From assembly GCA_937981955.1 (NCBI GenBank), contig CALJNA010000048.1, forward strand, positions 1 through 64,000: DNA of 64,000 nucleotides. Reading direction: 5' to 3'. This document shows, piece after piece, positions 1 to 64,000 of this stretch (the first letter of the stretch is position 1; each line of letters opens with the position of its first letter). The stretch is from an uncultured Granulosicoccaceae bacterium (GTDB lineage Bacteria > Pseudomonadota > Gammaproteobacteria > Granulosicoccales > Granulosicoccaceae). A model generated the notes under the pieces. That model was not told where the DNA came from. It saw nothing but the letters and a program-made list of their open reading frames with translations, and made no database searches. Made by a program: the position numbers and the translations under genes.

Positions 1-1120
1 CGCCGGTTCGCGTGTTCGGCATGCGAATTTCTTCGTAGTTGCGCTTACCGCGTGTGTCGATGAAATTGTGACCTCGCGTTTCAATTGCTAGCACATCACC
101 GGGCTTGATTTTGTTCTTCTTGCCAAGGTTCAGCACCACGACCTGATCACGACCACTTTGGCTAATTGAATTAACCAGTGATACGACTCGCCCTTCACCT
201 CCGCCAAGCGATGGCATGCGGGTCTCGTAGCTTGCAGTAACGCTGTCATCGCTTGTCGCCAGCAGGATATCACCTGCAATGGTTTCCATTTTGTTCGATG
301 TTACCATCAATGTAGATGGGTCACCCAAGTGCATTAATTTAACGTCAGATACATGCTGTACTTCGTAACCAAGCGTTTTCTTGGTGACAGGGTCGGTGAG
401 TTTTTTACTTTTACGGAAAACTGCATATTGAGGTTGTTCACGATTCAGTTTGCCGCGCACATAGATCTGATGACCAATCGCGCTGATTAGCCGACCGTCA
501 TAGTTTCCGACCACGTAAGGTGCATTGATGATTTCTTCGAGGGCAACGACGCGAGGATGAACCAAAAAAGATGCAATGGCATCACCGGGAATCATCGGTA
601 TAGCATCGTCCAGAGATTCATAACGAATTCTTGGAGACAATCGCTCGGCGTCCAGACGGTTCCCGTTTCCATCAAGACCAGACTGTGAAATTCGCTTACC
701 GTCACGATCAATAACCAGGCGCGGTTGACCGTTGACGTATTCCAGACTAATTTCATCGCCCGGAAAAATCAGATGCGGATTCTGGATTTGCGGGTTGTAG
801 TCCCACAGTTGTGGCCACAGCCACGCTTCCTTTAAAAAGCGATCAGAGATATCCCACAGAGTATCGCCCCTGACCACCGTGTATTTGTTCGGTGCATTCG
901 GGTCAACAGCACTGTTCTGGATTGGGTCACGAGGCACGGCAACCGTGTACTCGTTATCCTCGGAAAAGCGGTTCTCAGCGGTAGCTGAGTTACTCGCGTC
1001 GACTGCAATCAGTTCTGTTTCCTTTCCAAGAGAGCAGGCTGCCATCAAGGTTGAAAGGCTCAGCACGAGTGCCACGCGAGCGGCCGGGATAGCTGCCTGG
1101 ATAGCGGTGAGTTTGGCCAT
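1..1120 (-). CDS. LysM-domain lipoprotein, 3' end outside window
   Basis: The frame is open from ATG at 1120 to the left edge, so about 373 residues are visible and the C-terminus is missing. The N-terminus is a signal peptide ending in STLMAAC, so Cys29 is the likely lipidation site. A LysM fold follows at about residues 80-128, containing YTVVRGDTLWDISDRFL and ending in FPGDEISL. A longer domain rich in beta-strand-like sequence comes after it. LysM domains bind peptidoglycan glycan strands, so an envelope role is expected. The gene is divergent from def, as in Pseudomonas, where a LysM gene sits between def and dprA. The exact function of this family is not established. Confidence 0.85.
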   Translation of the reverse strand, partial: MAKLTAIQAAIPAARVALVLSLSTLMAACSLGKETELIAVDASNSATAENRFSEDNEYTVAVPRDPIQNSAVDPNAPNKYTVVRGDTLWDISDRFLKEAWLWPQLWDYNPQIQNPHLIFPGDEISLEYVNGQPRLVIDRDGKRISQSGLDGNGNRLDAERLSPRIRYESLDDAIPMIPGDAIASFLVHPRVVALEEIINAPYVVGNYDGRLISAIGHQIYVRGKLNREQPQYAVFRKSKKLTDPVTKKTLGYEVQHVSDVKLMHLGDPSTLMVTSNKMETIAGDILLATSDDSVTASYETRMPSLGGGEGRVVSLVNSISQSGRDQVVVLNLGKKNKIKPGDVLAIETRGHNFIDTRGKRNYEEIRMPNTRTG

Positions 1121-1250
1121 CGTTACGAAATCTCCAATTTCTGCGTCGGTCCAGCACGGATCTGTGGACCTCTGTTGCACTGTTATGCAAGGGGGATGCC
1201 TTCCACGCCTGTTAGAATGGTGAATTGTCATCAGAGTCGGATTTTTCGAA

Positions 1251-1778
1251 GTGTCATTGCTGGATATTCTTTATTACCCTGACCCCCAACTACGCAAAAT
1301 TGCGGCCCCGGTAGCCAATGTGGACGGCCGTGTCGCCGGTTTAGTCGACAATATGCTCGAGACGATGTATCACGCCCCCGGCATTGGGCTCGCTGCCACG
1401 CAAATCAATGTCCATGAAAGAATTGTGGTTATTGACGTCTCCGATGAAGGGGATTCGCCGCTGGTGCTAATAAATCCTGAACTGCTGGCCAGTGATGGCT
1501 CGGCAGAAACACAGGAAGGGTGCTTATCCATTCCAGGCATATACGAGACCATTACGAGGCCTTCTGATGTGCGTATAGCCGGACTCGATCGAGAAGGTAA
1601 CCCGTTTGAAATGGATGCTGACGGAATTTTGGCAGTCTGCATACAGCACGAAATTGATCATCTCGACGGCAAGCTTTTCGTTGACTATCTGTCTCCGCTG
1701 AAACGCAATCGCATTCGCAAGAAAATGATCAAAGCGGCGCGTGAGCGTGAAGAAGATGAATTTGACGACGACGAGTAG
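1251..1778 (+). CDS. def: Peptide deformylase
   Basis: Removes the formyl group from the N-terminal methionine of nascent proteins in the cytosol. All three family motifs are present: GIGLAATQ (residues 44-51), EGCLSIPG with metal ligand Cys91, and QHEIDHLDG with ligands His133 and His137 and catalytic Glu134. The length of 175 residues is normal, with an acidic tail ([11 protein letters not shown]). The start is GTG at 1251; the next residues, [14 protein letters not shown], match the usual N-terminus. It is six bases upstream of fmt and clearly in one operon with it, linking formylation and deformylation. Confidence 0.97.
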
Positions 1779-1784
1779 GCTTCA

Positions 1785-2738
1785 ATGACTAACTGTCGTC
1801 GTCTGCGCATCGTGTTTGCTGGCACGCCGGATTTCGCGGCAAGCGCGCTTCAGGCTTTACTCGCCACCGAACATGACATTGTCGGGGTGCTAACCCAGCC
1901 CGACCGGCCTGCCGGACGTGGTCGTGCGCTCAAAGCGAGCCCCGTTAAGCAACTTGCGCAACGGTATGATCTGCCTGTCCTTCAACCCTTGAATTTTCAA
2001 GAGAAGAACAGCTTGTCTGATTTGGCCGCCCTCAATTGTGATCTTATGGTTGTAGCCGCGTACGGGCTAATTCTGCCAAAGGTCGTGTTAGACGCACCGA
2101 GTCTGGGTTGTTTAAACATACACGCATCCTTGTTACCCAGATGGCGTGGTGCAGCACCGATTCAACGCGCTTTGCTCGCAGGCGATAAGGAGTCTGGTGT
2201 GTGCATCATGAAAATGGATGAAGGGCTTGATACCGGTGATGTGTTGAGCCGGGCTAGTGTGCCGTTAACCGAAAACATGACCGGAGGCGAATTGCATGAC
2301 TCGCTGGCAGTACTGGGTGCCAGTACCTTGGTCGATACGCTGGTGCCTTATTGTCAGGGTGAAATCGAGGCTGCTGTTCAACCAGACTCCGGCATTACCT
2401 ACGCAGACAAATTAAGTAAATCCGAAGCGGCGCTGGACTTTTCACAAACAGCGATTGCTCTGCATAGAAAGATTCAGGCTTTTAATCCGTGGCCAGTATG
2501 TGATGCCACTGTTGAAAATGTGCGTTATCGAGTATGGCGATCGGTTGTCCCGAAAAACGCCGACAGGCCAGAATCGGCAGTATCGGGGCAGGTAGTGATG
2601 GTTAACGATGAAGTTATTAGAGTGGCGACATCCGATGGCGTTATCGACATTACCGAGATTCAGAAGCCCGGTAAAAAACCCATGTCAGCCGGCGACTTTG
2701 GTCGCGGTACCGATATTGTCAACAAGGTTTTTGACTGA
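1785..2738 (+). CDS. fmt: Methionyl-tRNA formyltransferase
   Basis: Transfers a formyl group from 10-formyl-tetrahydrofolate to initiator methionyl-tRNA. The N-terminal formyltransferase domain shows FAGTPDFAASAL (residues 11-22), NIHASLLPRWRGAAPIQ with catalytic Asn111 and His113, and the EGLDTGD motif with Asp149. The C-terminal third is the smaller tRNA-binding domain and ends with the typical IQKPGKKPMSAGDF segment. At 317 residues it is full length. It lies between def and rsmB with gaps of six and two bases, so the three are translated from one message. Confidence 0.97.
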   Translation: MTNCRRLRIVFAGTPDFAASALQALLATEHDIVGVLTQPDRPAGRGRALKASPVKQLAQRYDLPVLQPLNFQEKNSLSDLAALNCDLMVVAAYGLILPKVVLDAPSLGCLNIHASLLPRWRGAAPIQRALLAGDKESGVCIMKMDEGLDTGDVLSRASVPLTENMTGGELHDSLAVLGASTLVDTLVPYCQGEIEAAVQPDSGITYADKLSKSEAALDFSQTAIALHRKIQAFNPWPVCDATVENVRYRVWRSVVPKNADRPESAVSGQVVMVNDEVIRVATSDGVIDITEIQKPGKKPMSAGDFGRGTDIVNKVFD

Positions 2739-2740
2739 TC

Positions 2741-4048
2741 GTGGCGACAGTCGATGTACGGGTTGCAGCGGTCAATGTCATGTTGCAACTGCACAACGAA
2801 GGTGGTTCTCTGTCGCGCTTGTTACCAGAGGCGCAACAAGGTGTTGCAGACAAGGATAAAGCCTTGCTGCAAGCGCTTTGCTTTGGTATGTCTCGCTTCT
2901 CTGGACAGCTAAGTGGCCTGGTTGACTCACTGTTGTCAAAGCCTCTTAAACGCAAAGACACTGATGTCTATCTGCTCATGCAACTTGGTGTTTTTCAACT
3001 GGCCTTCACTCGTGTAGCGCCGCATGCAGCAGTCGACAACGCGGTCGCAGCAGTGAAAAAAATGGGTAAGCCCTGGGCCAAAGGCTTAGTCAATGCTGTA
3101 TTAAGGAACTATCAACGTCAACCGGCTGCGTTACTGGCAAAGCTCGATGAGCCCGCAGCACTATCACACCCTGCGTGGTTGCTGAAACGATTCAAACGCG
3201 ATTGGCCAGAGCACTGGCAATCGATCGTTGAACAGAATAATCGTCAGGCGCCCATGACGTTGCGCGTTAATCAAAGCAAGATCAAGTGCGAAGACTATCT
3301 GCACAAACTCGACTCTGCTGGAATTCAAGCCACTCGAAGTGATGCGATTGAAACAGCCATACAGCTGCAATCGCCCGTTGCTGTGCAAAGTTTGCCGGCA
3401 TTTGAACAAGGCGAGGTTAGTGTTCAGGATGCTGCTGCTCAATATGCTGCTGTGGTTTTGGGGCGAGGAGAGGGGCAGCGATTGTTGGATGCATGTGCGG
3501 CACCGGGCGGAAAAACAGCTCATGCACTGGAGCATGGCCAATGGGACGAAGTCGTAGCGCTTGATCAGGATGCTGACCGTCTTGCCAGAGTAGAAGAAAC
3601 GTTAATGCGTTTGCAGCTATCCGATCGATGTCAGCTGCAGTGTGCCGACGCAGCGAACACAGAACAATGGTGGGATAAAAAACAGTTCGATGTGATTCTG
3701 CTCGATGCACCGTGCAGTGGTACGGGTGTGATTCGGCGTCACCCGGACATTAAACTGTTGCGCCGTAATACGGATATCGATCAGCTTGTTCAGACCCAGC
3801 AGCAATTGCTGCAATCGTTGTGGAAAACGTTAAAGCCCGGTGGGAAGCTACTCTATGCTACTTGTTCGGTACTTAAACCTGAGAATGAACATCAGGTCAA
3901 TCGCTTCCTGGAACAACAAGAGGATGCAGCCCTGGCTGAGTTTGATTTGCCCGTGGGTTTGGCCCGGCCCAACGCTGGTATACAAATTCTTCCGGGTGAT
4001 CAGGAGCTGGATGGGTTTTTCTATTCGCTGTTGGTCAAAGCGGGTTGA
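2741..4048 (+). CDS. rsmB: 16S rRNA m5C967 methyltransferase
   Basis: SAM-dependent enzyme that methylates C967 of 16S rRNA. An N-terminal NusB-like helical domain (about residues 1-140) precedes the Rossmann methyltransferase domain. Visible motifs are the SAM-binding DACAAPGGKTAH (250-261), LLDAPCSGTGVIRRHPD with Cys325, and YATCSVLKPENE with the nucleophile Cys375. The start is GTG at 2741, two bases after the fmt stop. The length of 435 residues matches the family. The def-fmt-rsmB order is conserved in gammaproteobacteria. Confidence 0.95.
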   Translation: MATVDVRVAAVNVMLQLHNEGGSLSRLLPEAQQGVADKDKALLQALCFGMSRFSGQLSGLVDSLLSKPLKRKDTDVYLLMQLGVFQLAFTRVAPHAAVDNAVAAVKKMGKPWAKGLVNAVLRNYQRQPAALLAKLDEPAALSHPAWLLKRFKRDWPEHWQSIVEQNNRQAPMTLRVNQSKIKCEDYLHKLDSAGIQATRSDAIETAIQLQSPVAVQSLPAFEQGEVSVQDAAAQYAAVVLGRGEGQRLLDACAAPGGKTAHALEHGQWDEVVALDQDADRLARVEETLMRLQLSDRCQLQCADAANTEQWWDKKQFDVILLDAPCSGTGVIRRHPDIKLLRRNTDIDQLVQTQQQLLQSLWKTLKPGGKLLYATCSVLKPENEHQVNRFLEQQEDAALAEFDLPVGLARPNAGIQILPGDQELDGFFYSLLVKAG

Positions 4049-4052
4049 AACG

Positions 4053-4616
4053 GTGGTGCTGATAAGAATGTTTGTTGCGATGGGTATGCTGAGTATGCCA
4101 TGTTCATTCAGTTGGGCTCAGGCAACAGTTGGTGAAGGTCAAATACAGGTACTCTCAGCCCAACTAAGGGATTATGCTCAAGGCTGGCACTTGAGTGCCG
4201 AGGTGGACATTAGCTTGTCTCGTGAAATCCGTCAGGGACTTGAAAGCGGCGTGCCATTGCATTTTATTGTTGAATTCCGGATTAAAAAACCTCGCCCTTT
4301 ATGGCCAGACAAGACATTGCTCGCAGTTCAGCACAGATACAGTCTTATATACTACGAACTAACTCGGCATTATCGGTTGCAGCTATTGTCTACTAAGGAA
4401 AGCCGAAATTATCGCTCTTTGCTGTCAGCGCTTGACGATCTGGGCAATATTCAGGGTCTGTTCATCGATCGTCCCAGTGAATTTGAATATACTGAACCGT
4501 TGAACGGACACATGAATGTACGCCTGGATGACAAAGCGCTGCCATTGCCTTTGCAGCCATTGTTTTCATCGACATGGAGATTGTCGAGTGAGGAATTCGC
4601 TTGGTCTCTAAACTGA
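4053..4616 (+). CDS. DUF4390 exported protein
   Basis: This small protein of about 187 residues begins with a short hydrophobic signal segment ending near CSFSWAQA, so it is probably exported to the periplasm. GTG at 4053 gives a positively charged residue before the hydrophobic stretch; ATG at 4068 is an alternative. The body resembles the DUF4390 family, which is typically found between rsmB and an NtrY-type kinase gene. That is the position here: it starts five bases after rsmB and overlaps the next gene by 16 bases. Tight coupling to the kinase gene suggests it may influence sensing, but no biochemical role is known to me. Confidence 0.75.
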   Translation: MVLIRMFVAMGMLSMPCSFSWAQATVGEGQIQVLSAQLRDYAQGWHLSAEVDISLSREIRQGLESGVPLHFIVEFRIKKPRPLWPDKTLLAVQHRYSLIYYELTRHYRLQLLSTKESRNYRSLLSALDDLGNIQGLFIDRPSEFEYTEPLNGHMNVRLDDKALPLPLQPLFSSTWRLSSEEFAWSLN

Positions 4617-6820
4617 GCAACAGAACGTTAACAAGCCCAGTGCTAATGGGCCTGTTGTTCGTCGTGCTTATCGCATCCTTGTATGTACTGGGCACAATGG
4701 CATTGCGCCTTGATCAGTTTGGACGCTACTACTACTGGTTATTACTTGGCAACATCGCTGCACTGTCTTTTATTGCGGTTCTTATCTGTATTAACGGTTG
4801 GCGGTTACTAAAAGAATTTCGGGAACGTGTTGCCGGCTCTCGTTTAACAGTAAAGCTCGTTATTCTTTCCGTATTATTGGCTTTAATGCCAGTGACCCTG
4901 GTTTATGGGTTTTCCATTCGTTTTTTACGCGCCAACATCAACAGCTATTTTGATCTTGAAATTGAACAGGCACTTGATGATGCGATCGAGTTAAGTCGGG
5001 AGTCACTGGGTTTGCAAATGCGAACTTTGCAAAGAGACACCATGACTGTGGCGCAGCAACTGGTTGGTGTAAACGAATCGGTTTCAGTTATCGCGCTGAA
5101 TACGCTGTCAGCAGAAACGGAAAGCTCGGAAATGACGCTTATCGGTCCGGATAACCGCATTGTTGCGTCCACTGGTCTATTAGAAAACATTGCTGTGCAA
5201 CCTAACCGACCCGACGATGATTTGATTGCGCGGGTACGCCAGGGAATCCCTTATGTTGGCGTTGACCCAATCGGTGACGGTGAACTCTATATACGTGTTG
5301 TCGCACCGGTTTTTTCGGAAGACGCCACTCGTGAAAACTCGGTATTGCAAGCCTTGTATCCCATTGCGGAGCGTTCGGCAGATTTGGCCGAGAGCGTGCA
5401 ATCGAGCTACCAGCAGTATCGGCAACTGGTTTTCCTGCGTAAGCCTCTGATGCTGAGTTCCATGTTGAGTTTATCTCTGGCCCTGTTGTTGTCGGTCATG
5501 ATGGCTGTATGGTTTGCTTTTTATGCGGCAAGGCGCATGATGATGCCAGTACACGATTTGGTTCAGGGTACTCGTGCAGTTGCAGAGGGTGATTACAGTC
5601 GTCGAATATATAAACGCAGTAAAAATGACGAACTGGGTTTTCTTGTTCAATCGTTTAACTACATGACTCTGCAACTTGAGCAATCGCGCGACAATGCCGA
5701 ACGAAGTCAGCAGCAGGTCGAGAGTCAACGCGCGTATCTTCAAGCGGTACTTGGACAAATATCATCCGGTGTATTAACGCTTGATGCAGATAACCGTGTG
5801 CGTACCAGTAATCAGGCCGCTGTAGAAATATTGGGACCTGAACTATCCGACTTGACCGGTAGCTTAACTGGTAGTTTGCTTAGGCAGGATCGGCAGGACA
5901 ACAGCATTACAGCTCAACTTGGCGAGCAGATTGGCGGATTTCTATCGAACAACGATGGAGGAGACTGGTCTACCGAACTGGAAGTGGTTGATCAGACCGG
6001 CAGACGTTTTCTGTTTTGTCGCGGCGCTTCCTTACACGATGTTGCGGGCGAACCATCAGGTATGGTGGTGGTCATAGACGATATGACCACGATTATCAGC
6101 GCGCAGCGCGATGCTGCGTGGAGCGAGGTGGCTCGACGTCTGGCTCATGAAATTAAAAATCCACTCACTCCGATTCAATTATCTGCAGAGCGACTTAGGC
6201 ATAAATTTGCGCACAAGCTTGATAGTGACGATGTGGATGTATTGTCACGTCTGACGCAAACAATCGAAAATCAGGTAGATGTCATGAAATCCATGGTAAA
6301 TGCTTTCGCAGAGTATGCGTCAGCACCAAAGTTGACGCTGACTCACACTGATATCAACCAGCTTATGCAGGAAGTGGCTGAAATGTATCGCCAAGGGGAT
6401 GAAGATGCCATATTTTCGCTGGAGCTCGATACCGAGTTGTCACCGATAGCTGTGGACTTGCCACGCATGCGTCAATTAATTCACAACCTGATCAAGAATG
6501 CGCTCGAAGCTCAGCAATCCGAAGCGGTGCCGCAGGTGCGGATAATAACGCGCGATGTACGCTCCAACTCATCACACATGCTGGAAATGGTCACGATGGA
6601 TGATGGTCCCGGATTTCCGGTAGAGTCGTTGAGCCGTGTGTTTGAGCCCTATGTGACGTCGAAACCGCGCGGCACCGGACTTGGTCTGGCCATAGTAAAG
6701 AAGATTGTTGAAGAGCATGACGGTACAATAAAGGCTGAGAACCGCCCTGAGGGGGGTGCAATGGTCACTGTTCAATTGCCTTTTCAAAATGCGTTGCAAC
6801 TTCGAGGTGATGCGGCATGA
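4601..6820 (+). CDS. ntrY: NtrY-type membrane sensor histidine kinase
   Basis: Membrane sensor of 739 residues. Three hydrophobic segments lie in the first 110 residues, an extracytoplasmic region follows, and a fourth transmembrane segment is near residues 283-312. Then come a HAMP linker, a PAS domain (about 370-480), a phosphoacceptor helix with RRLAHEIKNPLTPIQLSAE, and an ATPase domain with NLIKNALEA, DDGPGFP and GTGLGLAIVKKI. TTG at 4601 is chosen because a GAGGA ribosome-binding site lies six bases upstream and a stop codon at 4589-4591 blocks anything earlier. It overlaps the regulator gene by four bases, so the two form a pair. The signal is unknown; NtrY proteins are linked to nitrogen or redox state in other bacteria. 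Confidence 0.88.
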   Translation: MVSKLSNRTLTSPVLMGLLFVVLIASLYVLGTMALRLDQFGRYYYWLLLGNIAALSFIAVLICINGWRLLKEFRERVAGSRLTVKLVILSVLLALMPVTLVYGFSIRFLRANINSYFDLEIEQALDDAIELSRESLGLQMRTLQRDTMTVAQQLVGVNESVSVIALNTLSAETESSEMTLIGPDNRIVASTGLLENIAVQPNRPDDDLIARVRQGIPYVGVDPIGDGELYIRVVAPVFSEDATRENSVLQALYPIAERSADLAESVQSSYQQYRQLVFLRKPLMLSSMLSLSLALLLSVMMAVWFAFYAARRMMMPVHDLVQGTRAVAEGDYSRRIYKRSKNDELGFLVQSFNYMTLQLEQSRDNAERSQQQVESQRAYLQAVLGQISSGVLTLDADNRVRTSNQAAVEILGPELSDLTGSLTGSLLRQDRQDNSITAQLGEQIGGFLSNNDGGDWSTELEVVDQTGRRFLFCRGASLHDVAGEPSGMVVVIDDMTTIISAQRDAAWSEVARRLAHEIKNPLTPIQLSAERLRHKFAHKLDSDDVDVLSRLTQTIENQVDVMKSMVNAFAEYASAPKLTLTHTDINQLMQEVAEMYRQGDEDAIFSLELDTELSPIAVDLPRMRQLIHNLIKNALEAQQSEAVPQVRIITRDVRSNSSHMLEMVTMDDGPGFPVESLSRVFEPYVTSKPRGTGLGLAIVKKIVEEHDGTIKAENRPEGGAMVTVQLPFQNALQLRGDAA

Positions 6821-8193
6821 GTAGCCGTTCTGTTCTGGTCGTCGATGACGAGCCCGACATAAGACTCTTGCTTCAGGAAATTCTTGAGGACGAGGGCTAC
6901 GCCGTATCAGTTGCTGACTCGGCAAAGGCTGCACAAACCTGCATCGACGAACAAACTCCCGATCTGGTTTTACTCGATATCTGGATGCCGGACACTGACG
7001 GGATCAGTTTGCTGAAATCGTGGCGGCAAAGTGGTGAGCTGCGCTTTCCGGTAATCATGATTTCAGGGCATGGTACGGTTGAGACAGCAGTTGAAGCAAC
7101 TCGTCACGGTGCAGTAGATTTCATTGAAAAGCCTGTGTCATTAGCCAAGCTATTACTCAATGTTGAGAAAGCACTTGCGGAAGGATTTGATGACAGTGCT
7201 GCGGGGGTTTCTTCAGCACCAGCCAAACGTCTTCCGTTGCTCCTTGGAGACAGCGAATACGTTAAACAGTTACAAGAACAACTCGAAGAACAAGCTACTC
7301 GAAGCAGCAGTTTGTTACTTATTGGTGAGCCGGGAAGTGGGCGTGTGCTGTTCGCGCAACATGTGCATGATCGGGAAATGTCTGACAACCGATCATCGAG
7401 CCCGCGCCCATTCATCCAGTTGCGGTGCGATACGCTTTCCAGTGCGAACTCGCACAAGGAACTACTTGGCGAAGAAAATAATGGCACCATCAGCATGGGT
7501 TTTCTCGAATCCGCTGCTGACGGCACTCTGTTTCTGACAGACATCGAAATGTTACCGGTCAGCGCTCAACAGTGTTTGCGTCAGGCCGCAGAGCAGCAGG
7601 GATTTGTTCGTGTCGGTGGTAGTGTTCGAGTGCCTTTTCGAGCGCGACTAATGGCCTCTTCCCGAACCGAACTATCATCGCAGGTAAAACAGGGCGTACT
7701 CGACCCCGCGCTGACTCGGCTGGTGTCTGCATCAACGGTTAACATAAAACCGTTACGCGATCACCTCGAAGATATCCCGGCTTTACTCGAAGGATTTGTC
7801 GACTGGCATGTTCAGGAAGAAGGTATGGCCTATCGACATTTCAGTGTTGGCGCACAGAACAAGCTAAGAAACCTCGACTGGCCAGGGAATCTGCTGGAAC
7901 TGAAAAATCTGGTTCAACGCTTGCTATTACTAGGTGGTTCGGTGTCCATTGAGGCAGCCGAGGTCGGTAATGCGCTGGGCATAGTCGCCAACAGCGACAC
8001 AATGACCTTGTTGCGTTACGACTTGCCATTACGTGAAGCGCGAGCCGATTTCGAACGGCAATACCTTATCCGATGTCTGACAGAAACACAGGGCAACATC
8101 GGTGACCTTGCGAAGCACGTAGGAATGGAGCGCACACATCTCTATCGCAAGTTGCGTAGCCTGAACATAGATCTCGATAAAGTACGCGAGTAG
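6817..8193 (+). CDS. ntrX: NtrX-type response regulator with degenerate AAA+ domain
   Basis: The receiver domain (1-120) is intact, with Asp10/Asp11, phosphoacceptor Asp54 and Lys105. A sigma54-activator-like AAA+ region (about 140-375) is recognisable by position and by WPGNLLELKNLVQRL, but its catalytic motifs are damaged. The Walker A equivalent reads GEPGSGRV with Arg in place of Lys. No GAFTGA loop is visible. The Walker B equivalent is GTLFLTDI rather than LFLDE. The Fis-type DNA-binding helix-turn-helix at the C-terminus (NIGDLAKHVGMERTHLYRKL) is well preserved. It probably binds DNA in response to phosphorylation without working as a sigma54 ATPase. It is translationally coupled to the kinase gene. 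Confidence 0.85.
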   Translation: MSSRSVLVVDDEPDIRLLLQEILEDEGYAVSVADSAKAAQTCIDEQTPDLVLLDIWMPDTDGISLLKSWRQSGELRFPVIMISGHGTVETAVEATRHGAVDFIEKPVSLAKLLLNVEKALAEGFDDSAAGVSSAPAKRLPLLLGDSEYVKQLQEQLEEQATRSSSLLLIGEPGSGRVLFAQHVHDREMSDNRSSSPRPFIQLRCDTLSSANSHKELLGEENNGTISMGFLESAADGTLFLTDIEMLPVSAQQCLRQAAEQQGFVRVGGSVRVPFRARLMASSRTELSSQVKQGVLDPALTRLVSASTVNIKPLRDHLEDIPALLEGFVDWHVQEEGMAYRHFSVGAQNKLRNLDWPGNLLELKNLVQRLLLLGGSVSIEAAEVGNALGIVANSDTMTLLRYDLPLREARADFERQYLIRCLTETQGNIGDLAKHVGMERTHLYRKLRSLNIDLDKVRE

Positions 8194-8207
8194 AGTTTCA
8201 TTCAAAC

Positions 8208-9584
8208 ATGAAAATAATTGTACTGGGCGCCGGTCAGGTTGGTTCGACGGTGGCGCAGAGCCTGGCCTCTGAACAAAACAATGAAGTGACCGTGGTCGAC
8301 ACAGACAAATCGGTGCTTGATGAACTGGGTGCCCGTCTCGATCTGAATACCGTTGTCGGTTATGCGTCTTATCCGGAAGTGCTGCGGCAGGCCGGAGCCG
8401 AAGATGCGGATATGATTATTGCCGCAACTGATTCCGATGAAACCAATATCGTTGCTATTCAGATTGCCTACACACTGTTTAAAACACCTAATAAAATTGC
8501 CCGCATCCGTTCTGCTGACTATTTGCGTGAAAAAGATCTGTTCAGTAATAATCACATTCCCATCAATGTTCTGGTTAGCCCGGAGCAGCTGGTTACCGAC
8601 CATATTCAACGTGTAATAGAACACCCCGGTGCATTACAAGTTGTGGATTTTGCTGGCGGTCGAGTTCGTCTTGTCGGTGTTGAATTACAGGCTGGTGCGA
8701 ACATGGATGGTCAGGCTTTGTCGCATTTGCCGGTATTGCTTGAAGACATAGATATGCGTGTTGTTGCCGTTTATCGTGGTGATGAGGCGATCATTCCTGA
8801 GGGGGCGTCGATTGTAGAAGCAGAAGACATTGTGTTCTTTCTTTCGCAACGAGAACATACCGCGAAGGTCATGTGTCAGTTTAATGATCAAGCGGGCAAG
8901 TGTAAGCGCGTCATGATTGCAGGTGGTGGGAACATTGGCTTGTTGCTCGCGCGAAAGCTTGAAAAAAATTACAGCGTTAAGATCATCGAGACGGTAAAAG
9001 AACGGGCAGAGTACCTCGCAGAAACCCTGAGCGATGCCTTGGTTTTTCATGGCGATGCCGCTGATCAGGACATGCTGATAGATGAAAATATCCAGGATAT
9101 GGATGTATTCTGTGCACTGACTAACGATGATGAAGCGAATATCCTGTCTGCCATGCTTGCCAAGCGCATGGGCGCTAATAAAATCATGTCGTTAATCAAT
9201 CGCCCAGCCTATGTTGACCTTGTTGAACGAGGCATTATCGATGTTGCAATTTCTCCGCAGCAGATAACCATTGGTTCTTTGTTAACGCATATTCGTCGCG
9301 GTGATGTTGTTGCCGTGCATTCTTTGCGTAAGGGTTCGGCAGAAGCGTTGGAGGGAATCGCACACGGTGATAAAGACACATCGGTGCTGGTGGGCCGGGA
9401 AATCAGTGAGGTTAAGTTACCCAAAAGCGCTGCCATTGGTGTTATTGCTCGCGGTAATGAAGTGCTGATCGCTCATCACGATACGGTGATAGAAGCGGAA
9501 GATCATCTGATCGTGCTAATCACCGATAAGCGGGAAATCGCCGAAGTAGAAAAGCTCTTTCAGGTTGGCTTTACTTTCGTTTAG
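8208..9584 (+). CDS. trkA: Trk potassium uptake regulatory subunit TrkA
   Basis: Cytosolic, nucleotide-binding subunit that gates the Trk potassium channel. It has two tandem RCK halves. Each begins with a Rossmann glycine motif: GAGQVGSTVA near the N-terminus and GGGNIGLLLA near residue 244. Each is followed by a TrkA-C-like domain. The length of 458 residues is the usual double-domain size. It starts at ATG 8208, fourteen bases after ntrX, and is followed eleven bases later by trkH. In Pseudomonas trkA directly follows rsmB; here the DUF4390-ntrY-ntrX block is inserted between them. Confidence 0.96.
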   Translation: MKIIVLGAGQVGSTVAQSLASEQNNEVTVVDTDKSVLDELGARLDLNTVVGYASYPEVLRQAGAEDADMIIAATDSDETNIVAIQIAYTLFKTPNKIARIRSADYLREKDLFSNNHIPINVLVSPEQLVTDHIQRVIEHPGALQVVDFAGGRVRLVGVELQAGANMDGQALSHLPVLLEDIDMRVVAVYRGDEAIIPEGASIVEAEDIVFFLSQREHTAKVMCQFNDQAGKCKRVMIAGGGNIGLLLARKLEKNYSVKIIETVKERAEYLAETLSDALVFHGDAADQDMLIDENIQDMDVFCALTNDDEANILSAMLAKRMGANKIMSLINRPAYVDLVERGIIDVAISPQQITIGSLLTHIRRGDVVAVHSLRKGSAEALEGIAHGDKDTSVLVGREISEVKLPKSAAIGVIARGNEVLIAHHDTVIEAEDHLIVLITDKREIAEVEKLFQVGFTFV

Positions 9585-9595
9585 CCAGCGCTCCT

Positions 9596-11047
9596 ATGAC
9601 GATTCAAATAAAAGCGGTTCAGCGTGTGCTCGGGATTCTACTCGCGCTGTTCAGCACCACCATGTTAACGCCGGTCATCGTTGCGTTCATCTATAAAGAC
9701 GGAGCGGTGTGGCCTTTTATCGGTGGATTTTTCACCACATTCCTGACCGGTGTCGCTTTGTTTGCGCCAGTGCGCAAGCAGGAAATTCAGCTGCGACTGC
9801 GCGATGGATTCGTTGTGGTGGTTATGTTCTGGGGTGTATTGGGTATGTTCGGCTCTTTGCCGTTTGTTCTTTATTCTGATCTGAATCTGTCTGTGGCAGC
9901 TGCAATTTTTGAATCCATGTCCGGGTTGACTACAACGGGTGCAACGCTAATCGTTGGCCTGGATAACCTGCCGCATTCGATTTTGTTCTATCGGCAACAA
10001 ATGCAATGGCTTGGGGGTATGGGAATCATTGTATTAGCCATTGCCATTCTTCCCATGCTCGGTATCGGTGGAATGCAATTGTATAGAGCTGAATCATCCG
10101 GTCCTAACAAAGCCAAACTGACTCCGCGAATAGCCGGGACAGCCAAAGCTTTGTGGTACATCTATTTAACGCTGACCATTTTATGTGCACTGGCTTATCT
10201 ATGGGCGGGCATGTCGCCTTTTGATGCAATAGGCCATAGTTTCTCCACCGTTGCCATTGGTGGATTTTCAACACACGATGCCAGCATTGGTCATTACAAC
10301 AGCGTGGCAATAGAAATGATCGCAGTGTTGTTTATGCTGATATCCGGCGTAAATTTTGCGCTGCATTTTACCGCTGCTCGTACTAAAAGCCTGAAAACAT
10401 ATCTTGCTGATGAAGAGTTTCGTACTTTTATCAGTCTGGCTGTAGTGCTCACTCTTGTTGTTAGTGCTTATCTGTATTTTACTGATACCTCAGATGCAAA
10501 GGATTCGTTTTTTAACGGGCTATTCCATGTTGTATCTATTGGTACGACCACCGGTTTTACATCGGAAGAGTATTTCAAGTGGCCTGGATTTCTGCCGGTA
10601 CTACTGCTGTTTGCCAGTTTTGTTGGTGGGTGCGCGGGTTCAACTGGCGGCGGAATGAAAGTTATTCGAGTTTTGCTTCTATTCAAGCAGGGTCAGCGCG
10701 AAATGCGTCGACTACTGCATCCCAATGCAACCATCAAGGTAAAGGTGGGAGGCCGGCCGTTACCGAACAAGGTGATCGATGTGGTTTGGGGATTCTTCGC
10801 AGCTTATCTGGCTTTGTGTGTGGTCATGCTACTACTGCTTATGGCGGCAGGGCATGATCAGGAAACGGCATTTTCTGCTGTCATTGCCTGTTTGAATAAT
10901 CTTGGACCGGGGCTGGGTGAGGTTGCCGCGAACTACGCAAGTTTGGAAGATTTTTCTCTGGTGGTATTAAGCTTTGCGATGTTGTTCGGGCGGCTTGAGA
11001 TATTTACTTTGTTGTTATTGTTCACACCTGCATTTTGGAAGAAGTGA
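9596..11047 (+). CDS. trkH: Trk potassium transporter membrane subunit TrkH
   Basis: Ion-conducting inner-membrane subunit of the Trk K+ uptake system. The protein has 483 residues and many hydrophobic segments. The P-loop/filter regions typical of the family are visible: SMSGLTTTGAT, STVAIGGFSTHD, SIGTTTGFT and NNLGPGLGEV. Filter glycines and the GGCAGSTGGGMKVIR segment are conserved. It is directly downstream of trkA and probably in the same transcript, giving a complete transporter with its gating subunit. Confidence 0.96.
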   Translation: MTIQIKAVQRVLGILLALFSTTMLTPVIVAFIYKDGAVWPFIGGFFTTFLTGVALFAPVRKQEIQLRLRDGFVVVVMFWGVLGMFGSLPFVLYSDLNLSVAAAIFESMSGLTTTGATLIVGLDNLPHSILFYRQQMQWLGGMGIIVLAIAILPMLGIGGMQLYRAESSGPNKAKLTPRIAGTAKALWYIYLTLTILCALAYLWAGMSPFDAIGHSFSTVAIGGFSTHDASIGHYNSVAIEMIAVLFMLISGVNFALHFTAARTKSLKTYLADEEFRTFISLAVVLTLVVSAYLYFTDTSDAKDSFFNGLFHVVSIGTTTGFTSEEYFKWPGFLPVLLLFASFVGGCAGSTGGGMKVIRVLLLFKQGQREMRRLLHPNATIKVKVGGRPLPNKVIDVVWGFFAAYLALCVVMLLLLMAAGHDQETAFSAVIACLNNLGPGLGEVAANYASLEDFSLVVLSFAMLFGRLEIFTLLLLFTPAFWKK

Positions 11048-11083
11048 GCATAAGTACTGGAATGCTTTAAAACGGTTTATGCC

Positions 11084-11650
11084 TTGAACGATACTCCTCC
11101 AATTGCGTCGAAATGGAATGCGCGGTACGCATATGCTAAGCGAGACCAAGCGCTGCCAGAACCTGCGAGTGTGTTGGTCACAGGTGAGGCGTATCTTCCG
11201 GACAATGGACGGGCTCTCGATGTGGCCTGCGGTCGTGGAGCTAACGCATTTTATCTTGCCAGAAAAGGACTTAGCGTCCACGCCTGGGATATCAGTCAGA
11301 TTGCTGTTGATTCGATGCTTGAGTATCAGCGTACGCATCTGCAACTAACGAATGTGATTCCGCAGGTTCGAGACGTGGTTGAACATCCTCCTGAGCCTGA
11401 TGCATTCGATGTCATTGTTGTAAGCCGCTTTCTCGACAGACCCTTGTGTGCAAAACTCAGCGCATCATTAAAGTCAGGTGGTGTGCTTTTCTATCAGACA
11501 TTCACAGCTGGATTATCTAACCGTGATTATCTTTTGCGCCCCAACGAACTTCCGGAGTTGTTTGCCGATCTGGAGTCATGTTTATCGTATGAATCTCCCC
11601 TTGATGAACGTGGTTTTAGTGAAGCCTATTTTGTTGGCAGGAAGCTTTAG
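11084..11650 (+). CDS. Class I SAM-dependent methyltransferase, TehB-like
   Basis: Small Rossmann methyltransferase of 188 residues. The SAM-binding motif I is LDVACGRGANAFYLARKG, preceded by KWNARYAYA, a WNxRY-type N-terminal signature common in TehB-like and related small-molecule methyltransferases. A later acidic strand (FDVIVVSRFLDR) fits motif II/III. The only reasonable start is TTG at 11084, because the WNARY segment begins soon after it. It follows trkH by 36 bases and precedes a TPR gene. Substrate unknown; tellurite or thiol methylation is a family possibility, not something the sequence proves. Confidence 0.75.
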   Translation: MNDTPPIASKWNARYAYAKRDQALPEPASVLVTGEAYLPDNGRALDVACGRGANAFYLARKGLSVHAWDISQIAVDSMLEYQRTHLQLTNVIPQVRDVVEHPPEPDAFDVIVVSRFLDRPLCAKLSASLKSGGVLFYQTFTAGLSNRDYLLRPNELPELFADLESCLSYESPLDERGFSEAYFVGRKL

Positions 11651-11665
11651 GTGTAAACTAAAAGC

Positions 11666-12004
11666 GTGAGCCAGATAGATACATTTGAAAATATGCTGAG
11701 CACGGGGCAGGACAGCGACATGCTGCGCTACACCCTTGGCAATGCCTATTACAAGGAAAAGCAATTTGACAAAGCTGCCGAGCATTTGCGTAAGGCGGTT
11801 GAGCTAAATCCGGCATATTCAACTGCGTGGAAAGTGCTCGGTCGTGTGTTGGCTGAGAACGAGCTTTATCAGGAGGCACTGAAAGCGTTCGATGCCGGGC
11901 TCGAGGCTGCTAATGAAAATGGCGACAAGCAGGTTGAGAAAGAAATTAACGTGTTTCGTAAACGTGTGGTCAAACACCTTGATAGTGTCGATCAGCAGGA
12001 TTAA
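11666..12004 (+). CDS. Small TPR-repeat protein
   Basis: The 112-residue protein is made largely of two tetratricopeptide repeats. The signature is clear in LGNAYYKEKQFDKAAEHLRK, followed by AVELNPAYSTAWKVLGRVLA and a third partial unit, YQEALKAFDAGLEAA. TPR units mediate protein-protein contacts. There is no signal peptide, so it is probably cytosolic. It begins at GTG 11666, 15 bases after the methyltransferase gene, and is followed 14 bases later by the acyltransferase gene, so all three may be co-transcribed. The partner is unknown. Confidence 0.8.
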   Translation: MSQIDTFENMLSTGQDSDMLRYTLGNAYYKEKQFDKAAEHLRKAVELNPAYSTAWKVLGRVLAENELYQEALKAFDAGLEAANENGDKQVEKEINVFRKRVVKHLDSVDQQD

Positions 12005-12018
12005 CGATAGTATTTCCT

Positions 12019-12963
12019 GTGGATAGATCGGTTCCGCTACATCCCAAAACCTGGCCTAGCTGGTTAGGTGTTGGATTGCTGTTTTTGCTGTGGCGATTGC
12101 CGCGAAACATGCGTAATTCGCTTGCTCAGTTTCTGGCGAACTTAAGAGCACGCCGCAACACTGGCACCAATCGCGCGGTTCGTATAAACCTTCAAGCCTG
12201 TTTTCCAAAACTCGATGACTCTGTAAGAAATGCCATTGCTGAACGCTACGCCATATTACATGCGCAGGCGTTGATGCTTTCACCTCGTAATTGGTGGGGC
12301 AATGATGAATCGATAGTTGATCAATCACGCATACATAATCGGAAATATCTGGATGAGGCCATAGCCACAGGTCGACCGGTTGTGTTGCTTGTAACTCATT
12401 CGGCGGCACTTGACGCTGGATTGCTGGCCTTGTCTCCGCATTATCCTTTGCAGGGAATTTATAAGCCTTTAGATAATGTAGTGCTGGATTATCTTGTTTA
12501 TCGCGCTCGGCACAGATTTAATGCAATACCTTTACCACGAGGAAGTGGCTTTCGCCAACTGATAAAAGGTTTGAATGAAGGCAAAATCATGTGCTACCTC
12601 AGCGACGAAGATCTTGGTCCTGAGGGGTCCGTATTCGCACCATTTTTTGGGCATCAGAAAGCAACCCTGGCAATGCTGCCGCGGATAGTGAAAAAAACCA
12701 ACGCGCTGGTTGTACCAATGATTGCCCATCATGACTCAGATGATGACGCAGTTGATGTACATCTTTTCGAGTGTTTACAGAATTACCCAACTGGCGATGC
12801 ATTGATCGACGCAACGAACATGAACAACGCTATCGCCAAAACCATCCGTTTGCAACCGGCTCAATTTACCTGGAAGCTACGCGTATTCCAAACCTGCCCA
12901 CAGGGAAAAGGGACGAGATACGGACAAATCGAAAGGGGCGAGCTTGAAGTAGAGCAGTTATGA
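12019..12963 (+). CDS. Lipid A biosynthesis acyltransferase, LpxL/HtrB family
   Basis: Inner-membrane enzyme of the family that adds a secondary acyl chain to the lipid A precursor. A hydrophobic N-terminal anchor (SWLGVGLLFLLW) is followed by the acyltransferase domain. The HX4D catalytic motif is seen as His127-Asp132 in THSAALDAG. The downstream DEDLGPEGSVFAPFFG matches the DxDxG...FVPFFG block of the family. The length of 314 residues is normal. The GTG start lies just after the TPR gene. It cannot be assigned to LpxL or LpxM by eye. Confidence 0.88.
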   Translation: MDRSVPLHPKTWPSWLGVGLLFLLWRLPRNMRNSLAQFLANLRARRNTGTNRAVRINLQACFPKLDDSVRNAIAERYAILHAQALMLSPRNWWGNDESIVDQSRIHNRKYLDEAIATGRPVVLLVTHSAALDAGLLALSPHYPLQGIYKPLDNVVLDYLVYRARHRFNAIPLPRGSGFRQLIKGLNEGKIMCYLSDEDLGPEGSVFAPFFGHQKATLAMLPRIVKKTNALVVPMIAHHDSDDDAVDVHLFECLQNYPTGDALIDATNMNNAIAKTIRLQPAQFTWKLRVFQTCPQGKGTRYGQIERGELEVEQL

Positions 12964-13052
12964 GTGTTTGGTTGTACCATTGTTCATCTCTGCAGCTACT
13001 AATACGCTTCTAATGCCAAGTTTTCAGAACTCCATTTTAAAAATACCAAATT

Positions 13053-15032
13053 TTAGATTCTGAGATTCGCACCATCACGGGTGGTCTGGACGTATGGTGT
13101 TTTTCTACACTGCTGGCTGTTAGCGATTAATTGTTCGCCAAGTTGAATACCTGCAAAGGGAGCACCTGAGGAGTCAGTTCTCTTGGGGTTACCACGTGAA
13201 TAGCCTGCACTTATAAAGCCGACACATGCAGAGTCAACGCGTGCAGAGTCAACGCGTGTAGAGTCAACGCGTGTAGAGTCAACGCGTGTAGAGTCCGACA
13301 AATCACGCAGTGTCTGTATCAGTCCGTGGTGTAGGTTCCTCACATTGGTGCTATTCATGTATAGCCCTTGCTCTTCGGCTACTTTCGACTCTATTTTCTG
13401 CACAGTGCCGGGTGGTTTCAAGGCGCGTACGATAAAGCGGCAGCGAGTGGGTAACAAGTTCTTCTTCGCCGAGCTAAACAAAGTGTGTGAAAAATCTGAA
13501 TCTGCCGGGCTGGAAAAATCTGCTGCTGCGCTATTGGAAAAACTCATTGCGGTTGCTTTGCTCGAATCGGCACGCATAATTTCAAATTGTCCGGAATGAA
13601 TGAGTTGGTGGTGCCTTTGACAAAGACAAACACCATTTTCTATGGACGTCTCGCCACCGTCGGCCCAATGTTTTATATGATGAATTTGCAAATGACGATG
13701 AGCATCGCATCCGGGAAACTGACAATGTCTGTCCCGCGCAATGATGGCTGTTCTCATTGAAGCCGGCCAGATTCGGGTTTTGCGGCCTATGGATAGTGGC
13801 TCGCCGGCGTTGGTACCCAACGTTGTCATTAAGCAATCGCAAGTCAGTTTTCTCGCAGTCGCCAGCGAAACTGGACCAACACCTTCAATAACCGGTGAAC
13901 GACGCGGAATATCAGGCTTTGTAGCATAGGCTGGGTCGAATGAAGCGAGAAAATCCATCGTTCGTTCGGATATTTCTGATGCCACTATTGGTAAATCTGC
14001 ATTTGCGATTTGGTTATCGGTCAGGGAATCAACATCAACATTCAGCACCACATGATAACGTTCTGATACCGGTAATTCTTCGCGCTCATATGCCAGACTT
14101 CGATTTGACATCATAATGACGGCATCGGCTTTTCGTTGTTTTGAAGTGATTGTTTCCGTTGTGATTGATGTAATTTGGTCTGTGCTGTTGGTAATTACTT
14201 TATCGACGATATTTTCAGTGTCGCTTTTATATATCATCTGTTCACACTGCTCGATACTTAGCAAGACTACTTGTGCCTGTTCAGGCGGAAGTTCCAGACG
14301 AATAGCGGTGTTGCCATTGTGCAGGCGACGCCAGGTAAGTGAGCGATTTTTAAATTGTTTTTCATCGCTCTGGTAATCATCTTTTTCTGAGTCGTTCCAT
14401 CGATAATCATCACACATACGCGAAACATCACTTACCGATGCGTCCAATGATGCGTGTGCGAGAAGTTGTTCGTTATCCGGGGTAGCGATGCGGGTAAGTA
14501 TGCGCACTTTTGACCAACTCAATCTGCCAGAGCGGAACAGGGCAGCGATGATTGGTAAGTTCCTGAGTTGTCTGCCAACACGCAATCGTTCCCAGCCGAT
14601 TGCTGAGTCAATATGTAGATAGTGATTCATCCATGCAACGCAGTGCCGCGATCCACTCTCCCTCCAGCCTTCAATATCATCGAACTGCACCAATAGTTCC
14701 AGCAGTTGTGCCAGATCAGTATTTTGTCGATTATTGAGAGTGTAAAGAGCTCTGCGTAATATTTTTATGCTGTTGGTTTTTGAATTACCGGGCGTATCAC
14801 CGCATCGTGGTGACACTTGCTGGCTTTCGCAGCTGTTGTTGGAAACCTTCAGATTCGCATTATTCTTCTTCGCAATTTTCTTACTTGTCAATACGTTAAG
14901 AGCCAATGCGTTAAGAATGGAGTCATTATTAGTTGATTCTGCTGGTGAATTTCTGTTGAGACGCATTTCCATTGCCAGCCGAAGATCGCGCCCTGGTCTT
15001 ACAGATTCGCTGAATTGTCTGTCTTGATTCAT
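13053..15032 (-). CDS. DUF222 / HNH endonuclease domain protein (13E12 repeat type)
   Basis: Long protein of about 659 residues. The central part resembles DUF222 (13E12-type) proteins and is followed by an HNH nuclease motif: RHCQFPGCDAHRHLQIHHIK, then GVCLCQRHHQLIHSG. The two CxxC-like pairs and paired histidines are intact. I chose ATG at 15032 over ATG 15044 because GGAGGT lies at 15037-15042. The C-terminal tail carries perfect DSTRV pentapeptide repeats encoded by a 15-bp tandem array. DUF222-HNH genes are common as scattered, multi-copy families and may be mobile, but their function is not established. The gene stands alone between unrelated operons. Confidence 0.82.
   Translation of the reverse strand: MNQDRQFSESVRPGRDLRLAMEMRLNRNSPAESTNNDSILNALALNVLTSKKIAKKNNANLKVSNNSCESQQVSPRCGDTPGNSKTNSIKILRRALYTLNNRQNTDLAQLLELLVQFDDIEGWRESGSRHCVAWMNHYLHIDSAIGWERLRVGRQLRNLPIIAALFRSGRLSWSKVRILTRIATPDNEQLLAHASLDASVSDVSRMCDDYRWNDSEKDDYQSDEKQFKNRSLTWRRLHNGNTAIRLELPPEQAQVVLLSIEQCEQMIYKSDTENIVDKVITNSTDQITSITTETITSKQRKADAVIMMSNRSLAYEREELPVSERYHVVLNVDVDSLTDNQIANADLPIVASEISERTMDFLASFDPAYATKPDIPRRSPVIEGVGPVSLATARKLTCDCLMTTLGTNAGEPLSIGRKTRIWPASMRTAIIARDRHCQFPGCDAHRHLQIHHIKHWADGGETSIENGVCLCQRHHQLIHSGQFEIMRADSSKATAMSFSNSAAADFSSPADSDFSHTLFSSAKKNLLPTRCRFIVRALKPPGTVQKIESKVAEEQGLYMNSTNVRNLHHGLIQTLRDLSDSTRVDSTRVDSTRVDSARVDSACVGFISAGYSRGNPKRTDSSGAPFAGIQLGEQLIANSQQCRKTPYVQTTRDGANLRI
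13231..13290 (-). repeat. 15-bp tandem repeat inside the HNH gene
   Basis: Four consecutive 15-bp units of gagtcaacgcgtgYa (plus strand), differing only at one pyrimidine, run from 13231 to 13290. Degenerate half-units lie on both sides. On the coding strand each unit is in frame and encodes the pentapeptide DSTRV. The near-identity at nucleotide level suggests recent slippage-type expansion, and copy number may differ among strains. Confidence 0.95.
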
Positions 15033-15074
15033 ACACACCTCCATTTGCGTAATGATTTTGACTTGATAAATATA

Positions 15075-15096
15075 ATACTATAAAAATATATAGTAT
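15075..15096. promoter_or_regulatory. 8-bp inverted repeat upstream of the HNH gene
   Basis: ATACTATA and TATAGTAT form a perfect inverted repeat separated by six A/T bases, about 43 bases upstream of the likely start of the minus-strand HNH gene. Its position and AT-richness suit an operator or core promoter region. No regulator is identified. Confidence 0.4.
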
Positions 15097-15183
15097 GATG
15101 TTACGAAATAGGTTGCGTTATAAAACTGGGAATTGCAACCGCAGGTCTCAAAACTTCGCTCGTGTTCTCATAGCGTGTTCTAC

Positions 15184-15215
15184 TATCTGTACCAATAGTT
15201 ATCTGTACCAATAGT
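15184..15215. repeat. Perfect 16-bp tandem duplication
   Basis: The 16-base unit tatctgtaccaatagt occurs twice in direct succession in the gap between the ABC ATPase gene and the HNH gene. It is intergenic. It could be a recent slippage duplication or the scar of an insertion; nothing else about the 15045-15315 gap looks coding. Confidence 0.85.
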
Positions 15216-15315
15216 GAAGCGCAGAATGTTGAGGGAAGAGTTGGACTGTAGAAGCTAAAAAGCAGAAAACAAAAATAAAAAGCGTAACCAGAACTTCAGC
15301 CAGATTATTGGCCCA

Positions 15316-16368
15316 TCAAACCAATTCGCGACTAAAGATAACCAGGTGATCAAGGTTTAGTCGCACACCAAACTGCTCGCCCACTTTATGATTGTGGTGA
15401 GATGGTGCAAGGCACAGCAGGCGAGTACTGCCGGGCATGCGCAGGGTATACAAATGGCCAGCGCCGCGAAAATCTTTCGCGATCACTGTGGCTTTCGTCT
15501 GACTTTGATCATCGTGGATAATATCGTCAGGGCGCACAAGCAACTCAATTTGTGTGCCGGCACAGAACTGTTCGGACAGTTCGCCTTGAATGATGCCAAG
15601 TTCGGTTTGAATCTGATTATTTTCCAGTGTGTTTCCGCAAACAAACACACCTTCGCCAATAAAGTCGGCCACAAATCGATTTGCCGGCGTGTGGTAGAGA
15701 TCATAAGCATTGTCCCACTGGCACATCGAACCTTCGTTGATAACGCCAATGTGATCGGCTATGGCGAATGCTTCATACTGATCATGTGTAACCAGAATGG
15801 CTGTTATACCATCTCGTTTCAGAATCTCGCGCACTTCATGGGCAAGTTGTACTCGGCGTTCCGTATCTTGGGAGCTGAAAGGTTCGTCAAGTAAAAGCAC
15901 GGGCGGGCGTGGCGCCATGGCTCTTATCAAAGCAACCCGTTGCTGCTGACCTCCGGACAGCTCGTGCGGATAGCTGTTTGCATATTCGGTCATGGCAACC
16001 AGTTCGAGCAGTTCATCAACCCGTTCTTTAACTGCTTTGCGTTTTGTGTGGCGCATGCCGAAAGCAATGTTTTTGCGCACCGTCATATGAGGAAACAGTG
16101 CCAGATCCTGGAACACCATACCAATGTGGCGATCTTCGGGTTTTGCATCGCATTGCTGGCCGCAAATTTCCTGTCCGGCAATAATCACTCGTCCACTGGT
16201 CGGTGCCTGAAAACCCGCGATGGTCCGCAGCATGGTGGTTTTGCCACAACCGCTGGGACCCAGCAGGCAGCCAATTTCACCCTCTTCCAGAGAGAACGAC
16301 ATGTCTTTGATAATGTGCTGGTCCCCCAGATGCACATTAATCCGGTCGATTTCGAGCTGATGAGTCAT
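15316..16368 (-). CDS. ABC transporter ATP-binding protein, Fe3+/FbpC-like
   Basis: Cytosolic ATPase of an importer, 350 residues. The motifs in order are Walker A GPSGCGKTT (37-45), Q-loop VFQDLALFP, signature LSGGQQQR (137-144), Walker B VLLLDEP, D-loop SSQD (usually SALD) and H-loop His195 in LVTHDQ. A C-terminal TOBE-type domain begins near residue 235. The layout matches the CUT1/FbpC group that imports ferric iron, sugars, polyamines or similar. No permease or binding-protein gene is adjacent, so it is an orphan ATPase here and its substrate cannot be assigned. The start is ATG at 16368. Confidence 0.85.
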   Translation of the reverse strand: MTHQLEIDRINVHLGDQHIIKDMSFSLEEGEIGCLLGPSGCGKTTMLRTIAGFQAPTSGRVIIAGQEICGQQCDAKPEDRHIGMVFQDLALFPHMTVRKNIAFGMRHTKRKAVKERVDELLELVAMTEYANSYPHELSGGQQQRVALIRAMAPRPPVLLLDEPFSSQDTERRVQLAHEVREILKRDGITAILVTHDQYEAFAIADHIGVINEGSMCQWDNAYDLYHTPANRFVADFIGEGVFVCGNTLENNQIQTELGIIQGELSEQFCAGTQIELLVRPDDIIHDDQSQTKATVIAKDFRGAGHLYTLRMPGSTRLLCLAPSHHNHKVGEQFGVRLNLDHLVIFSRELV

Positions 16369-16661
16369 ACGGGAATGATACCTTAAGCCGGCACCTCAAC
16401 GCAGGCCAGAACCAGCTACACTGTGATGAGGCAACGGTGTTTAGCCATTTCAGGATTCGAAACAGTGAAAGAGACCGCATCATTGCGCTCTGTGACACGA
16501 AGCAGTCCGGGTCAGGCGAATATCCACGTGCCGGGTCCCGAAAATTGCTATTGTCCGGCCTGATAACAGGTGTCGCAGAGGTCAAGATTATGGTTCAATA
16601 CCTCGTCCATTGTTCCTGAAAACGAGTTCGACGCACCAGGACATTAACTTTCGCAATCGAG

Positions 16662-16868
16662 ATGATGAAACAGCCAAAACCACAAGCCGTAATCGAAGTC
16701 ACAAAAGATGAGCTTCCGATGCATTGTCCGGCACCCAATGCAGATCTGTGGAATTCGCATCCGCGCGTCTTCATTCCGTTGGAAGATACTCCCGAAGCCT
16801 CGTGTTCATACTGTGGAACCGTGTACAAGTTAGTCGACAAGAAAAGTTCAAACAGCTCTGAAAAGTAG
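16662..16868 (+). CDS. Small CHCC zinc-finger protein
   Basis: A 68-residue cytosolic protein with a C-H-C-C metal site: MHCPAPNADLWNSHPRV followed by CSYCGTVY. This is the pattern of the zf-CHCC family, which includes the NDUFS6 zinc site of complex I. Such stand-alone proteins are common in proteobacteria with no settled function. ATG at 16662 or the adjacent ATG at 16665 could start it. It is 18 bases upstream of the Kdo kinase gene and probably co-transcribed with it. The 293-base gap before it shows nothing else convincing. Confidence 0.85.
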   Translation: MMKQPKPQAVIEVTKDELPMHCPAPNADLWNSHPRVFIPLEDTPEASCSYCGTVYKLVDKKSSNSSEK

Positions 16869-16886
16869 CGAGCGCAACTTGCCGAC

Positions 16887-17642
16887 ATGGACGCTATAGA
16901 ACGTAATGTCGGGTCGGCGACAGACTCTGACGGCAAAACCAGCATTTATTGGCAGCATCGCGTGTCGGCAGACCTGGAATTTAACCAACAGATCTTCGAC
17001 GATCAATGGCTGGCAGATCAGGGTTACGTCACCAACAGTCCAAGCGCTGGCCGTGGTGCCAGTCTTTTTCTCAACATCAATCGACACCAACTTGTACTCA
17101 GGCATTACCGTCGCGGCGGTATGGTACGGAGCATCAGTGAGGGTAGTTATATCTGGCTCGGACTGCACCGCACACGTGCCTGGCGAGAATTCGGCGTACT
17201 GTGCGCACTTGAGCAGCTGGGCCTGCCTGCACCGCGTCCCTATAGCTGTCAGGTAAAACGCACGGGTCTCGTCTATAGCGCATCGCTAATCACGTTCTAC
17301 CTCGACGGGCTTACGCTGGCTGAAAGAATTTGTACTGCCAGGCTTGATAACGATCAATGGTTTGCAATTGGCCGATGTATACGGCAGTTTCATATTTCGG
17401 GTGTCAATCATGCAGATCTTAACGCGCACAACATTCTGTTTGACGATGCCGGACACGTATCATTAATCGACTTTGACCGGGCCACGATATCCCGACCGGC
17501 TGAAAACACGCGTATCGAAAGCAACCTGAAACGACTCAAACGCTCGCTGGATAAAATCGGCAGCAGCGGTCCGGCACATTACGATTCGGACTGCTGGAAT
17601 GTGCTCATCAAAGGCTATGATCAAGGATTAATCGGCGAGTAG
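16887..17642 (+). CDS. kdkA: 3-deoxy-D-manno-octulosonic acid (Kdo) kinase
   Basis: Cytosolic or peripheral-membrane kinase that phosphorylates Kdo on lipid A during LPS core assembly. The protein-kinase-like fold is recognisable from VLRHYRRGGMVRSI in the N-lobe, HADLNAHNIL as the catalytic loop and LIDFDRA as the metal-binding segment. The length of 251 residues fits KdkA. KdkA normally acts in bacteria with a monofunctional WaaA; a waaA gene lies about 3.4 kb away (21044-22306), which supports the call. A WaaP-like heptose kinase is the main alternative. Confidence 0.85.
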   Translation: MDAIERNVGSATDSDGKTSIYWQHRVSADLEFNQQIFDDQWLADQGYVTNSPSAGRGASLFLNINRHQLVLRHYRRGGMVRSISEGSYIWLGLHRTRAWREFGVLCALEQLGLPAPRPYSCQVKRTGLVYSASLITFYLDGLTLAERICTARLDNDQWFAIGRCIRQFHISGVNHADLNAHNILFDDAGHVSLIDFDRATISRPAENTRIESNLKRLKRSLDKIGSSGPAHYDSDCWNVLIKGYDQGLIGE

Positions 17643-17865
17643 CGCAAACGGGTGGTCGCGAGGAAATCGCCGGAATCCCTCAAAGGTTTGGCCCGGATTC
17701 TGTGAAGTGTTCACGGGGTTGGTCACCGGGTGGCTTGATAATGTCAGGCAGGTCAAGCCGACGCTAAATTTCACTCCAGAAAAGCGCTTGTTGGTACGCT
17801 AAGTTGTATGGTTGGCGAGGCCGTCTGTCCGCCTGCCGCGCTCGCTACTGTTGCTTGGTCCGCCT

Positions 17866-19767
17866 ATGGAAACATTACGCATATTAGGCCTTCTTACACT
17901 GGAAATACTCGGTGAAATTGCCGGTGGGCGAGGTGGACTGGTTAACGATCTCCCGCGGTTCACGCTGGGGCTGATCATTTGGGGCGTGCTGATGATCAGC
18001 GCGATCAACGCGCGACGGCGCAGTGCGTTGCTTCGAGACAAGCTGCTTATCGCCGGATTCGTCGTTGGCTTCTCGCGTGATGCCTTTATGCTTGTCGTGA
18101 CCTTGCTCAGTTTGCACGACATTGTGCCTGCCACCACTTTGGCGTTGGTTCTGCCGCCGATAGATCAAACCCTGATGTTGGTAGCAAGAGCGGTAATTGC
18201 TGCAGCATTTCTTCATTATTTTGTTACGCCAAGCTATGTTTCGCGAAACTTCTTCATTCTGACACTAAGTATTTGTGTAGTGATGTATTTCGTCATTGCA
18301 GGTTCCTGGTTCGTTGATGTCAGGGCAAATCCGTTGTTGAAGTTCGAACAGCATTGGGCAGTGTGGTTCGTACATCTTTTTGGTGCGCTGTTTATTTTCA
18401 TATCGATTATTTTATTTCTGCAACAGAAAGGCTGGACACGACGCATAGTGGCGTTTGCGTTCACTATGTATTTTGCTAACCACATGATTCAGTTGTTTGA
18501 TTTGGCCACAGGCGACAATTGGCATTCCACGGTGCAAACCATCCGCAACAATCTGGATTTGTGGGCAACACCGATTTTTGGATTTATCTATTGGCGAGAA
18601 CTGCGGGAGAAACATGCCCAGCTTGAAGCGGAGATAAAGCAAACCGAACGTCTGGAACTTATTGGGCAGTTGGCCGCTGGTGTATCACACGACTTCAAGA
18701 ACCACTTGCAAGTCATAAGAGGGTACGCAGAGCTGGGCCAGATGCAAAAAAGCGAACCGGAGAAGGTCGAGAAATGCCTTGGTGAAATAGCCGATACCGT
18801 TGATCGATCGGTGTCGCTGGTTAATCAGCTGTTAACGTTCAGTCGAAAAGATAAAGTTGATACAGATGCAGTGGTGAATGTAAACGATGTTGTCGCAGAC
18901 CTTACTCCAATGTTGTCACAACTGCTTGGACCCCAGTACAAGCTGGAATTTGATCTTGACCCTGACTTGCCTGTGGCAGGTTTTGATACAACAGAGCTTG
19001 AGCAGGTTATTGTAAATCTTGTGGTCAATGCTCGTGATGCCTTGATCGATGGCGGCATAATCTCTTTTACTACTCGATGTATCTACAGTTCGGTGCAACC
19101 CAACGGCAGCGATACGCTTGATAATGCACCACCGGAAATAGAATATATTCAACTGGTCGTCACTGACGGTGGTATTGGTATGACAACTAAAACAATACGT
19201 CAGGCTTTTGAACCGTTTTATACAACCAAAGCGGTTGGCGAGGGCACGGGTTTAGGTTTGTCTACCGTTTACGGACTGGTCAAAAGACACAGCGGTACGA
19301 TCAATATTGAAAGTAAACTGCATGAAGGCACTTCGGTTATCGTCAATCTTGTTCCAGCGAAAGAGTCGGGTACCCCCACTGATGAGCTTGACCGCCCGGT
19401 TGTGCTCGAAGGTACGGAGCATATTCTGGTTGCCGAAGATGATGACTCAGTTCGCAATCTGACAAGTGAATTGTTAACCAGAGCTGGTTATACGGTATAT
19501 CAGGCGGTAGACGGTAAACATGCGGTAGCAGTTGCCCGCAAACAACGTGACAAGATTGACTTGTTCCTGTTTGATGTTGCAATGCCAAAGCTCAATGGCT
19601 ATCTGGCCTATAAATCAGTGTCACAAATCTTGCCAAATATTCCGGTTGCGTTTGTTTCTGCCGATGCAAGCAGGGTAAAAGGAAATCATGCGAGCTATCC
19701 TCATCTATCGAAGCCGTTTACGCGCGCTGAATTGTTGTCTTACATTAGAGAGCAATTGGGTGAGTAA
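17866..19767 (+). CDS. Membrane hybrid sensor histidine kinase
   Basis: About 633 residues. The N-terminal 250 residues hold six or seven hydrophobic segments and no recognised sensor domain. A phosphoacceptor helix with AAGVSHDFKNHLQVIRGYAE follows, then an ATPase domain with NLVVNARDALIDGG, DGGIGMT and GEGTGLGLSTVYGLV. A C-terminal receiver domain has HILVAEDDDSVR, phosphoacceptor Asp in LFDVAMPKLNG, and the conserved Lys in HLSKPF. ATG at 17866 is the start given; TTG at 17812 would add 18 residues, and neither has a good ribosome-binding site. It precedes a FixJ-type regulator by 83 bases, so the two may form a phosphorelay. The signal is unknown. Confidence 0.82.
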   Translation: METLRILGLLTLEILGEIAGGRGGLVNDLPRFTLGLIIWGVLMISAINARRRSALLRDKLLIAGFVVGFSRDAFMLVVTLLSLHDIVPATTLALVLPPIDQTLMLVARAVIAAAFLHYFVTPSYVSRNFFILTLSICVVMYFVIAGSWFVDVRANPLLKFEQHWAVWFVHLFGALFIFISIILFLQQKGWTRRIVAFAFTMYFANHMIQLFDLATGDNWHSTVQTIRNNLDLWATPIFGFIYWRELREKHAQLEAEIKQTERLELIGQLAAGVSHDFKNHLQVIRGYAELGQMQKSEPEKVEKCLGEIADTVDRSVSLVNQLLTFSRKDKVDTDAVVNVNDVVADLTPMLSQLLGPQYKLEFDLDPDLPVAGFDTTELEQVIVNLVVNARDALIDGGIISFTTRCIYSSVQPNGSDTLDNAPPEIEYIQLVVTDGGIGMTTKTIRQAFEPFYTTKAVGEGTGLGLSTVYGLVKRHSGTINIESKLHEGTSVIVNLVPAKESGTPTDELDRPVVLEGTEHILVAEDDDSVRNLTSELLTRAGYTVYQAVDGKHAVAVARKQRDKIDLFLFDVAMPKLNGYLAYKSVSQILPNIPVAFVSADASRVKGNHASYPHLSKPFTRAELLSYIREQLGE

Positions 19768-19850
19768 AGTGAATATCGAGCGTATAATTCGCAGACGGTC
19801 GCGCTCATGGAATGAGCCGTAAACATTTCGCTGGAGGGCGTAGGACATAA

Positions 19851-20474
19851 ATGAACAAATCACCCACAGTATATTTAATCGACGACGATCCAAGCGTACG
19901 CAAGCTAATTGAAACTTCGTTGAACATGCATGAGTTGCCTGTGCAGTCGTTTTCCAATGCAGAGAGCTTTCTCGATTCAGATTGCGTTGATATTGCCGGT
20001 TGTATCTTGCTTGACTACAAAATGCCGGGAATGAACGGGCTGCAAATGCAGCAGGCTTTACTCGACCGCAACATCTCAATACCAGTGATTTTTATCACGG
20101 CACACGCCGATGTGCCTAAATCAGTTGAAGCACTAAAAGCAGGTGCTTTTGACTTTCTTGAAAAGCCTTTTAGTCAGGAGGCACTGGTTTCAACTATCAA
20201 GCAGGCTTTTGCAAAAGATGCAGAACTGCGTTCAACTCGAGAATTACAAGAAGATTATCGCAAGCGTTTCGAAAAGTTGACTGAGCGAGAGTTCGAGATA
20301 ATGCAAATGCTCATTTCCGGTTCAGCAAATCACTCAAGTAAAACAATCGCCAAGGAACTGAATATTAGCCCTCGCACCATTGAACACCATCGAATGCGAA
20401 TTCTGGAAAAAACAGAAGCCCATTCAGTCGCAGAGCTAGTGAAATTTGCCTCGATTGCCGGCTATCAGATTTAG
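19851..20474 (+). CDS. FixJ-family response regulator (REC + LuxR HTH)
   Basis: A two-domain transcription factor of 207 residues. The receiver domain shows LIDDDPSVRKLI, phosphoacceptor Asp in LLDYKMPGMNG, Thr in ITAHAD and Lys in FLEKPF. The output domain is a LuxR/GerE helix-turn-helix with LTEREFEIMQMLISG and SKTIAKELNISPRTIEHHR. The ATG at 19851 has AGGA seven bases upstream. It is immediately downstream of the hybrid kinase and is its likely partner. A TATAAT-like hexamer at 19783-19788 could allow separate transcription. Confidence 0.9.
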   Translation: MNKSPTVYLIDDDPSVRKLIETSLNMHELPVQSFSNAESFLDSDCVDIAGCILLDYKMPGMNGLQMQQALLDRNISIPVIFITAHADVPKSVEALKAGAFDFLEKPFSQEALVSTIKQAFAKDAELRSTRELQEDYRKRFEKLTEREFEIMQMLISGSANHSSKTIAKELNISPRTIEHHRMRILEKTEAHSVAELVKFASIAGYQI

Positions 20475-20487
20475 TCAGTGAGGCTAA

Positions 20488-20685
20488 CTAATTGGAGTTG
20501 TCTTCGGTAGCTTCAGTCTTTTGTTCATTGGCAATCTTGTTGTAGATTTCTTCACGATGAACAGCAATGTCACTGGGAGCTTCAATACCGATTCTTACTT
20601 GTTTTCCGGAAATACTTAATACAGTTATACGTACTTCATCACCAATGGTGACTGACTCACCTGGTTTTCTACTTAGAACTAACAT
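20488..20685 (-). CDS. csrA: Carbon storage regulator CsrA
   Basis: RNA-binding post-transcriptional regulator of 65 residues that binds GGA motifs in mRNA leaders. The sequence is near consensus: [18 protein letters not shown], then [19 protein letters not shown], including the C-terminal Arg/Glu patch used in RNA binding. The tail is longer and acidic. It is transcribed toward the FixJ-type gene and ends 13 bases from it. It is a single-gene unit here. Confidence 0.97.
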
Positions 20686-21043
20686 GACAACTTCCTTATG
20701 CCCGAAGATAGTAACGAGTCACAAATGTTGAATTCAAAAAAGCTATTGTTTGATTCCAAAGTGAGTTGTATCAATTGATACATCGCACTCAATGGTAACC
20801 GCTTATAAGAACATTCCTTTGCCCTGTTTACTAGTAGTCTGAGTACGTGCGTAGTTGTACGTAGCTCTAAGCCTGTTTAGTAAATATCTTCTAATGATGA
20901 TATATAAAGCCGTGTCTGTAAATCGGATATATGGGTGGTCCGGTATCGACACTCTAACAATGCTGGCTATTATTTAAAACCAAAGGTAACAGTAAAAGCG
21001 GCATTAAATTGTGTGTTCACTCAGCACTTTTAAACAAGCGCCG
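20686..21043. other. Intergenic region upstream of csrA
   Basis: This 358-base gap between the waaA stop and the csrA start contains no convincing gene. It is AT-rich and holds the 16-bp palindrome at 20767-20782, which is listed separately. It must carry the csrA promoter on the minus strand. No tRNA or other RNA gene was recognised. Confidence 0.7.
20767..20782. promoter_or_regulatory. Perfect 16-bp palindrome, candidate operator
   Basis: TGTATCAATTGATACA is a perfect palindrome about 82 bases upstream of the csrA start codon. The TGTA...TACA ends are typical of many dimeric repressor sites. No cognate regulator is identified. Confidence 0.45.
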
Positions 21044-22306
21044 TTAACGGTTTGTCATTAACATTCGCAGTGATTCACAATAGGCATCAAGTACTTCACA
21101 TTTCTCATTAATGATTGAAAATGCATTGTGACTTAAAGTATTAGCCCACTCGGGGTTGGTACTCGCTAACGAGAAATAGTTCATTACCTCGTCCACATTT
21201 TTTGCAATCGCGATTGCATTGGCCGTACGTAATGTTCTTACTTCTTCTTCAAAATTAAATGTATGTGGGCCGACAATAATCAGCGTGTTGGTTCGGGCGG
21301 GCTCCAGCACATTGTGTCCACCGCGCTGGATTAAAGAACCACCAACAAAAGCAGCGCTGGCATAAGCGTACCAATGATGCAGCTCACCGAGGGTGTCTGC
21401 AATATAGAGTCTGCACGACGAAGTTGGTTTTTGGTCAAGGCTTCGCAGGGCTGGAGATGGCAGGTCAGGAACGATCTCAGCCTGAAGAGCCGCAAGACTT
21501 TTGCCAATGCGGGCACCTCTCTCCACATGCCTTGGTGCGATAACCAGGAGTCCATCGCTGCTTGAATTCAGCCACGCCTGTGCTAGTAACAGTTCTTCGT
21601 CATCATGCGTTGACGCAGCCAGCATGTATGGCACGTCAATCAGGCGTTCAGGGTTGACTGTTTTTGCAGTAGCGGCGAGCTTAAGATTACCCATGTTGAT
21701 CACTTTGTCGATGGCTGCACCTCGATCAACAAAATGATTGGCATCCTCGGCTGAGCGCGCGAGTACAATCACGTCAACCAAGGCATGCGCGTAAGAATCA
21801 TCGAAAAAAGTAGCCAAGCCAGCGCGACTTCTTTGTCCAAGGCGTCCATTGATCAGGGTGATCGGTAAGTCACGCTGTTTTGCGCGAGCATAAAGCCATG
21901 GCCAGATTTCAGTTTCTACCACCCAAATATCGGTAATGTTTTTTCGCTTAAAAAAGCGTCGTGTCGCTCCCGAAAAATCGATCGGTAAATAGGCGTGGCT
22001 AACATCGCCGTTAGCCCGACTGCTTAGAACCTGTGCGCCGGTGGGAGTGTTGGTGGTGACCAAAAAGGCAAGATCGGCAAAGCGTGATTGCATTTGTTCA
22101 AGCAAAGGCAAGACCGTGATTACCTCACCGACCGATGCCGCATGGACGTGGATGCGTGGCTTTGAATCGTGTTGCACGAATCCGAGACGGTCGGTCGCGT
22201 ACTGCCAACCACCATCACGCAGGCTGCGCACAATGCCGTGAATCAGTAACAGCGGGGATACCAGGCGCAAACATATTCGGTAGCGCCAGGTCGGAGGGGA
22301 GTTCAT
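21044..22306 (-). CDS. waaA: Kdo transferase
   Basis: Inner-membrane-associated glycosyltransferase that attaches Kdo to lipid IVA. An N-terminal hydrophobic anchor precedes HVHAASVGEV, the family signature, and IWVVETEIWPWLY. The C-terminal GT-B half has AAFVGGSLIQRGGHNVLEPA. The length of 420 residues is normal. It is last in a minus-strand run pcm-like > tolC-like > waaA with a 49-base gap after the tolC-like gene. The Kdo kinase gene at 16887-17642 acts on its product. Confidence 0.95.
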   Translation of the reverse strand: MNSPPTWRYRICLRLVSPLLLIHGIVRSLRDGGWQYATDRLGFVQHDSKPRIHVHAASVGEVITVLPLLEQMQSRFADLAFLVTTNTPTGAQVLSSRANGDVSHAYLPIDFSGATRRFFKRKNITDIWVVETEIWPWLYARAKQRDLPITLINGRLGQRSRAGLATFFDDSYAHALVDVIVLARSAEDANHFVDRGAAIDKVINMGNLKLAATAKTVNPERLIDVPYMLAASTHDDEELLLAQAWLNSSSDGLLVIAPRHVERGARIGKSLAALQAEIVPDLPSPALRSLDQKPTSSCRLYIADTLGELHHWYAYASAAFVGGSLIQRGGHNVLEPARTNTLIIVGPHTFNFEEEVRTLRTANAIAIAKNVDEVMNYFSLASTNPEWANTLSHNAFSIINEKCEVLDAYCESLRMLMTNR

Positions 22307-22355
22307 TGGTCGCGTTTTTCGAAAGCTTCTCCCAAACGCAGACCAACCAGCGTGA

Positions 22356-23693
22356 TTACTGGGCGCCTCGTTTGATCAGAAAATTGTTGATTGGCAGCAA
22401 ATCTTGTTCGCTCAGTGTACCAGCCGCAGCTTTCAGCGAAAGGTAATTGATGATGTAGTCATACCGAGCACCGGCATAATCTGACTCTGCGCGAAACACA
22501 TCACGCAGAGCATTGAGTACTTCAACCGATGTTCTCGTGCCTGCACGAAAGCCTGCGTCGGTTGCTTCGGCAGACTTTCGAGTTGAAACCAGTGCTTGCT
22601 GCAGAGCGTTAGCTCGAGCGATACTGCCGGTCACGCCACGAAAGGCATCTCGCGCCTGCTGTGCAACCAATCGCTCCTGAGAAAGTAATTGCTGGTTAGC
22701 AGATGCCGAATCGGCTTTGGCTTGACGTACTTGCGAATTAATTCGACCGCCAGTATAGATCGGCATGCGCACTTCAAGGCGCAGCAGTCCGGCTTCAAGG
22801 TCACGCGTTGGTTTTTCGTGTTCCACTTGCTGAGCTACACCAACAAGATCGAGTGTCGGATAACGCGAGCCGCGCACCGATGCCACGCCGGCTTCGGCAG
22901 TTTGTGCAGCGAGTCGGGCGGCAACAAGGTCAAGATTCTGTTCTAGCGCAAGATTGACCCATGCATCACCATTGGCAGGGTCAGGGGCAACCAAAGGCAG
23001 ATCAGGTGCCAGTGGAGAAATGAATTCGGGTTGCGTGCCGGTTAACACCTGCATGGCACCCAAGGCATTTTCCAGTGCGTTCTTCGCAGCAATTTCGGCT
23101 GCCACGGCAAGGTCATACTGAGCCTGTGCGGAGCGCACATCGGTTACCGGCACCAGGCCGACATCGAAACGCCGTTCTGCCTGTTCTTTCTGTCGCGCAA
23201 TGGCTTCCAGTTCTGAACCACTGAACTCGACTTCAACCTGTGCACGCAGAACATCGAAGTAAGTACTTGCCGTGCGTAAAATCAGATTCTGTTGTTGGGC
23301 AAACAATTGTGCTTCTGCTTGCTTAACTCCCAGTTTTGCCTGATCAACAATGGCGCCGTTCTCACGATTGAACAAGCTTTGCCGTAGTGAAAGTGATAAC
23401 TGGAAAACGTCGAAGGTCGAGAATATATCGTCGTTCTGATCGTTCAGCTCTGCATCGAACGCAGCGTTAAGCTGAGGCAGGAATGCCGAGCGTGCCAACG
23501 GTAGACGCTCAATGGCGGATTCGTAGTCGTACTCTGCAGCCTTAATGGTTGCGTCGTACTGTTGGGCGAGTGAGTAGGTTTGCTGAAGATCAGTCGCATT
23601 GGCGGCCGATAGTCCAATGGTCGCCCAGCTGCTGGTGACAATCAGACCAGCTGCGCAGGTCTGCAAAGTTCGCTTGAACACGATCGAAGGCAT
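22356..23693 (-). CDS. tolC: TolC-family outer membrane channel
   Basis: Outer membrane/periplasmic tunnel protein of 445 residues used by type I secretion and tripartite efflux. A signal peptide (SWATIGLSAANA) precedes TDLQQTYSLAQQYDATIKAA, a typical first helix. The two internally repeated halves, rich in Ala and Gln helices, are visible, including YDLAVAAEIAAKNALENALG and SVEVLNALRDVFRAESDYA. No transporter or adaptor genes are adjacent, so it probably serves several systems. It starts nine bases after the upstream methyltransferase gene. Confidence 0.9.
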   Translation of the reverse strand: MPSIVFKRTLQTCAAGLIVTSSWATIGLSAANATDLQQTYSLAQQYDATIKAAEYDYESAIERLPLARSAFLPQLNAAFDAELNDQNDDIFSTFDVFQLSLSLRQSLFNRENGAIVDQAKLGVKQAEAQLFAQQQNLILRTASTYFDVLRAQVEVEFSGSELEAIARQKEQAERRFDVGLVPVTDVRSAQAQYDLAVAAEIAAKNALENALGAMQVLTGTQPEFISPLAPDLPLVAPDPANGDAWVNLALEQNLDLVAARLAAQTAEAGVASVRGSRYPTLDLVGVAQQVEHEKPTRDLEAGLLRLEVRMPIYTGGRINSQVRQAKADSASANQQLLSQERLVAQQARDAFRGVTGSIARANALQQALVSTRKSAEATDAGFRAGTRTSVEVLNALRDVFRAESDYAGARYDYIINYLSLKAAAGTLSEQDLLPINNFLIKRGAQ

Positions 23694-23702
23694 AGATTTA
23701 CT

Positions 23703-24365
23703 CTAGAAAACGAACGCTGATGCGGGCTCCGAAAAATTGACCAGCGGGTCGACTCTGGTTTCGAACAGACTTTCTGTTGTCCATTCCGTTTCAGAAATGC
23801 GCGTCATCAGCAACGCTTCCATCATTGGTTGCTTTGTATCGCCTGTTACTGCAAACAATCGGCCATTTATAGCCATTTTGTTCTTGTAATATTCAGGAAC
23901 CTGTTCCACGGCACCGCCAAAGGCGATTGCATCGTAGGCATCCTGTGCATCCCATTCGGCCGCAGCGTCCTGCTCTAGCAGGGTTACATTCGATACCGCA
24001 AGCTCTGTGAGACGGTTTTGTGCGGACAGAGCTAAATCCGGATGAATTTCCAAACTATCAACCTTGGCCGCCATTCGAGCCAGGCAAGCACTTAAATAAC
24101 CGCTGCCTGCTCCGATTTCCAACACGCTTTCTGTCACTTGCGGTGCGAGTGCCTGTAGCAGACGGCCTTCAATGATAGGTTTGAGCATGGTTTGCCCGAA
24201 GCCAATCGGCAGTTGGTAGTCACTGAATGCCAGCGCGCGATGTTCCTGCGACACGAATTCCTCTCGCGGAACACTGGCCAGCACATCGAGCACACGCTGA
24301 TCAAGCACGTCCCAAGGGCGAACTTGTTGTTCGATCATGTTGCTGCGAGCTTCCTGAAGATTCAT
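23703..24365 (-). CDS. Protein-L-isoaspartate O-methyltransferase-like protein
   Basis: SAM-dependent methyltransferase of the Pcm family, 220 residues. Features are the N-terminal MIEQQVRPWDVLD, PREEFV, and SAM-binding VLEIGAGSGYLSACLAR. The DYQLPIGFGQTMLKP segment corresponds to the Pcm substrate region (PIGxGQTIS-like), but Ser is replaced by Met-Leu, so classical isoaspartate repair is uncertain. This Pcm-like paralogue is commonly found upstream of tolC in gammaproteobacteria, exactly as here. True pcm is usually linked to surE, which is not present. Confidence 0.82.
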   Translation of the reverse strand: MNLQEARSNMIEQQVRPWDVLDQRVLDVLASVPREEFVSQEHRALAFSDYQLPIGFGQTMLKPIIEGRLLQALAPQVTESVLEIGAGSGYLSACLARMAAKVDSLEIHPDLALSAQNRLTELAVSNVTLLEQDAAAEWDAQDAYDAIAFGGAVEQVPEYYKNKMAINGRLFAVTGDTKQPMMEALLMTRISETEWTTESLFETRVDPLVNFSEPASAFVF

Positions 24366-24520
24366 TGCTTTACCAGTGGTTCTTTGTGGATTTTGGAGTG
24401 TATTTCGAATAGCTGCCGAAGCTCCGCCGGTGCTCCGGAGCGTGCATTATAAGCCAACAAACATGAAAACAGGCATGACAACTACCATGCCAAACAACGT
24501 TTGAATTTGAGCGAAATAGT

Positions 24521-24550
24521 TACCGGGCAGCGAAAAAGCTGTGCCCGGTA
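24521..24550. terminator. Strong hairpin downstream of cspA, possible terminator
   Basis: TACCGGGCA and TGCCCGGTA form a perfect 9-bp stem around a 12-base loop that can pair further (GC...GC). It lies about 100 bases beyond the cspA stop and 155 bases upstream of the pcm-like gene, both on the minus strand. There is no long T tract, so it may be a transcript 3' end, an RNA-stability element or part of a small RNA. Confidence 0.4.
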
Positions 24551-24650
24551 GTTACTTCAGTGAATCAGGGCCGACTAACTAATAGTCGTGTTTCAACGAG
24601 CGAATCTGTTTCAACTACTCTTGCCCTAACTTATTGATTTGTCTGCAAGA

Positions 24651-24854
24651 CTACTCAGCAACAACGCTGCTGGCTTGCGGACCTTTAGGGCCTTGTTCTA
24701 CTTCGAATGTAACCTTCTGACCTTCGTTAAGGGTTTTAAAGCCGTCCCCTTGAATTGCAGAGAAATGAACGAATACATCGTCTCCGCCATCGTCTTGCGA
24801 TAAAAACCCAAAACCTTTTGACTCATTGAACCACTTGACCGTGCCTGTTGCCAT
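24651..24854 (-). CDS. Cold-shock domain protein, CspA family
   Basis: A 67-residue single-stranded nucleic-acid-binding protein acting as an RNA chaperone. RNP1 (KGFGFLSQ) and RNP2 (DVFVHFSAI) are intact, after the usual [14 protein letters not shown] start. The ATG at 24854 gives the normal length; the longer frame open to 25028 is untranslated leader. The 246-base gap upstream suits the long leader typical of cold-shock genes, but I see no defined cold box. Confidence 0.95.
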
Positions 24855-25100
24855 GATTTGAACCTCTGAAAATGGAATGCCGTGCCAGGGTGTTGCCTGC
24901 ATTTTTTCGCAAATGCAAAACCATGTCACGCTTTGCCAGTCTAGCGTGTTTTTGAGAGCCGATCTATGGATTTTTCGCCCAATCCGTGCTATCCGCACCA
25001 TCGAGGTCTTTTTTGACGCACTTGGCAAGCCGGCTTTTTTTTGACAATTCGTCTGTAAGCCGCGAAAACAGTGGCTGTCACAAGATTGGACTGAACAGGT

Positions 25101-26525
25101 TTACTTAGAGTCCGGATTATCGATCCTAGCCTTTTGGCTGGTGTCATTTGCATTAGAAGATGGCTTCTTTCGACGACGACGGCGCGGTTTACGAGTCTTC
25201 TCTTCACCGTTTTCGTTATTTTTCGCCTTGGCGTCACCATCGCTGGCTCGTCCGCCACCACCTGACCTGGATTGATTGCGTCCACTGCCTGAGCGCTTAC
25301 TGCCTTTTTTATGTTGCGGCGCCCGGTCTCGTTCAATCCGCTTGGCTTTCTTCGGCTGGACCAGTAGTTCGTTCGTTATCGGTGACAGTGGAATTGGCTT
25401 GCCAATATAATCCTGAATCTCTGGTAGTGAGAACGAATACTCCTCACAGGCAAAGCTGACCGCTTCTCCACGAGTACCTGCTCGGGCAGTACGACCAATT
25501 CGATGGACATAGTCTTCGGCCTGCTGGGGCAGGTCGTAGTTGAATACATGCGTGACCGCATCGATGTGCAGTCCGCGTGCAGCGACATCGGTCGCGATTA
25601 ACACAGGCAGTTTTCCGGATGTGAAATCAGCCAGAATGCGTTGTCGCTTGTTCTGACGCACATCACCCGATAATGTGCCACAGTCAACATCATTGCCTAC
25701 AAGATAGCCTTCGACGTACTCGGCGGTGCGTTTGGTGTTTACAAAAATGATTGATCGGGTTGGTGTCATCTGTTGAATAAGACCCAGCAGTAACGAGATT
25801 TTTTCATCAGTCGCCGGTTGAAACAGTTGCTGATTGACACCGTCTGCGGTGACACCTGTGGTTTCTGTTTTTACAGGCGTCGGGTTGTTCATGTGCTCAT
25901 ATGCCAGCTCCATGACCCGATGCGATAAAGTGGCTGAGAACAACATGCTTAGCCTTTGTTCCGGAGGCGGCATTCGCCGTAGCAGGTAGCGTATATCTGC
26001 AATGAATCCCAGATCGAACATCCGATCAGCTTCATCGAGCACGCATATTTCAATCTTTTTCAGATTGAAAACACCTTGTTTGAAATAATCTATCAGTCGA
26101 CCGGGAGTGCCTATCAGAACATCGACGCCGTCAGAGAGTTGTTTTCGCTGTTTTTCGTAGTCGATACCACCATAAACAACGGCGGTCTTCAGGTCGGTGA
26201 ATTGCCCCAGGTCTTGTGCATCTTTGGCAATTTGAATCGCCAATTCACGGGTTGGTGCAATGACGAGCATGCGGGGTTGATTTTGATCGCGCCCGGTGCC
26301 ATCTTTTTCCAGTAACCGGGCAAACGCGCCTAGCAGAAAGGCAGCAGTTTTACCGGTACCGGTCTGTGCTTGCGCGGCTATATCCAGGCCGTCGGCTATG
26401 ATCGGTAAAGACAGACCTTGAATTTCAGTGCATTGTTCAAAGCCAAGCTGATCGGTCGCTTTGATAAGCGGCGCAGGTAGATTGAGTTCGCTAAACGCAA
26501 GTGTGGCGTTCGGGTTCGATGTCAT
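25101..26525 (-). CDS. rhlB: DEAD-box RNA helicase RhlB
   Basis: ATP-dependent RNA helicase, a degradosome partner in E. coli. Motifs seen in order: TEIQGLSLP (Q motif), AQTGTGKT (I), APTRELA (Ia), GTPGRLID (Ib), VLDEADRMFD (II), FSATLS (III), VLIATDVAARGLHID (V) and YVHRIGRTAR (VI). The MFDLGFIADIRYLLRRMPP stretch closely follows E. coli RhlB. A long basic C-terminal tail (KKGSKRSGSGRN, RKPRRRRRKK) is likely for RNA binding. It is divergent from trxA, matching the E. coli rhlB/trxA/rho locus. Confidence 0.93.
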   Translation of the reverse strand: MTSNPNATLAFSELNLPAPLIKATDQLGFEQCTEIQGLSLPIIADGLDIAAQAQTGTGKTAAFLLGAFARLLEKDGTGRDQNQPRMLVIAPTRELAIQIAKDAQDLGQFTDLKTAVVYGGIDYEKQRKQLSDGVDVLIGTPGRLIDYFKQGVFNLKKIEICVLDEADRMFDLGFIADIRYLLRRMPPPEQRLSMLFSATLSHRVMELAYEHMNNPTPVKTETTGVTADGVNQQLFQPATDEKISLLLGLIQQMTPTRSIIFVNTKRTAEYVEGYLVGNDVDCGTLSGDVRQNKRQRILADFTSGKLPVLIATDVAARGLHIDAVTHVFNYDLPQQAEDYVHRIGRTARAGTRGEAVSFACEEYSFSLPEIQDYIGKPIPLSPITNELLVQPKKAKRIERDRAPQHKKGSKRSGSGRNQSRSGGGGRASDGDAKAKNNENGEEKTRKPRRRRRKKPSSNANDTSQKARIDNPDSK

Positions 26526-26647
26526 AAGTTCTGATAAGGTGAGAGCAATTTCAAACTGGTTCTCAATGTGAGTGTTGAAAGTAACCGTTTAAAGAACGAT
26601 CTGGATCTTTTAAGGTCCATACCAAATATATTAAAGAGAGGTACACA

Positions 26648-26974
26648 ATGAACGAGCATATTACCGCGATTACCGATGACAACTTCGAAGAGGAGGTGTT
26701 GAATTCAGATACTCCGGTATTGGTGGACTACTGGGCTGAATGGTGTGGCCCGTGTAAAGCCATTTCACCGGTTCTCGATGATTTAGCTCCGGAATACGCC
26801 GGCAAAGTCAAAATCGCCAAGATGAACATTGAGGAAAACCCCAATACTCCACCCAAATATGGTGTTCGAGCAATCCCTGCACTCATGTTATTCAAGAATG
26901 GGGCCGTGGAAGCGACGAAACTTGGCGCAATGTCAAAAGCACAACTAACCGAGTTCATTGATCAGAACGCCTGA
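26648..26974 (+). CDS. trxA: Thioredoxin 1
   Basis: Cytosolic dithiol reductase of 108 residues. The active site is WAEWCGPCKAISP, with the conserved cis-Pro in VRAIPALMLFKNG. It is full length with no signal peptide. AGAGAGG-type ribosome-binding sequence lies just upstream of the ATG. It is followed by a long structured leader and rho, as in E. coli. Confidence 0.97.
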   Translation: MNEHITAITDDNFEEEVLNSDTPVLVDYWAEWCGPCKAISPVLDDLAPEYAGKVKIAKMNIEENPNTPPKYGVRAIPALMLFKNGAVEATKLGAMSKAQLTEFIDQNA

Positions 26975-27388
26975 TTAATCACAGTAATAACATATATTTA
27001 CGCATTAGTTGTAACATATTCGACCGAGCTGCGCCGCCATTGGCGCAGTATAGTGCGTCACTGATGGCGGGTTCCTTGCAGCTGGAACCGTGTTGGATAA
27101 GCCGGACCGGGTAGGGCTATTGTGCATTTAGTACTGGACGTTATCGTCACAGCATGCTAACTTTCCCCCAATCCTGCAGCGCAAGAGTCCGTCCCTTCGG
27201 ACTATTGCGATCAACAGAAACTAAATAATCCAATTTTCAAACCTTTTAATAAACCACTTTTAATATCGTAGGCATCTGTCTTTCGAATCCGGGCTGGCAA
27301 GATTTATCTGCCATAACCGATCCTGCTAAAACAGCATTGCCTTACTCACATTCTTGGCTTTCGCCTAAAAAATCCCTAACTCGCTTGT
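26975..27388 (+). promoter_or_regulatory. Structured rho leader region
   Basis: This 414-base gap between trxA and rho has no gene of convincing quality but contains three strong hairpins. One is at 27029-27048 (CTGCGCC/GGCGCAG), one at 27070-27089 (GGTTCC/GGAACC), and one at 27180-27209. In the last, twelve positions pair with one mismatch around the loop tccctt. None has a T tract. Rho genes are known to be autoregulated through their leader, so this is probably an attenuation or processing region. Confidence 0.6.
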
Positions 27389-28645
27389 ATGAATCTTACC
27401 GATCTAAAAAAGAAGAACCCGACCGAACTGATAGAACTCGCTCAATCAATTGGCATCGACAATGTTGCCAGGCAGCGCAAACAGGACATGATTTTTTCTA
27501 TCCTGAAAGCGCATTCGAAAAAGGGCGAAAATATATTTGGCGGAGGCGTGCTTGAAATATTGCAAGACGGGTTCGGCTTTCTTCGATCAGCAGACAGCTC
27601 ATATCTTGCAGGGCCGGACGATATCTATGTCTCTCCCAGTCAAATCAGACGCTTCTCGCTAAGAACCGGCGACACGATTTTCGGCAAGATCAGACCGCCG
27701 AAAGAAGGAGAGCGTTATTTCGCGCTGCTAAAAGTGGACGAGATCAACTTTGGTCCACCAGAGCAAGCCAAGAACAAAGTGCTGTTTGAAAACCTGACGC
27801 CTTTGCATGCGAACGAACGTATGACAATGGAGCGAGGTAATGGCAGTACTGAAGATATAACCGCTCGCATCATTGATATTGCTGCACCGATCGGTAAAGG
27901 TCAGCGTGGGTTGCTGGTATCACCACCCAAAGCCGGTAAAACACTGATGCTGCAGAATGTTGCGCAAAGTATCGCGGCAAACCATCCTGAATGCTTTCTG
28001 ATCGTACTGTTAATTGACGAACGACCTGAAGAAGTGACCGAGATGGAGCGCATGGTCCAGGGTGAAGTTATATCCAGTACTTTCGATGAGCCGGCAAGCC
28101 GACACGTGCAAGTTGCCGAAATGGTTATCGAGAAAGCCAAGCGTCTGGTGGAGCATAAAAAAGACGTGGTCATTTTGCTCGATTCAATAACGCGTTTGGC
28201 GCGAGCTTACAACACTGTGGTGCCATCGTCGGGCAAAGTTCTTACTGGTGGTGTTGATGCAAATGCGCTGCACCGGCCGAAACGTTTCTTTGGCGCAGCA
28301 CGCAATATTGAAGAAGGCGGCAGTCTGACAATCATCGCAACTGCGCTGGTCGATACGGGCTCGAAAATGGACGAAGTTATCTACGAGGAATTCAAGGGTA
28401 CGGGTAACATGGAATTGCACCTTGATCGTCGTATCGCCGAAAAGCGTGTGTTCCCTGCGATTAATATCAACCGATCAGGCACTCGTCGCGAAGAACTGAT
28501 GATGGATCAGGAAGAGCTGCAAAAAGTCTGGATTCTGCGCAAGTTTATTCACGCAATGGACGAGATTGAGGCGGTCGAGTTCATGCTTGGTCGGTTACAG
28601 CAAACCAAAACCAATAATGAATTCTTTGATGCGATGAAGCGCTAG
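27389..28645 (+). CDS. rho: Transcription termination factor Rho
   Basis: Hexameric RNA-dependent ATPase that ends transcription. The N-terminal helical domain ([18 protein letters not shown]) is followed by the cold-shock-like primary RNA site with [13 protein letters not shown]. The ATPase domain has Walker [24 protein letters not shown] (Walker B) and the Q-loop [17 protein letters not shown]. The length of 418 residues equals the E. coli size. ATG at 27389 is chosen; the gap before it is the regulatory leader. Confidence 0.98.
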
Positions 28646-28686
28646 CTTTTTCTATCAAATTTGTCTTTCTCAGTTTTTAGAGCTCG

Positions 28687-30276
28687 TTGTTCCTGGCCTG
28701 TGTGAATGCCTCTGACGTCAAGCTCACACAATCCCGGGCAATCTGGTGGGTCAAGCGCGATATGCGCCTGGCCGACAACGAAGCCTTAACGGCTGCACTG
28801 CAGCAGCACGATTCTGTTATCGCACTATTTGTGTGCGAACCCTCAGTGTATAACGCACAAGACACATCAGCGATGCATGTGTTTGCGTGGTGGCAAGCCT
28901 TGCGTGAGCTGCAGTCTGCACTGCGTGCAATAGGTGGTGAGCTGTACTTTGCAAAGGGTGAGGTGGTACCGGTACTGCAGCACCTGCATGAACAAACTCC
29001 GTTTGATGCTATTTACAGTCATCAGGAAACCGGCAACGCATTGACGTTTGAGCGTGACAAGAACGTTAAACGCTGGGCCGAATCTGCACTTGTGCAATGG
29101 CATGAAAAAACACAGAACGGGGTTGTACGCGGCCTTGAAGACCGCGATTTACGTTCTGACATTATTCAGTGCCGTCTATTTAGTACTGAACCTGTTCCGG
29201 CACCTGCTTCGATGCGAACTTTTACAGTATCGTGTGACGATATTGTTTCTACCACCTGGCACGACTATGCATCGTTATGCAGCCAGCCGGTTGATGAATG
29301 TATTCGCTTCAACCAAATGCAAAGAGTTGGGGAGGTTGATGCACAGCGTGAACTGACGCATTTTCTTGATGAACGAGTATCTGACTACTCGCGCGGTATC
29401 TCTTCTCCCAATACGGCTTTTCAAACAGGCTCGCGTTTATCCGTACATCTGGCCTGGGGCACCATTAGCACGCGTACTGTTTTTTATGAAAGCCAATTGC
29501 GAATCGGTTATTGGCAATCATCTGCATCGCCAGACGCTGGTTACTGGACAAAAAATTTGCAGGCGTTTCAGTCTCGTTTGCACTGGCGTGATCATTTCAC
29601 GCAGCGTCTTGAATCGGCCAGTTATATGGAGCATAGAGCTTTGAATCCGGTATTCGAGCAAATGGCGTACGAGGATGAGCACGCACTGTTACAAGCCTGG
29701 GTTGATGGAAAAACAGGTATTCCGCTTATTGATGCCTGTATGCGTTGTTTGCGAGCGACCGGTTTTTTAAATTTTCGCATGCGCGCCATGCTTGTTACTA
29801 CTGCGTGTTTTGGTTTAAGACTGTCGTGGAGAACTGTGCAATATCCTCTGGCGCGTGTGTTCTACGACTACGAACCGGGTATTCATTTCTCACAAATACA
29901 AATGCAAGCAGGCATTGTCGGCATTAACACCATGCGCGTATACAGTCCGCATAAACAACTATTGGATCAGGATCCAAATTGCGAGTTCATAAAAAGGTGG
30001 ATACCGGAGCTGGCCGAATTCAGCAGTGAAACCATAGCTAACTATAACCACGTTCCGCTGGGCGATTATCCGGCACCAGTTGACGATATTGTGGTGAACA
30101 GCGCTGACATAAAAGCTCAGATAAGCAAAATAAAGAAGAGTGAAGAAGCCGTTGAGCCGACGGCTGAAGTATTAGCAAAACATGGCTCCCGATTGCATGC
30201 AACGAACAGGCGTAAGAAAAAACCGCGCCCTGAACACCAGGATGCAGATTCACCGCAAATGAATCTGCCGTTGTAG
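28687..30276 (+). CDS. Photolyase/cryptochrome family flavoprotein
   Basis: Light-dependent DNA repair enzyme or photoreceptor of 529 residues. The N-terminal alpha/beta photolyase domain begins with IWWVKRDMRLADNEALTAAL. The C-terminal FAD domain has FQSRLHWRDHFTQRLE and TGIPLIDACMRCLRATGFLN. The usual FAD/Trp segment around (L/G)WQYxSG is replaced by IHFSQIQMQAGIVGIN, so this belongs to a divergent subgroup, not classical E. coli-type phr. The C-terminal tail is basic and low in complexity. TTG at 28687 or GTG at 28702 could start it. Activity cannot be assigned by eye. Confidence 0.8.
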   Translation: MFLACVNASDVKLTQSRAIWWVKRDMRLADNEALTAALQQHDSVIALFVCEPSVYNAQDTSAMHVFAWWQALRELQSALRAIGGELYFAKGEVVPVLQHLHEQTPFDAIYSHQETGNALTFERDKNVKRWAESALVQWHEKTQNGVVRGLEDRDLRSDIIQCRLFSTEPVPAPASMRTFTVSCDDIVSTTWHDYASLCSQPVDECIRFNQMQRVGEVDAQRELTHFLDERVSDYSRGISSPNTAFQTGSRLSVHLAWGTISTRTVFYESQLRIGYWQSSASPDAGYWTKNLQAFQSRLHWRDHFTQRLESASYMEHRALNPVFEQMAYEDEHALLQAWVDGKTGIPLIDACMRCLRATGFLNFRMRAMLVTTACFGLRLSWRTVQYPLARVFYDYEPGIHFSQIQMQAGIVGINTMRVYSPHKQLLDQDPNCEFIKRWIPELAEFSSETIANYNHVPLGDYPAPVDDIVVNSADIKAQISKIKKSEEAVEPTAEVLAKHGSRLHATNRRKKKPRPEHQDADSPQMNLPL

Positions 30277-30344
30277 CGTTGTTCGGCGCAGATTTTTGCT
30301 TTACTCAGTTTACCGCTTTACACATGTGATGATGCGTACACTGA

Positions 30345-31634
30345 TCATGCTTCGACCAGTCGATCGATGGCCCGATAGCCGATATCTCGTCGATAGTGCA
30401 TTCTTGCGAATGTGATCGCTGCGGCTCCCTTGTCGGCAGCTTGTTTGGCGGCTTTGATGTCACTTCCAAGCGCCGTCACGCACAACACACGCCCACCGTT
30501 GGTCACGAACGAGTCGTTTTCTTTGTCACTACCGGCATGAAACACCTTGCAACCGATGTCTTCAGCATCACTGATACCGCTGATTGTTTCGCCTTTGGAA
30601 CCAGCGCTCGGATAATCTCCACCTGCCAGAACCACACCCAGTGCACTTTCTTTTTTCCATTGCGCCTGTACCTGATTTAGCGTGCCGTCCACGGCTGCAT
30701 CAAGCAAGCTAAGTAAATCGCTGTCAAGACGCATTAACAAGGGTTGTGTTTCAGGATCGCCCAGACGCACGTTGTACTCAACAACGCTGGCTTTGTCATT
30801 GGAATCGATCATAAGCCCAACGTATAAGAAACCCTTGAACGGTGTACCGTCTTTTTGTAAACCGGCAACGGTCGGCTCGACGATATCGCGCATGATGTGC
30901 TTCTCGATTGCCGGGGTGACAACCGGTGCTGGTGAATACGCCCCCATACCACCTGTGTTTGGACCACGGTCTCCGTCGTCGCGGGCTTTGTGGTCCTGAC
31001 TAGTGGCAAACGGTAAACAGTGGGTGCCGTCAACCAGTGCGATGAAGCTAGCTTCTTCGCCGGATAAAAAATCTTCGATGACAACCGTTGCGCCGGCTTT
31101 TCCAAAAGTATGATCGGCAAGCATGGCGCTAACGGCAGCATGAGCTTCGTTTAGTGTGTGAGCAACGACGACGCCTTTACCTGCAGCCAGCCCATCGGCC
31201 TTGATTACTATAGGTGCGCCTTGTTCGTCCAGATATGCATGGGCTTCATCCGCGTTGGTGAACGTTTTGTGGGTTGATGTGGGAATGTTATGGCGCTGCA
31301 TAAACGCCTTGGCAAACGCCTTGCTGCCTTCGAGTTGAGCAGCTGCCGCGCGAGGCCCGATAATTCGAATTCCGGCCTGTTCAAAATGATCGACAACCCC
31401 GGCAACCAGCGGGACCTCAGGGCCGACGACACACAAGTGTACGTTCTCGCTGCTCGCGTAGTCACTTAGTGCCGAGTGGTTATCCAAAGCGATGTTCACC
31501 TGTTCAACCAGCGGTTCCGACGCGATTCCAGCGCTTCCCGGGGCAACACTGATTTTGGTGACCTGTGGCGATTGGGCCAGCTTCCAGGCCAGTGCGTGTT
31601 CCCGTCCTCCATTGCCCAACAACAGAATATGCAT
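30345..31634 (-). CDS. purD: Phosphoribosylamine-glycine ligase
   Basis: ATP-grasp enzyme of purine synthesis that joins glycine to phosphoribosylamine. It shows the N-terminal GNGGREHALAWKL, the ATP-grasp loop KADGLAAGKGVVVAHT, and DHKARDDGDRGPNTGGMGAYS, all diagnostic. About 429 residues from ATG at 31634; the frame also opens at GTG 31637. It is convergent with the photolyase gene and divergent from the CitE-like gene. purH, its frequent neighbour, is absent. Confidence 0.96.
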   Translation of the reverse strand: MHILLLGNGGREHALAWKLAQSPQVTKISVAPGSAGIASEPLVEQVNIALDNHSALSDYASSENVHLCVVGPEVPLVAGVVDHFEQAGIRIIGPRAAAAQLEGSKAFAKAFMQRHNIPTSTHKTFTNADEAHAYLDEQGAPIVIKADGLAAGKGVVVAHTLNEAHAAVSAMLADHTFGKAGATVVIEDFLSGEEASFIALVDGTHCLPFATSQDHKARDDGDRGPNTGGMGAYSPAPVVTPAIEKHIMRDIVEPTVAGLQKDGTPFKGFLYVGLMIDSNDKASVVEYNVRLGDPETQPLLMRLDSDLLSLLDAAVDGTLNQVQAQWKKESALGVVLAGGDYPSAGSKGETISGISDAEDIGCKVFHAGSDKENDSFVTNGGRVLCVTALGSDIKAAKQAADKGAAAITFARMHYRRDIGYRAIDRLVEA

Positions 31635-31694
31635 CACGAACCCTCGGTAAAAGCGTTATTCTACGTCAAAACGCAAATCGTTCCTTTGATTGCC

Positions 31695-32570
31695 ATGACT
31701 CAAACCTTATGCAGAACTGCTTTGTACATGCCCGCCAGTAACGCTCGGGCAATGGAAAAAGCCATGACACTTGCTGCCGATGCGATCATTGTCGATCTGG
31801 AAGATTCGGTAGCACCGGATTCGAAGAAGGCTGCCAGGCAAGCTGCTTTGCAGGCATTGCGTGACAACGACTACGGTTACCGAAAACGGGTTCTGCGAGT
31901 GAACGGGCCGGACACAGACTGGTTTCTTGACGATATTGCCGTTGCCGGGGAGGCTCGACCGGATGCGATTTTGGTACCCAAAGTCGAATCCGCAAGCATG
32001 ATCGAACACGTGCAGCAACAACTTGACAAGCTTGACCCGAATAGCGGTGTTCAGATATGGGCAATGATGGAAACTCCGAAGGCCGTTGTTAACGCAACAG
32101 AAATTGCTGCCTGTAGTGAACAGTGCACCCGGCTTAGTACCTTTTGTATTGGTAACAACGATCTTGCTCGCGAAGCTGATATGAAAGTCACGTCCGATCG
32201 AACTTTGCTTATGCCCTGGTTGTTGCAGCTGCTTCTGATCGCAAAAGCATTTAAGTTGAGTATTCTCGATGGTGTTTACAATGACTTTGCCGATTTACAG
32301 GGCTTTGCTGCTGAGTGCACGCAAGGTGCGGCTATGGGCATGACCGGTAAAACACTTATTCATCCTAAACAGATTGATATTGCCAATGCTGCATTTGCGC
32401 CAAGCGAAGAAGAGGTGGCCAATGCGCAACGTATCGTTGACACGTTTGCCTTGGCTGAAAACCTGAATGCGGGTGTTGTGCAGATCAACGGTCGCATGAT
32501 TGAACGCCTGCATCTGGACATGGCCCGTAACACACTCGATGTTGCAAACAGAATAAAAAACATACGTTGA
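31695..32570 (+). CDS. CitE-like CoA-ester lyase (HpcH/HpaI aldolase family)
   Basis: TIM-barrel lyase of 291 residues. Family marks are RTALYMPASNARAMEKA at the N-terminus, AIIVDLEDSVAPDSK, the metal-binding Glu in AMMETPKAV, and GKTLIHPKQID near the C-terminus. Enzymes of this family cleave citramalyl-, malyl- or methylmalyl-CoA or act as malyl-CoA thioesterases; the substrate cannot be told here. ATG at 31695 fits the homologous start; the frame upstream overlaps purD on the other strand. It overlaps the MFS gene start by four bases if that gene begins at TTG 32567. Confidence 0.85.
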   Translation: MTQTLCRTALYMPASNARAMEKAMTLAADAIIVDLEDSVAPDSKKAARQAALQALRDNDYGYRKRVLRVNGPDTDWFLDDIAVAGEARPDAILVPKVESASMIEHVQQQLDKLDPNSGVQIWAMMETPKAVVNATEIAACSEQCTRLSTFCIGNNDLAREADMKVTSDRTLLMPWLLQLLLIAKAFKLSILDGVYNDFADLQGFAAECTQGAAMGMTGKTLIHPKQIDIANAAFAPSEEEVANAQRIVDTFALAENLNAGVVQINGRMIERLHLDMARNTLDVANRIKNIR

Positions 32571-33766
32571 ATTCCAAAAATAAGGCAATGCCGGGCTTGG
32601 TTTTGCCCCCCTTATGGTTGTTAGTTGGCATAGCAGCGGTTGGCCCTGTTGTTATGAATGGCGTATTGCCTGCCAATACAGCGATCATGTCCGAGTTCAG
32701 TACAAGGTACGGTATTGCACAACTGGTTCTGACCGTTTTTTTGCTGGCAACCTTGTTCGGTCAGGTTATTTTAGGTGCAGCGGCTGACCGGCTTGGGCGT
32801 CGGCCGATCATGCTTTGGAGTCTTGCAGGATTCTCGCTTGGTGGATTTTTGTGTGCGTTAGCACCGCAAATTGAGTGGTTGCTATTAGCCCGATTCATAC
32901 AGGGCTTCTTTGCCTCAGTATGTGTCATTCTGCCTCGTACCATGGTTCGTGATGTGTACGGTCGTGAAAAGTCAGCCAGCATTATTGGCTACATGACAGT
33001 GGCAATGATGGTTGCACCACTATTTGGTCCGGCCATTGGTGGGTGGGTAACGGACAATCTTAACTGGCGATGGCTTTATGCCGGGCTGGGTTTTGTTGGT
33101 TCTATGTTGTGTATCGGTTGTTGGTTCAGGTTGCATGAAACCTTGACTGCCGATAGCAAGTTGGACAACGGCACTTCAATGCTGATGTCATCAAAAGCGC
33201 TGTTGCTCTTGCGTCCATTTAATGCCACAGCAATGATGATGAGCGGCACGGTTGGATTGTATTATGCGTTTTTAGCTGGCGCGCCTTACGTCATGATGGA
33301 GAGTCGCGGATTCAGTGCAAGTATCTATGGTTCCTGGTTCGCGATGGTGGCGATTGGATACCTCACTGGCAATTTAATAGCCGGGCGTTTTTCAACCTCC
33401 TTTGGTATCGATCGAATGATCTACCTTGGCGCAGTTCCCGGTTTGTTGGGGGTTGTTCTAATGTGGTTGCTTATCGGTGTGACACACCCCCTTGGCTTGT
33501 TTGGTCCCATGTTGCTCATTGCCATGTCCAATGGCATGAGTTTGCCAAACCTGTTTTCCGCAGTCATGAGTGTTCGTCCCGATCTCATTTCATCATCGTC
33601 CGGACTTTCCGGTGCACTACAGGTGGCTTTTGGTGTTGTGTTGACTTACGTACTTGGGCTGCTGTTGCCGTTTGGTGACTACTGGCTATGTATTGTTATG
33701 ACAGTTTCGGCCTTGCTGTGGCTGGCAGGGTTAGCCATGTGGAAAGCCCTGCCAAAGGCAGGCTAG
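32567..33766 (+). CDS. MFS efflux transporter, Bcr/CflA type
   Basis: A 399-residue inner-membrane protein with about twelve hydrophobic segments. The MFS motif A is present as GAAADRLGRRPIMLW after helix 2, and a motif C-like PLFGPAIGGWVTDNLNWRW block is in helix 5, as in the Bcr/CflA drug-exporter group. TTG at 32567 overlaps the preceding stop (TTGA); ATG at 32588 is an alternative start. Co-transcription with the CitE-like lyase suggests linked metabolism or coincidence. Its end overlaps the convergent SDR gene by four bases. Confidence 0.85.
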   Translation: MNSKNKAMPGLVLPPLWLLVGIAAVGPVVMNGVLPANTAIMSEFSTRYGIAQLVLTVFLLATLFGQVILGAAADRLGRRPIMLWSLAGFSLGGFLCALAPQIEWLLLARFIQGFFASVCVILPRTMVRDVYGREKSASIIGYMTVAMMVAPLFGPAIGGWVTDNLNWRWLYAGLGFVGSMLCIGCWFRLHETLTADSKLDNGTSMLMSSKALLLLRPFNATAMMMSGTVGLYYAFLAGAPYVMMESRGFSASIYGSWFAMVAIGYLTGNLIAGRFSTSFGIDRMIYLGAVPGLLGVVLMWLLIGVTHPLGLFGPMLLIAMSNGMSLPNLFSAVMSVRPDLISSSSGLSGALQVAFGVVLTYVLGLLLPFGDYWLCIVMTVSALLWLAGLAMWKALPKAG

Positions 33767-34503
33767 TACTGACCACCGTTAATTTCCAGTACCTGTCCGG
33801 TGATATAACCCGATAGTTTTTCCGAACCAAAAAAGAGATAAGCCGGCGCACAATCTTCGGGTGTGCCAAGGCGTTGAAGTGGAATTTGTTTGCGCGTGTT
33901 TTCCAACTTTTCTGCGTTGGAGTATCGTTGGTGGAAGTCGGTGTTGATGACACCAGGAGACACCGCGTTCGCACGAATGCCATCGGGTGCGAGTTCTCGT
34001 GCCAGCGCTTTTGTATAGGTGGATACGAACGCTTTGGTTGCTGAGTAGATAGAAGATCCCGGGCTGCCACCAGTAGAAGCAGATATCGAAACGGTGTTGA
34101 TAATTGCGCCGCACGATGCTGCGCGCATTAGTGGTATCAGGTCGCGTGTTATACGAACTACCGAATGCTGATTCAGCTCAACAATTTTCAGATAATCGTC
34201 ATCGGATAAAGTACTGGCGGGAAAGCGGCCAAACATGGTGCCCGCATTGTTCACCAGCACATCAATGCTGTTAGTGTTTTGTTTTACGAAACCGGTAAAT
34301 GCATCCTGCTGATGACGATCAAGCAGATCACCGGTAAATGAAACAACGGAATCGGGAACCGCTTGCTCGTAGTTCGGGTCGCGACCAAGGTGCGCGATGA
34401 TAGAAGCACCGGCTTCATGAAATGCCTTGAGTACACTTAAGCCAATGCCGTTTCCGGCACCGGTCATAACCACTGTTCGGTCTTTAAAGAGTTCTGGATA
34501 CAC
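33763..34503 (-). CDS. SDR-family oxidoreductase
   Basis: Classical short-chain dehydrogenase of 246 residues. The cofactor motif is TGAGNGIG, followed by VLVNNAGTMFG, catalytic Ser in TVSISAS, and the Tyr/Lys pair in YSATKAF. The C-terminus VLEINGGQY is typical. The motif suits NAD(P)(H), but the substrate is unknown. It lies 21 bases downstream of the LysM gene on the same strand and may share its transcript. Confidence 0.9.
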   Translation of the reverse strand: MYPELFKDRTVVMTGAGNGIGLSVLKAFHEAGASIIAHLGRDPNYEQAVPDSVVSFTGDLLDRHQQDAFTGFVKQNTNSIDVLVNNAGTMFGRFPASTLSDDDYLKIVELNQHSVVRITRDLIPLMRAASCGAIINTVSISASTGGSPGSSIYSATKAFVSTYTKALARELAPDGIRANAVSPGVINTDFHQRYSNAEKLENTRKQIPLQRLGTPEDCAPAYLFFGSEKLSGYITGQVLEINGGQY

Positions 34504-34524
34504 CGGAGGAGGTGTTCGCTGCGT

Positions 34525-35016
34525 TTATAGCGGGTACAGAATTTCCTGTCCGATCTGGATGATCGAGCCGTTAATGCCATTCAGATCGCGCAGTGTTTGA
34601 ACATCAGTACCGTACTGTTGTGCGATCTTGCCAAGGTAGTCGCCTGACTGAACTCGATGAGATCCTAGGTTGGTTGAACCGGCCTGTGTTGCATCGCTGG
34701 ACACAACTATCCCGGTTACTGTTTCTGGCTCCGGCAACGTCTGAACTTTCACAGTTTTGGCCTCAACATTGTTGTCAGCCAATGAGGAAGTGTTGGAATC
34801 AATATAGGTTGGCTGTGATGTGCTTACTGCAGCAACCGTTGTGTCGTTGTTGGATGTCGGCTCTGGGGTGTTGCTGATAGGCTCGACAACAACCCGGCTA
34901 CTCGCAGGGATAGTGATCGCACTAACGTCCTGAGTATTCCCGTGCCAGCGGTAAATACCCACCGCCAGAGCGCCAGAAGCTACTACTAAAATCACTAAGT
35001 CAGATCTCGAAATCAC
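34525..35016 (-). CDS. Membrane-anchored LysM protein
   Basis: About 163 residues from GTG at 35016: an N-terminal transmembrane anchor (SDLVILVVASGALAVGIYRW), a low-complexity Ser/Thr/Val-rich spacer, and a C-terminal LysM domain (HRVQSGDYLGKIAQQYGTD, then IIQIGQEILYPL). This looks like a periplasmic peptidoglycan-binding protein tethered to the inner membrane. A frame to 35145 is open but its extra 43 residues are cysteine-rich and unlike coding sequence. No enzymatic domain is seen. Confidence 0.78.
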   Translation of the reverse strand: MISRSDLVILVVASGALAVGIYRWHGNTQDVSAITIPASSRVVVEPISNTPEPTSNNDTTVAAVSTSQPTYIDSNTSSLADNNVEAKTVKVQTLPEPETVTGIVVSSDATQAGSTNLGSHRVQSGDYLGKIAQQYGTDVQTLRDLNGINGSIIQIGQEILYPL

Positions 35017-35256
35017 TACCTTTCTCGCTGTGCATGGCAAAACGTTGACGCATGATACCGGCAATGCGCAGTGTCTGGAACACCCAATATACAAGTATGT
35101 ACAGTTTTTGCGATTAAGTGCCTGTACACAAGTGAATCTTTGCAAACCAGAACGGCAAATTTACCGGAAAATCGCGACAGATTCCGTTAAATTAGCGACA
35201 GAAAACGCATTCTTAACCCAAATGGGTGAGTAGAGAAGCCGCGTTGAATACCGTGT

Positions 35257-35982
35257 TTAAGCGGACCCCGCCAGCACACCGCGCAGCCACTCCGCAATCG
35301 GTTGGTTGTTCAGTTTTTGACCTAATGATGCTTTGGCAGCTTCACGCACATCCTCTGGCAGTACTTTGCCACGCTCTTGTAGCAGCAGTTCGACGTAGTC
35401 GTTTTCAAATTCCGGGTGTGGTTGCAGGCTAACGGCATGGTCACCGTAGCCAGCTGCTGCATACCGGCAATGCTCCGAAGACCCGAGGACGTGTGCCGAG
35501 TCGGGTAATTCCAGTACCTGATCCTGATGCCAGGCGTTCAGCACCGCAGATTCAACACCGGTTAATGCATCCAGGCGGTACTCTTTTGTGCCCGTAATCC
35601 AGCCACCGTCGAATTTGTCGACTTTGCCACCCAGCGCCTGTGCCATTATCTGGTGGCCAAAGCAGATACCGACCATAGGCATGCTTGCAGCAAATGCCTG
35701 CCGAATGAATTCTTCGAGTGGGGCAATCCATGGCAGCGGATCGTAAGCGCCGTGTCGTGAGCCGGTTATCAACCACGCATCCGCCGCCTGAATGGATGCT
35801 GGAATGTCTCCGTCTATAACCGAGTAGGTTTCATAGTGAAAAGCATCAGGTCCCAGCAGTTTTTTGAACAGGCCGTCGTACCGGCCATATCGATCAATAA
35901 TTTTCTCCGGACTGTCTCCGCACAATAAAATGCCAAGCTTACGCTTGTGATCAGTTGGCGAACTTGTGGACTGGGTCGTCAT
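35257..35982 (-). CDS. Class I glutamine amidotransferase-like protein
   Basis: About 241 residues. The GATase fold is shown by MVGICFGHQIMAQALGG with nucleophile Cys and LQPHPEFE with the His-Glu pair. No synthase domain is attached, so it belongs to the free-standing group related to the GMP synthase amidotransferase that often acts in gamma-glutamyl cleavage or unknown amide transfer. ATG at 35982 or ATG at 35994 is the start; the longer open frame overlaps the divergent HisD-like gene's promoter. The two genes are separated by only 100 bases. Confidence 0.88.
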   Translation of the reverse strand: MTTQSTSSPTDHKRKLGILLCGDSPEKIIDRYGRYDGLFKKLLGPDAFHYETYSVIDGDIPASIQAADAWLITGSRHGAYDPLPWIAPLEEFIRQAFAASMPMVGICFGHQIMAQALGGKVDKFDGGWITGTKEYRLDALTGVESAVLNAWHQDQVLELPDSAHVLGSSEHCRYAAAGYGDHAVSLQPHPEFENDYVELLLQERGKVLPEDVREAAKASLGQKLNNQPIAEWLRGVLAGSA

Positions 35983-36082
35983 ATTGCGGATCATAGCACC
36001 CTGGATGCGCAGGAACTGTGTTCTTGCGGACATCCCAGTAACGTTATACTGCAGATACACAATACACAATATTCGATTTAAC

Positions 36083-37441
36083 ATGACGTCCCGACAGTAT
36101 CCGCCTATTGCACTGCACGAACTAACGCGTATGGCTCCGGAGCAGCGTTCTACATTATTAGAGCGAACCGAAGAAAACCTTGAACCGTTTATTGAAGGTG
36201 TTCGCCCGATCATCAATTCGGTTAAATCAGATGGCGATGAAGCTCTAGCGCATTTCGGTCGAAAATTTGATCAGGCTGCACTCGAGAGTAATGCGATTGC
36301 AGCCACCCCTGCAGACTTTGACCATGCATTCGATACGCTTGATAAAGACTTCATAGATGTGCTCGAGTATGCCGCCGATAACATAAGGCGCTTTCAACAA
36401 GAGCAAATGCCGGGCGATATGTGGATGAAAGAAATTCGTCCCGGAGTGCTGGTTGGTGAGCGCTTTACACCCATCGATTCGGTGGCATGTTATTCACCCA
36501 GAGGTAAAGGCTCTTTTCCATCGGTTACTCTGATGACAGCCATTCCGGCCGTTGTTGCTGGTGTACCAAGCGCTTGCATACTCACCCCTCCTGGTGCTGA
36601 TGGCAAGGTCGATCCGGCGACACTGGTTGCGGCGCGAATCGCGGGTATTGAACAGGTTTATAAAGCGGGTGGGGCGCAAGCGGTCGCGGCTGCCGCATAC
36701 GGCACCAATACCGTTCCCAAATGCCATAAAATTCTCGGTCCAGGAAGTCCATGGATAACTGCTGCGAAACGTTTGCTGGCCGGTGAGATCGATTCGGGCG
36801 TTCCTGCTGGTCCAAGTGAAACGATTGTTATGGCTGACCCCAGTGCCAATCCGCTAATTGCTGCTTTGGATTTAATTATTGAATCAGAACACGGCAGTGA
36901 TAGCAGTGCGTTTCTGGTGACCTGGGACAAAGAGCTTGCGTCACAAGCTATTGCCGCCATTCCAGCTTACTGGGACACGATGTCGGAAAAGCTGGCCGGT
37001 TATTCGGCAGATGTGCTCAGTGGCAATAGTGGTGGAGTGGTGTTGGTTGAGGATGCTGCCGCTGCCTATGATTTTATAAACGAGTACGCACCGGAACACT
37101 GCCAGATACTATCGAAGAATCCGTTCGAGCACCTTGCGCATATTCGCAATGCTTCAGAGGTTCTATTGGGTGAGCATGCGGCCGGTTCCATTGCTAATTA
37201 CATGATGGGCCCTAATTGTGTGTTACCGACCGCTGCAGCTGCACGCACCTGGTCACCGCTTGGTGTTCACGACTTTTTAAAATCTTCTTCGGTGGGACAC
37301 TTGACCAAGTCCGGTTACGACGAGCTCGCGCCAAAGGTGCATGCGTTTGCAACGTACGAAGGTTTTGATGCCCATGCCAATTCTGTTTCCGCTTTGCGTG
37401 AGGATGCTTTTAACGGCAAGGTGCCGGGAAAATCGGTATAA
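36083..37441 (+). CDS. Histidinol dehydrogenase-like protein, non-his-operon paralogue
   Basis: NAD-dependent dehydrogenase of the HisD family, 452 residues. Typical segments are VYKAGGAQAVAAAAYGT, ILGPGSPWITAAKR, SGVPAGPSETIVMADPS and the catalytic Glu338-His339 in EYAPEHCQI. Compared with E. coli HisD, the zinc ligands Gln259 and Asp360 appear to be Glu267 and Asn372, while His262 and His419 are kept (His270, His431). His in the NHVLPT motif is Cys379. No other his gene is nearby. It may therefore act on another substrate, as HpsN does with sulfopropanediol. ATG at 36083 is the start. Confidence 0.85.
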   Translation: MTSRQYPPIALHELTRMAPEQRSTLLERTEENLEPFIEGVRPIINSVKSDGDEALAHFGRKFDQAALESNAIAATPADFDHAFDTLDKDFIDVLEYAADNIRRFQQEQMPGDMWMKEIRPGVLVGERFTPIDSVACYSPRGKGSFPSVTLMTAIPAVVAGVPSACILTPPGADGKVDPATLVAARIAGIEQVYKAGGAQAVAAAAYGTNTVPKCHKILGPGSPWITAAKRLLAGEIDSGVPAGPSETIVMADPSANPLIAALDLIIESEHGSDSSAFLVTWDKELASQAIAAIPAYWDTMSEKLAGYSADVLSGNSGGVVLVEDAAAAYDFINEYAPEHCQILSKNPFEHLAHIRNASEVLLGEHAAGSIANYMMGPNCVLPTAAAARTWSPLGVHDFLKSSSVGHLTKSGYDELAPKVHAFATYEGFDAHANSVSALREDAFNGKVPGKSV

Positions 37442-37561
37442 GCATGTCTTCGGCACGTATGTTGTAGAGGATATCCATATAACCCCATATCGTGGCACTG
37501 TTGCTGATCTGCCCGATGTGCTAGTGAAACTGTCACGTTAACACCTTAAATACCAATATCT

Positions 37562-37990
37562 ATGCAACGACGAGATTGGATTAAAAAAACCAGTGCGAGC
37601 GGCATAGCGGCGTTGACCTCCGGAACCGTATTGGGCGATGCGGCTTCTAAGTATGACCAGACCGTTGCCGACCTTGTCGGTGGTGACAAGATAACTCTGG
37701 ATGAACGCGTCGAGTTGTTAGTGCCTGAGGACGCTGCCAATGGTGCGGTTGTGCCGGTGGGTGTTTTTTCTTCAGTTCCCGATACGGTTAAAATCGTTTT
37801 ACTTGTTCATGATCATTCGCGGGCTAAGGTTGCCTCTCTTGATACATCCAATCCAATGCTCGCACCGCGTTTTTCTACCCATTTGCAATTGATTGAAGCA
37901 ACCACTGTCACTGCACTGGTGCAAAGTAAATCGGGGTGGTTCAGTCAGAGCGCCAGGGTAAAAACACTGGGTGAGAGTTGCGAGAAATGA
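37562..37990 (+). CDS. soxY: SoxY-type sulfur carrier protein, variant C-terminus
   Basis: Periplasmic carrier subunit of SoxYZ, 142 residues. A Tat-type signal (RRDWIKKTSASG) precedes the SoxY fold. Classical SoxY ends in GGCGG, whose cysteine carries the sulfur substrate; here the end is GESCEK, so Cys140 is three residues from the C-terminus as usual, but the flanking glycines are lost. The stop overlaps the soxZ start (ATGA). No soxA, soxX, soxB or soxCD is nearby. Confidence 0.85.
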   Translation: MQRRDWIKKTSASGIAALTSGTVLGDAASKYDQTVADLVGGDKITLDERVELLVPEDAANGAVVPVGVFSSVPDTVKIVLLVHDHSRAKVASLDTSNPMLAPRFSTHLQLIEATTVTALVQSKSGWFSQSARVKTLGESCEK

Positions 37991-38301
37991 GTGTTGGCAG
38001 TGTCAGTATCAGAACCAGAATGGCCAATGGTTCAACCTTTGTTGATTTACGCGTAAGTCACCCAATGGAAAGTGGGCAGCGTAAAGATAAATCAGGTTTG
38101 GTCATTCCATCCTGGTATCTTACCAACATGGACCTTTATCATAATGATAAGCGCATTGGCGCATTGGAATTGGGTCCATTGGTATCGCGCAACCCGGCCA
38201 TCTCGGTTGTTTTGAATGGTGGTGAGGTTGATGATGTTATCAAAGTTACGTGGATTGATAACCGCGATAAAGTCGGTGAGAAATCTGCAACCCTTGGCTA
38301 A
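37987..38301 (+). CDS. soxZ: SoxZ sulfur-carrier partner
   Basis: A 104-residue partner of SoxY, with the immunoglobulin-like SoxZ fold. Recognisable pieces are RTRMANGSTFVDLRVSHPMESGQR, split here as VDLRVSHPMESGQR, and NPAISVVLNGGEVDDVIKV. No signal peptide; it is expected to be co-exported with SoxY. ATG at 37987 overlaps the soxY stop. It ends by overlapping the convergent cysG gene by four bases. Confidence 0.9.
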   Translation: MSVGSVSIRTRMANGSTFVDLRVSHPMESGQRKDKSGLVIPSWYLTNMDLYHNDKRIGALELGPLVSRNPAISVVLNGGEVDDVIKVTWIDNRDKVGEKSATLG

Positions 38302-39719
38302 TCAATAAGCTTTATTTGCGAATCACCCGGTTCAAACCAATTCAGCTTTTCTCTCAACGTAACCACATCGCCGATGATGGTTAAGGTTGGTGCTTTCACT
38401 TCGTTGTTTTTCACCTGATCAACAATGGTATCCAATGTACCGGTAATCACATGTTGTTGTGCAGTGGTGCCTCGGGAAATTAGTGCTATGGGTTTGTCGG
38501 ACGCCATGCCATGCTCTTGCAGCTTGGCCACGATATGTGCAAGACCGACCAGTCCCATATAGATGACGACGGTTTGTTGAGGTTGCACCAACGCGTGCCA
38601 GTTGAGATCGACAGTGTTGTTTTTCAAATGGCCGGTAACAAACAGACAGGCTTGCGAGTGATCCCTGTGGGTCAGAGGAATCCCGGCATAGCTGGCGCAA
38701 CCTGCTGCTGCTGTAACACCCGGAACAACCTGAAACGCCACACCGTGTTCTGCAAGTTGTTCGATTTCCTCGCCGCCGCGACCAAATATAAATGGATCTC
38801 CACCTTTCAAGCGTAATACACGCTTGCCAGCCTTGGCCTGCGCCACAAGCTGGTCATTGATTGTTCCCTGAGGCATCGCGTGGTCGCTACGCTTTTTGCC
38901 GACGTAAATTCGCTCGGCATCCGGCTTAACCAGAGCCATTACAGCGTCTGATACCAAGCGGTCGTAGTACACAACATCGACATGTTGCATAAGACGAAGT
39001 GCACGGAAACTCAGTAAATCCGGTTCGCCCGGGCCTGCACCAACCAGATAAACCTCGCCGGTGACCTCGTTCGCCTGATACTGTTTGATAGCTTCTTCGA
39101 GTGCTGTTTCTGCCTCAGTGGTTCGTCCTTGCAACACCATTTCCCCGACTCGGCCACCGAGTTGTTGCTCCCAAAAACGACGACGTTCACGCCAGTCACT
39201 CACGCTGGCTTTTATTTGCGCTCGATATTGACCCGCAAGGTTTGCAAGTCTGGCAAAACTTTTCGGAATGAATGCTTCTATGCGGGCTGTCAGTAAACGC
39301 GACAGCACAGGTGAGGCGCCACCACTGGATATAGCGATCAGTAAAGGTGAACGATCGATCAGAGAAGGCATGATGAAATTACCCGCAGATGGATCGTTTG
39401 CCACATTGACTTGAACACCGTTTGCTTTAGCCAGTGTAGCGATATCGCGGTTTACACCCACATCGCCGGTGGCAGCAATAACAATAGATACACCAGACAA
39501 ATCATTGTTATCAAACGCTCTGGCTTCGATGCGTAATGCTCCGGCCTGCTGCAACTTGACCAGTTCATCATGGATTTGTGGCGCGACCACCGTGACCTTG
39601 GCACCAGCATCGATTAATCGTCGGGTTTTTCTTAGCGCAACGGGTCCGCCACCGACGACCAGAGCGGGTGCGTCATGCACATCAACGAACATGGCGAATC
39701 GATGTTGATTAGCGTTCAT
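38298..39719 (-). CDS. cysG: Siroheme synthase, trifunctional
   Basis: Cytosolic enzyme making siroheme, the cofactor of sulfite and nitrite reductase. It fuses an N-terminal precorrin-2 dehydrogenase/ferrochelatase (VVGGGPVALRKTRRLIDAGA) to a uroporphyrinogen-III methyltransferase with VYLVGAGPGEPDLLSF, RLKGGDPFIFGRGGEE and VPGVTAAAGCASYAG. The length of 473 residues equals E. coli CysG. It is 15 bases downstream of psuG. No nitrite reductase gene is adjacent, although it faces soxYZ. Confidence 0.96.
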   Translation of the reverse strand: MNANQHRFAMFVDVHDAPALVVGGGPVALRKTRRLIDAGAKVTVVAPQIHDELVKLQQAGALRIEARAFDNNDLSGVSIVIAATGDVGVNRDIATLAKANGVQVNVANDPSAGNFIMPSLIDRSPLLIAISSGGASPVLSRLLTARIEAFIPKSFARLANLAGQYRAQIKASVSDWRERRRFWEQQLGGRVGEMVLQGRTTEAETALEEAIKQYQANEVTGEVYLVGAGPGEPDLLSFRALRLMQHVDVVYYDRLVSDAVMALVKPDAERIYVGKKRSDHAMPQGTINDQLVAQAKAGKRVLRLKGGDPFIFGRGGEEIEQLAEHGVAFQVVPGVTAAAGCASYAGIPLTHRDHSQACLFVTGHLKNNTVDLNWHALVQPQQTVVIYMGLVGLAHIVAKLQEHGMASDKPIALISRGTTAQQHVITGTLDTIVDQVKNNEVKAPTLTIIGDVVTLREKLNWFEPGDSQIKLID

Positions 39720-39734
39720 GATTAAGGTCCGGTC

Positions 39735-40646
39735 TCAAGATTTGCACAATGCAATAGCGATGCGTGAGGCAAGCGCTGCATTGTTCCGGATTAGAGCTTG
39801 ATTGGTGGTAAGGCTCTTGCCGTTCGTCAGTTTCACAATATGACCGAGTAACCAGGGGGTCACATCTTTACCTGTAACACCGGCGCGTTGGGCATCATTT
39901 ATCGCTTGAACTATAACGGCCTCCATTGCATCACGATTGATTTCATCAGCCACCGCAACCGGATTACCGATCAACATGCCGCCTTTGATACCCAACGCTT
40001 TGCGTGTTTGCATAAATTGCACGATTGCCTGCTCGTTGTCCACGCTCAACGGTGCTTTCAAGCCGCTGTCACTGGACCAGAAGGCCGGAAAATTGGATTG
40101 GCCATATGCGATAACGGGTACGCCAAGTGTTTCAAGAACTTCGAGTGTTTTTGGAATGTCCAGAATGGCTTTAGCGCCAGCAGAAACCACAGTAACGGAC
40201 GTGGTCGCCAACTCCTGCAAATCAGCAGAGACATCAAAACTGGATTCGGCACCGCGGTGCACACCGCCAATACCCCCGGTGGCGAAAACGGCAATACTGG
40301 CAAGCGATGCTGCGATCATAGTGGCGGCGACGGTGGTTGAACCGGTAAGGCCTTGTGACATAGCGTAGGGCAAATCGGCGCGCGATAGTTTACTGGCATT
40401 GGCTGATTGCGCGAGTGCGTCAAGTTCTGCAGCAGACAATCCGACTTTCAACTCGCCATTGATGACGGCAATGGTCGCAGGAACCGCACCCGTATCGTGC
40501 ACAGTAGCTTCTACTGCTTGGGCCGTTTGCAGATTTTCAGGGTAGGGCATACCGTGCGTGATGATGGTACTTTCCAGCGCAACCACTGGGTGATTGTTTT
40601 CAAGAGCCTGCCTGACGGCGTCGGATAGAGTAATAAGTGAATGCAT
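39735..40646 (-). CDS. psuG: Pseudouridine-5'-phosphate glycosidase
   Basis: Splits pseudouridine 5'-phosphate into uracil and ribose 5-phosphate. Signature segments are VVALESTIITHGMPYPEN, ATIAVINGELKVGLS, and FATGGIGGVHRGAE. The length of 303 residues is the usual one. It is paired with a PfkB-type kinase gene 41 bases upstream, which would supply its substrate, forming a pseudouridine degradation unit on the minus strand with cysG behind. Confidence 0.94.
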   Translation of the reverse strand: MHSLITLSDAVRQALENNHPVVALESTIITHGMPYPENLQTAQAVEATVHDTGAVPATIAVINGELKVGLSAAELDALAQSANASKLSRADLPYAMSQGLTGSTTVAATMIAASLASIAVFATGGIGGVHRGAESSFDVSADLQELATTSVTVVSAGAKAILDIPKTLEVLETLGVPVIAYGQSNFPAFWSSDSGLKAPLSVDNEQAIVQFMQTRKALGIKGGMLIGNPVAVADEINRDAMEAVIVQAINDAQRAGVTGKDVTPWLLGHIVKLTNGKSLTTNQALIRNNAALASRIAIALCKS

Positions 40647-40687
40647 GCTGACCAGTGATAACGTTTGGTAGCAGAATGATAACCCGA

Positions 40688-41596
40688 TTATTGAATACTC
40701 GGCGGGCGTGTGTCACCACATAGAACTGCCCTGGCAGCTTCCATCCCGGACTGTGCAACCGCTTCCGCCAGATCGCTGCCTTGTAGATACTGTGAAATGG
40801 TGGCTCCGGCCAATGCATCGCCGGCGCCGTTCACCGTTTGCTCGATAGGCACTGCTGTGACGGGTATCGCATGACGTTGATCCGTATCCTGGACAAGGAC
40901 AGTTTGGTTTCCGTCAGTTAGGACAAATCGTTTGAAGTGTTGCTGAAGTAGCGCATCGGCGATTTCGTTTATCGGAGTGTTCACATCAAGTTGCGTTAAT
41001 GCGCACGCTTCGCGACGGTTGCACAGCAGCGTATCAACCTTGTGGGCTATGGGTAACCACCGTGCCGACTTCACCGGTGATACGGCAAGCGCAAAAATTG
41101 GCGGTGACGTCTTATAGGCATCATCCAGTGACTCGATGGTGTTTCTCAAACAATCCGCGCTGAGGTTAGCGTCGAGTACTAAGGCATCAGGTGGCAGTTC
41201 GGGCAATCGTGAAGCAATTTCGTCCCATGTGATTTGTTCTGCCAGCTGCACATCAGCAAGACCGACATATAGTTCCCCATCCTGATCGAGCACGGCTGTG
41301 TACCGGTCGCTGGGTTGATTCTGCCGGGTGATCAGTGATGCGGTTATTGATTCTTGCTGCAACAGTTTTTTCAGTATCGGGGCTTGATTATCAGTACCAA
41401 TACTGGCGACGAGTAGCGTCTCAATTTGTTGGCTAACGACACGCGCAACATTGGTCGCGACACCACCAAGCCGATGTTGCCACTGTACGGGATTAGAGCT
41501 CCTGGGCCGCAGTAATTTTGTTGAAATTGCAATATCATCCACCAGCAAACCACCAACTAGCGTGACGTTTTTTCTGGCCGCGTCTGAACTGAGCAT
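40688..41596 (-). CDS. psuK: PfkB-family kinase, likely pseudouridine kinase
   Basis: Ribokinase-fold sugar kinase of 302 residues. N-terminal VTLVGGLLVDDIAIS, glycine motif RLGGVATNVARV and the catalytic NGAGDALAGATI are visible. Genomic pairing with psuG indicates pseudouridine as substrate. ATG at 41596 agrees with the family start; the longer frame would run into the divergent dmdA gene's upstream region. The intergenic distance to dmdA is only 57 bases, so the two promoters overlap. Confidence 0.85.
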   Translation of the reverse strand: MLSSDAARKNVTLVGGLLVDDIAISTKLLRPRSSNPVQWQHRLGGVATNVARVVSQQIETLLVASIGTDNQAPILKKLLQQESITASLITRQNQPSDRYTAVLDQDGELYVGLADVQLAEQITWDEIASRLPELPPDALVLDANLSADCLRNTIESLDDAYKTSPPIFALAVSPVKSARWLPIAHKVDTLLCNRREACALTQLDVNTPINEIADALLQQHFKRFVLTDGNQTVLVQDTDQRHAIPVTAVPIEQTVNGAGDALAGATISQYLQGSDLAEAVAQSGMEAARAVLCGDTRPPSIQ

Positions 41597-41653
41597 ATGT
41601 TGGATTCGTATTAGGCTGCTGTCGCAGCTTACCTTATTGCCCGCGAGAAGTTT

Positions 41654-42835
41654 ATGAACACGAACCCGCAACCATTTTTGGCTATATCAAATCGTCTTCG
41701 TGCAACGCCATTTTATGAACGGGTACGAGAACAAGGTGTAAAAGCGTTTACGGTATATAACCATATGCTGCTGGCAACCGAGTTCGATACGTTGGAATCC
41801 GATTATTGGCACTTGTGTGAGCACGTACAAGTATGGGATGTCGGGGCGGAACGACAAGTCGACATTAAAGGAGCGGATGCGCACAAACTTGTGCAGTGGA
41901 TGACACCAAGAGACATCGGCAATGTGTCGGCCGGTCGATGTGTTTACGTGCCGCTTGCCGACGAAAATGGCAAATTGATTAACGACCCGGTTGCGTTGAA
42001 ACACGATGACAATCACTGGTGGCTGTCGGTTGCCGATTCTGATGTGCTGTTATGGGCTAAAGGGCTGGCTGCGGCCGCCAGGCTGAATGTCGTTGTGCAT
42101 GAACCGGCAGTCTGGCCATTGGCGGTACAAGGCCCCAAGTCTGAGGATTTAATGGCAAAAGTCTTCGGGGAGGAGGTCAGGGACATTCGCTTTTTTCGGT
42201 TTCAGCCTATGGTGTTTAACGGCCATGCTTTTAATGTTGCGCGATCGGGTTGGAGTAAGCAGGGCGGCTACGAGATCTACGTTGACGATGCAAAGCTTGG
42301 CGTTGAACTCTATGACGCTTTGTTCGCAGCCGGTAAAGTCATGCAGGTGCGTGCCGGATGTCCGAATCTGATTGAGCGAATGGAGAGCAGCTTGTTATCA
42401 TTTGGCAACGACATGACGCTGGACCACACTGTGATCGAATCGGGACTGGACAGTTTTTTCGACTTGCAGGCCGATGTTGAATCACTTTCAATTGATGCAC
42501 TGCGACGCGAACAGGCGCGTGGCCCTGACCGAAAGCTGGTTGGTCTGGCAATCGCATCTGCAAGCGATAGCATTCAGGTGGCTACTGACCCCTTAAGCGG
42601 TTATATGCTTGACCATACCGGTCAGGCGATTGGACGTTTGGGTACTCAGGTATGGTCGCCGAAATATCAGCATCATCTGGTTACCGTCATGCTGGAACGG
42701 CCATTCTTTAATGGGCATAAAGAAAGTGTGCAAGAGGAATCAGCGCAAATTGCTGTACAGTTACTTGATGGTTCCAGTGCTCAGGCTCGCATATTGCCAT
42801 TGCCGTTTGACTTTAAAGCAGCCGGCATCGTGTAG
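41654..42835 (+). CDS. dmdA: Dimethylsulfoniopropionate demethylase, DmdA type
   Basis: GcvT-fold, tetrahydrofolate-dependent enzyme of 393 residues. Several stretches follow the known marine DmdA pattern closely: FYERVREQGVKAFTVYNHML, DYWHLCEHVQVWDV, TPRDIGNVSAG, SGWSKQGGYEIYV and RAGCPNLIERMESSLLSFGN. DmdA transfers a methyl group from DMSP to tetrahydrofolate, giving methylmercaptopropionate. The next genes encode a FadN-type enzyme and an acyl-CoA ligase, consistent with further breakdown of that product. DmdA-like paralogues of other specificity exist, so activity still needs proof. ATG at 41654 is the start. Confidence 0.82.
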   Translation: MNTNPQPFLAISNRLRATPFYERVREQGVKAFTVYNHMLLATEFDTLESDYWHLCEHVQVWDVGAERQVDIKGADAHKLVQWMTPRDIGNVSAGRCVYVPLADENGKLINDPVALKHDDNHWWLSVADSDVLLWAKGLAAAARLNVVVHEPAVWPLAVQGPKSEDLMAKVFGEEVRDIRFFRFQPMVFNGHAFNVARSGWSKQGGYEIYVDDAKLGVELYDALFAAGKVMQVRAGCPNLIERMESSLLSFGNDMTLDHTVIESGLDSFFDLQADVESLSIDALRREQARGPDRKLVGLAIASASDSIQVATDPLSGYMLDHTGQAIGRLGTQVWSPKYQHHLVTVMLERPFFNGHKESVQEESAQIAVQLLDGSSAQARILPLPFDFKAAGIV

Positions 42836-42890
42836 CACCGTCACTAACAAGCCGATGTTAATCCTATTCTCGTCAACGTGAATCAACACC

Positions 42891-45188
42891 ATGTTTAAAA
42901 AAATTGCCGTTATCGGAGCGGGCACAATGGGGTCTGGCATAGCCGGTCAGATTGCCAATGCGGGACAGTGCGTTCTGTTGCTAGACATTCCCGGCAAGGC
43001 GTCGCCGAACGAATTCTCCGAACGGGCGGTGGAACGTTTGCTGGCCTCGGAGCCACCGGCGTTGGTACATAAAAAATGTGCCGATCTTATTACCACTGGA
43101 AACACCGAGGATGATTTTGATCAGTTAAGCGATGTCGACTGGATAATCGAGGCGGTCGTTGAGCGTTTGGATATCAAGAAAGATCTGTACCGACGTTTGA
43201 ATGAAACGATCAGCAGCGACTGCATCGTTACCTCAAACACATCGACCATTCCGATTTCTTTGCTGGTTGAGAATATGCCGCAAAGCTTTCAACAGCGTTT
43301 CGCGATTACGCACTACTTTAATCCAGTGCGCTATATGCGATTGCTGGAACTGGTCAGAGGTGAACACACAACCGATAGTGTCATGACCCGCCTTGCAGAT
43401 TTCAATGATCGAGTGATGGGAAAAGGTGTGGTCCAGTGTGGCGATACACCTGGATTTCTGGGCAACCGTATCGGTGTTTTTGCATTGCAGGTTGGTATTG
43501 ATGAAGCGATAAAAACCGGCATCCCGATTGAAGATGCTGATGCGCTCATGGGCCGGCCAATGGGTATCCCGAAAACCGGTGTGTTTGGGTTGTACGATCT
43601 GATTGGTATCGATCTTATGGCCGATGTTGTGCGCTCGCTGCGTAGCATATTGCCCGAAGGCGATGCGTTTCATGCAGTGGGTGCGGAAAATCAGCTCATC
43701 AACAACATGATTGAACAAGGGCTGACTGGAAACAAAGGACGTGGCGGGTTCTATAGCACCATCGATGGAACCAAGCATGCGAAAGATCTTTCCAGCGGGG
43801 ACTATCGCGTTGCATCAGACAAGTTACCCGATCGTGCGCTTGTCGCTGCTGCTGCACAAGCCGAGCAGCAGGAAGTGTTGACAAACCTGGTTGAAGGCAA
43901 CGATCAGCATGCGCAATTCTGCCGTCATGTATTGGGTCGGGTACTCGGTTACTCTGCAAGCTTACTTGGCGACATTGCCGAGTCTCCGCAGGCAATCGAT
44001 GATGCAATGAAGCTCGGTTTTAACTGGATTCGTGGTCCGTTCGAAATGATCGATGCGCTGGGTGCGGATACAGTTGCGACCCTGTTGACAGAGGTTGGCG
44101 AACCGGTCCCCGAGGTTTTAAAAAGTCGCACGCTATTTTATCAATCGCAAAGTAATGTGCTGAATGTCACGCATGCAGATGGTTCGGTAAAACCTGTTGA
44201 TCTTCCTGAAGGTGTGGTGCGGTTCCATTTAAAGAAGCAAACCTTGAAGCCCATTGCGCAGAACCGCGCAGCGAGTTTGTATGCAATTGAAAATGACTTT
44301 CGCCTAATTGAATTTCACAGTAAGGCTAATGCGCTTACCGACGACTCAATGGCCATTGTCATGCAGGCGGCAAACGATCATGGACGTGGAATATTGGTCC
44401 ACAACGATGCGCAGCATTATTCCGCTGGTGTGGATCTGAATGCGTTTTTAGCGTTTATCGATTCAAATGACTTTGCCGGCATGGATGCGTTTCTGCATCG
44501 GTTTCAGATGGCAGTCAAAGCGCTGAAATATGCACCCGTGCCGGTAATTGGCGCGCCGTCAGGCTTGTCTCTTGGCGGCGGATTCGAAGTGTTGTTGCAT
44601 TGCGATGCACTTGTTGTGCACAGTAATTCGGTGATGGGCCTGGTTGAATCCGGTGTTGGTGTACTGCCTTCAGGCGGGGGCGTCAAGGAAACCTATTTAA
44701 GGTGGTTTGAACGCACCGGTAATTGGGAAGAAGCTGCATGGAAGGCGTGGATGAATCTTGGTTATGGCGCTATGGGCTCATCTCCTGAACTATCTGAGCG
44801 GCTGGCTTACTACGACCCGCGCGTTGATGAGACCGTCATTAACCGGGATAGGCTCTATACCACTGCCATTAACAAGCTTAATAAATTGTCTGAAAGCTAT
44901 CAGGCACCAAAGGAACCCGAGATTGTACTTGCCGGTGGCGATTCGCTGCAACGCATGTCGGCTTTTATGGATAAGGGTATTGCCAGTGGTGATTTTTTCG
45001 AGCACGATAAAACCGTTGCCATGCACATTGCAGCAGTTATCTGCAGTGAATCAGGTGAGCAAACTAGCGTATCTGAAGATGACATGTATGCACGCGAGCG
45101 GGAAAATTTTGTCAAGCTTGCGCAAACCGATAAAACAAGGGCCCGAATCCATCATGTATTACATGTGGGTGGTTCTCTTAGAAACTGA
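42891..45188 (+). CDS. Bifunctional 3-hydroxyacyl-CoA dehydrogenase / enoyl-CoA hydratase, FadN order
   Basis: A 765-residue fusion in reverse order to FadB. The N-terminal NAD domain (AVIGAGTMGSGIAGQIANAG) has the catalytic His-Glu region ITHYFNPVRYMRLLELV. The C-terminal crotonase domain holds SAGVDLNAF and the two catalytic glutamates, Glu566 in GGGFEVLL and Glu586 in GLVESGVG. They are 20 residues apart, as in FadB and DmdD. Both activities look intact. It sits between dmdA and a DmdB-like ligase, 55 and 17 bases away. It may hydrate and oxidise the CoA intermediates made there, but general beta-oxidation is also possible. No DmdC-type acyl-CoA dehydrogenase is adjacent. Confidence 0.88.
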   Translation: MFKKIAVIGAGTMGSGIAGQIANAGQCVLLLDIPGKASPNEFSERAVERLLASEPPALVHKKCADLITTGNTEDDFDQLSDVDWIIEAVVERLDIKKDLYRRLNETISSDCIVTSNTSTIPISLLVENMPQSFQQRFAITHYFNPVRYMRLLELVRGEHTTDSVMTRLADFNDRVMGKGVVQCGDTPGFLGNRIGVFALQVGIDEAIKTGIPIEDADALMGRPMGIPKTGVFGLYDLIGIDLMADVVRSLRSILPEGDAFHAVGAENQLINNMIEQGLTGNKGRGGFYSTIDGTKHAKDLSSGDYRVASDKLPDRALVAAAAQAEQQEVLTNLVEGNDQHAQFCRHVLGRVLGYSASLLGDIAESPQAIDDAMKLGFNWIRGPFEMIDALGADTVATLLTEVGEPVPEVLKSRTLFYQSQSNVLNVTHADGSVKPVDLPEGVVRFHLKKQTLKPIAQNRAASLYAIENDFRLIEFHSKANALTDDSMAIVMQAANDHGRGILVHNDAQHYSAGVDLNAFLAFIDSNDFAGMDAFLHRFQMAVKALKYAPVPVIGAPSGLSLGGGFEVLLHCDALVVHSNSVMGLVESGVGVLPSGGGVKETYLRWFERTGNWEEAAWKAWMNLGYGAMGSSPELSERLAYYDPRVDETVINRDRLYTTAINKLNKLSESYQAPKEPEIVLAGGDSLQRMSAFMDKGIASGDFFEHDKTVAMHIAAVICSESGEQTSVSEDDMYARERENFVKLAQTDKTRARIHHVLHVGGSLRN

Positions 45189-45205
45189 TCACAGGTGAGA
45201 AAACA

Positions 45206-46843
45206 GTGAGTGATGCATACCAGCCAAAAAAAGCCAATCATGTTGCGCTGACACCTTTGTCTTTCTTGCACAGAACAGCCGATGTGCATCCGGAGCACAT
45301 GGCCGTTCGGTATAACGATCGTGAATATACATGGTCGGAATCTCGCAAACGTTGTTGTCAGCTTGGCAATGCGCTAAAACAGGCAGGCATTCAGACAGGC
45401 GATACAGTTTCAGTGCTGGCGTTCAATACGCCTGAATTGTTTGAAGCGCATTTTGGCGTGCCATTAAGTGGCGCTGTTCTTAATACCATCAACACGCGTC
45501 TTGATGCCGATACCATCAGTTATATTCTGGAGCACGCCAATACGCGCTTGCTGATCGTTGACACAGAGCTATTACCGGCAGCGCTTGAAGGTATTGCCAA
45601 ACGAGGCAAGGAGACACAAGTCGTACTCATCAGTGATGCTGCTGCACCGGAAGTTCAAAAGGATGCGAAAGACTGGATAGTGGCGAATTCTCCTGTTGAT
45701 TACAATGACTTCATTGCCAAAGCGGATGCCAGCGATAAAGGCGAATTGCCAGATGACGAATGGCAGACGCTGGCATTGAATTACACCTCAGGCACCACTG
45801 GAAGACCAAAAGGTGTGCTTTATCATCATCGCGGCTCCTATCTGATGACCATGGGCACCGTGATGGGGTGGGCCGTGCCACGGCATCCGGTTTATTTGTA
45901 TTCCGTGCCGATGTTTCATTGCAACGGTTGGGGCCATGCCTGGACCATGGCGGCTATGGCCGGTACCGTCATTTGTCTGCGCTACGTTGATCCTAAAGTC
46001 ATGTTTGATTTAATCGAGCAGCATCAGGTCACGCATTTCGGTGGCGCACCCATCGTTCTGAATATGCTGGCCAACGCGCCGGAAACTGATCAGAAAAAGT
46101 TTGACCGAACAATTGAAGTGATGACTGCGGGTGCACCACCGCCAGCTGCTGTTATTAACCGTATGAGCGAGTTTGGTTTCAACATTATGCATGTGTACGG
46201 ACTAACTGAAACCTACGGTCACGTATTGCAATGCGAGCCTCAGCAACACTGGTCGTCATTGTCATCTGAAGCCCGTTCTGAACTGATTGCGCGCCAGGGT
46301 GTCCGCTTCCCAATGAATGAAGCGGTAGATGTCGTTACGGGTGTCCCCCCTCACTCAGTGCCGCACGATGGAGAAACGATGGGCGAAATTGTTTTACGCG
46401 GCAATACCATCATGAAGGGTTATCTGAACAATGCTGAGGCAACTGAAGATGCCTTGCGCGATGGCTGGTTCTGGAGCGGCGATCTGGCAGTGGTGCATCC
46501 GGACGGTTATGTGCAAATAAAAGATCGCGCAAAAGACATTATCATTTCTGGTGGTGAAAACATTTCTTCGGTCGAGATTGAGAATGCGTTGTATAAACAC
46601 CCGGCTGTTGCTGAGGCAGCTGTGGTTGCCATGCCTGATGATAAATGGGGAGAATCGCCTTGCGCTTTTGTGACCCTTAAATCCGATGCTACCGCGACCG
46701 AGAAAGAACTGATCGACCATGTTGCTAACACCATTGCTCGTTTTAAACGACCCAAGCGTATTGTATTTGGCGAACTACCGAAAACGGCAACCGGTAAAAT
46801 TCAGAAGTTTTCGCTTCGCGAACAGGCTCGCATTGATGCATAA
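45206..46843 (+). CDS. Acyl-CoA ligase, DmdB-like
   Basis: AMP-forming ligase of 545 residues. It has the P-loop YTSGTTGRPKGVLYHHRG, the adenylation motif HVYGLTETYG, GWFWSGDLAVVHPDGYV, and the catalytic Lys531 in TATGKIQKF. Its place beside dmdA suggests methylmercaptopropionate-CoA ligase (DmdB), the second step of DMSP demethylation. The protein is also similar to medium-chain fatty acid ligases, so the substrate is an inference from neighbours. GTG at 45206 is the start. It is convergent with the DMGDH-like gene, 54 bases apart. Confidence 0.85.
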   Translation: MSDAYQPKKANHVALTPLSFLHRTADVHPEHMAVRYNDREYTWSESRKRCCQLGNALKQAGIQTGDTVSVLAFNTPELFEAHFGVPLSGAVLNTINTRLDADTISYILEHANTRLLIVDTELLPAALEGIAKRGKETQVVLISDAAAPEVQKDAKDWIVANSPVDYNDFIAKADASDKGELPDDEWQTLALNYTSGTTGRPKGVLYHHRGSYLMTMGTVMGWAVPRHPVYLYSVPMFHCNGWGHAWTMAAMAGTVICLRYVDPKVMFDLIEQHQVTHFGGAPIVLNMLANAPETDQKKFDRTIEVMTAGAPPPAAVINRMSEFGFNIMHVYGLTETYGHVLQCEPQQHWSSLSSEARSELIARQGVRFPMNEAVDVVTGVPPHSVPHDGETMGEIVLRGNTIMKGYLNNAEATEDALRDGWFWSGDLAVVHPDGYVQIKDRAKDIIISGGENISSVEIENALYKHPAVAEAAVVAMPDDKWGESPCAFVTLKSDATATEKELIDHVANTIARFKRPKRIVFGELPKTATGKIQKFSLREQARIDA

Positions 46844-46897
46844 GTTGCACTGATGCGTGAGTCATGTGCGATGGTATTTAATTTTTCCAGTAGTAAC

Positions 46898-49444
46898 CTA
46901 ACTTCGCATTTTTGAACCGCTGGGATCGAACGGCGGTTCATGTAACACACGTGCATCACAACGTTTACCCAAAATTTCCACTTGCAATGCAACACTCGAA
47001 TCTGTCTTGGCGAGTTGTGCAGGAATGAAACCTTGCGCCAGGGATTGCTGCACGCTGTGGCCGTAACCACCTGAAGTAACCCAGCCAACGACCCGCCACT
47101 GTCCATCGCGCTGTGCCACCGGGGCAGGGAACGTGCTGCCGCTGGAGTCAAAACGTTTTGCTCCATAGCCTTCCGGGTCCACTACACACCCGTAGTCTGT
47201 ATCGCCACACTGTGCCCAGATGGGTTCATCACCCATAACGTCAGTTTTATCAGTATCGATTGATAGCGCTACGCGTTTAAGCTTTGGGCCTTTGTCAAAT
47301 TCAGATTGCGCGTGGTCGCGTCCGATGAAGTGGTTCTTTTCCAGTTTGACAAACCGGCCCATGTCAGCTTCATAGGGTCCATAGATTGGTCGTAACTCAG
47401 CGAACCAGGTTGGAAAATTCTTTTCCAGCCGCATTGATAACAGCGCACGCATACCAAAATCTTTAATATCAAAAGCTGCACCGGCCTCTTTTAGTGCCAG
47501 ATACACACGTCGCTCGTAAGCAGGCTCCATCCAGATTTCAAAGCCAAGGTCACCGGTGTAAGACAAACGGTTTATCAGACAAGGGCAGCCGGCGACATCG
47601 CTGGCTGTAAAGTCCATAAATTTGAACGCTTCATTAGTAATGGAAAAATCGACCAACGGCGCCAGTACATCACGTGCCTTCGGTCCGGCGATCGATAAGC
47701 CGACCAGCTTTTGGCCCAGTCTTTCCAGGTGAACAGAATGATCAGTTGGTAAATGCTGTTCAAACCAGCGCTGGTGATAGATTTGCGCAGCAGAAGAGCC
47801 CCACATCATAAAATGATGGTCCGCTACTTTTGCGATAGTGAAATCCCCAATGAGCTTTCCGAAGTGATTTAGCATAGGTGTCAGAACCAATCTGCCAGTG
47901 CGCGGCATGGTGTTGGTCATAAGCTCGTTAAGCCACGCTTCGCTGCCATCACCGGTTATTTCGTATTTTGCAAAATTTGCTATCTCGGTAATACCCACCG
48001 AATCTCGAACCGCTTTCACTTCTGCAGCAATGTGTTCAAAGTCATTGGAGCGATGGAATGAGAGCACATCCACGGGCTCGACGCCGTTTGGTGCAAACCA
48101 TAACGGTGTTTCAAGTCCCCAGGTATCACCCATAACGGCTCGATTTTCGTTGACCATCAGGTCATATAGCGGGGTGGTTTGTTGCGGTCTTCCAGCGGGT
48201 AATTCTTCATTCGGGAAGCGAATTGAAAAACGCCGTGAATAGTTTTCACGAACTTTGGCATTGGTGTAACGCAGCGTCGTGAAATCGCCAAAACGCGACA
48301 CATCCATTCCAAATACATCGTGCCCGGGGTCGCCATCGACCATCCAGTTGGCTAAAGCCAGGCCCACTCCACCCCCCTGGCTGAAGCCTGCCATGACTGC
48401 ACAGGCACACCAGAAATTTTTAAGCCCTTGCACCGGGCCAATCAATGGATTGCCATCAGGTGCAAACGTGAACGGGCCATTAACAGTTTGCTTTATACCT
48501 GAATTGCTAAAACCTGGAAAATGCTCCGAGCCCATCTCAAGCGAGGGTGCAATGCGGTCAAGATCTGGTTGTAAAAGCTCATGTCCGAAATCCCATGGCG
48601 TGGTTTGCGGCGACCACGGTTTGCAGGCTTTTTCATAGGTACCCAGCAGTAAGCCTTTACCCTCCTGGCGCGTATAGATCTCTGCTTTGAAATCAATCAC
48701 ACCAACCAGTTCGCGATCGGTTGTCTGATTGAACTCGATAACTTCGGGAATATCGTCGGTGATCATATACATGTGTTCCATGGCCAGTACCGGCAATTCG
48801 ATACCTGCCATTCGACCCACTTCGCGTGCCCACAGCCCACCAGCATTCACAATGTGCTCAGCGCGCACAGTGCCAAGTTCCGTGACAACATCCCAACCCT
48901 CTTCGACTTGCTGTAGTTCAAGCACTCGATTGCGCAGCACAATGTTGGCGCCCAGAGTTTGTGCGGCTTTAGCATAGGCATGCGTGGTTCCCGAAGGATC
49001 CAGATGACCTTCAACCGGATCCCATAACGCTCCAACAAAATGCGACTCGTCCATTAACGGGAACATGGACTTGGCTTCTGATGGTGTAATAATTTCGGTC
49101 TCCATACCCAGAGCCCGACCGGTTGCATGTACATAGCGCAAAAAGTCCATGCGCTCTTCAGAGTCGGCCATCATGACGCCACCGGTTAAATGCAAGGAAC
49201 ACGGCTGGCCTGAAATTTGTTCCAGCTCATCATACAAAGAGACGGTATACGCTTGCAGTTTGGAAACATTAGGGTCTCCATTAAGAGTGTGAAATCCACC
49301 GGCAGCATGCCATGAAGAACCGCTGGTTAGTTCTGAGCGTTCTATTAGTAGAACATCACTCCAGCCAGCTTTGGCTAAATGATAAAGAACGGAACAGCCG
49401 ACTACGCCGCCGCCGATAACAACAACCTGCGCATGTGTCATCAT
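46898..49444 (-). CDS. FAD oxidoreductase-GcvT fusion, dimethylglycine dehydrogenase-like
   Basis: An 848-residue two-domain enzyme. The N-terminal FAD domain starts VVVIGGGVVGCSVLYHLA and carries SGSSWHAAGGFH, where His46 corresponds to the histidine that binds FAD covalently in the DMGDH/sarcosine dehydrogenase family. The C-terminal half is a GcvT/aminomethyltransferase fold with YTGDLGFEIW, a tetrahydrofolate-binding region. Such enzymes demethylate dimethylglycine or sarcosine to tetrahydrofolate. It probably belongs to glycine betaine catabolism and would meet the dmdA route at the folate pool. GTG at 49447 and ATG at 49444 are both possible starts. Confidence 0.87.
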   Translation of the reverse strand: MMTHAQVVVIGGGVVGCSVLYHLAKAGWSDVLLIERSELTSGSSWHAAGGFHTLNGDPNVSKLQAYTVSLYDELEQISGQPCSLHLTGGVMMADSEERMDFLRYVHATGRALGMETEIITPSEAKSMFPLMDESHFVGALWDPVEGHLDPSGTTHAYAKAAQTLGANIVLRNRVLELQQVEEGWDVVTELGTVRAEHIVNAGGLWAREVGRMAGIELPVLAMEHMYMITDDIPEVIEFNQTTDRELVGVIDFKAEIYTRQEGKGLLLGTYEKACKPWSPQTTPWDFGHELLQPDLDRIAPSLEMGSEHFPGFSNSGIKQTVNGPFTFAPDGNPLIGPVQGLKNFWCACAVMAGFSQGGGVGLALANWMVDGDPGHDVFGMDVSRFGDFTTLRYTNAKVRENYSRRFSIRFPNEELPAGRPQQTTPLYDLMVNENRAVMGDTWGLETPLWFAPNGVEPVDVLSFHRSNDFEHIAAEVKAVRDSVGITEIANFAKYEITGDGSEAWLNELMTNTMPRTGRLVLTPMLNHFGKLIGDFTIAKVADHHFMMWGSSAAQIYHQRWFEQHLPTDHSVHLERLGQKLVGLSIAGPKARDVLAPLVDFSITNEAFKFMDFTASDVAGCPCLINRLSYTGDLGFEIWMEPAYERRVYLALKEAGAAFDIKDFGMRALLSMRLEKNFPTWFAELRPIYGPYEADMGRFVKLEKNHFIGRDHAQSEFDKGPKLKRVALSIDTDKTDVMGDEPIWAQCGDTDYGCVVDPEGYGAKRFDSSGSTFPAPVAQRDGQWRVVGWVTSGGYGHSVQQSLAQGFIPAQLAKTDSSVALQVEILGKRCDARVLHEPPFDPSGSKMRS

Positions 49445-49480
49445 CACTTAATCCTCGCAGTGGTGTTTGAAGTTCATGGG

Positions 49481-50086
49481 TTAATTCAGCGGAATGGAAT
49501 TTTCAGTTTTCCCTTCCTGATAGTGACTGGAGAGTTTGTCGTACTGTTCGACTATTCGGCGGATTTTTTCTACTTGCGTGTCTTTGGTTTGTCGATCAAG
49601 CTGATCGACCAGATGGCGCAAGTTGAAACTGTCCCAAAAAGCGTTTGAGCTTCGATACTGTCCCGGGTCAACGTCGAACACTTCTTTCAGGATTTTCAAA
49701 TCGTGCGGAATCGCAAATGCATCACGCGAATCCTCGTGACTGAACAAATAAAAGAAGTTGTCGAATCCTGCCCACGTTATTGCCGACATACAAAGGCTGC
49801 ACGGTTCGTGTGTGGACAAAAACAATAGATCGGTTGGTGGTGGGCGGCTTGCCTCTGGCATTTCGTGATAGCGCTTCAGCGCGTGCATCTCTCCATGCCA
49901 AAGCGGACTCTCCTTTTCGTTGTTGGTCTCGGCTAAAAGCAGCGAGCAGTCGGTTTTTCGCAGTATCGCTGCACCAAATACTTTGTTTCCACTGGCTACT
50001 CCCTGAACTGTGAGTGGGAGAATATCCTGCTCGATAACACTGAGCAATCGATCGATCATTTCTGGATTTGGAATTGGACGAGACAT
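49481..50086 (-). CDS. Cytidine/nucleoside deaminase-fold protein
   Basis: Zinc-dependent deaminase-fold protein of 201 residues. The zinc site is HGEMHAL plus HEPCSLCMSAITWAGF, the HxE and PCxxC motifs. The C-terminal extension (about residue 120 on) is not part of the minimal fold. ATG at 50086 is chosen; the frame open to 50155 is leader. It is 36 bases upstream of the DMGDH-like gene on the same strand and probably co-transcribed, but the link between them is unclear. Substrate unknown. Confidence 0.83.
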   Translation of the reverse strand: MSRPIPNPEMIDRLLSVIEQDILPLTVQGVASGNKVFGAAILRKTDCSLLLAETNNEKESPLWHGEMHALKRYHEMPEASRPPPTDLLFLSTHEPCSLCMSAITWAGFDNFFYLFSHEDSRDAFAIPHDLKILKEVFDVDPGQYRSSNAFWDSFNLRHLVDQLDRQTKDTQVEKIRRIVEQYDKLSSHYQEGKTENSIPLN

Positions 50087-50245
50087 GTTTTTCAAATTTG
50101 TGGAACCGGTAGACAAGGTTAGCTGAAATACGCTGGAACTAAAACCATATCGCATTCCTGAAACGGAACTAATTTTTACCTTTGTGTTCTATATATTGTA
50201 GAGACTGGTTTTTTCGCAGCAATTTCATTAGAGCAGGATCTGACA

Positions 50246-50863
50246 ATGACAGGCTCCATTCGAATAATGGTTTACAAATGGGCAGGCGCATGGGGCCCCT
50301 TCAAGGTATCTATTCCGTGTGGTGAGTGTGCGCTTACTGCCGATATCATCAAGGACACCATGCAGAACGAATTAGCCGGTATTCCCGTTGAACTGGAAAC
50401 CCGGGAGTGGCTTAGTGAGTGGTATCGACCGCTTGTCAAAGGTGGCTGGCACGCGCCGATAGTTCTGGTAGAAGGGAAGGTCGTCGGGCAGGGTGGTGCA
50501 TTGAATCGTGGTGTTTTAACTCAGGCAGTGGTTGAGCAACATGCCAAACGCGCGCCGATTGAAGGTAATCATGTTTTCGGCAAGGAAACATGCCCACACT
50601 GTGTACGCGCCAAAGCACATCTTGATCGTGCGGGTATCGACTATCAATACCGCGACGTTATCGCCAACCCGTTGGACCTTTACGAAATGCTGGCTCGCGT
50701 TAAGCCGATTGTTGGCCCTAAAACGCCGGTTACGGTTCCACAAATCTGGATTGATGGAAAATATGTTGGTGGTGCTGACGAGCTTGCCGCCATTGTTAAC
50801 GAACATGTTGACCCGAATCCAGATCGGGGTCAATGTTCAATATCTCCCGCCGCTGCCACTTGA
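50246..50863 (+). CDS. Two-domain redoxin (CGEC thioredoxin-like + CPHC glutaredoxin)
   Basis: A 205-residue cytosolic protein with two redox-type domains. The N-terminal half contains Cys25-Gly-Glu-Cys28 in SIPCGECALTADI and ends with HAPIVLVEGKVVGQGGAL, a thioredoxin-fold pattern. The C-terminal half is a glutaredoxin: Cys116-Pro-His-Cys119 in FGKETCPHCVRAKAHLD and TVPQIWIDGKYVGGADEL. It is divergent from the deaminase gene. A TATATT-like -10 is visible upstream near 50194. Such tandem proteins have no assigned role known to me. Confidence 0.85.
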   Translation: MTGSIRIMVYKWAGAWGPFKVSIPCGECALTADIIKDTMQNELAGIPVELETREWLSEWYRPLVKGGWHAPIVLVEGKVVGQGGALNRGVLTQAVVEQHAKRAPIEGNHVFGKETCPHCVRAKAHLDRAGIDYQYRDVIANPLDLYEMLARVKPIVGPKTPVTVPQIWIDGKYVGGADELAAIVNEHVDPNPDRGQCSISPAAAT

Positions 50864-50901
50864 GCTAAAGCCAGCGCTAAGCCTGCTATGCTTGAGCGCT
50901 T

Positions 50902-51897
50902 ATGGCAGCAAACACCAACACAATTCCAAAACCGGTATTGGCCGACATAAAGTCTGGTCTGAATGCCAGCGATGTCTTCATTGAAAGCACGCTGCAAGAG
51001 CTTTGGAGTGGCTACGGCTACATTGTTCGATTACGAATAGCCGGTGCACCTGTTAACACAGCCATATTGAAGCTGATCAATCCACCGCAACAAACGCAAC
51101 ACCCCCGGGGCTGGAATACCAGCGACTCGCACCAGCGAAAATTGCGTTCCTATCAAGTTGAATCGCACTGGTATGAACACTTAGCCCAACAGTGTAACGA
51201 CAGTTGCAAAGTCCCGGAAGTGATTAAGTCTGGGCGCACTGCTACATATCAGTGGATTCTGATGGAAGATTTGAGCGAACGTTATCCCCGTCTTGCGTCC
51301 AGCTTGAGTGTGTCACAGGCGAAAGTCTGTCTTGGCTGGTTAGCCGCTTTTCATGCCAGATTTTTTCAGTGTAAGCCTGACGGATTATGGTCGGTCGGTA
51401 CATATTGGCACCTGGATACGCGACACGAAGAGTGGCAAAGCATGCCGCCGGGTCCGCTTAAAACCCATGCAGCTGAACTCGATAAAAAGCTAAGTGGCTG
51501 CGGATATCAGACTCTGGTTCATGGTGATGCAAAGGTAGCGAATTTCTGCTTTACCAAGACTATGGATCATGTGGCTGCGGTGGACTTTCAATACGTGGGT
51601 GGCGGAGTTGGGATAAAAGATGTTGCTTACTTCCTGGGTAGCTGTCTTGATGAAGATGCTATTGAGCAATACGAATCAGAACTATTGTCGCACTACTTTC
51701 GGACACTGCACGCACTCATATCCGCAACTCACGGGTCTGAAACGGCCGGGCTTGTCCAGGCGGAATGGTCTGCACTGTACGCCATAGCATGGACAGATTT
51801 TTATCGGTTTCTTGAAGGGTGGATGCCGGGTCACAAGAAAATTAATCGCTATACGCGACTGCTTGCTAACCAGGTGTTTGAACAGCTAATCGAATAA
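50902..51897 (+). CDS. Phosphotransferase of the ecdysteroid/CHK kinase-like family
   Basis: A 331-residue protein with a kinase-like fold. The catalytic loop is LVHGDAKVANFCF and the metal-binding segment is AVDFQYVGGGVGIKDVAYFLG, which resembles ecdysteroid-kinase-like and aminoglycoside phosphotransferase families. The N-terminus has YIVRLRIAGAPVNTAILKLI as the ATP-binding lobe. No signal peptide. It follows the redoxin gene by 38 bases and overlaps the convergent protease gene by twelve. The small-molecule substrate is unknown. Confidence 0.8.
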   Translation: MAANTNTIPKPVLADIKSGLNASDVFIESTLQELWSGYGYIVRLRIAGAPVNTAILKLINPPQQTQHPRGWNTSDSHQRKLRSYQVESHWYEHLAQQCNDSCKVPEVIKSGRTATYQWILMEDLSERYPRLASSLSVSQAKVCLGWLAAFHARFFQCKPDGLWSVGTYWHLDTRHEEWQSMPPGPLKTHAAELDKKLSGCGYQTLVHGDAKVANFCFTKTMDHVAAVDFQYVGGGVGIKDVAYFLGSCLDEDAIEQYESELLSHYFRTLHALISATHGSETAGLVQAEWSALYAIAWTDFYRFLEGWMPGHKKINRYTRLLANQVFEQLIE

Positions 51898-53817
51898 AAT
51901 CAACTGTTCCTTGGCATTACGTATTGCTGCTTCACACTGGGCCTGCTCAAGCGCTACGTTGCCAGGAGACGTTCTGGTTTGCATCAGGTTGTTGCTAATC
52001 TGAACATGCTCTCCTGAATTACTCAGCACATGAAACAGCTCGTGTGCCAATGCAATGCCTGCGTCCTGAATACCATTCATCAGCCACACGCTGTTTTGCA
52101 GCCATGGCCGGCGACGTGTATTACCACGACCGAAAGCCTCTCCGTCGAAGGGTGTCAGCATTCGCGTATCGCGTGCATAAAATACTTTAATCGGTTTGAA
52201 TTCGGTGTCATTGTCCAATGCCGAAATCAGTGTTTTGGCACCACCGGTTTCCAGGTCGCGTAAATAATTTGGAATGGACAACTCACTGATAGTGACCGAA
52301 TTCAGATTGATATTGCACTGCGAAAGAATTTCTTCGGCTTCAAGCAGACTTTGATTGATCAGCTCCTTGGACCACCCATCGTGTAATACAAACACGCTTA
52401 GAGGTAGCTTATAGACGCGAACTTCGGTTTCATCGGCTAATGGCTTTTCGCGGGTTAAGGTTTGTACTCCGAGCAGCTTGACTTCCAGTTTTTCATCGGC
52501 AAGCGGATCGGCGATGTAGCCGCCGCCAACATAGCGTGAGCTACCACCATCAGCAAAGCGTCGCGCGAACTCGTGTTTGAGTTCTGCTGCTGCCCACTTT
52601 GGATTGTCGCGCAGCATTCTGGCGGCCATGGCCATCGCTCGTGGCACGGCATAGCTGGAACCCGACGCAGTGATCTTTTCACCGTTGAAGTTGATAACGT
52701 CTTGCTCCTCGGCAGGCAGCATGTAATCAACTTTGCTGCGTCCCCAGTTAACTCGTTCCGCCGGAACAACGAAATCGTCGGCAGATGTCACCACCAGCAA
52801 ATTCTCCAAATCGAGTGATGCCGGGTAAACGGGTTGCTGATCTATGTTACGTCCATTGTTCCCAGCAGATGAAATGAACAGAATATCCGGATGTTGTGCG
52901 GCTGCATTTTCAAATGCTGTCCACTGATCGGCCTTATTTCCCCCAAGTGGTAAACCGATAATGCGCACATTGTTTTCGCTCGCGTGTTCGATCAGTGTCT
53001 GCATGCGAGACATGTCAGGTCTTGGGTAACGGTAGGGCACCAGATCGACAAAAGGTGCTTCTCGTAACAGCAGTGACGCGGTACCCGTGCCATGGCGCGT
53101 AATTCGAAATGGAGTGGGGCCGAAGTGATAATCGAAAGGGCGATGATCGTTTTCCCAGAAATCGTAGCCAACCAGTTCACCGTCCTGGTCGCGCGCCAGA
53201 CGTGTATTTATCTGTGGCAGGGTATAGTTGATACCGGAGTCGACCATAGCGACACGGATTCGGTCAGTGTCAGCACTGATTTTACTGCTCGCAGGTAGCG
53301 GCGGGTTCAGAAGCTCACGACTCAGGATATCGCCCGTGTCAGGGTCGATAATCTGCAGTTCGCTTGCACGTTGCTTTTCATCGTAGGCAAGGCGCCTGTG
53401 TTGCAGCATCTGGCAGTCCGCATCAAAAACCAATTGGGAACGCGGCAGGTTGTTTTCACTGGTTTCTATTTGCATAGAAGACAGGCCAGCCACAGTTTCA
53501 AGCGTCGTCCAGACGATATTGATGCCGGACACCGTGGTGCCGCTAAGACGATTGCCGGTAAGTCCGCGTGGGTTGGTGTACGGCTCGCTCAGCACACTGT
53601 CGGCTAGTAAGGTGTTTTTTTGATCTATTGGCCAGATTGGAGCCAGATCATCCTTAATGGCGGAACAGCTGGCAGTTGCAGTCGCCGCTGCATGCATTTC
53701 GATGGCTGGAGCGTCGCTGTTTTCGGCGGCTTGAACAAAAACCGGGCTTGACGCCACAACAGTAAGCGTTGAGAGAAAAAGCTGCCTGAGCCTGCTTGAA
53801 CTGTGTATTACAGCCAA
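51886..53817 (-). CDS. Exported subtilisin fused to a C-terminal HExxH domain
   Basis: A 643-residue secreted or periplasmic protein with an N-terminal signal peptide (LFLSTLTVVASSPVFVQAA). The S8 domain is complete: Asp193 in AMVDSGINY, His242 in RHGTGTA, Asn320 in SSAGN and Ser388 in SGSSYAVP. After residue 450 a second domain holds AHELFHVLSNSGEH (HExxH at 592-596, third His at 604) and NLM, like a zinc metalloprotease with a Met-turn-like end. The whole could be a dual-mechanism peptidase or a protease with a metal-dependent accessory domain. It is alone on the minus strand between unrelated genes. Confidence 0.85.
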   Translation of the reverse strand: MAVIHSSSRLRQLFLSTLTVVASSPVFVQAAENSDAPAIEMHAAATATASCSAIKDDLAPIWPIDQKNTLLADSVLSEPYTNPRGLTGNRLSGTTVSGINIVWTTLETVAGLSSMQIETSENNLPRSQLVFDADCQMLQHRRLAYDEKQRASELQIIDPDTGDILSRELLNPPLPASSKISADTDRIRVAMVDSGINYTLPQINTRLARDQDGELVGYDFWENDHRPFDYHFGPTPFRITRHGTGTASLLLREAPFVDLVPYRYPRPDMSRMQTLIEHASENNVRIIGLPLGGNKADQWTAFENAAAQHPDILFISSAGNNGRNIDQQPVYPASLDLENLLVVTSADDFVVPAERVNWGRSKVDYMLPAEEQDVINFNGEKITASGSSYAVPRAMAMAARMLRDNPKWAAAELKHEFARRFADGGSSRYVGGGYIADPLADEKLEVKLLGVQTLTREKPLADETEVRVYKLPLSVFVLHDGWSKELINQSLLEAEEILSQCNINLNSVTISELSIPNYLRDLETGGAKTLISALDNDTEFKPIKVFYARDTRMLTPFDGEAFGRGNTRRRPWLQNSVWLMNGIQDAGIALAHELFHVLSNSGEHVQISNNLMQTRTSPGNVALEQAQCEAAIRNAKEQLILFD

Positions 53818-54050
53818 CGTCAGTTCCTTTGATTATTATTGTTTGAGACCGAAGCTATAAACATTGTAATCCAACTTTAACCCGAGAACCCACAGATTGA
53901 TATTAGATCGGTTACGGACAATTAGTCGATAAATTGACACATACGGGTTAGTTGATTTAGCGGAACACGGCTCAAAACCGCGTTCTGTGGCCATTTTCTT
54001 GCATCTTTCGCAGCTAATCGTGGCCAGTCCTGAACAGGGAATCTGGCTTT

Positions 54051-57000
54051 GTGCAAAGGCCAATCTACAAGAGTTCCGAACCGGGTTACATGTCAGCATC
54101 GTTTTCCAGGGGATTTCTCCTCCAAAGCAAGATTCGATCTGTGCTCAGGCGTGGCAAACGGGCTTCTGCCCGGATTACGCACGTTGGACGTCTTCGTGCA
54201 AAGCTGCTCAAGAAAAGCCGATTTCTGCGTCGGCGACTTACCGGTAAATTAATCAACGGTCCGCGAACGCTTGCCGACAACATCAGGTTTTTTGCCAATC
54301 CGGGTCCGCAATTCGAACAAGCCGATCAACTGGACGCGACATACTTGCGTTCCAGGGCACGCACCATCGCGTTTTACCTGCCGCAATTTCATGCGTTTGA
54401 AGAGAATGATCAGTGGTGGGGTGAAGGGTTCACCGAATGGCGAAATGTAGCTCGTGGTGCCCCGCGATTCAAAGGTCACTACCAGCCGCGTATTCCGCGG
54501 GATCTCGGTTTCTATGATCTGAGTGATATCGACACCATCAAAGCGCAATGCGCTTTGGCAAAACATAATGGTATTGATGCTTTCTGTTTTTATTACTACT
54601 GGTTCAATGGCAAACGGTTGATGGAGAAACCGCTTGATCTGCTGGCTAAATCCGATATTGATCAGGATTTTTGCATTATGTGGGCGAATGAGAACTGGAC
54701 TCGGACCTGGGATGGTCTTGAAAATGATGTGTTGATCAAACAGGATTATCTTGATGAGCACGAGGATGAGTTCATTGCTGATACCGGCGCTTACATGGCC
54801 GACCCGCGATACGTTCGCGTTAATGGACAGCCTCTGTTCATCCTTTATCGACCAGGATTGCTGCCAGAACCAGCAGCGACGATCGAACGATGGCGAAAAA
54901 AGTGGACACGCCTGTTGGGCGAAACGCCCCTGATCATGATGGTTCAGGGTTTCGGTGAAGAAGACCCTCGTGCGTTTGGTCTTGATGGCGCTGTTGAATT
55001 TCCTCCACACAAGGTTTGTGCAGGACTGAAAAACATCAATGATCGTTGTCAGGTACTGGATTCGAATTTCAAGGGGCTGGTACGTGATTACGCCGATGTG
55101 GTTAACAAGTCGCTCGATGAGCCGGTGCCTGATTTTCCACTGATAAAAACCGTTTCACCACATTGGGATAACGATGCTCGCAGGGAAGGGTGTGGCATGA
55201 CCATGCATGGGTCAACACCAGCCTTGTATGAGAAGTGGCTAAACGGCGCGATTGAGTATGCCGTTGAACATCCTGTTGAGCAGGAGTCGCTGGTGTTTAT
55301 CAACGCTTGGAACGAATGGGCCGAAGGTGCTTATCTGGAGCCAGACGTGCACTTTGGTCACGCTTATTTGAATGCGACCAAGCGTGCGGTGTGTGGCCTG
55401 CCGGCATCTGCTGAATTCAACCGAATTTTACTTGTAGGGCATGATGCGCATAGGCACGGCGCGCAAATGCTGTTGCTTAATATGGCGAAAATCTACAAGC
55501 AACAGTTTGGTATGCAAGTCACCATTGCCTTGAAAGAAGGCGGACCGCTAGTGACTGAATATCAAAAAATAACGCAAACGGTGCTGCTGGATAAGCTGGG
55601 TAAGAACGGCTTGTCAAAATGGCTCCAGCGGCATCAGTTTTCAGCGGCTATTTGTAACACAACAGTGACAGGTGATCTTGTATCTGTGCTGCGACGCTCT
55701 GGTGTGCAGGTGGTTTCCCTGATACATGAAATGCCGCATTTGATTAAAGACTACCAGTTGGAAGCGCAGGTTCGCTTAATTGCGAACAAGGCGAACCATG
55801 TGGTATTCCCTGCCAAAACCGTATTCGACGGATTCACGCAATTCACCGAATCGTTTCAGGCTAATGCAGTCATTAAGCCGCAAGGTACTTACTCAAGTGT
55901 TGTATTTAATCATGATGATCGAGCAGATATAAGAGATTCATTGGGTATCAAAGCTTCTGACAAAGTCGTGCTCGGTGTTGGGTATGCAGACTTGCGCAAG
56001 GGTTTTGATCTTTTTATGGATACGGCTCGTCGCAGCGTTCGACACAACGATAATGTGCATTTTGTCTGGGCGGGTGCTGTTTCGGCGGATATGAAGCGTT
56101 GGATTCAGACTGACTTTTCTCCGCAATCAGACGCTGCGCATAGTGGCCGGAAGCAGATCCATATCGTCGGATTTACCGACAACATGACGGGTTTCTATTC
56201 CGCTGCTGATGTACTATTTTTGCCCTCACGGGAAGACCCATATCCAACAGTTGTGCTCGAAGCCATGAATGTTGGATTACCGGTGGTGCTTTTCCGTGGC
56301 ACAACTGGGTTCGATTCGCTGATGGACACTTACGGCTATCTGGTTGAGCTTGGCGACAATCAGGCGCTTGATGAGGCGTTCGCCCGCGCGCTGAATGAGC
56401 CAGGCAGCGAAGCAGGTGATCGCCGGATTGCTTATGTTGAAACGCATTGCCGTTTCGATAGTTACTGTTTCGATTTACTAAAACTGCTTCATCCAAAGCT
56501 GCAACAGGTTTCCGTTACCATTCCAAACTACAACTATGCTCAGTACATTGAGCAGAGGCTAAGTTCGATTTTTGCTCAGAACTATCCGGTATTTGAAGTT
56601 GTTTTGCTCGATGATAACTCAGACGATATCAGTATCCCTATTGCCAAACGCTATGCCAGACGGTCCGGTCGCACTCTGTCAATAGTGCGTAATAAAGAAA
56701 ACAGCGGTAGTGTATTTAGTCAATGGCATCAGGCATCTGCTGTCAGTCGCGGTAATCTGCTTTGGATAGCAGAGGCTGATGATAGTGCCGATATCAATTT
56801 TCTGAGCAAACTGGTTGGGGCGTTTACTGAACAGACCAGCATGGCATTTTGTGATTCGTCGCAAATTGGTGCGCACGGCGAACACCTTTCTCGCAGTTAT
56901 AAACACTACTTTTCCAAAATACATCCAAATTTGTTTAACAAGGATTTCGTCGTTTCCGGAACTGAATTCTGCTCTTCCGCCTTGTCCGTCAGGAATGTCA

Positions 57001-57365
57001 TTCTGAATGTCAGTTCTGTTATCTGGAACAGAAATCAGTTGTACACTTGTATGCACTCGTTGCAAGATCAGCTAAGTGAACATGCTCTGGTGGGTGACTG
57101 GTTAATATACCTTAAACTTCTCAACACTCCGGGAACATCATTGTCATATGTGTCTGATGCGTTGAACACACACCGGCGACACGCAACGTCGGTAACTCAC
57201 ACGCTGGACAATGGCCGTCATTTGCAGGAAATCGAAGCGATGCACCGGCTTATTGAAGCCGAAATTCAGATCGATACAGACATACAGCTTCTTATGCGAG
57301 AGTATATAAACGAGTTGTCGGCGCAATTTGATGAAGAGTTGCCAGAACTGGACAGGGCCGCGTAA
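54051..57365 (+). CDS. Giant WbsX-GT4-GT2 glycosyltransferase
   Basis: A 1104-residue protein with three domains. Residues about 105-460 form a WbsX-type (GH99-like) domain, with ARTIAFYLPQFHAFEENDQW, CFYYYWFNGKRLMEKP and WANENWTRTWDG. Residues about 460-810 form a GT-B glycosyltransferase (GT4-like) with VLGVGYADLRKGFDLF and FLPSREDPYPTVVLEAMNVG. The last 270 residues are a GT2 domain with VTIPNYNYAQYIEQRLSS and WIAEADD. The basic N-terminus has no export signal. It probably assembles a surface polysaccharide, with two GT2 genes just downstream. GTG at 54051 is the start given; ATG at 54090 is an alternative. Confidence 0.85.
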   Translation: MQRPIYKSSEPGYMSASFSRGFLLQSKIRSVLRRGKRASARITHVGRLRAKLLKKSRFLRRRLTGKLINGPRTLADNIRFFANPGPQFEQADQLDATYLRSRARTIAFYLPQFHAFEENDQWWGEGFTEWRNVARGAPRFKGHYQPRIPRDLGFYDLSDIDTIKAQCALAKHNGIDAFCFYYYWFNGKRLMEKPLDLLAKSDIDQDFCIMWANENWTRTWDGLENDVLIKQDYLDEHEDEFIADTGAYMADPRYVRVNGQPLFILYRPGLLPEPAATIERWRKKWTRLLGETPLIMMVQGFGEEDPRAFGLDGAVEFPPHKVCAGLKNINDRCQVLDSNFKGLVRDYADVVNKSLDEPVPDFPLIKTVSPHWDNDARREGCGMTMHGSTPALYEKWLNGAIEYAVEHPVEQESLVFINAWNEWAEGAYLEPDVHFGHAYLNATKRAVCGLPASAEFNRILLVGHDAHRHGAQMLLLNMAKIYKQQFGMQVTIALKEGGPLVTEYQKITQTVLLDKLGKNGLSKWLQRHQFSAAICNTTVTGDLVSVLRRSGVQVVSLIHEMPHLIKDYQLEAQVRLIANKANHVVFPAKTVFDGFTQFTESFQANAVIKPQGTYSSVVFNHDDRADIRDSLGIKASDKVVLGVGYADLRKGFDLFMDTARRSVRHNDNVHFVWAGAVSADMKRWIQTDFSPQSDAAHSGRKQIHIVGFTDNMTGFYSAADVLFLPSREDPYPTVVLEAMNVGLPVVLFRGTTGFDSLMDTYGYLVELGDNQALDEAFARALNEPGSEAGDRRIAYVETHCRFDSYCFDLLKLLHPKLQQVSVTIPNYNYAQYIEQRLSSIFAQNYPVFEVVLLDDNSDDISIPIAKRYARRSGRTLSIVRNKENSGSVFSQWHQASAVSRGNLLWIAEADDSADINFLSKLVGAFTEQTSMAFCDSSQIGAHGEHLSRSYKHYFSKIHPNLFNKDFVVSGTEFCSSALSVRNVILNVSSVIWNRNQLYTCMHSLQDQLSEHALVGDWLIYLKLLNTPGTSLSYVSDALNTHRRHATSVTHTLDNGRHLQEIEAMHRLIEAEIQIDTDIQLLMREYINELSAQFDEELPELDRAA

Positions 57366-57402
57366 AAGTTTCCTGATTGGCTTTGGCTTGATAGGCAGCT
57401 GT

Positions 57403-58413
57403 TTAGCGCTCGTATCGTCTCGTAAAAAGCGTGCTAAAGCTCAGGCGTAGTTTGTGGGCTAATCCTTTTCGGAAAAAACCGGCTTTCATCATCGATTGCA
57501 GTATTGACCATCTCGATGCGCCGAAAGTCAGATACGATTTAAACACGATCAGCAGTTGTTTCTGTTGTTCATCAGGTGCCGGAATATGCGCTGGCGGGTC
57601 GAGTAGTGTATTTACCACATTCAGGCGCTCATCTTCTTTAAACGGCAGGCGGTAGTCTCTGTTAATAAAGCCACGCCAGGACTTCTTGTCAAGCGCTCGC
57701 CTAATACCGAACTTTATACTGTTGTCTGAATTACTGGCATTGGCCTGATGAATTCGATAATCCACCATTTGATCGTTTACCAATAAACGAATGCCATGCA
57801 GTTCAGCGAGTACAGCGAGCCAGTAATCGTGCACATGCAGCTGTTTGGGAAAAGGCAGGGATAGTTCTGCCAGGGCCCGATTGATCAGTACGGTATTGCC
57901 CATCACACCGTTTTGTCCCAGCACTGTAGCCAGATTCCGGGCTTGATTGATCTCGTAATGCCGGTACTGGAAAAACGATGGGTGTATGCAATCACCGTTC
58001 TGGTCGATCATGCGTAAATCTGAATGTGCCAGAACGGCTGATTGTGCAGATTGCTGCTTTTCTTTGTTCAGCATGAGACGCATGCCTTTGGCTATACGTT
58101 CGGGGTGCCACTTGTCGTCCTGATCACACAGCGCGATATAGTCAAAACCTTCGCTTAGTGCCTGTTCAATGCCTGATTCAAAGTTGGCAACGTAGCCGAG
58201 ATTATTGGTGTTTGAGGTAACTCTAAGGTCCAGTTTGCCTTTATACGCATCCAGGTAGGTGAGTGTGGAATCTGATGATGCATCGTCGAATACAAGCACG
58301 ACAATCGGCCATGTCTGATTGACCAGTGAATCGAGCTGTTCGCGAATGTGTTGTTCGCCGTTGTAGGTGCACAATACAATCGCAACTTGAGGCTGTGCCG
58401 ACTCGATGGACAT
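57403..58413 (-). CDS. GT2 family glycosyltransferase
   Basis: A 336-residue GT-A enzyme. VAIVLCTYNGEQHIREQLDS at the N-terminus, FDDASSDST, ALCDQDDKW (the DxD-like metal site) and QNGVMGNTVLINR are typical of rhamnosyl- or similar surface-sugar transferases. No signal peptide; likely associated with the cytosolic face of the membrane. It starts at ATG 58413, which overlaps the last base of the adjacent GT2 gene, so the two are coupled. The acceptor is unknown. Confidence 0.9.
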   Translation of the reverse strand: MSIESAQPQVAIVLCTYNGEQHIREQLDSLVNQTWPIVVLVFDDASSDSTLTYLDAYKGKLDLRVTSNTNNLGYVANFESGIEQALSEGFDYIALCDQDDKWHPERIAKGMRLMLNKEKQQSAQSAVLAHSDLRMIDQNGDCIHPSFFQYRHYEINQARNLATVLGQNGVMGNTVLINRALAELSLPFPKQLHVHDYWLAVLAELHGIRLLVNDQMVDYRIHQANASNSDNSIKFGIRRALDKKSWRGFINRDYRLPFKEDERLNVVNTLLDPPAHIPAPDEQQKQLLIVFKSYLTFGASRWSILQSMMKAGFFRKGLAHKLRLSFSTLFTRRYER

Positions 58414-59276
58414 CAGGCCAGCCTTTTATGACCGCTCTTATCGTCCGGCCCGAAGTGGTGTTGTTCTCGTTTCAATTCGCAGCGCCATCGGCGTTTCATC
58501 AGGAACACTTCCTTTTTGTGATTCAGCCTTTGTAAAAAGGAACGCTGATGGCTAAGACCGCGAGATTTGGACTCATGGTGATAAAGCTCTGCGTTTGGTG
58601 TCCAGATATTTTTAAAACCGGCCCGGTTTAATTTAAGGCAGAAGTCCACATCGTTAAATGCCACTGTCAAAGCTTCATCGAAACCGTGAACGTGATCAAA
58701 TGCTTTTCGTGAGACTAGCATGCAGGCAGCGGTGACGGCGCTGACAACCTGATCTTTTAGCATGAAGTTATTCTGCCCGGTTGAGCCACGCGGTTCATGC
58801 TTGTAAAGGTGTCCGGCAATGTTTGCCGCATCCAGAAAAACACCTGCGTGCTGGATGGTATCGTCCGGGTAGTAAAGCATGGCTCCAACACAGCCGGTAT
58901 TAGCGTGTGCCAGTGGTTTGTGTAATTCAGATAACCAGTTAGCGTCGATAATCTCAATGTCGTTGTTTAGAAAGCACAGATGCTTGCCTTGACTTTTTGT
59001 CACGGCCATATTGTTAATGGCGGAGTAGTTAAACTTGCGGGGGTAGGCAAGTACCTGCACCGCTGAAAAGGCTGTACTCGGCCCACGCTGTTTCAGATCG
59101 TCAAGAAAACGAAGTAGCTCTGGCTCGTCGCTATTGTTGTCAACAATGATGAGCTCCAGCGGTTTGCCGAATCTGACGGCCGTTTTCTCCAATCCATCGA
59201 CAAGGCGAATCAGCATCGTTGCCTGATTGTGCGTGGGCACGATAATACTGGTATGTATTTGCGTTGCAGCCGACAT
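58413..59276 (-). CDS. GT2 family glycosyltransferase
   Basis: A 287-residue GT-A enzyme. It has SIIVPTHNQATMLIRLVDGL, IVDNNSDEPELL, FLNNDIEIIDANW with the DxE/DxD-like metal site, and AFNDVDFCLKLNRAG near the C-terminus. The end is rich in basic residues (RLNHKKEVFLMKRRWRCEL). It is the upstream gene of a two-gene minus-strand unit with the next GT2, convergent with the WbsX-GT4-GT2 gene, and probably makes part of the same polysaccharide. Confidence 0.9.
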   Translation of the reverse strand: MSAATQIHTSIIVPTHNQATMLIRLVDGLEKTAVRFGKPLELIIVDNNSDEPELLRFLDDLKQRGPSTAFSAVQVLAYPRKFNYSAINNMAVTKSQGKHLCFLNNDIEIIDANWLSELHKPLAHANTGCVGAMLYYPDDTIQHAGVFLDAANIAGHLYKHEPRGSTGQNNFMLKDQVVSAVTAACMLVSRKAFDHVHGFDEALTVAFNDVDFCLKLNRAGFKNIWTPNAELYHHESKSRGLSHQRSFLQRLNHKKEVFLMKRRWRCELKREQHHFGPDDKSGHKRLA

Positions 59277-59435
59277 GATCTCAGATAGCGAAATTTCTGG
59301 TTATGGTGTATTCACGGATATTGAGCAAGGTTTGCAATATGCTAGCCACGCAATACCCGAGCTATGAGTATAGGCTCGATAAATGTCGACGGTTTGACGG
59401 TGCGCCTCTAAAAACGGCGCTCTCGTGCAATTTGC

Positions 59436-60965
59436 TTAGATTTTAAGATCCTGCAGATAGAGCTGATACAGCTTGGGCTCCATGATCGAGTTGACAGGTA
59501 CATCCATTCGGGCGATATCATCCGGGAAAACCAGTGCCGCTTCCATTACCTCATCATTGATATATCGGGTTTCGACGTCGATTTGAAATTGATTCGGCAC
59601 GCTTGCATTAACCCGAGCCAGATGAAAACCCCAGATACCAAACGATGGAATAGCGGTATGGAAGCTGAGCGTATCGTCAAAAACGAAGCTCAGCGTTTTC
59701 TCAATACTCCAAAAGGTTCGCGGAGTGAAAAACGGTGACGAGCTCTGCGTTACCACAATACCTTCTGATGACATACGCCTTCTTATCATGGTGTAGAACT
59801 CTTTTGAATAGAGTTTGTTAATGGCCTCGTTATGAGGGTCGGGCATATCGATGATCACTCGGTCGTAAGCGATGCCCGGTTGATTGATAAACGAGAATGC
59901 GTCTTCGTTGTAAATTGTCAGCTTTTCGCTTTCCAGTGCGTCCTGGTTAAGTTCGCTTAACATTGGAAGCGTAGCGCTAATACGTGTCATCTCCGGATCA
60001 ATATCGACCAGATGGATAAGCGCTATATCGTCGTATTTCAGCAGTTCACGAACGGCGAGCCCGTCGCCACCGCCGAGAATCAGGACATTTTGCCGATTGC
60101 CGGGAATGCTCATTAAAGGGTGTACCAGCGATTCGTGATAGCGGTATTCATCACGCGATGAAAATTGAATATGGCCGTCGATATAGAGCCGACTGTCAGA
60201 TGTAGTGTGAGACTCTGTGACCACGATGCGCTGATACTTTGTTTGTTTTTTATAGACCACCTGGTCGAAGTACAAATGTTTTTCTGCGTAGCTACTGAGC
60301 CGAGTGCCAAATACGGTGAAGGTTATCAGCATGACTAGTACGGCCAGGCTGATTCCCATCATTAAGCGCGGTTTACGCAGAAAGTCTTTGAAAAAGTGAA
60401 TGTTGATCAATGCTGTAAAAATATTGATAAGTCCAATCGCAAAAGAGGAGCGGATCAGACCGAGGTGTGGCAAAAGCAACAACGGAAAAGCCACTGAGCC
60501 TATCAATGCACCGAAGTAGTCCAGTGACAAGACATTTGCAATGGAATCGCGAGTGCTGTGCTTGTTGGACAAAATGCTGGTTAATATCGGAATTTCCATA
60601 CCAACCAACGCACCAATAGAAAATATCAGACTGAACATCACCGTTTCGTAAAGCGCTCTGGTAAACGGGAAAGTCATCAACAGTAATAAACTGCACACAC
60701 CGCCAATCAGTGATATCGCAATTTCAATCGCGATAAAATGATCTATCAGGTTTTCGCCGAGTAACTTTGTCAGGTACGAACCCACCCCCATGGAAAACAT
60801 GAAGAACCCGATAGTCAGCGAAAACTGATACACACTATTGCCAAGCAAATAGCTGGACACAGTGCTGATAATGAGTTCGTAGGCAATTCCACACAAAGCC
60901 ACTATCAGAATGGATAGCAACAGTATTGTGGTTTGTTTAGAAGTTAGCTTGGAATAAATATGCAC
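59436..60965 (-). CDS. Membrane-anchored spermidine-synthase-like protein
   Basis: A 509-residue protein with about seven hydrophobic segments in the first 230 residues, followed by an aminopropyltransferase domain. The latter has LYIDGHIQFSSRDEYRYHE, NVLILGGGDGLAVREL and IIDMPDPHNEAINKLYSKEF, matching the SpeE motifs that bind decarboxylated SAM and the amine. Fusions of this type are common but their substrates are mostly unproven. An AdoMet decarboxylase gene is upstream on the same strand, which would supply the aminopropyl donor. A terminator at 60986-61005 lies between it and the lipoprotein gene. Confidence 0.87.
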   Translation of the reverse strand: MHIYSKLTSKQTTILLLSILIVALCGIAYELIISTVSSYLLGNSVYQFSLTIGFFMFSMGVGSYLTKLLGENLIDHFIAIEIAISLIGGVCSLLLLMTFPFTRALYETVMFSLIFSIGALVGMEIPILTSILSNKHSTRDSIANVLSLDYFGALIGSVAFPLLLLPHLGLIRSSFAIGLINIFTALINIHFFKDFLRKPRLMMGISLAVLVMLITFTVFGTRLSSYAEKHLYFDQVVYKKQTKYQRIVVTESHTTSDSRLYIDGHIQFSSRDEYRYHESLVHPLMSIPGNRQNVLILGGGDGLAVRELLKYDDIALIHLVDIDPEMTRISATLPMLSELNQDALESEKLTIYNEDAFSFINQPGIAYDRVIIDMPDPHNEAINKLYSKEFYTMIRRRMSSEGIVVTQSSSPFFTPRTFWSIEKTLSFVFDDTLSFHTAIPSFGIWGFHLARVNASVPNQFQIDVETRYINDEVMEAALVFPDDIARMDVPVNSIMEPKLYQLYLQDLKI

Positions 60966-60985
60966 GACGGGAGATTCAAAAAAAA

Positions 60986-61005
60986 CGCCCTCAAAAAAGA
61001 GGGCG
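60986..61005 (-). terminator. Rho-independent terminator of the lipoprotein gene
   Basis: CGCCCTC and GAGGGCG form a perfect 7-bp stem with a six-base T/A loop. On the minus strand a run of eight T follows. It lies 49 bases beyond the stop of the lipoprotein gene and 20 bases upstream of the spermidine-synthase-like start, so it separates the two genes. Confidence 0.85.
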
Positions 61006-61054
61006 CTTGTTGTTTTTCAGTATTACATGAAGCGAGTTTTCCGCCTTAAGAGTG

Positions 61055-61624
61055 TTATTTGCCTCTTGAATGGCTGCCTGAGCCTGCTCGTTGTTTGGCG
61101 CTCATTCTGGACGAAGCTCTTTTGCTTGACGGGTTCGCCCCGGCTGTGCGCTGGCGTCCCAGCATGCTGCCAATCAGATAACCCATAAGCAATCCACCAC
61201 CTGAAAATCCACGATCGCGGACATAGGATTCTGCTGATGCGACCAGCCGACCGTTAACCTCGTCAACTTCTACTTTGAACAGTTCCTTTTCACCGTCGTC
61301 CAATTCCTTGTTACTATTTTTGTCGTCAAACACACTGAAAGATCCATCGGCCTGAGGTGCTACAGCCACCGGACCCGTGTGCATGGGTGGTTGTGCAGCG
61401 TTAAGGTTGTTTGTGTATATGGTCGCAAACTCGCGCATGGCATTGTCTTCACTTATATCGGTTCTGCCACTGTCTTCAAATTGATTCAGCGATTCTGCTG
61501 CAATTCCCAATCCCTGGTCTAAATCAGGAACGGTTGTGCCACCACCTCCGCAGCCAATGAGCAAAATAGACAGGGCGGAGACAAAAGCTGCGATAGTTGC
61601 CGACATACTGACTTTTTTCATCAT
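61055..61624 (-). CDS. Small lipoprotein with EF-hand-like loop
   Basis: About 189 residues. The signal peptide ends with SILLIGCGGGG, a lipobox, so it is probably anchored in the membrane by a lipid. A later segment, FDDKNSNKELDDGE, has the spacing of a calcium-binding EF-hand or dockerin-like loop, followed by VRDRGFSGGGLLMGYLIGS, a glycine-rich stretch. The C-terminus is Ser/Arg-rich and probably disordered. ATG at 61624 or 61621 starts it. It is not similar to a family I recognise. It lies inside the polyamine block and ends at a strong terminator. Confidence 0.75.
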   Translation of the reverse strand: MMKKVSMSATIAAFVSALSILLIGCGGGGTTVPDLDQGLGIAAESLNQFEDSGRTDISEDNAMREFATIYTNNLNAAQPPMHTGPVAVAPQADGSFSVFDDKNSNKELDDGEKELFKVEVDEVNGRLVASAESYVRDRGFSGGGLLMGYLIGSMLGRQRTAGANPSSKRASSRMSAKQRAGSGSHSRGK

Positions 61625-61723
61625 AGATTCCTTATCTTTAAAGTGTTTTGGCAAAGTGTCATGGCAAAGTGTTATGACAAGTATTTTGGCGTACTGGCGA
61701 AACAGGTTTGTAAAAGAATATAG

Positions 61724-62539
61724 CTACAAATAGCAAGAATAGTGCTGCTCGTGCATTCCATCTTCAAAATAGTCTTCCAATAAACCTGCATTGGAAAACC
61801 CGGCTGCAAAGAGTGTATCTGCAATTCCTGCATAAGTGTGGGGAAACGATAGAAATACGGCTCGGCCTTCGCGCCCCCGAACATCATCAAGTCCGATCTT
61901 GACATCGTCCACGTTGAACAGGTGTTTTCCTTTTTCAGTCCATCCGAAGCTGTAGGAGTCGTCCGTTTCAGCTATTTCAAAAATGGAATTGAATTGAATT
62001 TTGTGTTTTTCCGTGCTGGGTCGAGGTGAGCCTTGCTCAGAAATATCCTGATCAGTTAAACGCATGCCCATTATGGTCAAGGTTTCGTTTTCATCATAGT
62101 AATCTCTAAGCACCACCTCTTCGACAAAGCCAATATCTTTGTACAGGTGGTTTGCGGCGGCGTATATGCATTCCATCGCACCGGCGTCATTGGCTTCTTT
62201 ATAGTCGCTGATTTTAACGAACAGCTTGCGTGCGTTGTTTGCGCGCAAAAAGTCGATCAGCTCGGTAATCATTTTCCGTCCATGCCCACAATTAACATGG
62301 TCTTCATGAACATAGGTCCAGCTAAGCCAATGTGTCTCGTCACACCCGGGTGGGGTGGCGTATCCGGTCACGCCAATAATATGGCCTTCGTGTTCATACA
62401 CATATTGATCCTGCAAGCCTCCGGTATTGTTGTATCCGGCTTTGGCTTCCTGTGCATCTTCATCATCATGTGAGTCGATAATATCAACGACTGTGTTGAT
62501 ATCCTTTTCTTGCATTGGTCGTAACAGTTGCATTGACAT
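61724..62539 (-). CDS. GNAT-fold N-acetyltransferase
   Basis: A 271-residue protein. The N-terminal ~160 residues are a GNAT domain, with YVYEHEGHIIGVTGYA and the acetyl-CoA loop NCGHGRKMITELIDFLR (the R/Q-x-x-G-x-G/A region). The C-terminal 100 residues, with FGWTEKGKHLFNVDDV, are an extra domain of unknown fold. It begins three bases after the AdoMet decarboxylase stop, so they are translated together. This pairing suggests polyamine or a related amine as substrate, but nothing in the sequence proves it. Confidence 0.82.
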   Translation of the reverse strand: MSMQLLRPMQEKDINTVVDIIDSHDDEDAQEAKAGYNNTGGLQDQYVYEHEGHIIGVTGYATPPGCDETHWLSWTYVHEDHVNCGHGRKMITELIDFLRANNARKLFVKISDYKEANDAGAMECIYAAANHLYKDIGFVEEVVLRDYYDENETLTIMGMRLTDQDISEQGSPRPSTEKHKIQFNSIFEIAETDDSYSFGWTEKGKHLFNVDDVKIGLDDVRGREGRAVFLSFPHTYAGIADTLFAAGFSNAGLLEDYFEDGMHEQHYSCYL

Positions 62540-62542
62540 GCG

Positions 62543-62980
62543 CTATACAAGGTCGGTTTTTTCAGATGGTAAAGGTGTCAGGTCGTCGAGCAATCGTCCA
62601 CGCAGGTGTTCGCTGACGTTAACTGTTTCTGTGCGAAACGCGTTTTTGAAAACGGGTATTGCTTTTTCCGGTTGGGTTTCGCCGCACATGAAAATATCGA
62701 GTGCAGCGTAGTCACGTTCAGGCCAAGTGTGTATGCTGATGTGTGACTCTGCCAACACGGCGACACCCGACACCCCTCCATTAGGTGTGAAGTGATGTAA
62801 GTGTATGTGTAGTAATGTTGCGCCGGTTTCTTTCACTGCTTCGCGTAACGCTTTTTCAATTAATGCCAGATCATCCAGATGACTCGAGTTCCAGCAGTCA
62901 AGTAACAGGTGTCTGCCAGCGTAGGCAAAGCCATTTTCCTGCATGAAAAGATCTTTGGGTTTTGCAGGGTCCTTGTGCAT
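62543..62980 (-). CDS. speD: S-adenosylmethionine decarboxylase proenzyme
   Basis: About 145 residues. The pyruvoyl-enzyme self-cleavage site is LAESHISIHTWPE, where Ser79 becomes the pyruvoyl group; the N-terminus has GRHLLLDCW and LLHIHLHHFTPNGG. This is the short prokaryotic form. It makes decarboxylated SAM, the aminopropyl donor for spermidine. ATG at 62980 is favoured but ATG at 62944 or 63016 is possible. It leads a minus-strand run with the GNAT gene, the lipoprotein gene and the membrane spermidine-synthase-like gene. Confidence 0.92.
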   Translation of the reverse strand: MHKDPAKPKDLFMQENGFAYAGRHLLLDCWNSSHLDDLALIEKALREAVKETGATLLHIHLHHFTPNGGVSGVAVLAESHISIHTWPERDYAALDIFMCGETQPEKAIPVFKNAFRTETVNVSEHLRGRLLDDLTPLPSEKTDLV

Positions 62981-63218
62981 GGGCCAGCGTGCAGCCGATT
63001 TGGCGCTTATCATCATTAGTGTATAGCATATAGCTTGTTGGATTGTCGCTGCCGCAACGGCGGTCTGCGAGATGCCTGTATTTGACAGAATATTTGCGTG
63101 TATTACAAGCACTCGTTAGTCGAGGTTTACCAATATTCGTATTATTTAGCCTTAAGACTAGCTTTAGCTACGCCAATCGGTTAAATGTTGTGGGGTGGGG
63201 TTGATGAACAGCCTTAAA

Positions 63219-63234
63219 AGGCAATCCTTTGCCT
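63219..63234 (-). terminator. Weak hairpin after the spondin gene
   Basis: AGGCAA and TTGCCT form a six-base stem with a four-base loop, followed on the minus strand by TTTT. It lies about 40 bases beyond the stop of the spondin/FN3 gene and could terminate that transcript. The T tract is short, so this is tentative. Confidence 0.35.
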
Positions 63235-63272
63235 CTTTATTGTGGAGGTAAATCCACACATTTAATGGAGTG

Positions 63273-64000
63273 TTAGTTTGCGTTCGTTCTCAAACTGACG
63301 CTTTGGTATTCACCAGCATTTCCGTTGGCATCAATGGCACGCACGTTATAAGTGTATTCAGTACCGGCACGCAGGCCATCGTCGAAGTAACTTAGACCAT
63401 CAAGCGAAGCTACAAGATCACCGTTACGACGAACCTCATAACCGGTAACAACAGAATCGTTTGAAACGGCAGCTTGCCAGAAAATCTCAACGGCAGAGCT
63501 TGAATAAACCTGGCCGCTTAAATCAGCAACGGTGGATGGTCCGTTCGCGCTGTCTCCTCCAACCATTGTGATCGATATACTTGCAACCGGGTTATTCCAT
63601 CGGTGAATCGCTGCATTGATGTCACTGTGACCACCGTTTGGATCCAGATCACCCAACACGCCGCGATGAACTGTAATAAAGCCTTCAGCATTACCCGGTA
63701 CTCCGGTACCGCCAGTACCGGTTCCTGATGCAACAACCGGTGGTGGTGCAGGGAAGCCAGCTTCACCAGGCGCACCGCTGCCCACTAGCTCATCATTGGC
63801 CTCAGTACCTGCATCATAGCCCCGTGCATAGTAGCGTGCGGTTGTTCCCATGCTATCGGGCAGACTAACGGAATTCAGTCCCAGGAAGCCATCGTTGGTT
63901 GGCAGTAACATGCTCGCTAGAGATAAAACGGTATTGGTGTCACTACTATTCACAGTGACAGTTGTAGTGGCACCGGGTGCGAGTAAGCCATCGCTGGTGC
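63273..64000 (-). CDS. Spondin-domain / fibronectin type III surface protein, 5' end outside window
   Basis: The frame is open to the right edge, so about 242 C-terminal residues are visible. The first part reads TSDGLLAPGATTTVTVN, SLASMLLPTNDGFLGLNSV and YYARGYDAGTEANDELVG, which is the spondin_N pattern. After about residue 160 a fibronectin type III domain begins, with PSTVADLSGQVYSSSAVEIF, YEVRRNGDLVA and AGTEYTYNVRAIDANGNAG. It is likely an exported or surface protein, but its signal peptide is outside the window. The gap between it and speD (160 bases) holds only the weak hairpin. Confidence 0.82.
   Translation of the reverse strand, partial: TSDGLLAPGATTTVTVNSSDTNTVLSLASMLLPTNDGFLGLNSVSLPDSMGTTARYYARGYDAGTEANDELVGSGAPGEAGFPAPPPVVASGTGTGGTGVPGNAEGFITVHRGVLGDLDPNGGHSDINAAIHRWNNPVASISITMVGGDSANGPSTVADLSGQVYSSSAVEIFWQAAVSNDSVVTGYEVRRNGDLVASLDGLSYFDDGLRAGTEYTYNVRAIDANGNAGEYQSVSLRTNAN

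What the first reader, a model, noticed from the sequence alone, without database searches (positions are those of the whole stretch)
51886..53817. One exported polypeptide carries both a subtilisin triad and an HExxH zinc-type motif
The S8 domain (Asp193, His242, Ser388) appears complete, and a separate C-terminal domain has HELFHVLSNSGEH and a following NLM, the layout of a zinc metalloprotease (the third His is at a spacing of 12 rather than the metzincin 10). I know of no established family combining these. The second domain could be a second protease, a self-processing module or a structural zinc domain.
Basis: partly seen in the sequence, partly recalled or inferred. Interest (0 to 1): 0.72.

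Follow-up and report, generated by a model that had tools for sequence, protein, structure and literature searches.

The report
Secreted protease with two catalytic domains
A predicted exported bacterial protein joins a serine protease and an unusual zinc-protease-like domain in one chain, and its relatives keep both active sites intact, so it is probably a genuine two-headed protease; neither activity has been tested.

The parts
51886..53817 (-). Whole gene, 643 aa, TTG start, stop included
   Evidence: homologs
53825..53830 (-). AAAGGA, probable ribosome-binding site 7 bases before the TTG
   Evidence: read by eye
53728..53817 (-). Residues 1-30, probable signal peptide (low pLDDT)
   Evidence: read by eye; pLDDT; no signal-peptide program run
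53308..53682 (-). Residues 46-170, N-terminal beta-rich domain with Cys51 and Cys135; lacking in the short (about 510-aa) relatives
52525..53259 (-). Residues 187-431, Peptidase_S8 catalytic domain
53239..53241 (-). Catalytic Asp193
   Evidence: invariant
53092..53094 (-). Catalytic His242
   Evidence: invariant
52654..52656 (-). Catalytic Ser388
   Evidence: invariant
52408..52500 (-). Residues 440-470, variable linker between the two domains (pLDDT falls to 71)
51889..52407 (-). Residues 471-643, metzincin-like zinc domain
52006..52044 (-). Residues 592-604, zinc motif HELFHVLSNSGEH (HExxHx7H)
   Evidence: 76 of 76 readable sequences; divergent lipoprotein-like proteins
51982..51990 (-). Residues 610-612 NLM, Met-turn candidate
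   Evidence: Met in 73 of 76
52315..52317 (-). Cys501, probable disulfide partner of Cys628
   Evidence: 73 of 73 sequences that reach it; pairing is inference
51934..51936 (-). Cys628, probable disulfide partner of Cys501
   Evidence: 76 of 76; pairing is inference

Best explanation
It is an exported (periplasmic or secreted) two-headed protease. A subtilisin-type domain cuts proteins with its Asp-His-Ser triad. A C-terminal metzincin-like domain cuts them with a zinc ion held by His592, His596 and His604, with Glu593 as general base. Shown by computation: both domains, their folds in the models, the strict conservation of both sites, and their co-inheritance as one frame. Inferred: signal peptide, zinc binding, catalysis by both heads, and that they share a substrate or act in sequence. 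Whether the S8 head cuts the variable linker and so frees or activates the zinc head is an open sub-hypothesis, which I put at about one in three.
Against: The zinc spacing departs from the metzincin consensus. Profile-profile comparison with 17 bacterial Reprolysin_4 domains gave only 8% probability and did not align the zinc motif. The best Pfam match of any of 66 members of the zinc domain has E 0.0012; NCBIfam matches are scattered (best E 0.00038, an unrelated name; HtpX in 5 members, best 0.0026). Fold neighbours include ADAM22, which as I recall is not an active protease, so the fold alone does not prove catalysis. No activity data exist. No conserved operon partner points to a substrate. 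The gene is missing from 9 of 27 sampled genomes of the genus (some are incomplete).
Confidence: 0.72

Rival explanations
1. Self-activating cascade: the S8 head cuts the linker (or itself), releasing a mature metzincin-like protease; the fusion exists for activation, not for joint attack on substrates.
For: The linker is variable and less confidently modelled; Ser motif to HExxH varies 196-233 residues in the 45 sequences measured. The zinc domain exists alone in 9 of 72 rows, so it can work without the S8 part. Metzincins can be made as zymogens activated by removal of a pro-segment (PMC6949598, passages).
Against: I saw no conserved cleavage site in the linker (alignment A1, by eye). The full-length model has pTM 0.88, which suggests a settled arrangement of the domains. 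Standalone forms have little upstream segment beyond the signal-peptide-like stretch (by eye).
Confidence: 0.3
2. The C-terminal domain binds zinc only for structure or for substrate binding, or is a dead peptidase fold, and the enzyme is an ordinary subtilase with an accessory domain.
For: Subtilases often carry accessory C-terminal domains (recalled). The motif spacing is off consensus. The fold list includes ADAM22, recalled as inactive.
Against: Glu593 is invariant in 76 of 76 and in 3 divergent lipoprotein-like proteins; the fold is that of metzincin peptidases; the domain occurs alone as an exported-looking protein.
Confidence: 0.12
3. The zinc domain is a hydrolase acting on something other than ordinary protein (for example a peptidoglycan stem peptide), paired with a protease.
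For: No substrate evidence; a new family may have a new substrate.
Against: The 50 rows shown are all metzincin metalloproteinases or their relatives by title.
Confidence: 0.08
4. Chance motif or annotation artefact: a random HExxH in a tail of a subtilase.
For: HExxH alone arises in 1.4% of shuffles.
Against: Invariance in 76 of 76 readable sequences, pairwise identity in the domain down to 26%; confident fold.
Confidence: 0.01

Closest known systems
S8 subtilases (deseasin MCP-01, Plasmodium SUB1, thermitase, subtilisin BPN')
   Different: The proline of the recalled GTSxAxP motif is often replaced (20 of 64 keep Pro); no inhibitor-I9 propeptide match in Pfam; in the genomes sampled always joined to the zinc domain
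Adamalysins / reprolysins (M12B)
   Different: About 8-14% identity in the rows shown; third His at +12 not +10; no Gly seven after the first His; below Pfam cut-offs where shown; hhalign probability 8%
Lower pappalysins (ulilysin, mirolysin, cytophagalysin; M43)
   Different: Motif spacing; no M43 profile match in 57 genomes, own included; a Cys-switch prosegment was not looked for
M64 igalysins
   Same: Called metzincins although the motif departs from consensus: HEXXHXXXGXXD (PMC12402451, passages)
   Different: There one extra residue and Asp as third ligand; here two extra residues and His. No sequence comparison made
DUF5700 'putative zinc dependent peptidase'
   Same: Weak match in 33 of 66 members, best E 0.0012
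   Different: For the window member 11.6 bits against a cut-off of 25, a 28-residue stretch around the HExxH helix

Membership tests
Peptidase S8 | Asp-His-Ser triad in order with oxyanion Asn | tested here: met
   D193, H242, N320, S388 invariant in all sequences that reach them
Peptidase S8 | Profile score above the Pfam cut-off and subtilisin fold | tested here: met
Peptidase S8 | Serine protease activity | not testable with these tools
   needs an assay
Metzincin clan | Extended zinc motif HEXXHXXGXXH/D (PMC6949598, passages) | tested here: not met
   HExxHx7H in 76 of 77, the other interrupted by unread bases; two residues longer
Metzincin clan | Catalytic-domain fold with backing helix, active-site helix, sheet and C-terminal helix | tested here: met
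   predicted model
Metzincin clan | Met-turn methionine below the zinc | tested here: inconclusive
   Met612 in 73 of 76; geometry not measured
Metzincin clan | Zinc bound by three ligands, Glu as general base | not testable with these tools
   candidate residues invariant; no coordinates or metal data
Adamalysin / reprolysin (M12B) | Profile match to Reprolysin models | tested here: not met
   window member: none; one of 66 members at E 0.027; L175 below cut-off; hhalign probability 8%
Pappalysin (M43) | Profile match to Peptidase_M43 | tested here: not met
   0 of 57 genomes at E 0.001, own included; not among the 25 of 30 families shown
Igalysin (M64) | HEXXHXXXGXXD motif | tested here: not met
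   third ligand position and residue differ

The most novel reading that the evidence does not exclude
A previously undescribed family of exported two-active-site proteases, subtilisin fused to a new metzincin-like family with a stretched HExxHx7H zinc motif. The two heads have been inherited together across several gammaproteobacterial lineages, and the serine head matures or feeds the zinc head within one molecule.
Probability: 0.3. Interest if true: 0.8.

Novelty: new variant of a known kind. Interest (0 to 1): 0.62.

Why it matters
Serine and metallo proteases are normally separate gene products (recalled). A conserved chain with both active sites would be a natural example of coupling two chemistries, and it makes testable whether one head activates the other. 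The stretched zinc motif, if it binds zinc, would widen the accepted definition of metzincins and may explain why annotation profiles miss this domain. The standalone and lipoprotein-like forms point to a wider unannotated family.

Tried and rejected
The first genome-contig scan with the single protein found no relatives; the scan with alignment A1 worked. One search used two peptide patterns, one of them over the HExxH helix, so HExxH conservation in L030-L098 is partly selected; the third His, Met and Cys were not in the patterns, and one search was free of that bias.

The hope for an operon partner failed. One clade has an HlyU-like gene just upstream (cluster of 15 loci; 13 of the 14 rows printed lie within 100 bases of the protease frame, one is 3.7 kb away; Pfam run for one). 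Another has genes that I read by eye as purB and a JmjC/cupin protein, a GNAT gene and a CAP-protein gene (Pfam for one each of the last two). None of these lies next to the window's gene. My notebook calls the HlyU spacing an overlap of 4 bases; that was a misreading: the two frames only abut, and the first start codon of the protease lies 6 to 27 bases beyond.

Profile-profile homology to bacterial reprolysins was weak and I do not claim it. The plasmid search gave weak matches in 10 records, none covering 80% of the query (8 rows shown). A phylum sample found the domain in 1 of 299 genomes, the window's own. M43: none in 57 genomes. In one search the match in G686 runs over a TGA; one search shows this is the ordinary end of the gene, after the intact motif.

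Dropped rows: 105 collected sequences became 77 after removing repeats. L095-L098 (fragments, or interrupted by unread bases) were left out of the tree (72 rows) and of A2. A3 holds 54 of the fused named loci plus the window; frames cut by a contig end were left out. In one search my stricter motif pattern missed 14 sequences and cut or S8-less frames were skipped, so inter-domain spacing was measured in 45 only; the looser pattern in the same call read 76 of 77. In one search, 20 of 25 loci gave a motif and 17 went into A4. S8 matches weaker than 1e-30 were not examined. Absence of other families from the fold lists is not evidence against them; the N-terminal domain was not folded alone.

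Papers: listings only for (15 of 3,524; 10 of 13; 3 of 3; 15 of 21; 15 of 47; 3 of 3; none; 1 of 1; none); passages only for PMC6949598, PMC12402451, PMC11674741, PMC7542363. No paper was read whole. That no S8-metzincin fusion is in print rests on those listings of open-licence PMC papers alone; one search found no paper with the literal string HEXXHXXXXXXXH.

Full report
Check. The frame is on the minus strand, 51886-53817, 643 aa from a TTG with AAAGGA upstream. Pfam finds Peptidase_S8 at residues 187-431 and otherwise only a sub-threshold DUF6305 match inside it. NCBIfam gives S8-type matches below their cut-offs. The C-terminal domain has no convincing assignment when 66 members are scanned: best Pfam E 0.0012, scattered NCBIfam names.

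Relatives. A whole-protein search of 57 genomes found 28 with a match: 24 carry the fused protein (own genome included), 1 (G049) the C-terminal domain alone in a 234-aa frame, 3 only weak S8 matches. In the 24 fused sequences the triad, oxyanion Asn and the four zinc-site residues are invariant, as are Cys501 and Cys628; the standalone protein shares the zinc residues and both Cys. Named relatives (69 loci, all with titles of Pseudomonadota, many Granulosicoccus or Granulosicoccaceae) place the window in or near that group (inference). The collected set of 77 non-redundant sequences gives zinc residues in 76 of 76 readable and the S8 triad in 62 of 62, 63 of 63, 64 of 64. The spacing HExxHx7H holds in 76 of 77, the other one being interrupted by unread bases.

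Are the two domains a unit? A profile of the S8 part alone finds, at E <= 1e-30, 34 of 48 genomes of the family. The zinc-domain profile finds 37 of the same 48: these 34, on the same contig and in a frame of the same length, plus three divergent proteins. In the class sample the S8 profile finds 8 of 369 genomes and all 8 carry the zinc domain; three of these are in the window's genus. The zinc domain was found in 11 of 369 there: these 8, two standalone (G049, G122) and one borderline match (E 0.0098). So no member of this S8 subfamily was seen without the zinc domain, while the zinc domain can stand alone. A quick tree of 72 zinc domains needs at least two changes between fused (63) and standalone (9; 6 of them from Betaproteobacteria or Burkholderiales records); well-supported branches force only one. 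The two domains' identities correlate (Mantel r 0.82, 59 sequences). I infer that the fusion is old and inherited together. It is accessory: 18 of 27 sampled genomes of the genus have it, and 1 of 299 in a phylum sample, the own one.

A wider family. Three family genomes without the S8 subfamily carry divergent lipoprotein-like proteins (L175-L177; lipoprotein read by eye). At 18-20% identity to the window they keep the equivalents of Cys501, W578, H592, E593, H596, H604, N610, M612, Q627 and C628 and the same spacing. This supports His604 as a real ligand, because even the Gly at 602 has changed there.

Evidence on the other side. Metzincins are defined by HEXXHXXGXXH/D (PMC6949598, passages; PMC7542363, passages, gives HEXXHXXGXXH); this domain fails that test. 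Comparison with 17 bacterial reprolysins gave 8% probability. The fold alone shows no function, and the neighbours listed include ADAM22, recalled as inactive. M64 igalysins, described with HEXXHXXXGXXD (PMC12402451, passages), are a precedent for a stretched motif, so the deviation does not exclude catalysis.

Mechanism. I think it most likely that both heads are proteases of one exported enzyme. The invariance of Ser388 and Glu593, which have no evident role except catalysis, is the main argument. Self-processing is plausible from the variable linker and the existence of standalone zinc domains, but I saw no conserved site. Gene neighbours differ between clades and in the window (deaminase, glutaredoxin, EcKL kinase-like, WbsX/glycosyltransferase), so they give no substrate.

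Novelty. S8 is a known family. The zinc domain appears to be a new, unannotated metzincin-like family. The pairing is not in the libraries scanned or the paper listings seen. I rate it a new variant of a known kind.

Noticed in passing
L175:2671-3405, L176:3139-4032, L177:2807-3502: Divergent lipoprotein-like relatives of the zinc domain (18-20% identity) in three genomes of the window's family that lack the fusion; each next to a TPR/sulfotransferase-like gene (labels read by eye). They keep HExxHx7H and NxM.
   Followed up: partly
window 54051-57365 (+): 1104-aa protein joining WbsX, a group-1 and a family-2 glycosyltransferase (Pfam).
   Followed up: no
window 50902-51897 (+): EcKL/APH-type kinase-like gene whose end overlaps the protease gene's end by 12 bases, convergent.
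   Followed up: no
window 50246-50863 (+): 205-aa protein with a C-terminal glutaredoxin domain (Pfam) and an N-terminal half with a CGEC motif, perhaps a second thioredoxin-like domain (read by eye).
   Followed up: no
L034, L045, L051, L053 and others, just upstream of the protease gene: HlyU-like small gene on the same strand next to the protease gene in one Granulosicoccus clade; in these four its stop codon opens the protease frame and the first start codon follows within 6-27 bases.
   Followed up: partly
window 53308-53682 (-): N-terminal beta-rich domain with two Cys in long members only; no Pfam match; function unknown.
   Followed up: partly
G000:C30:29882-30823 (L001): A second, ordinary-looking S8 protease in the same genome (579-aa frame, Pfam S8 E 1.8e-57); not compared with the window's protein.
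   Followed up: no
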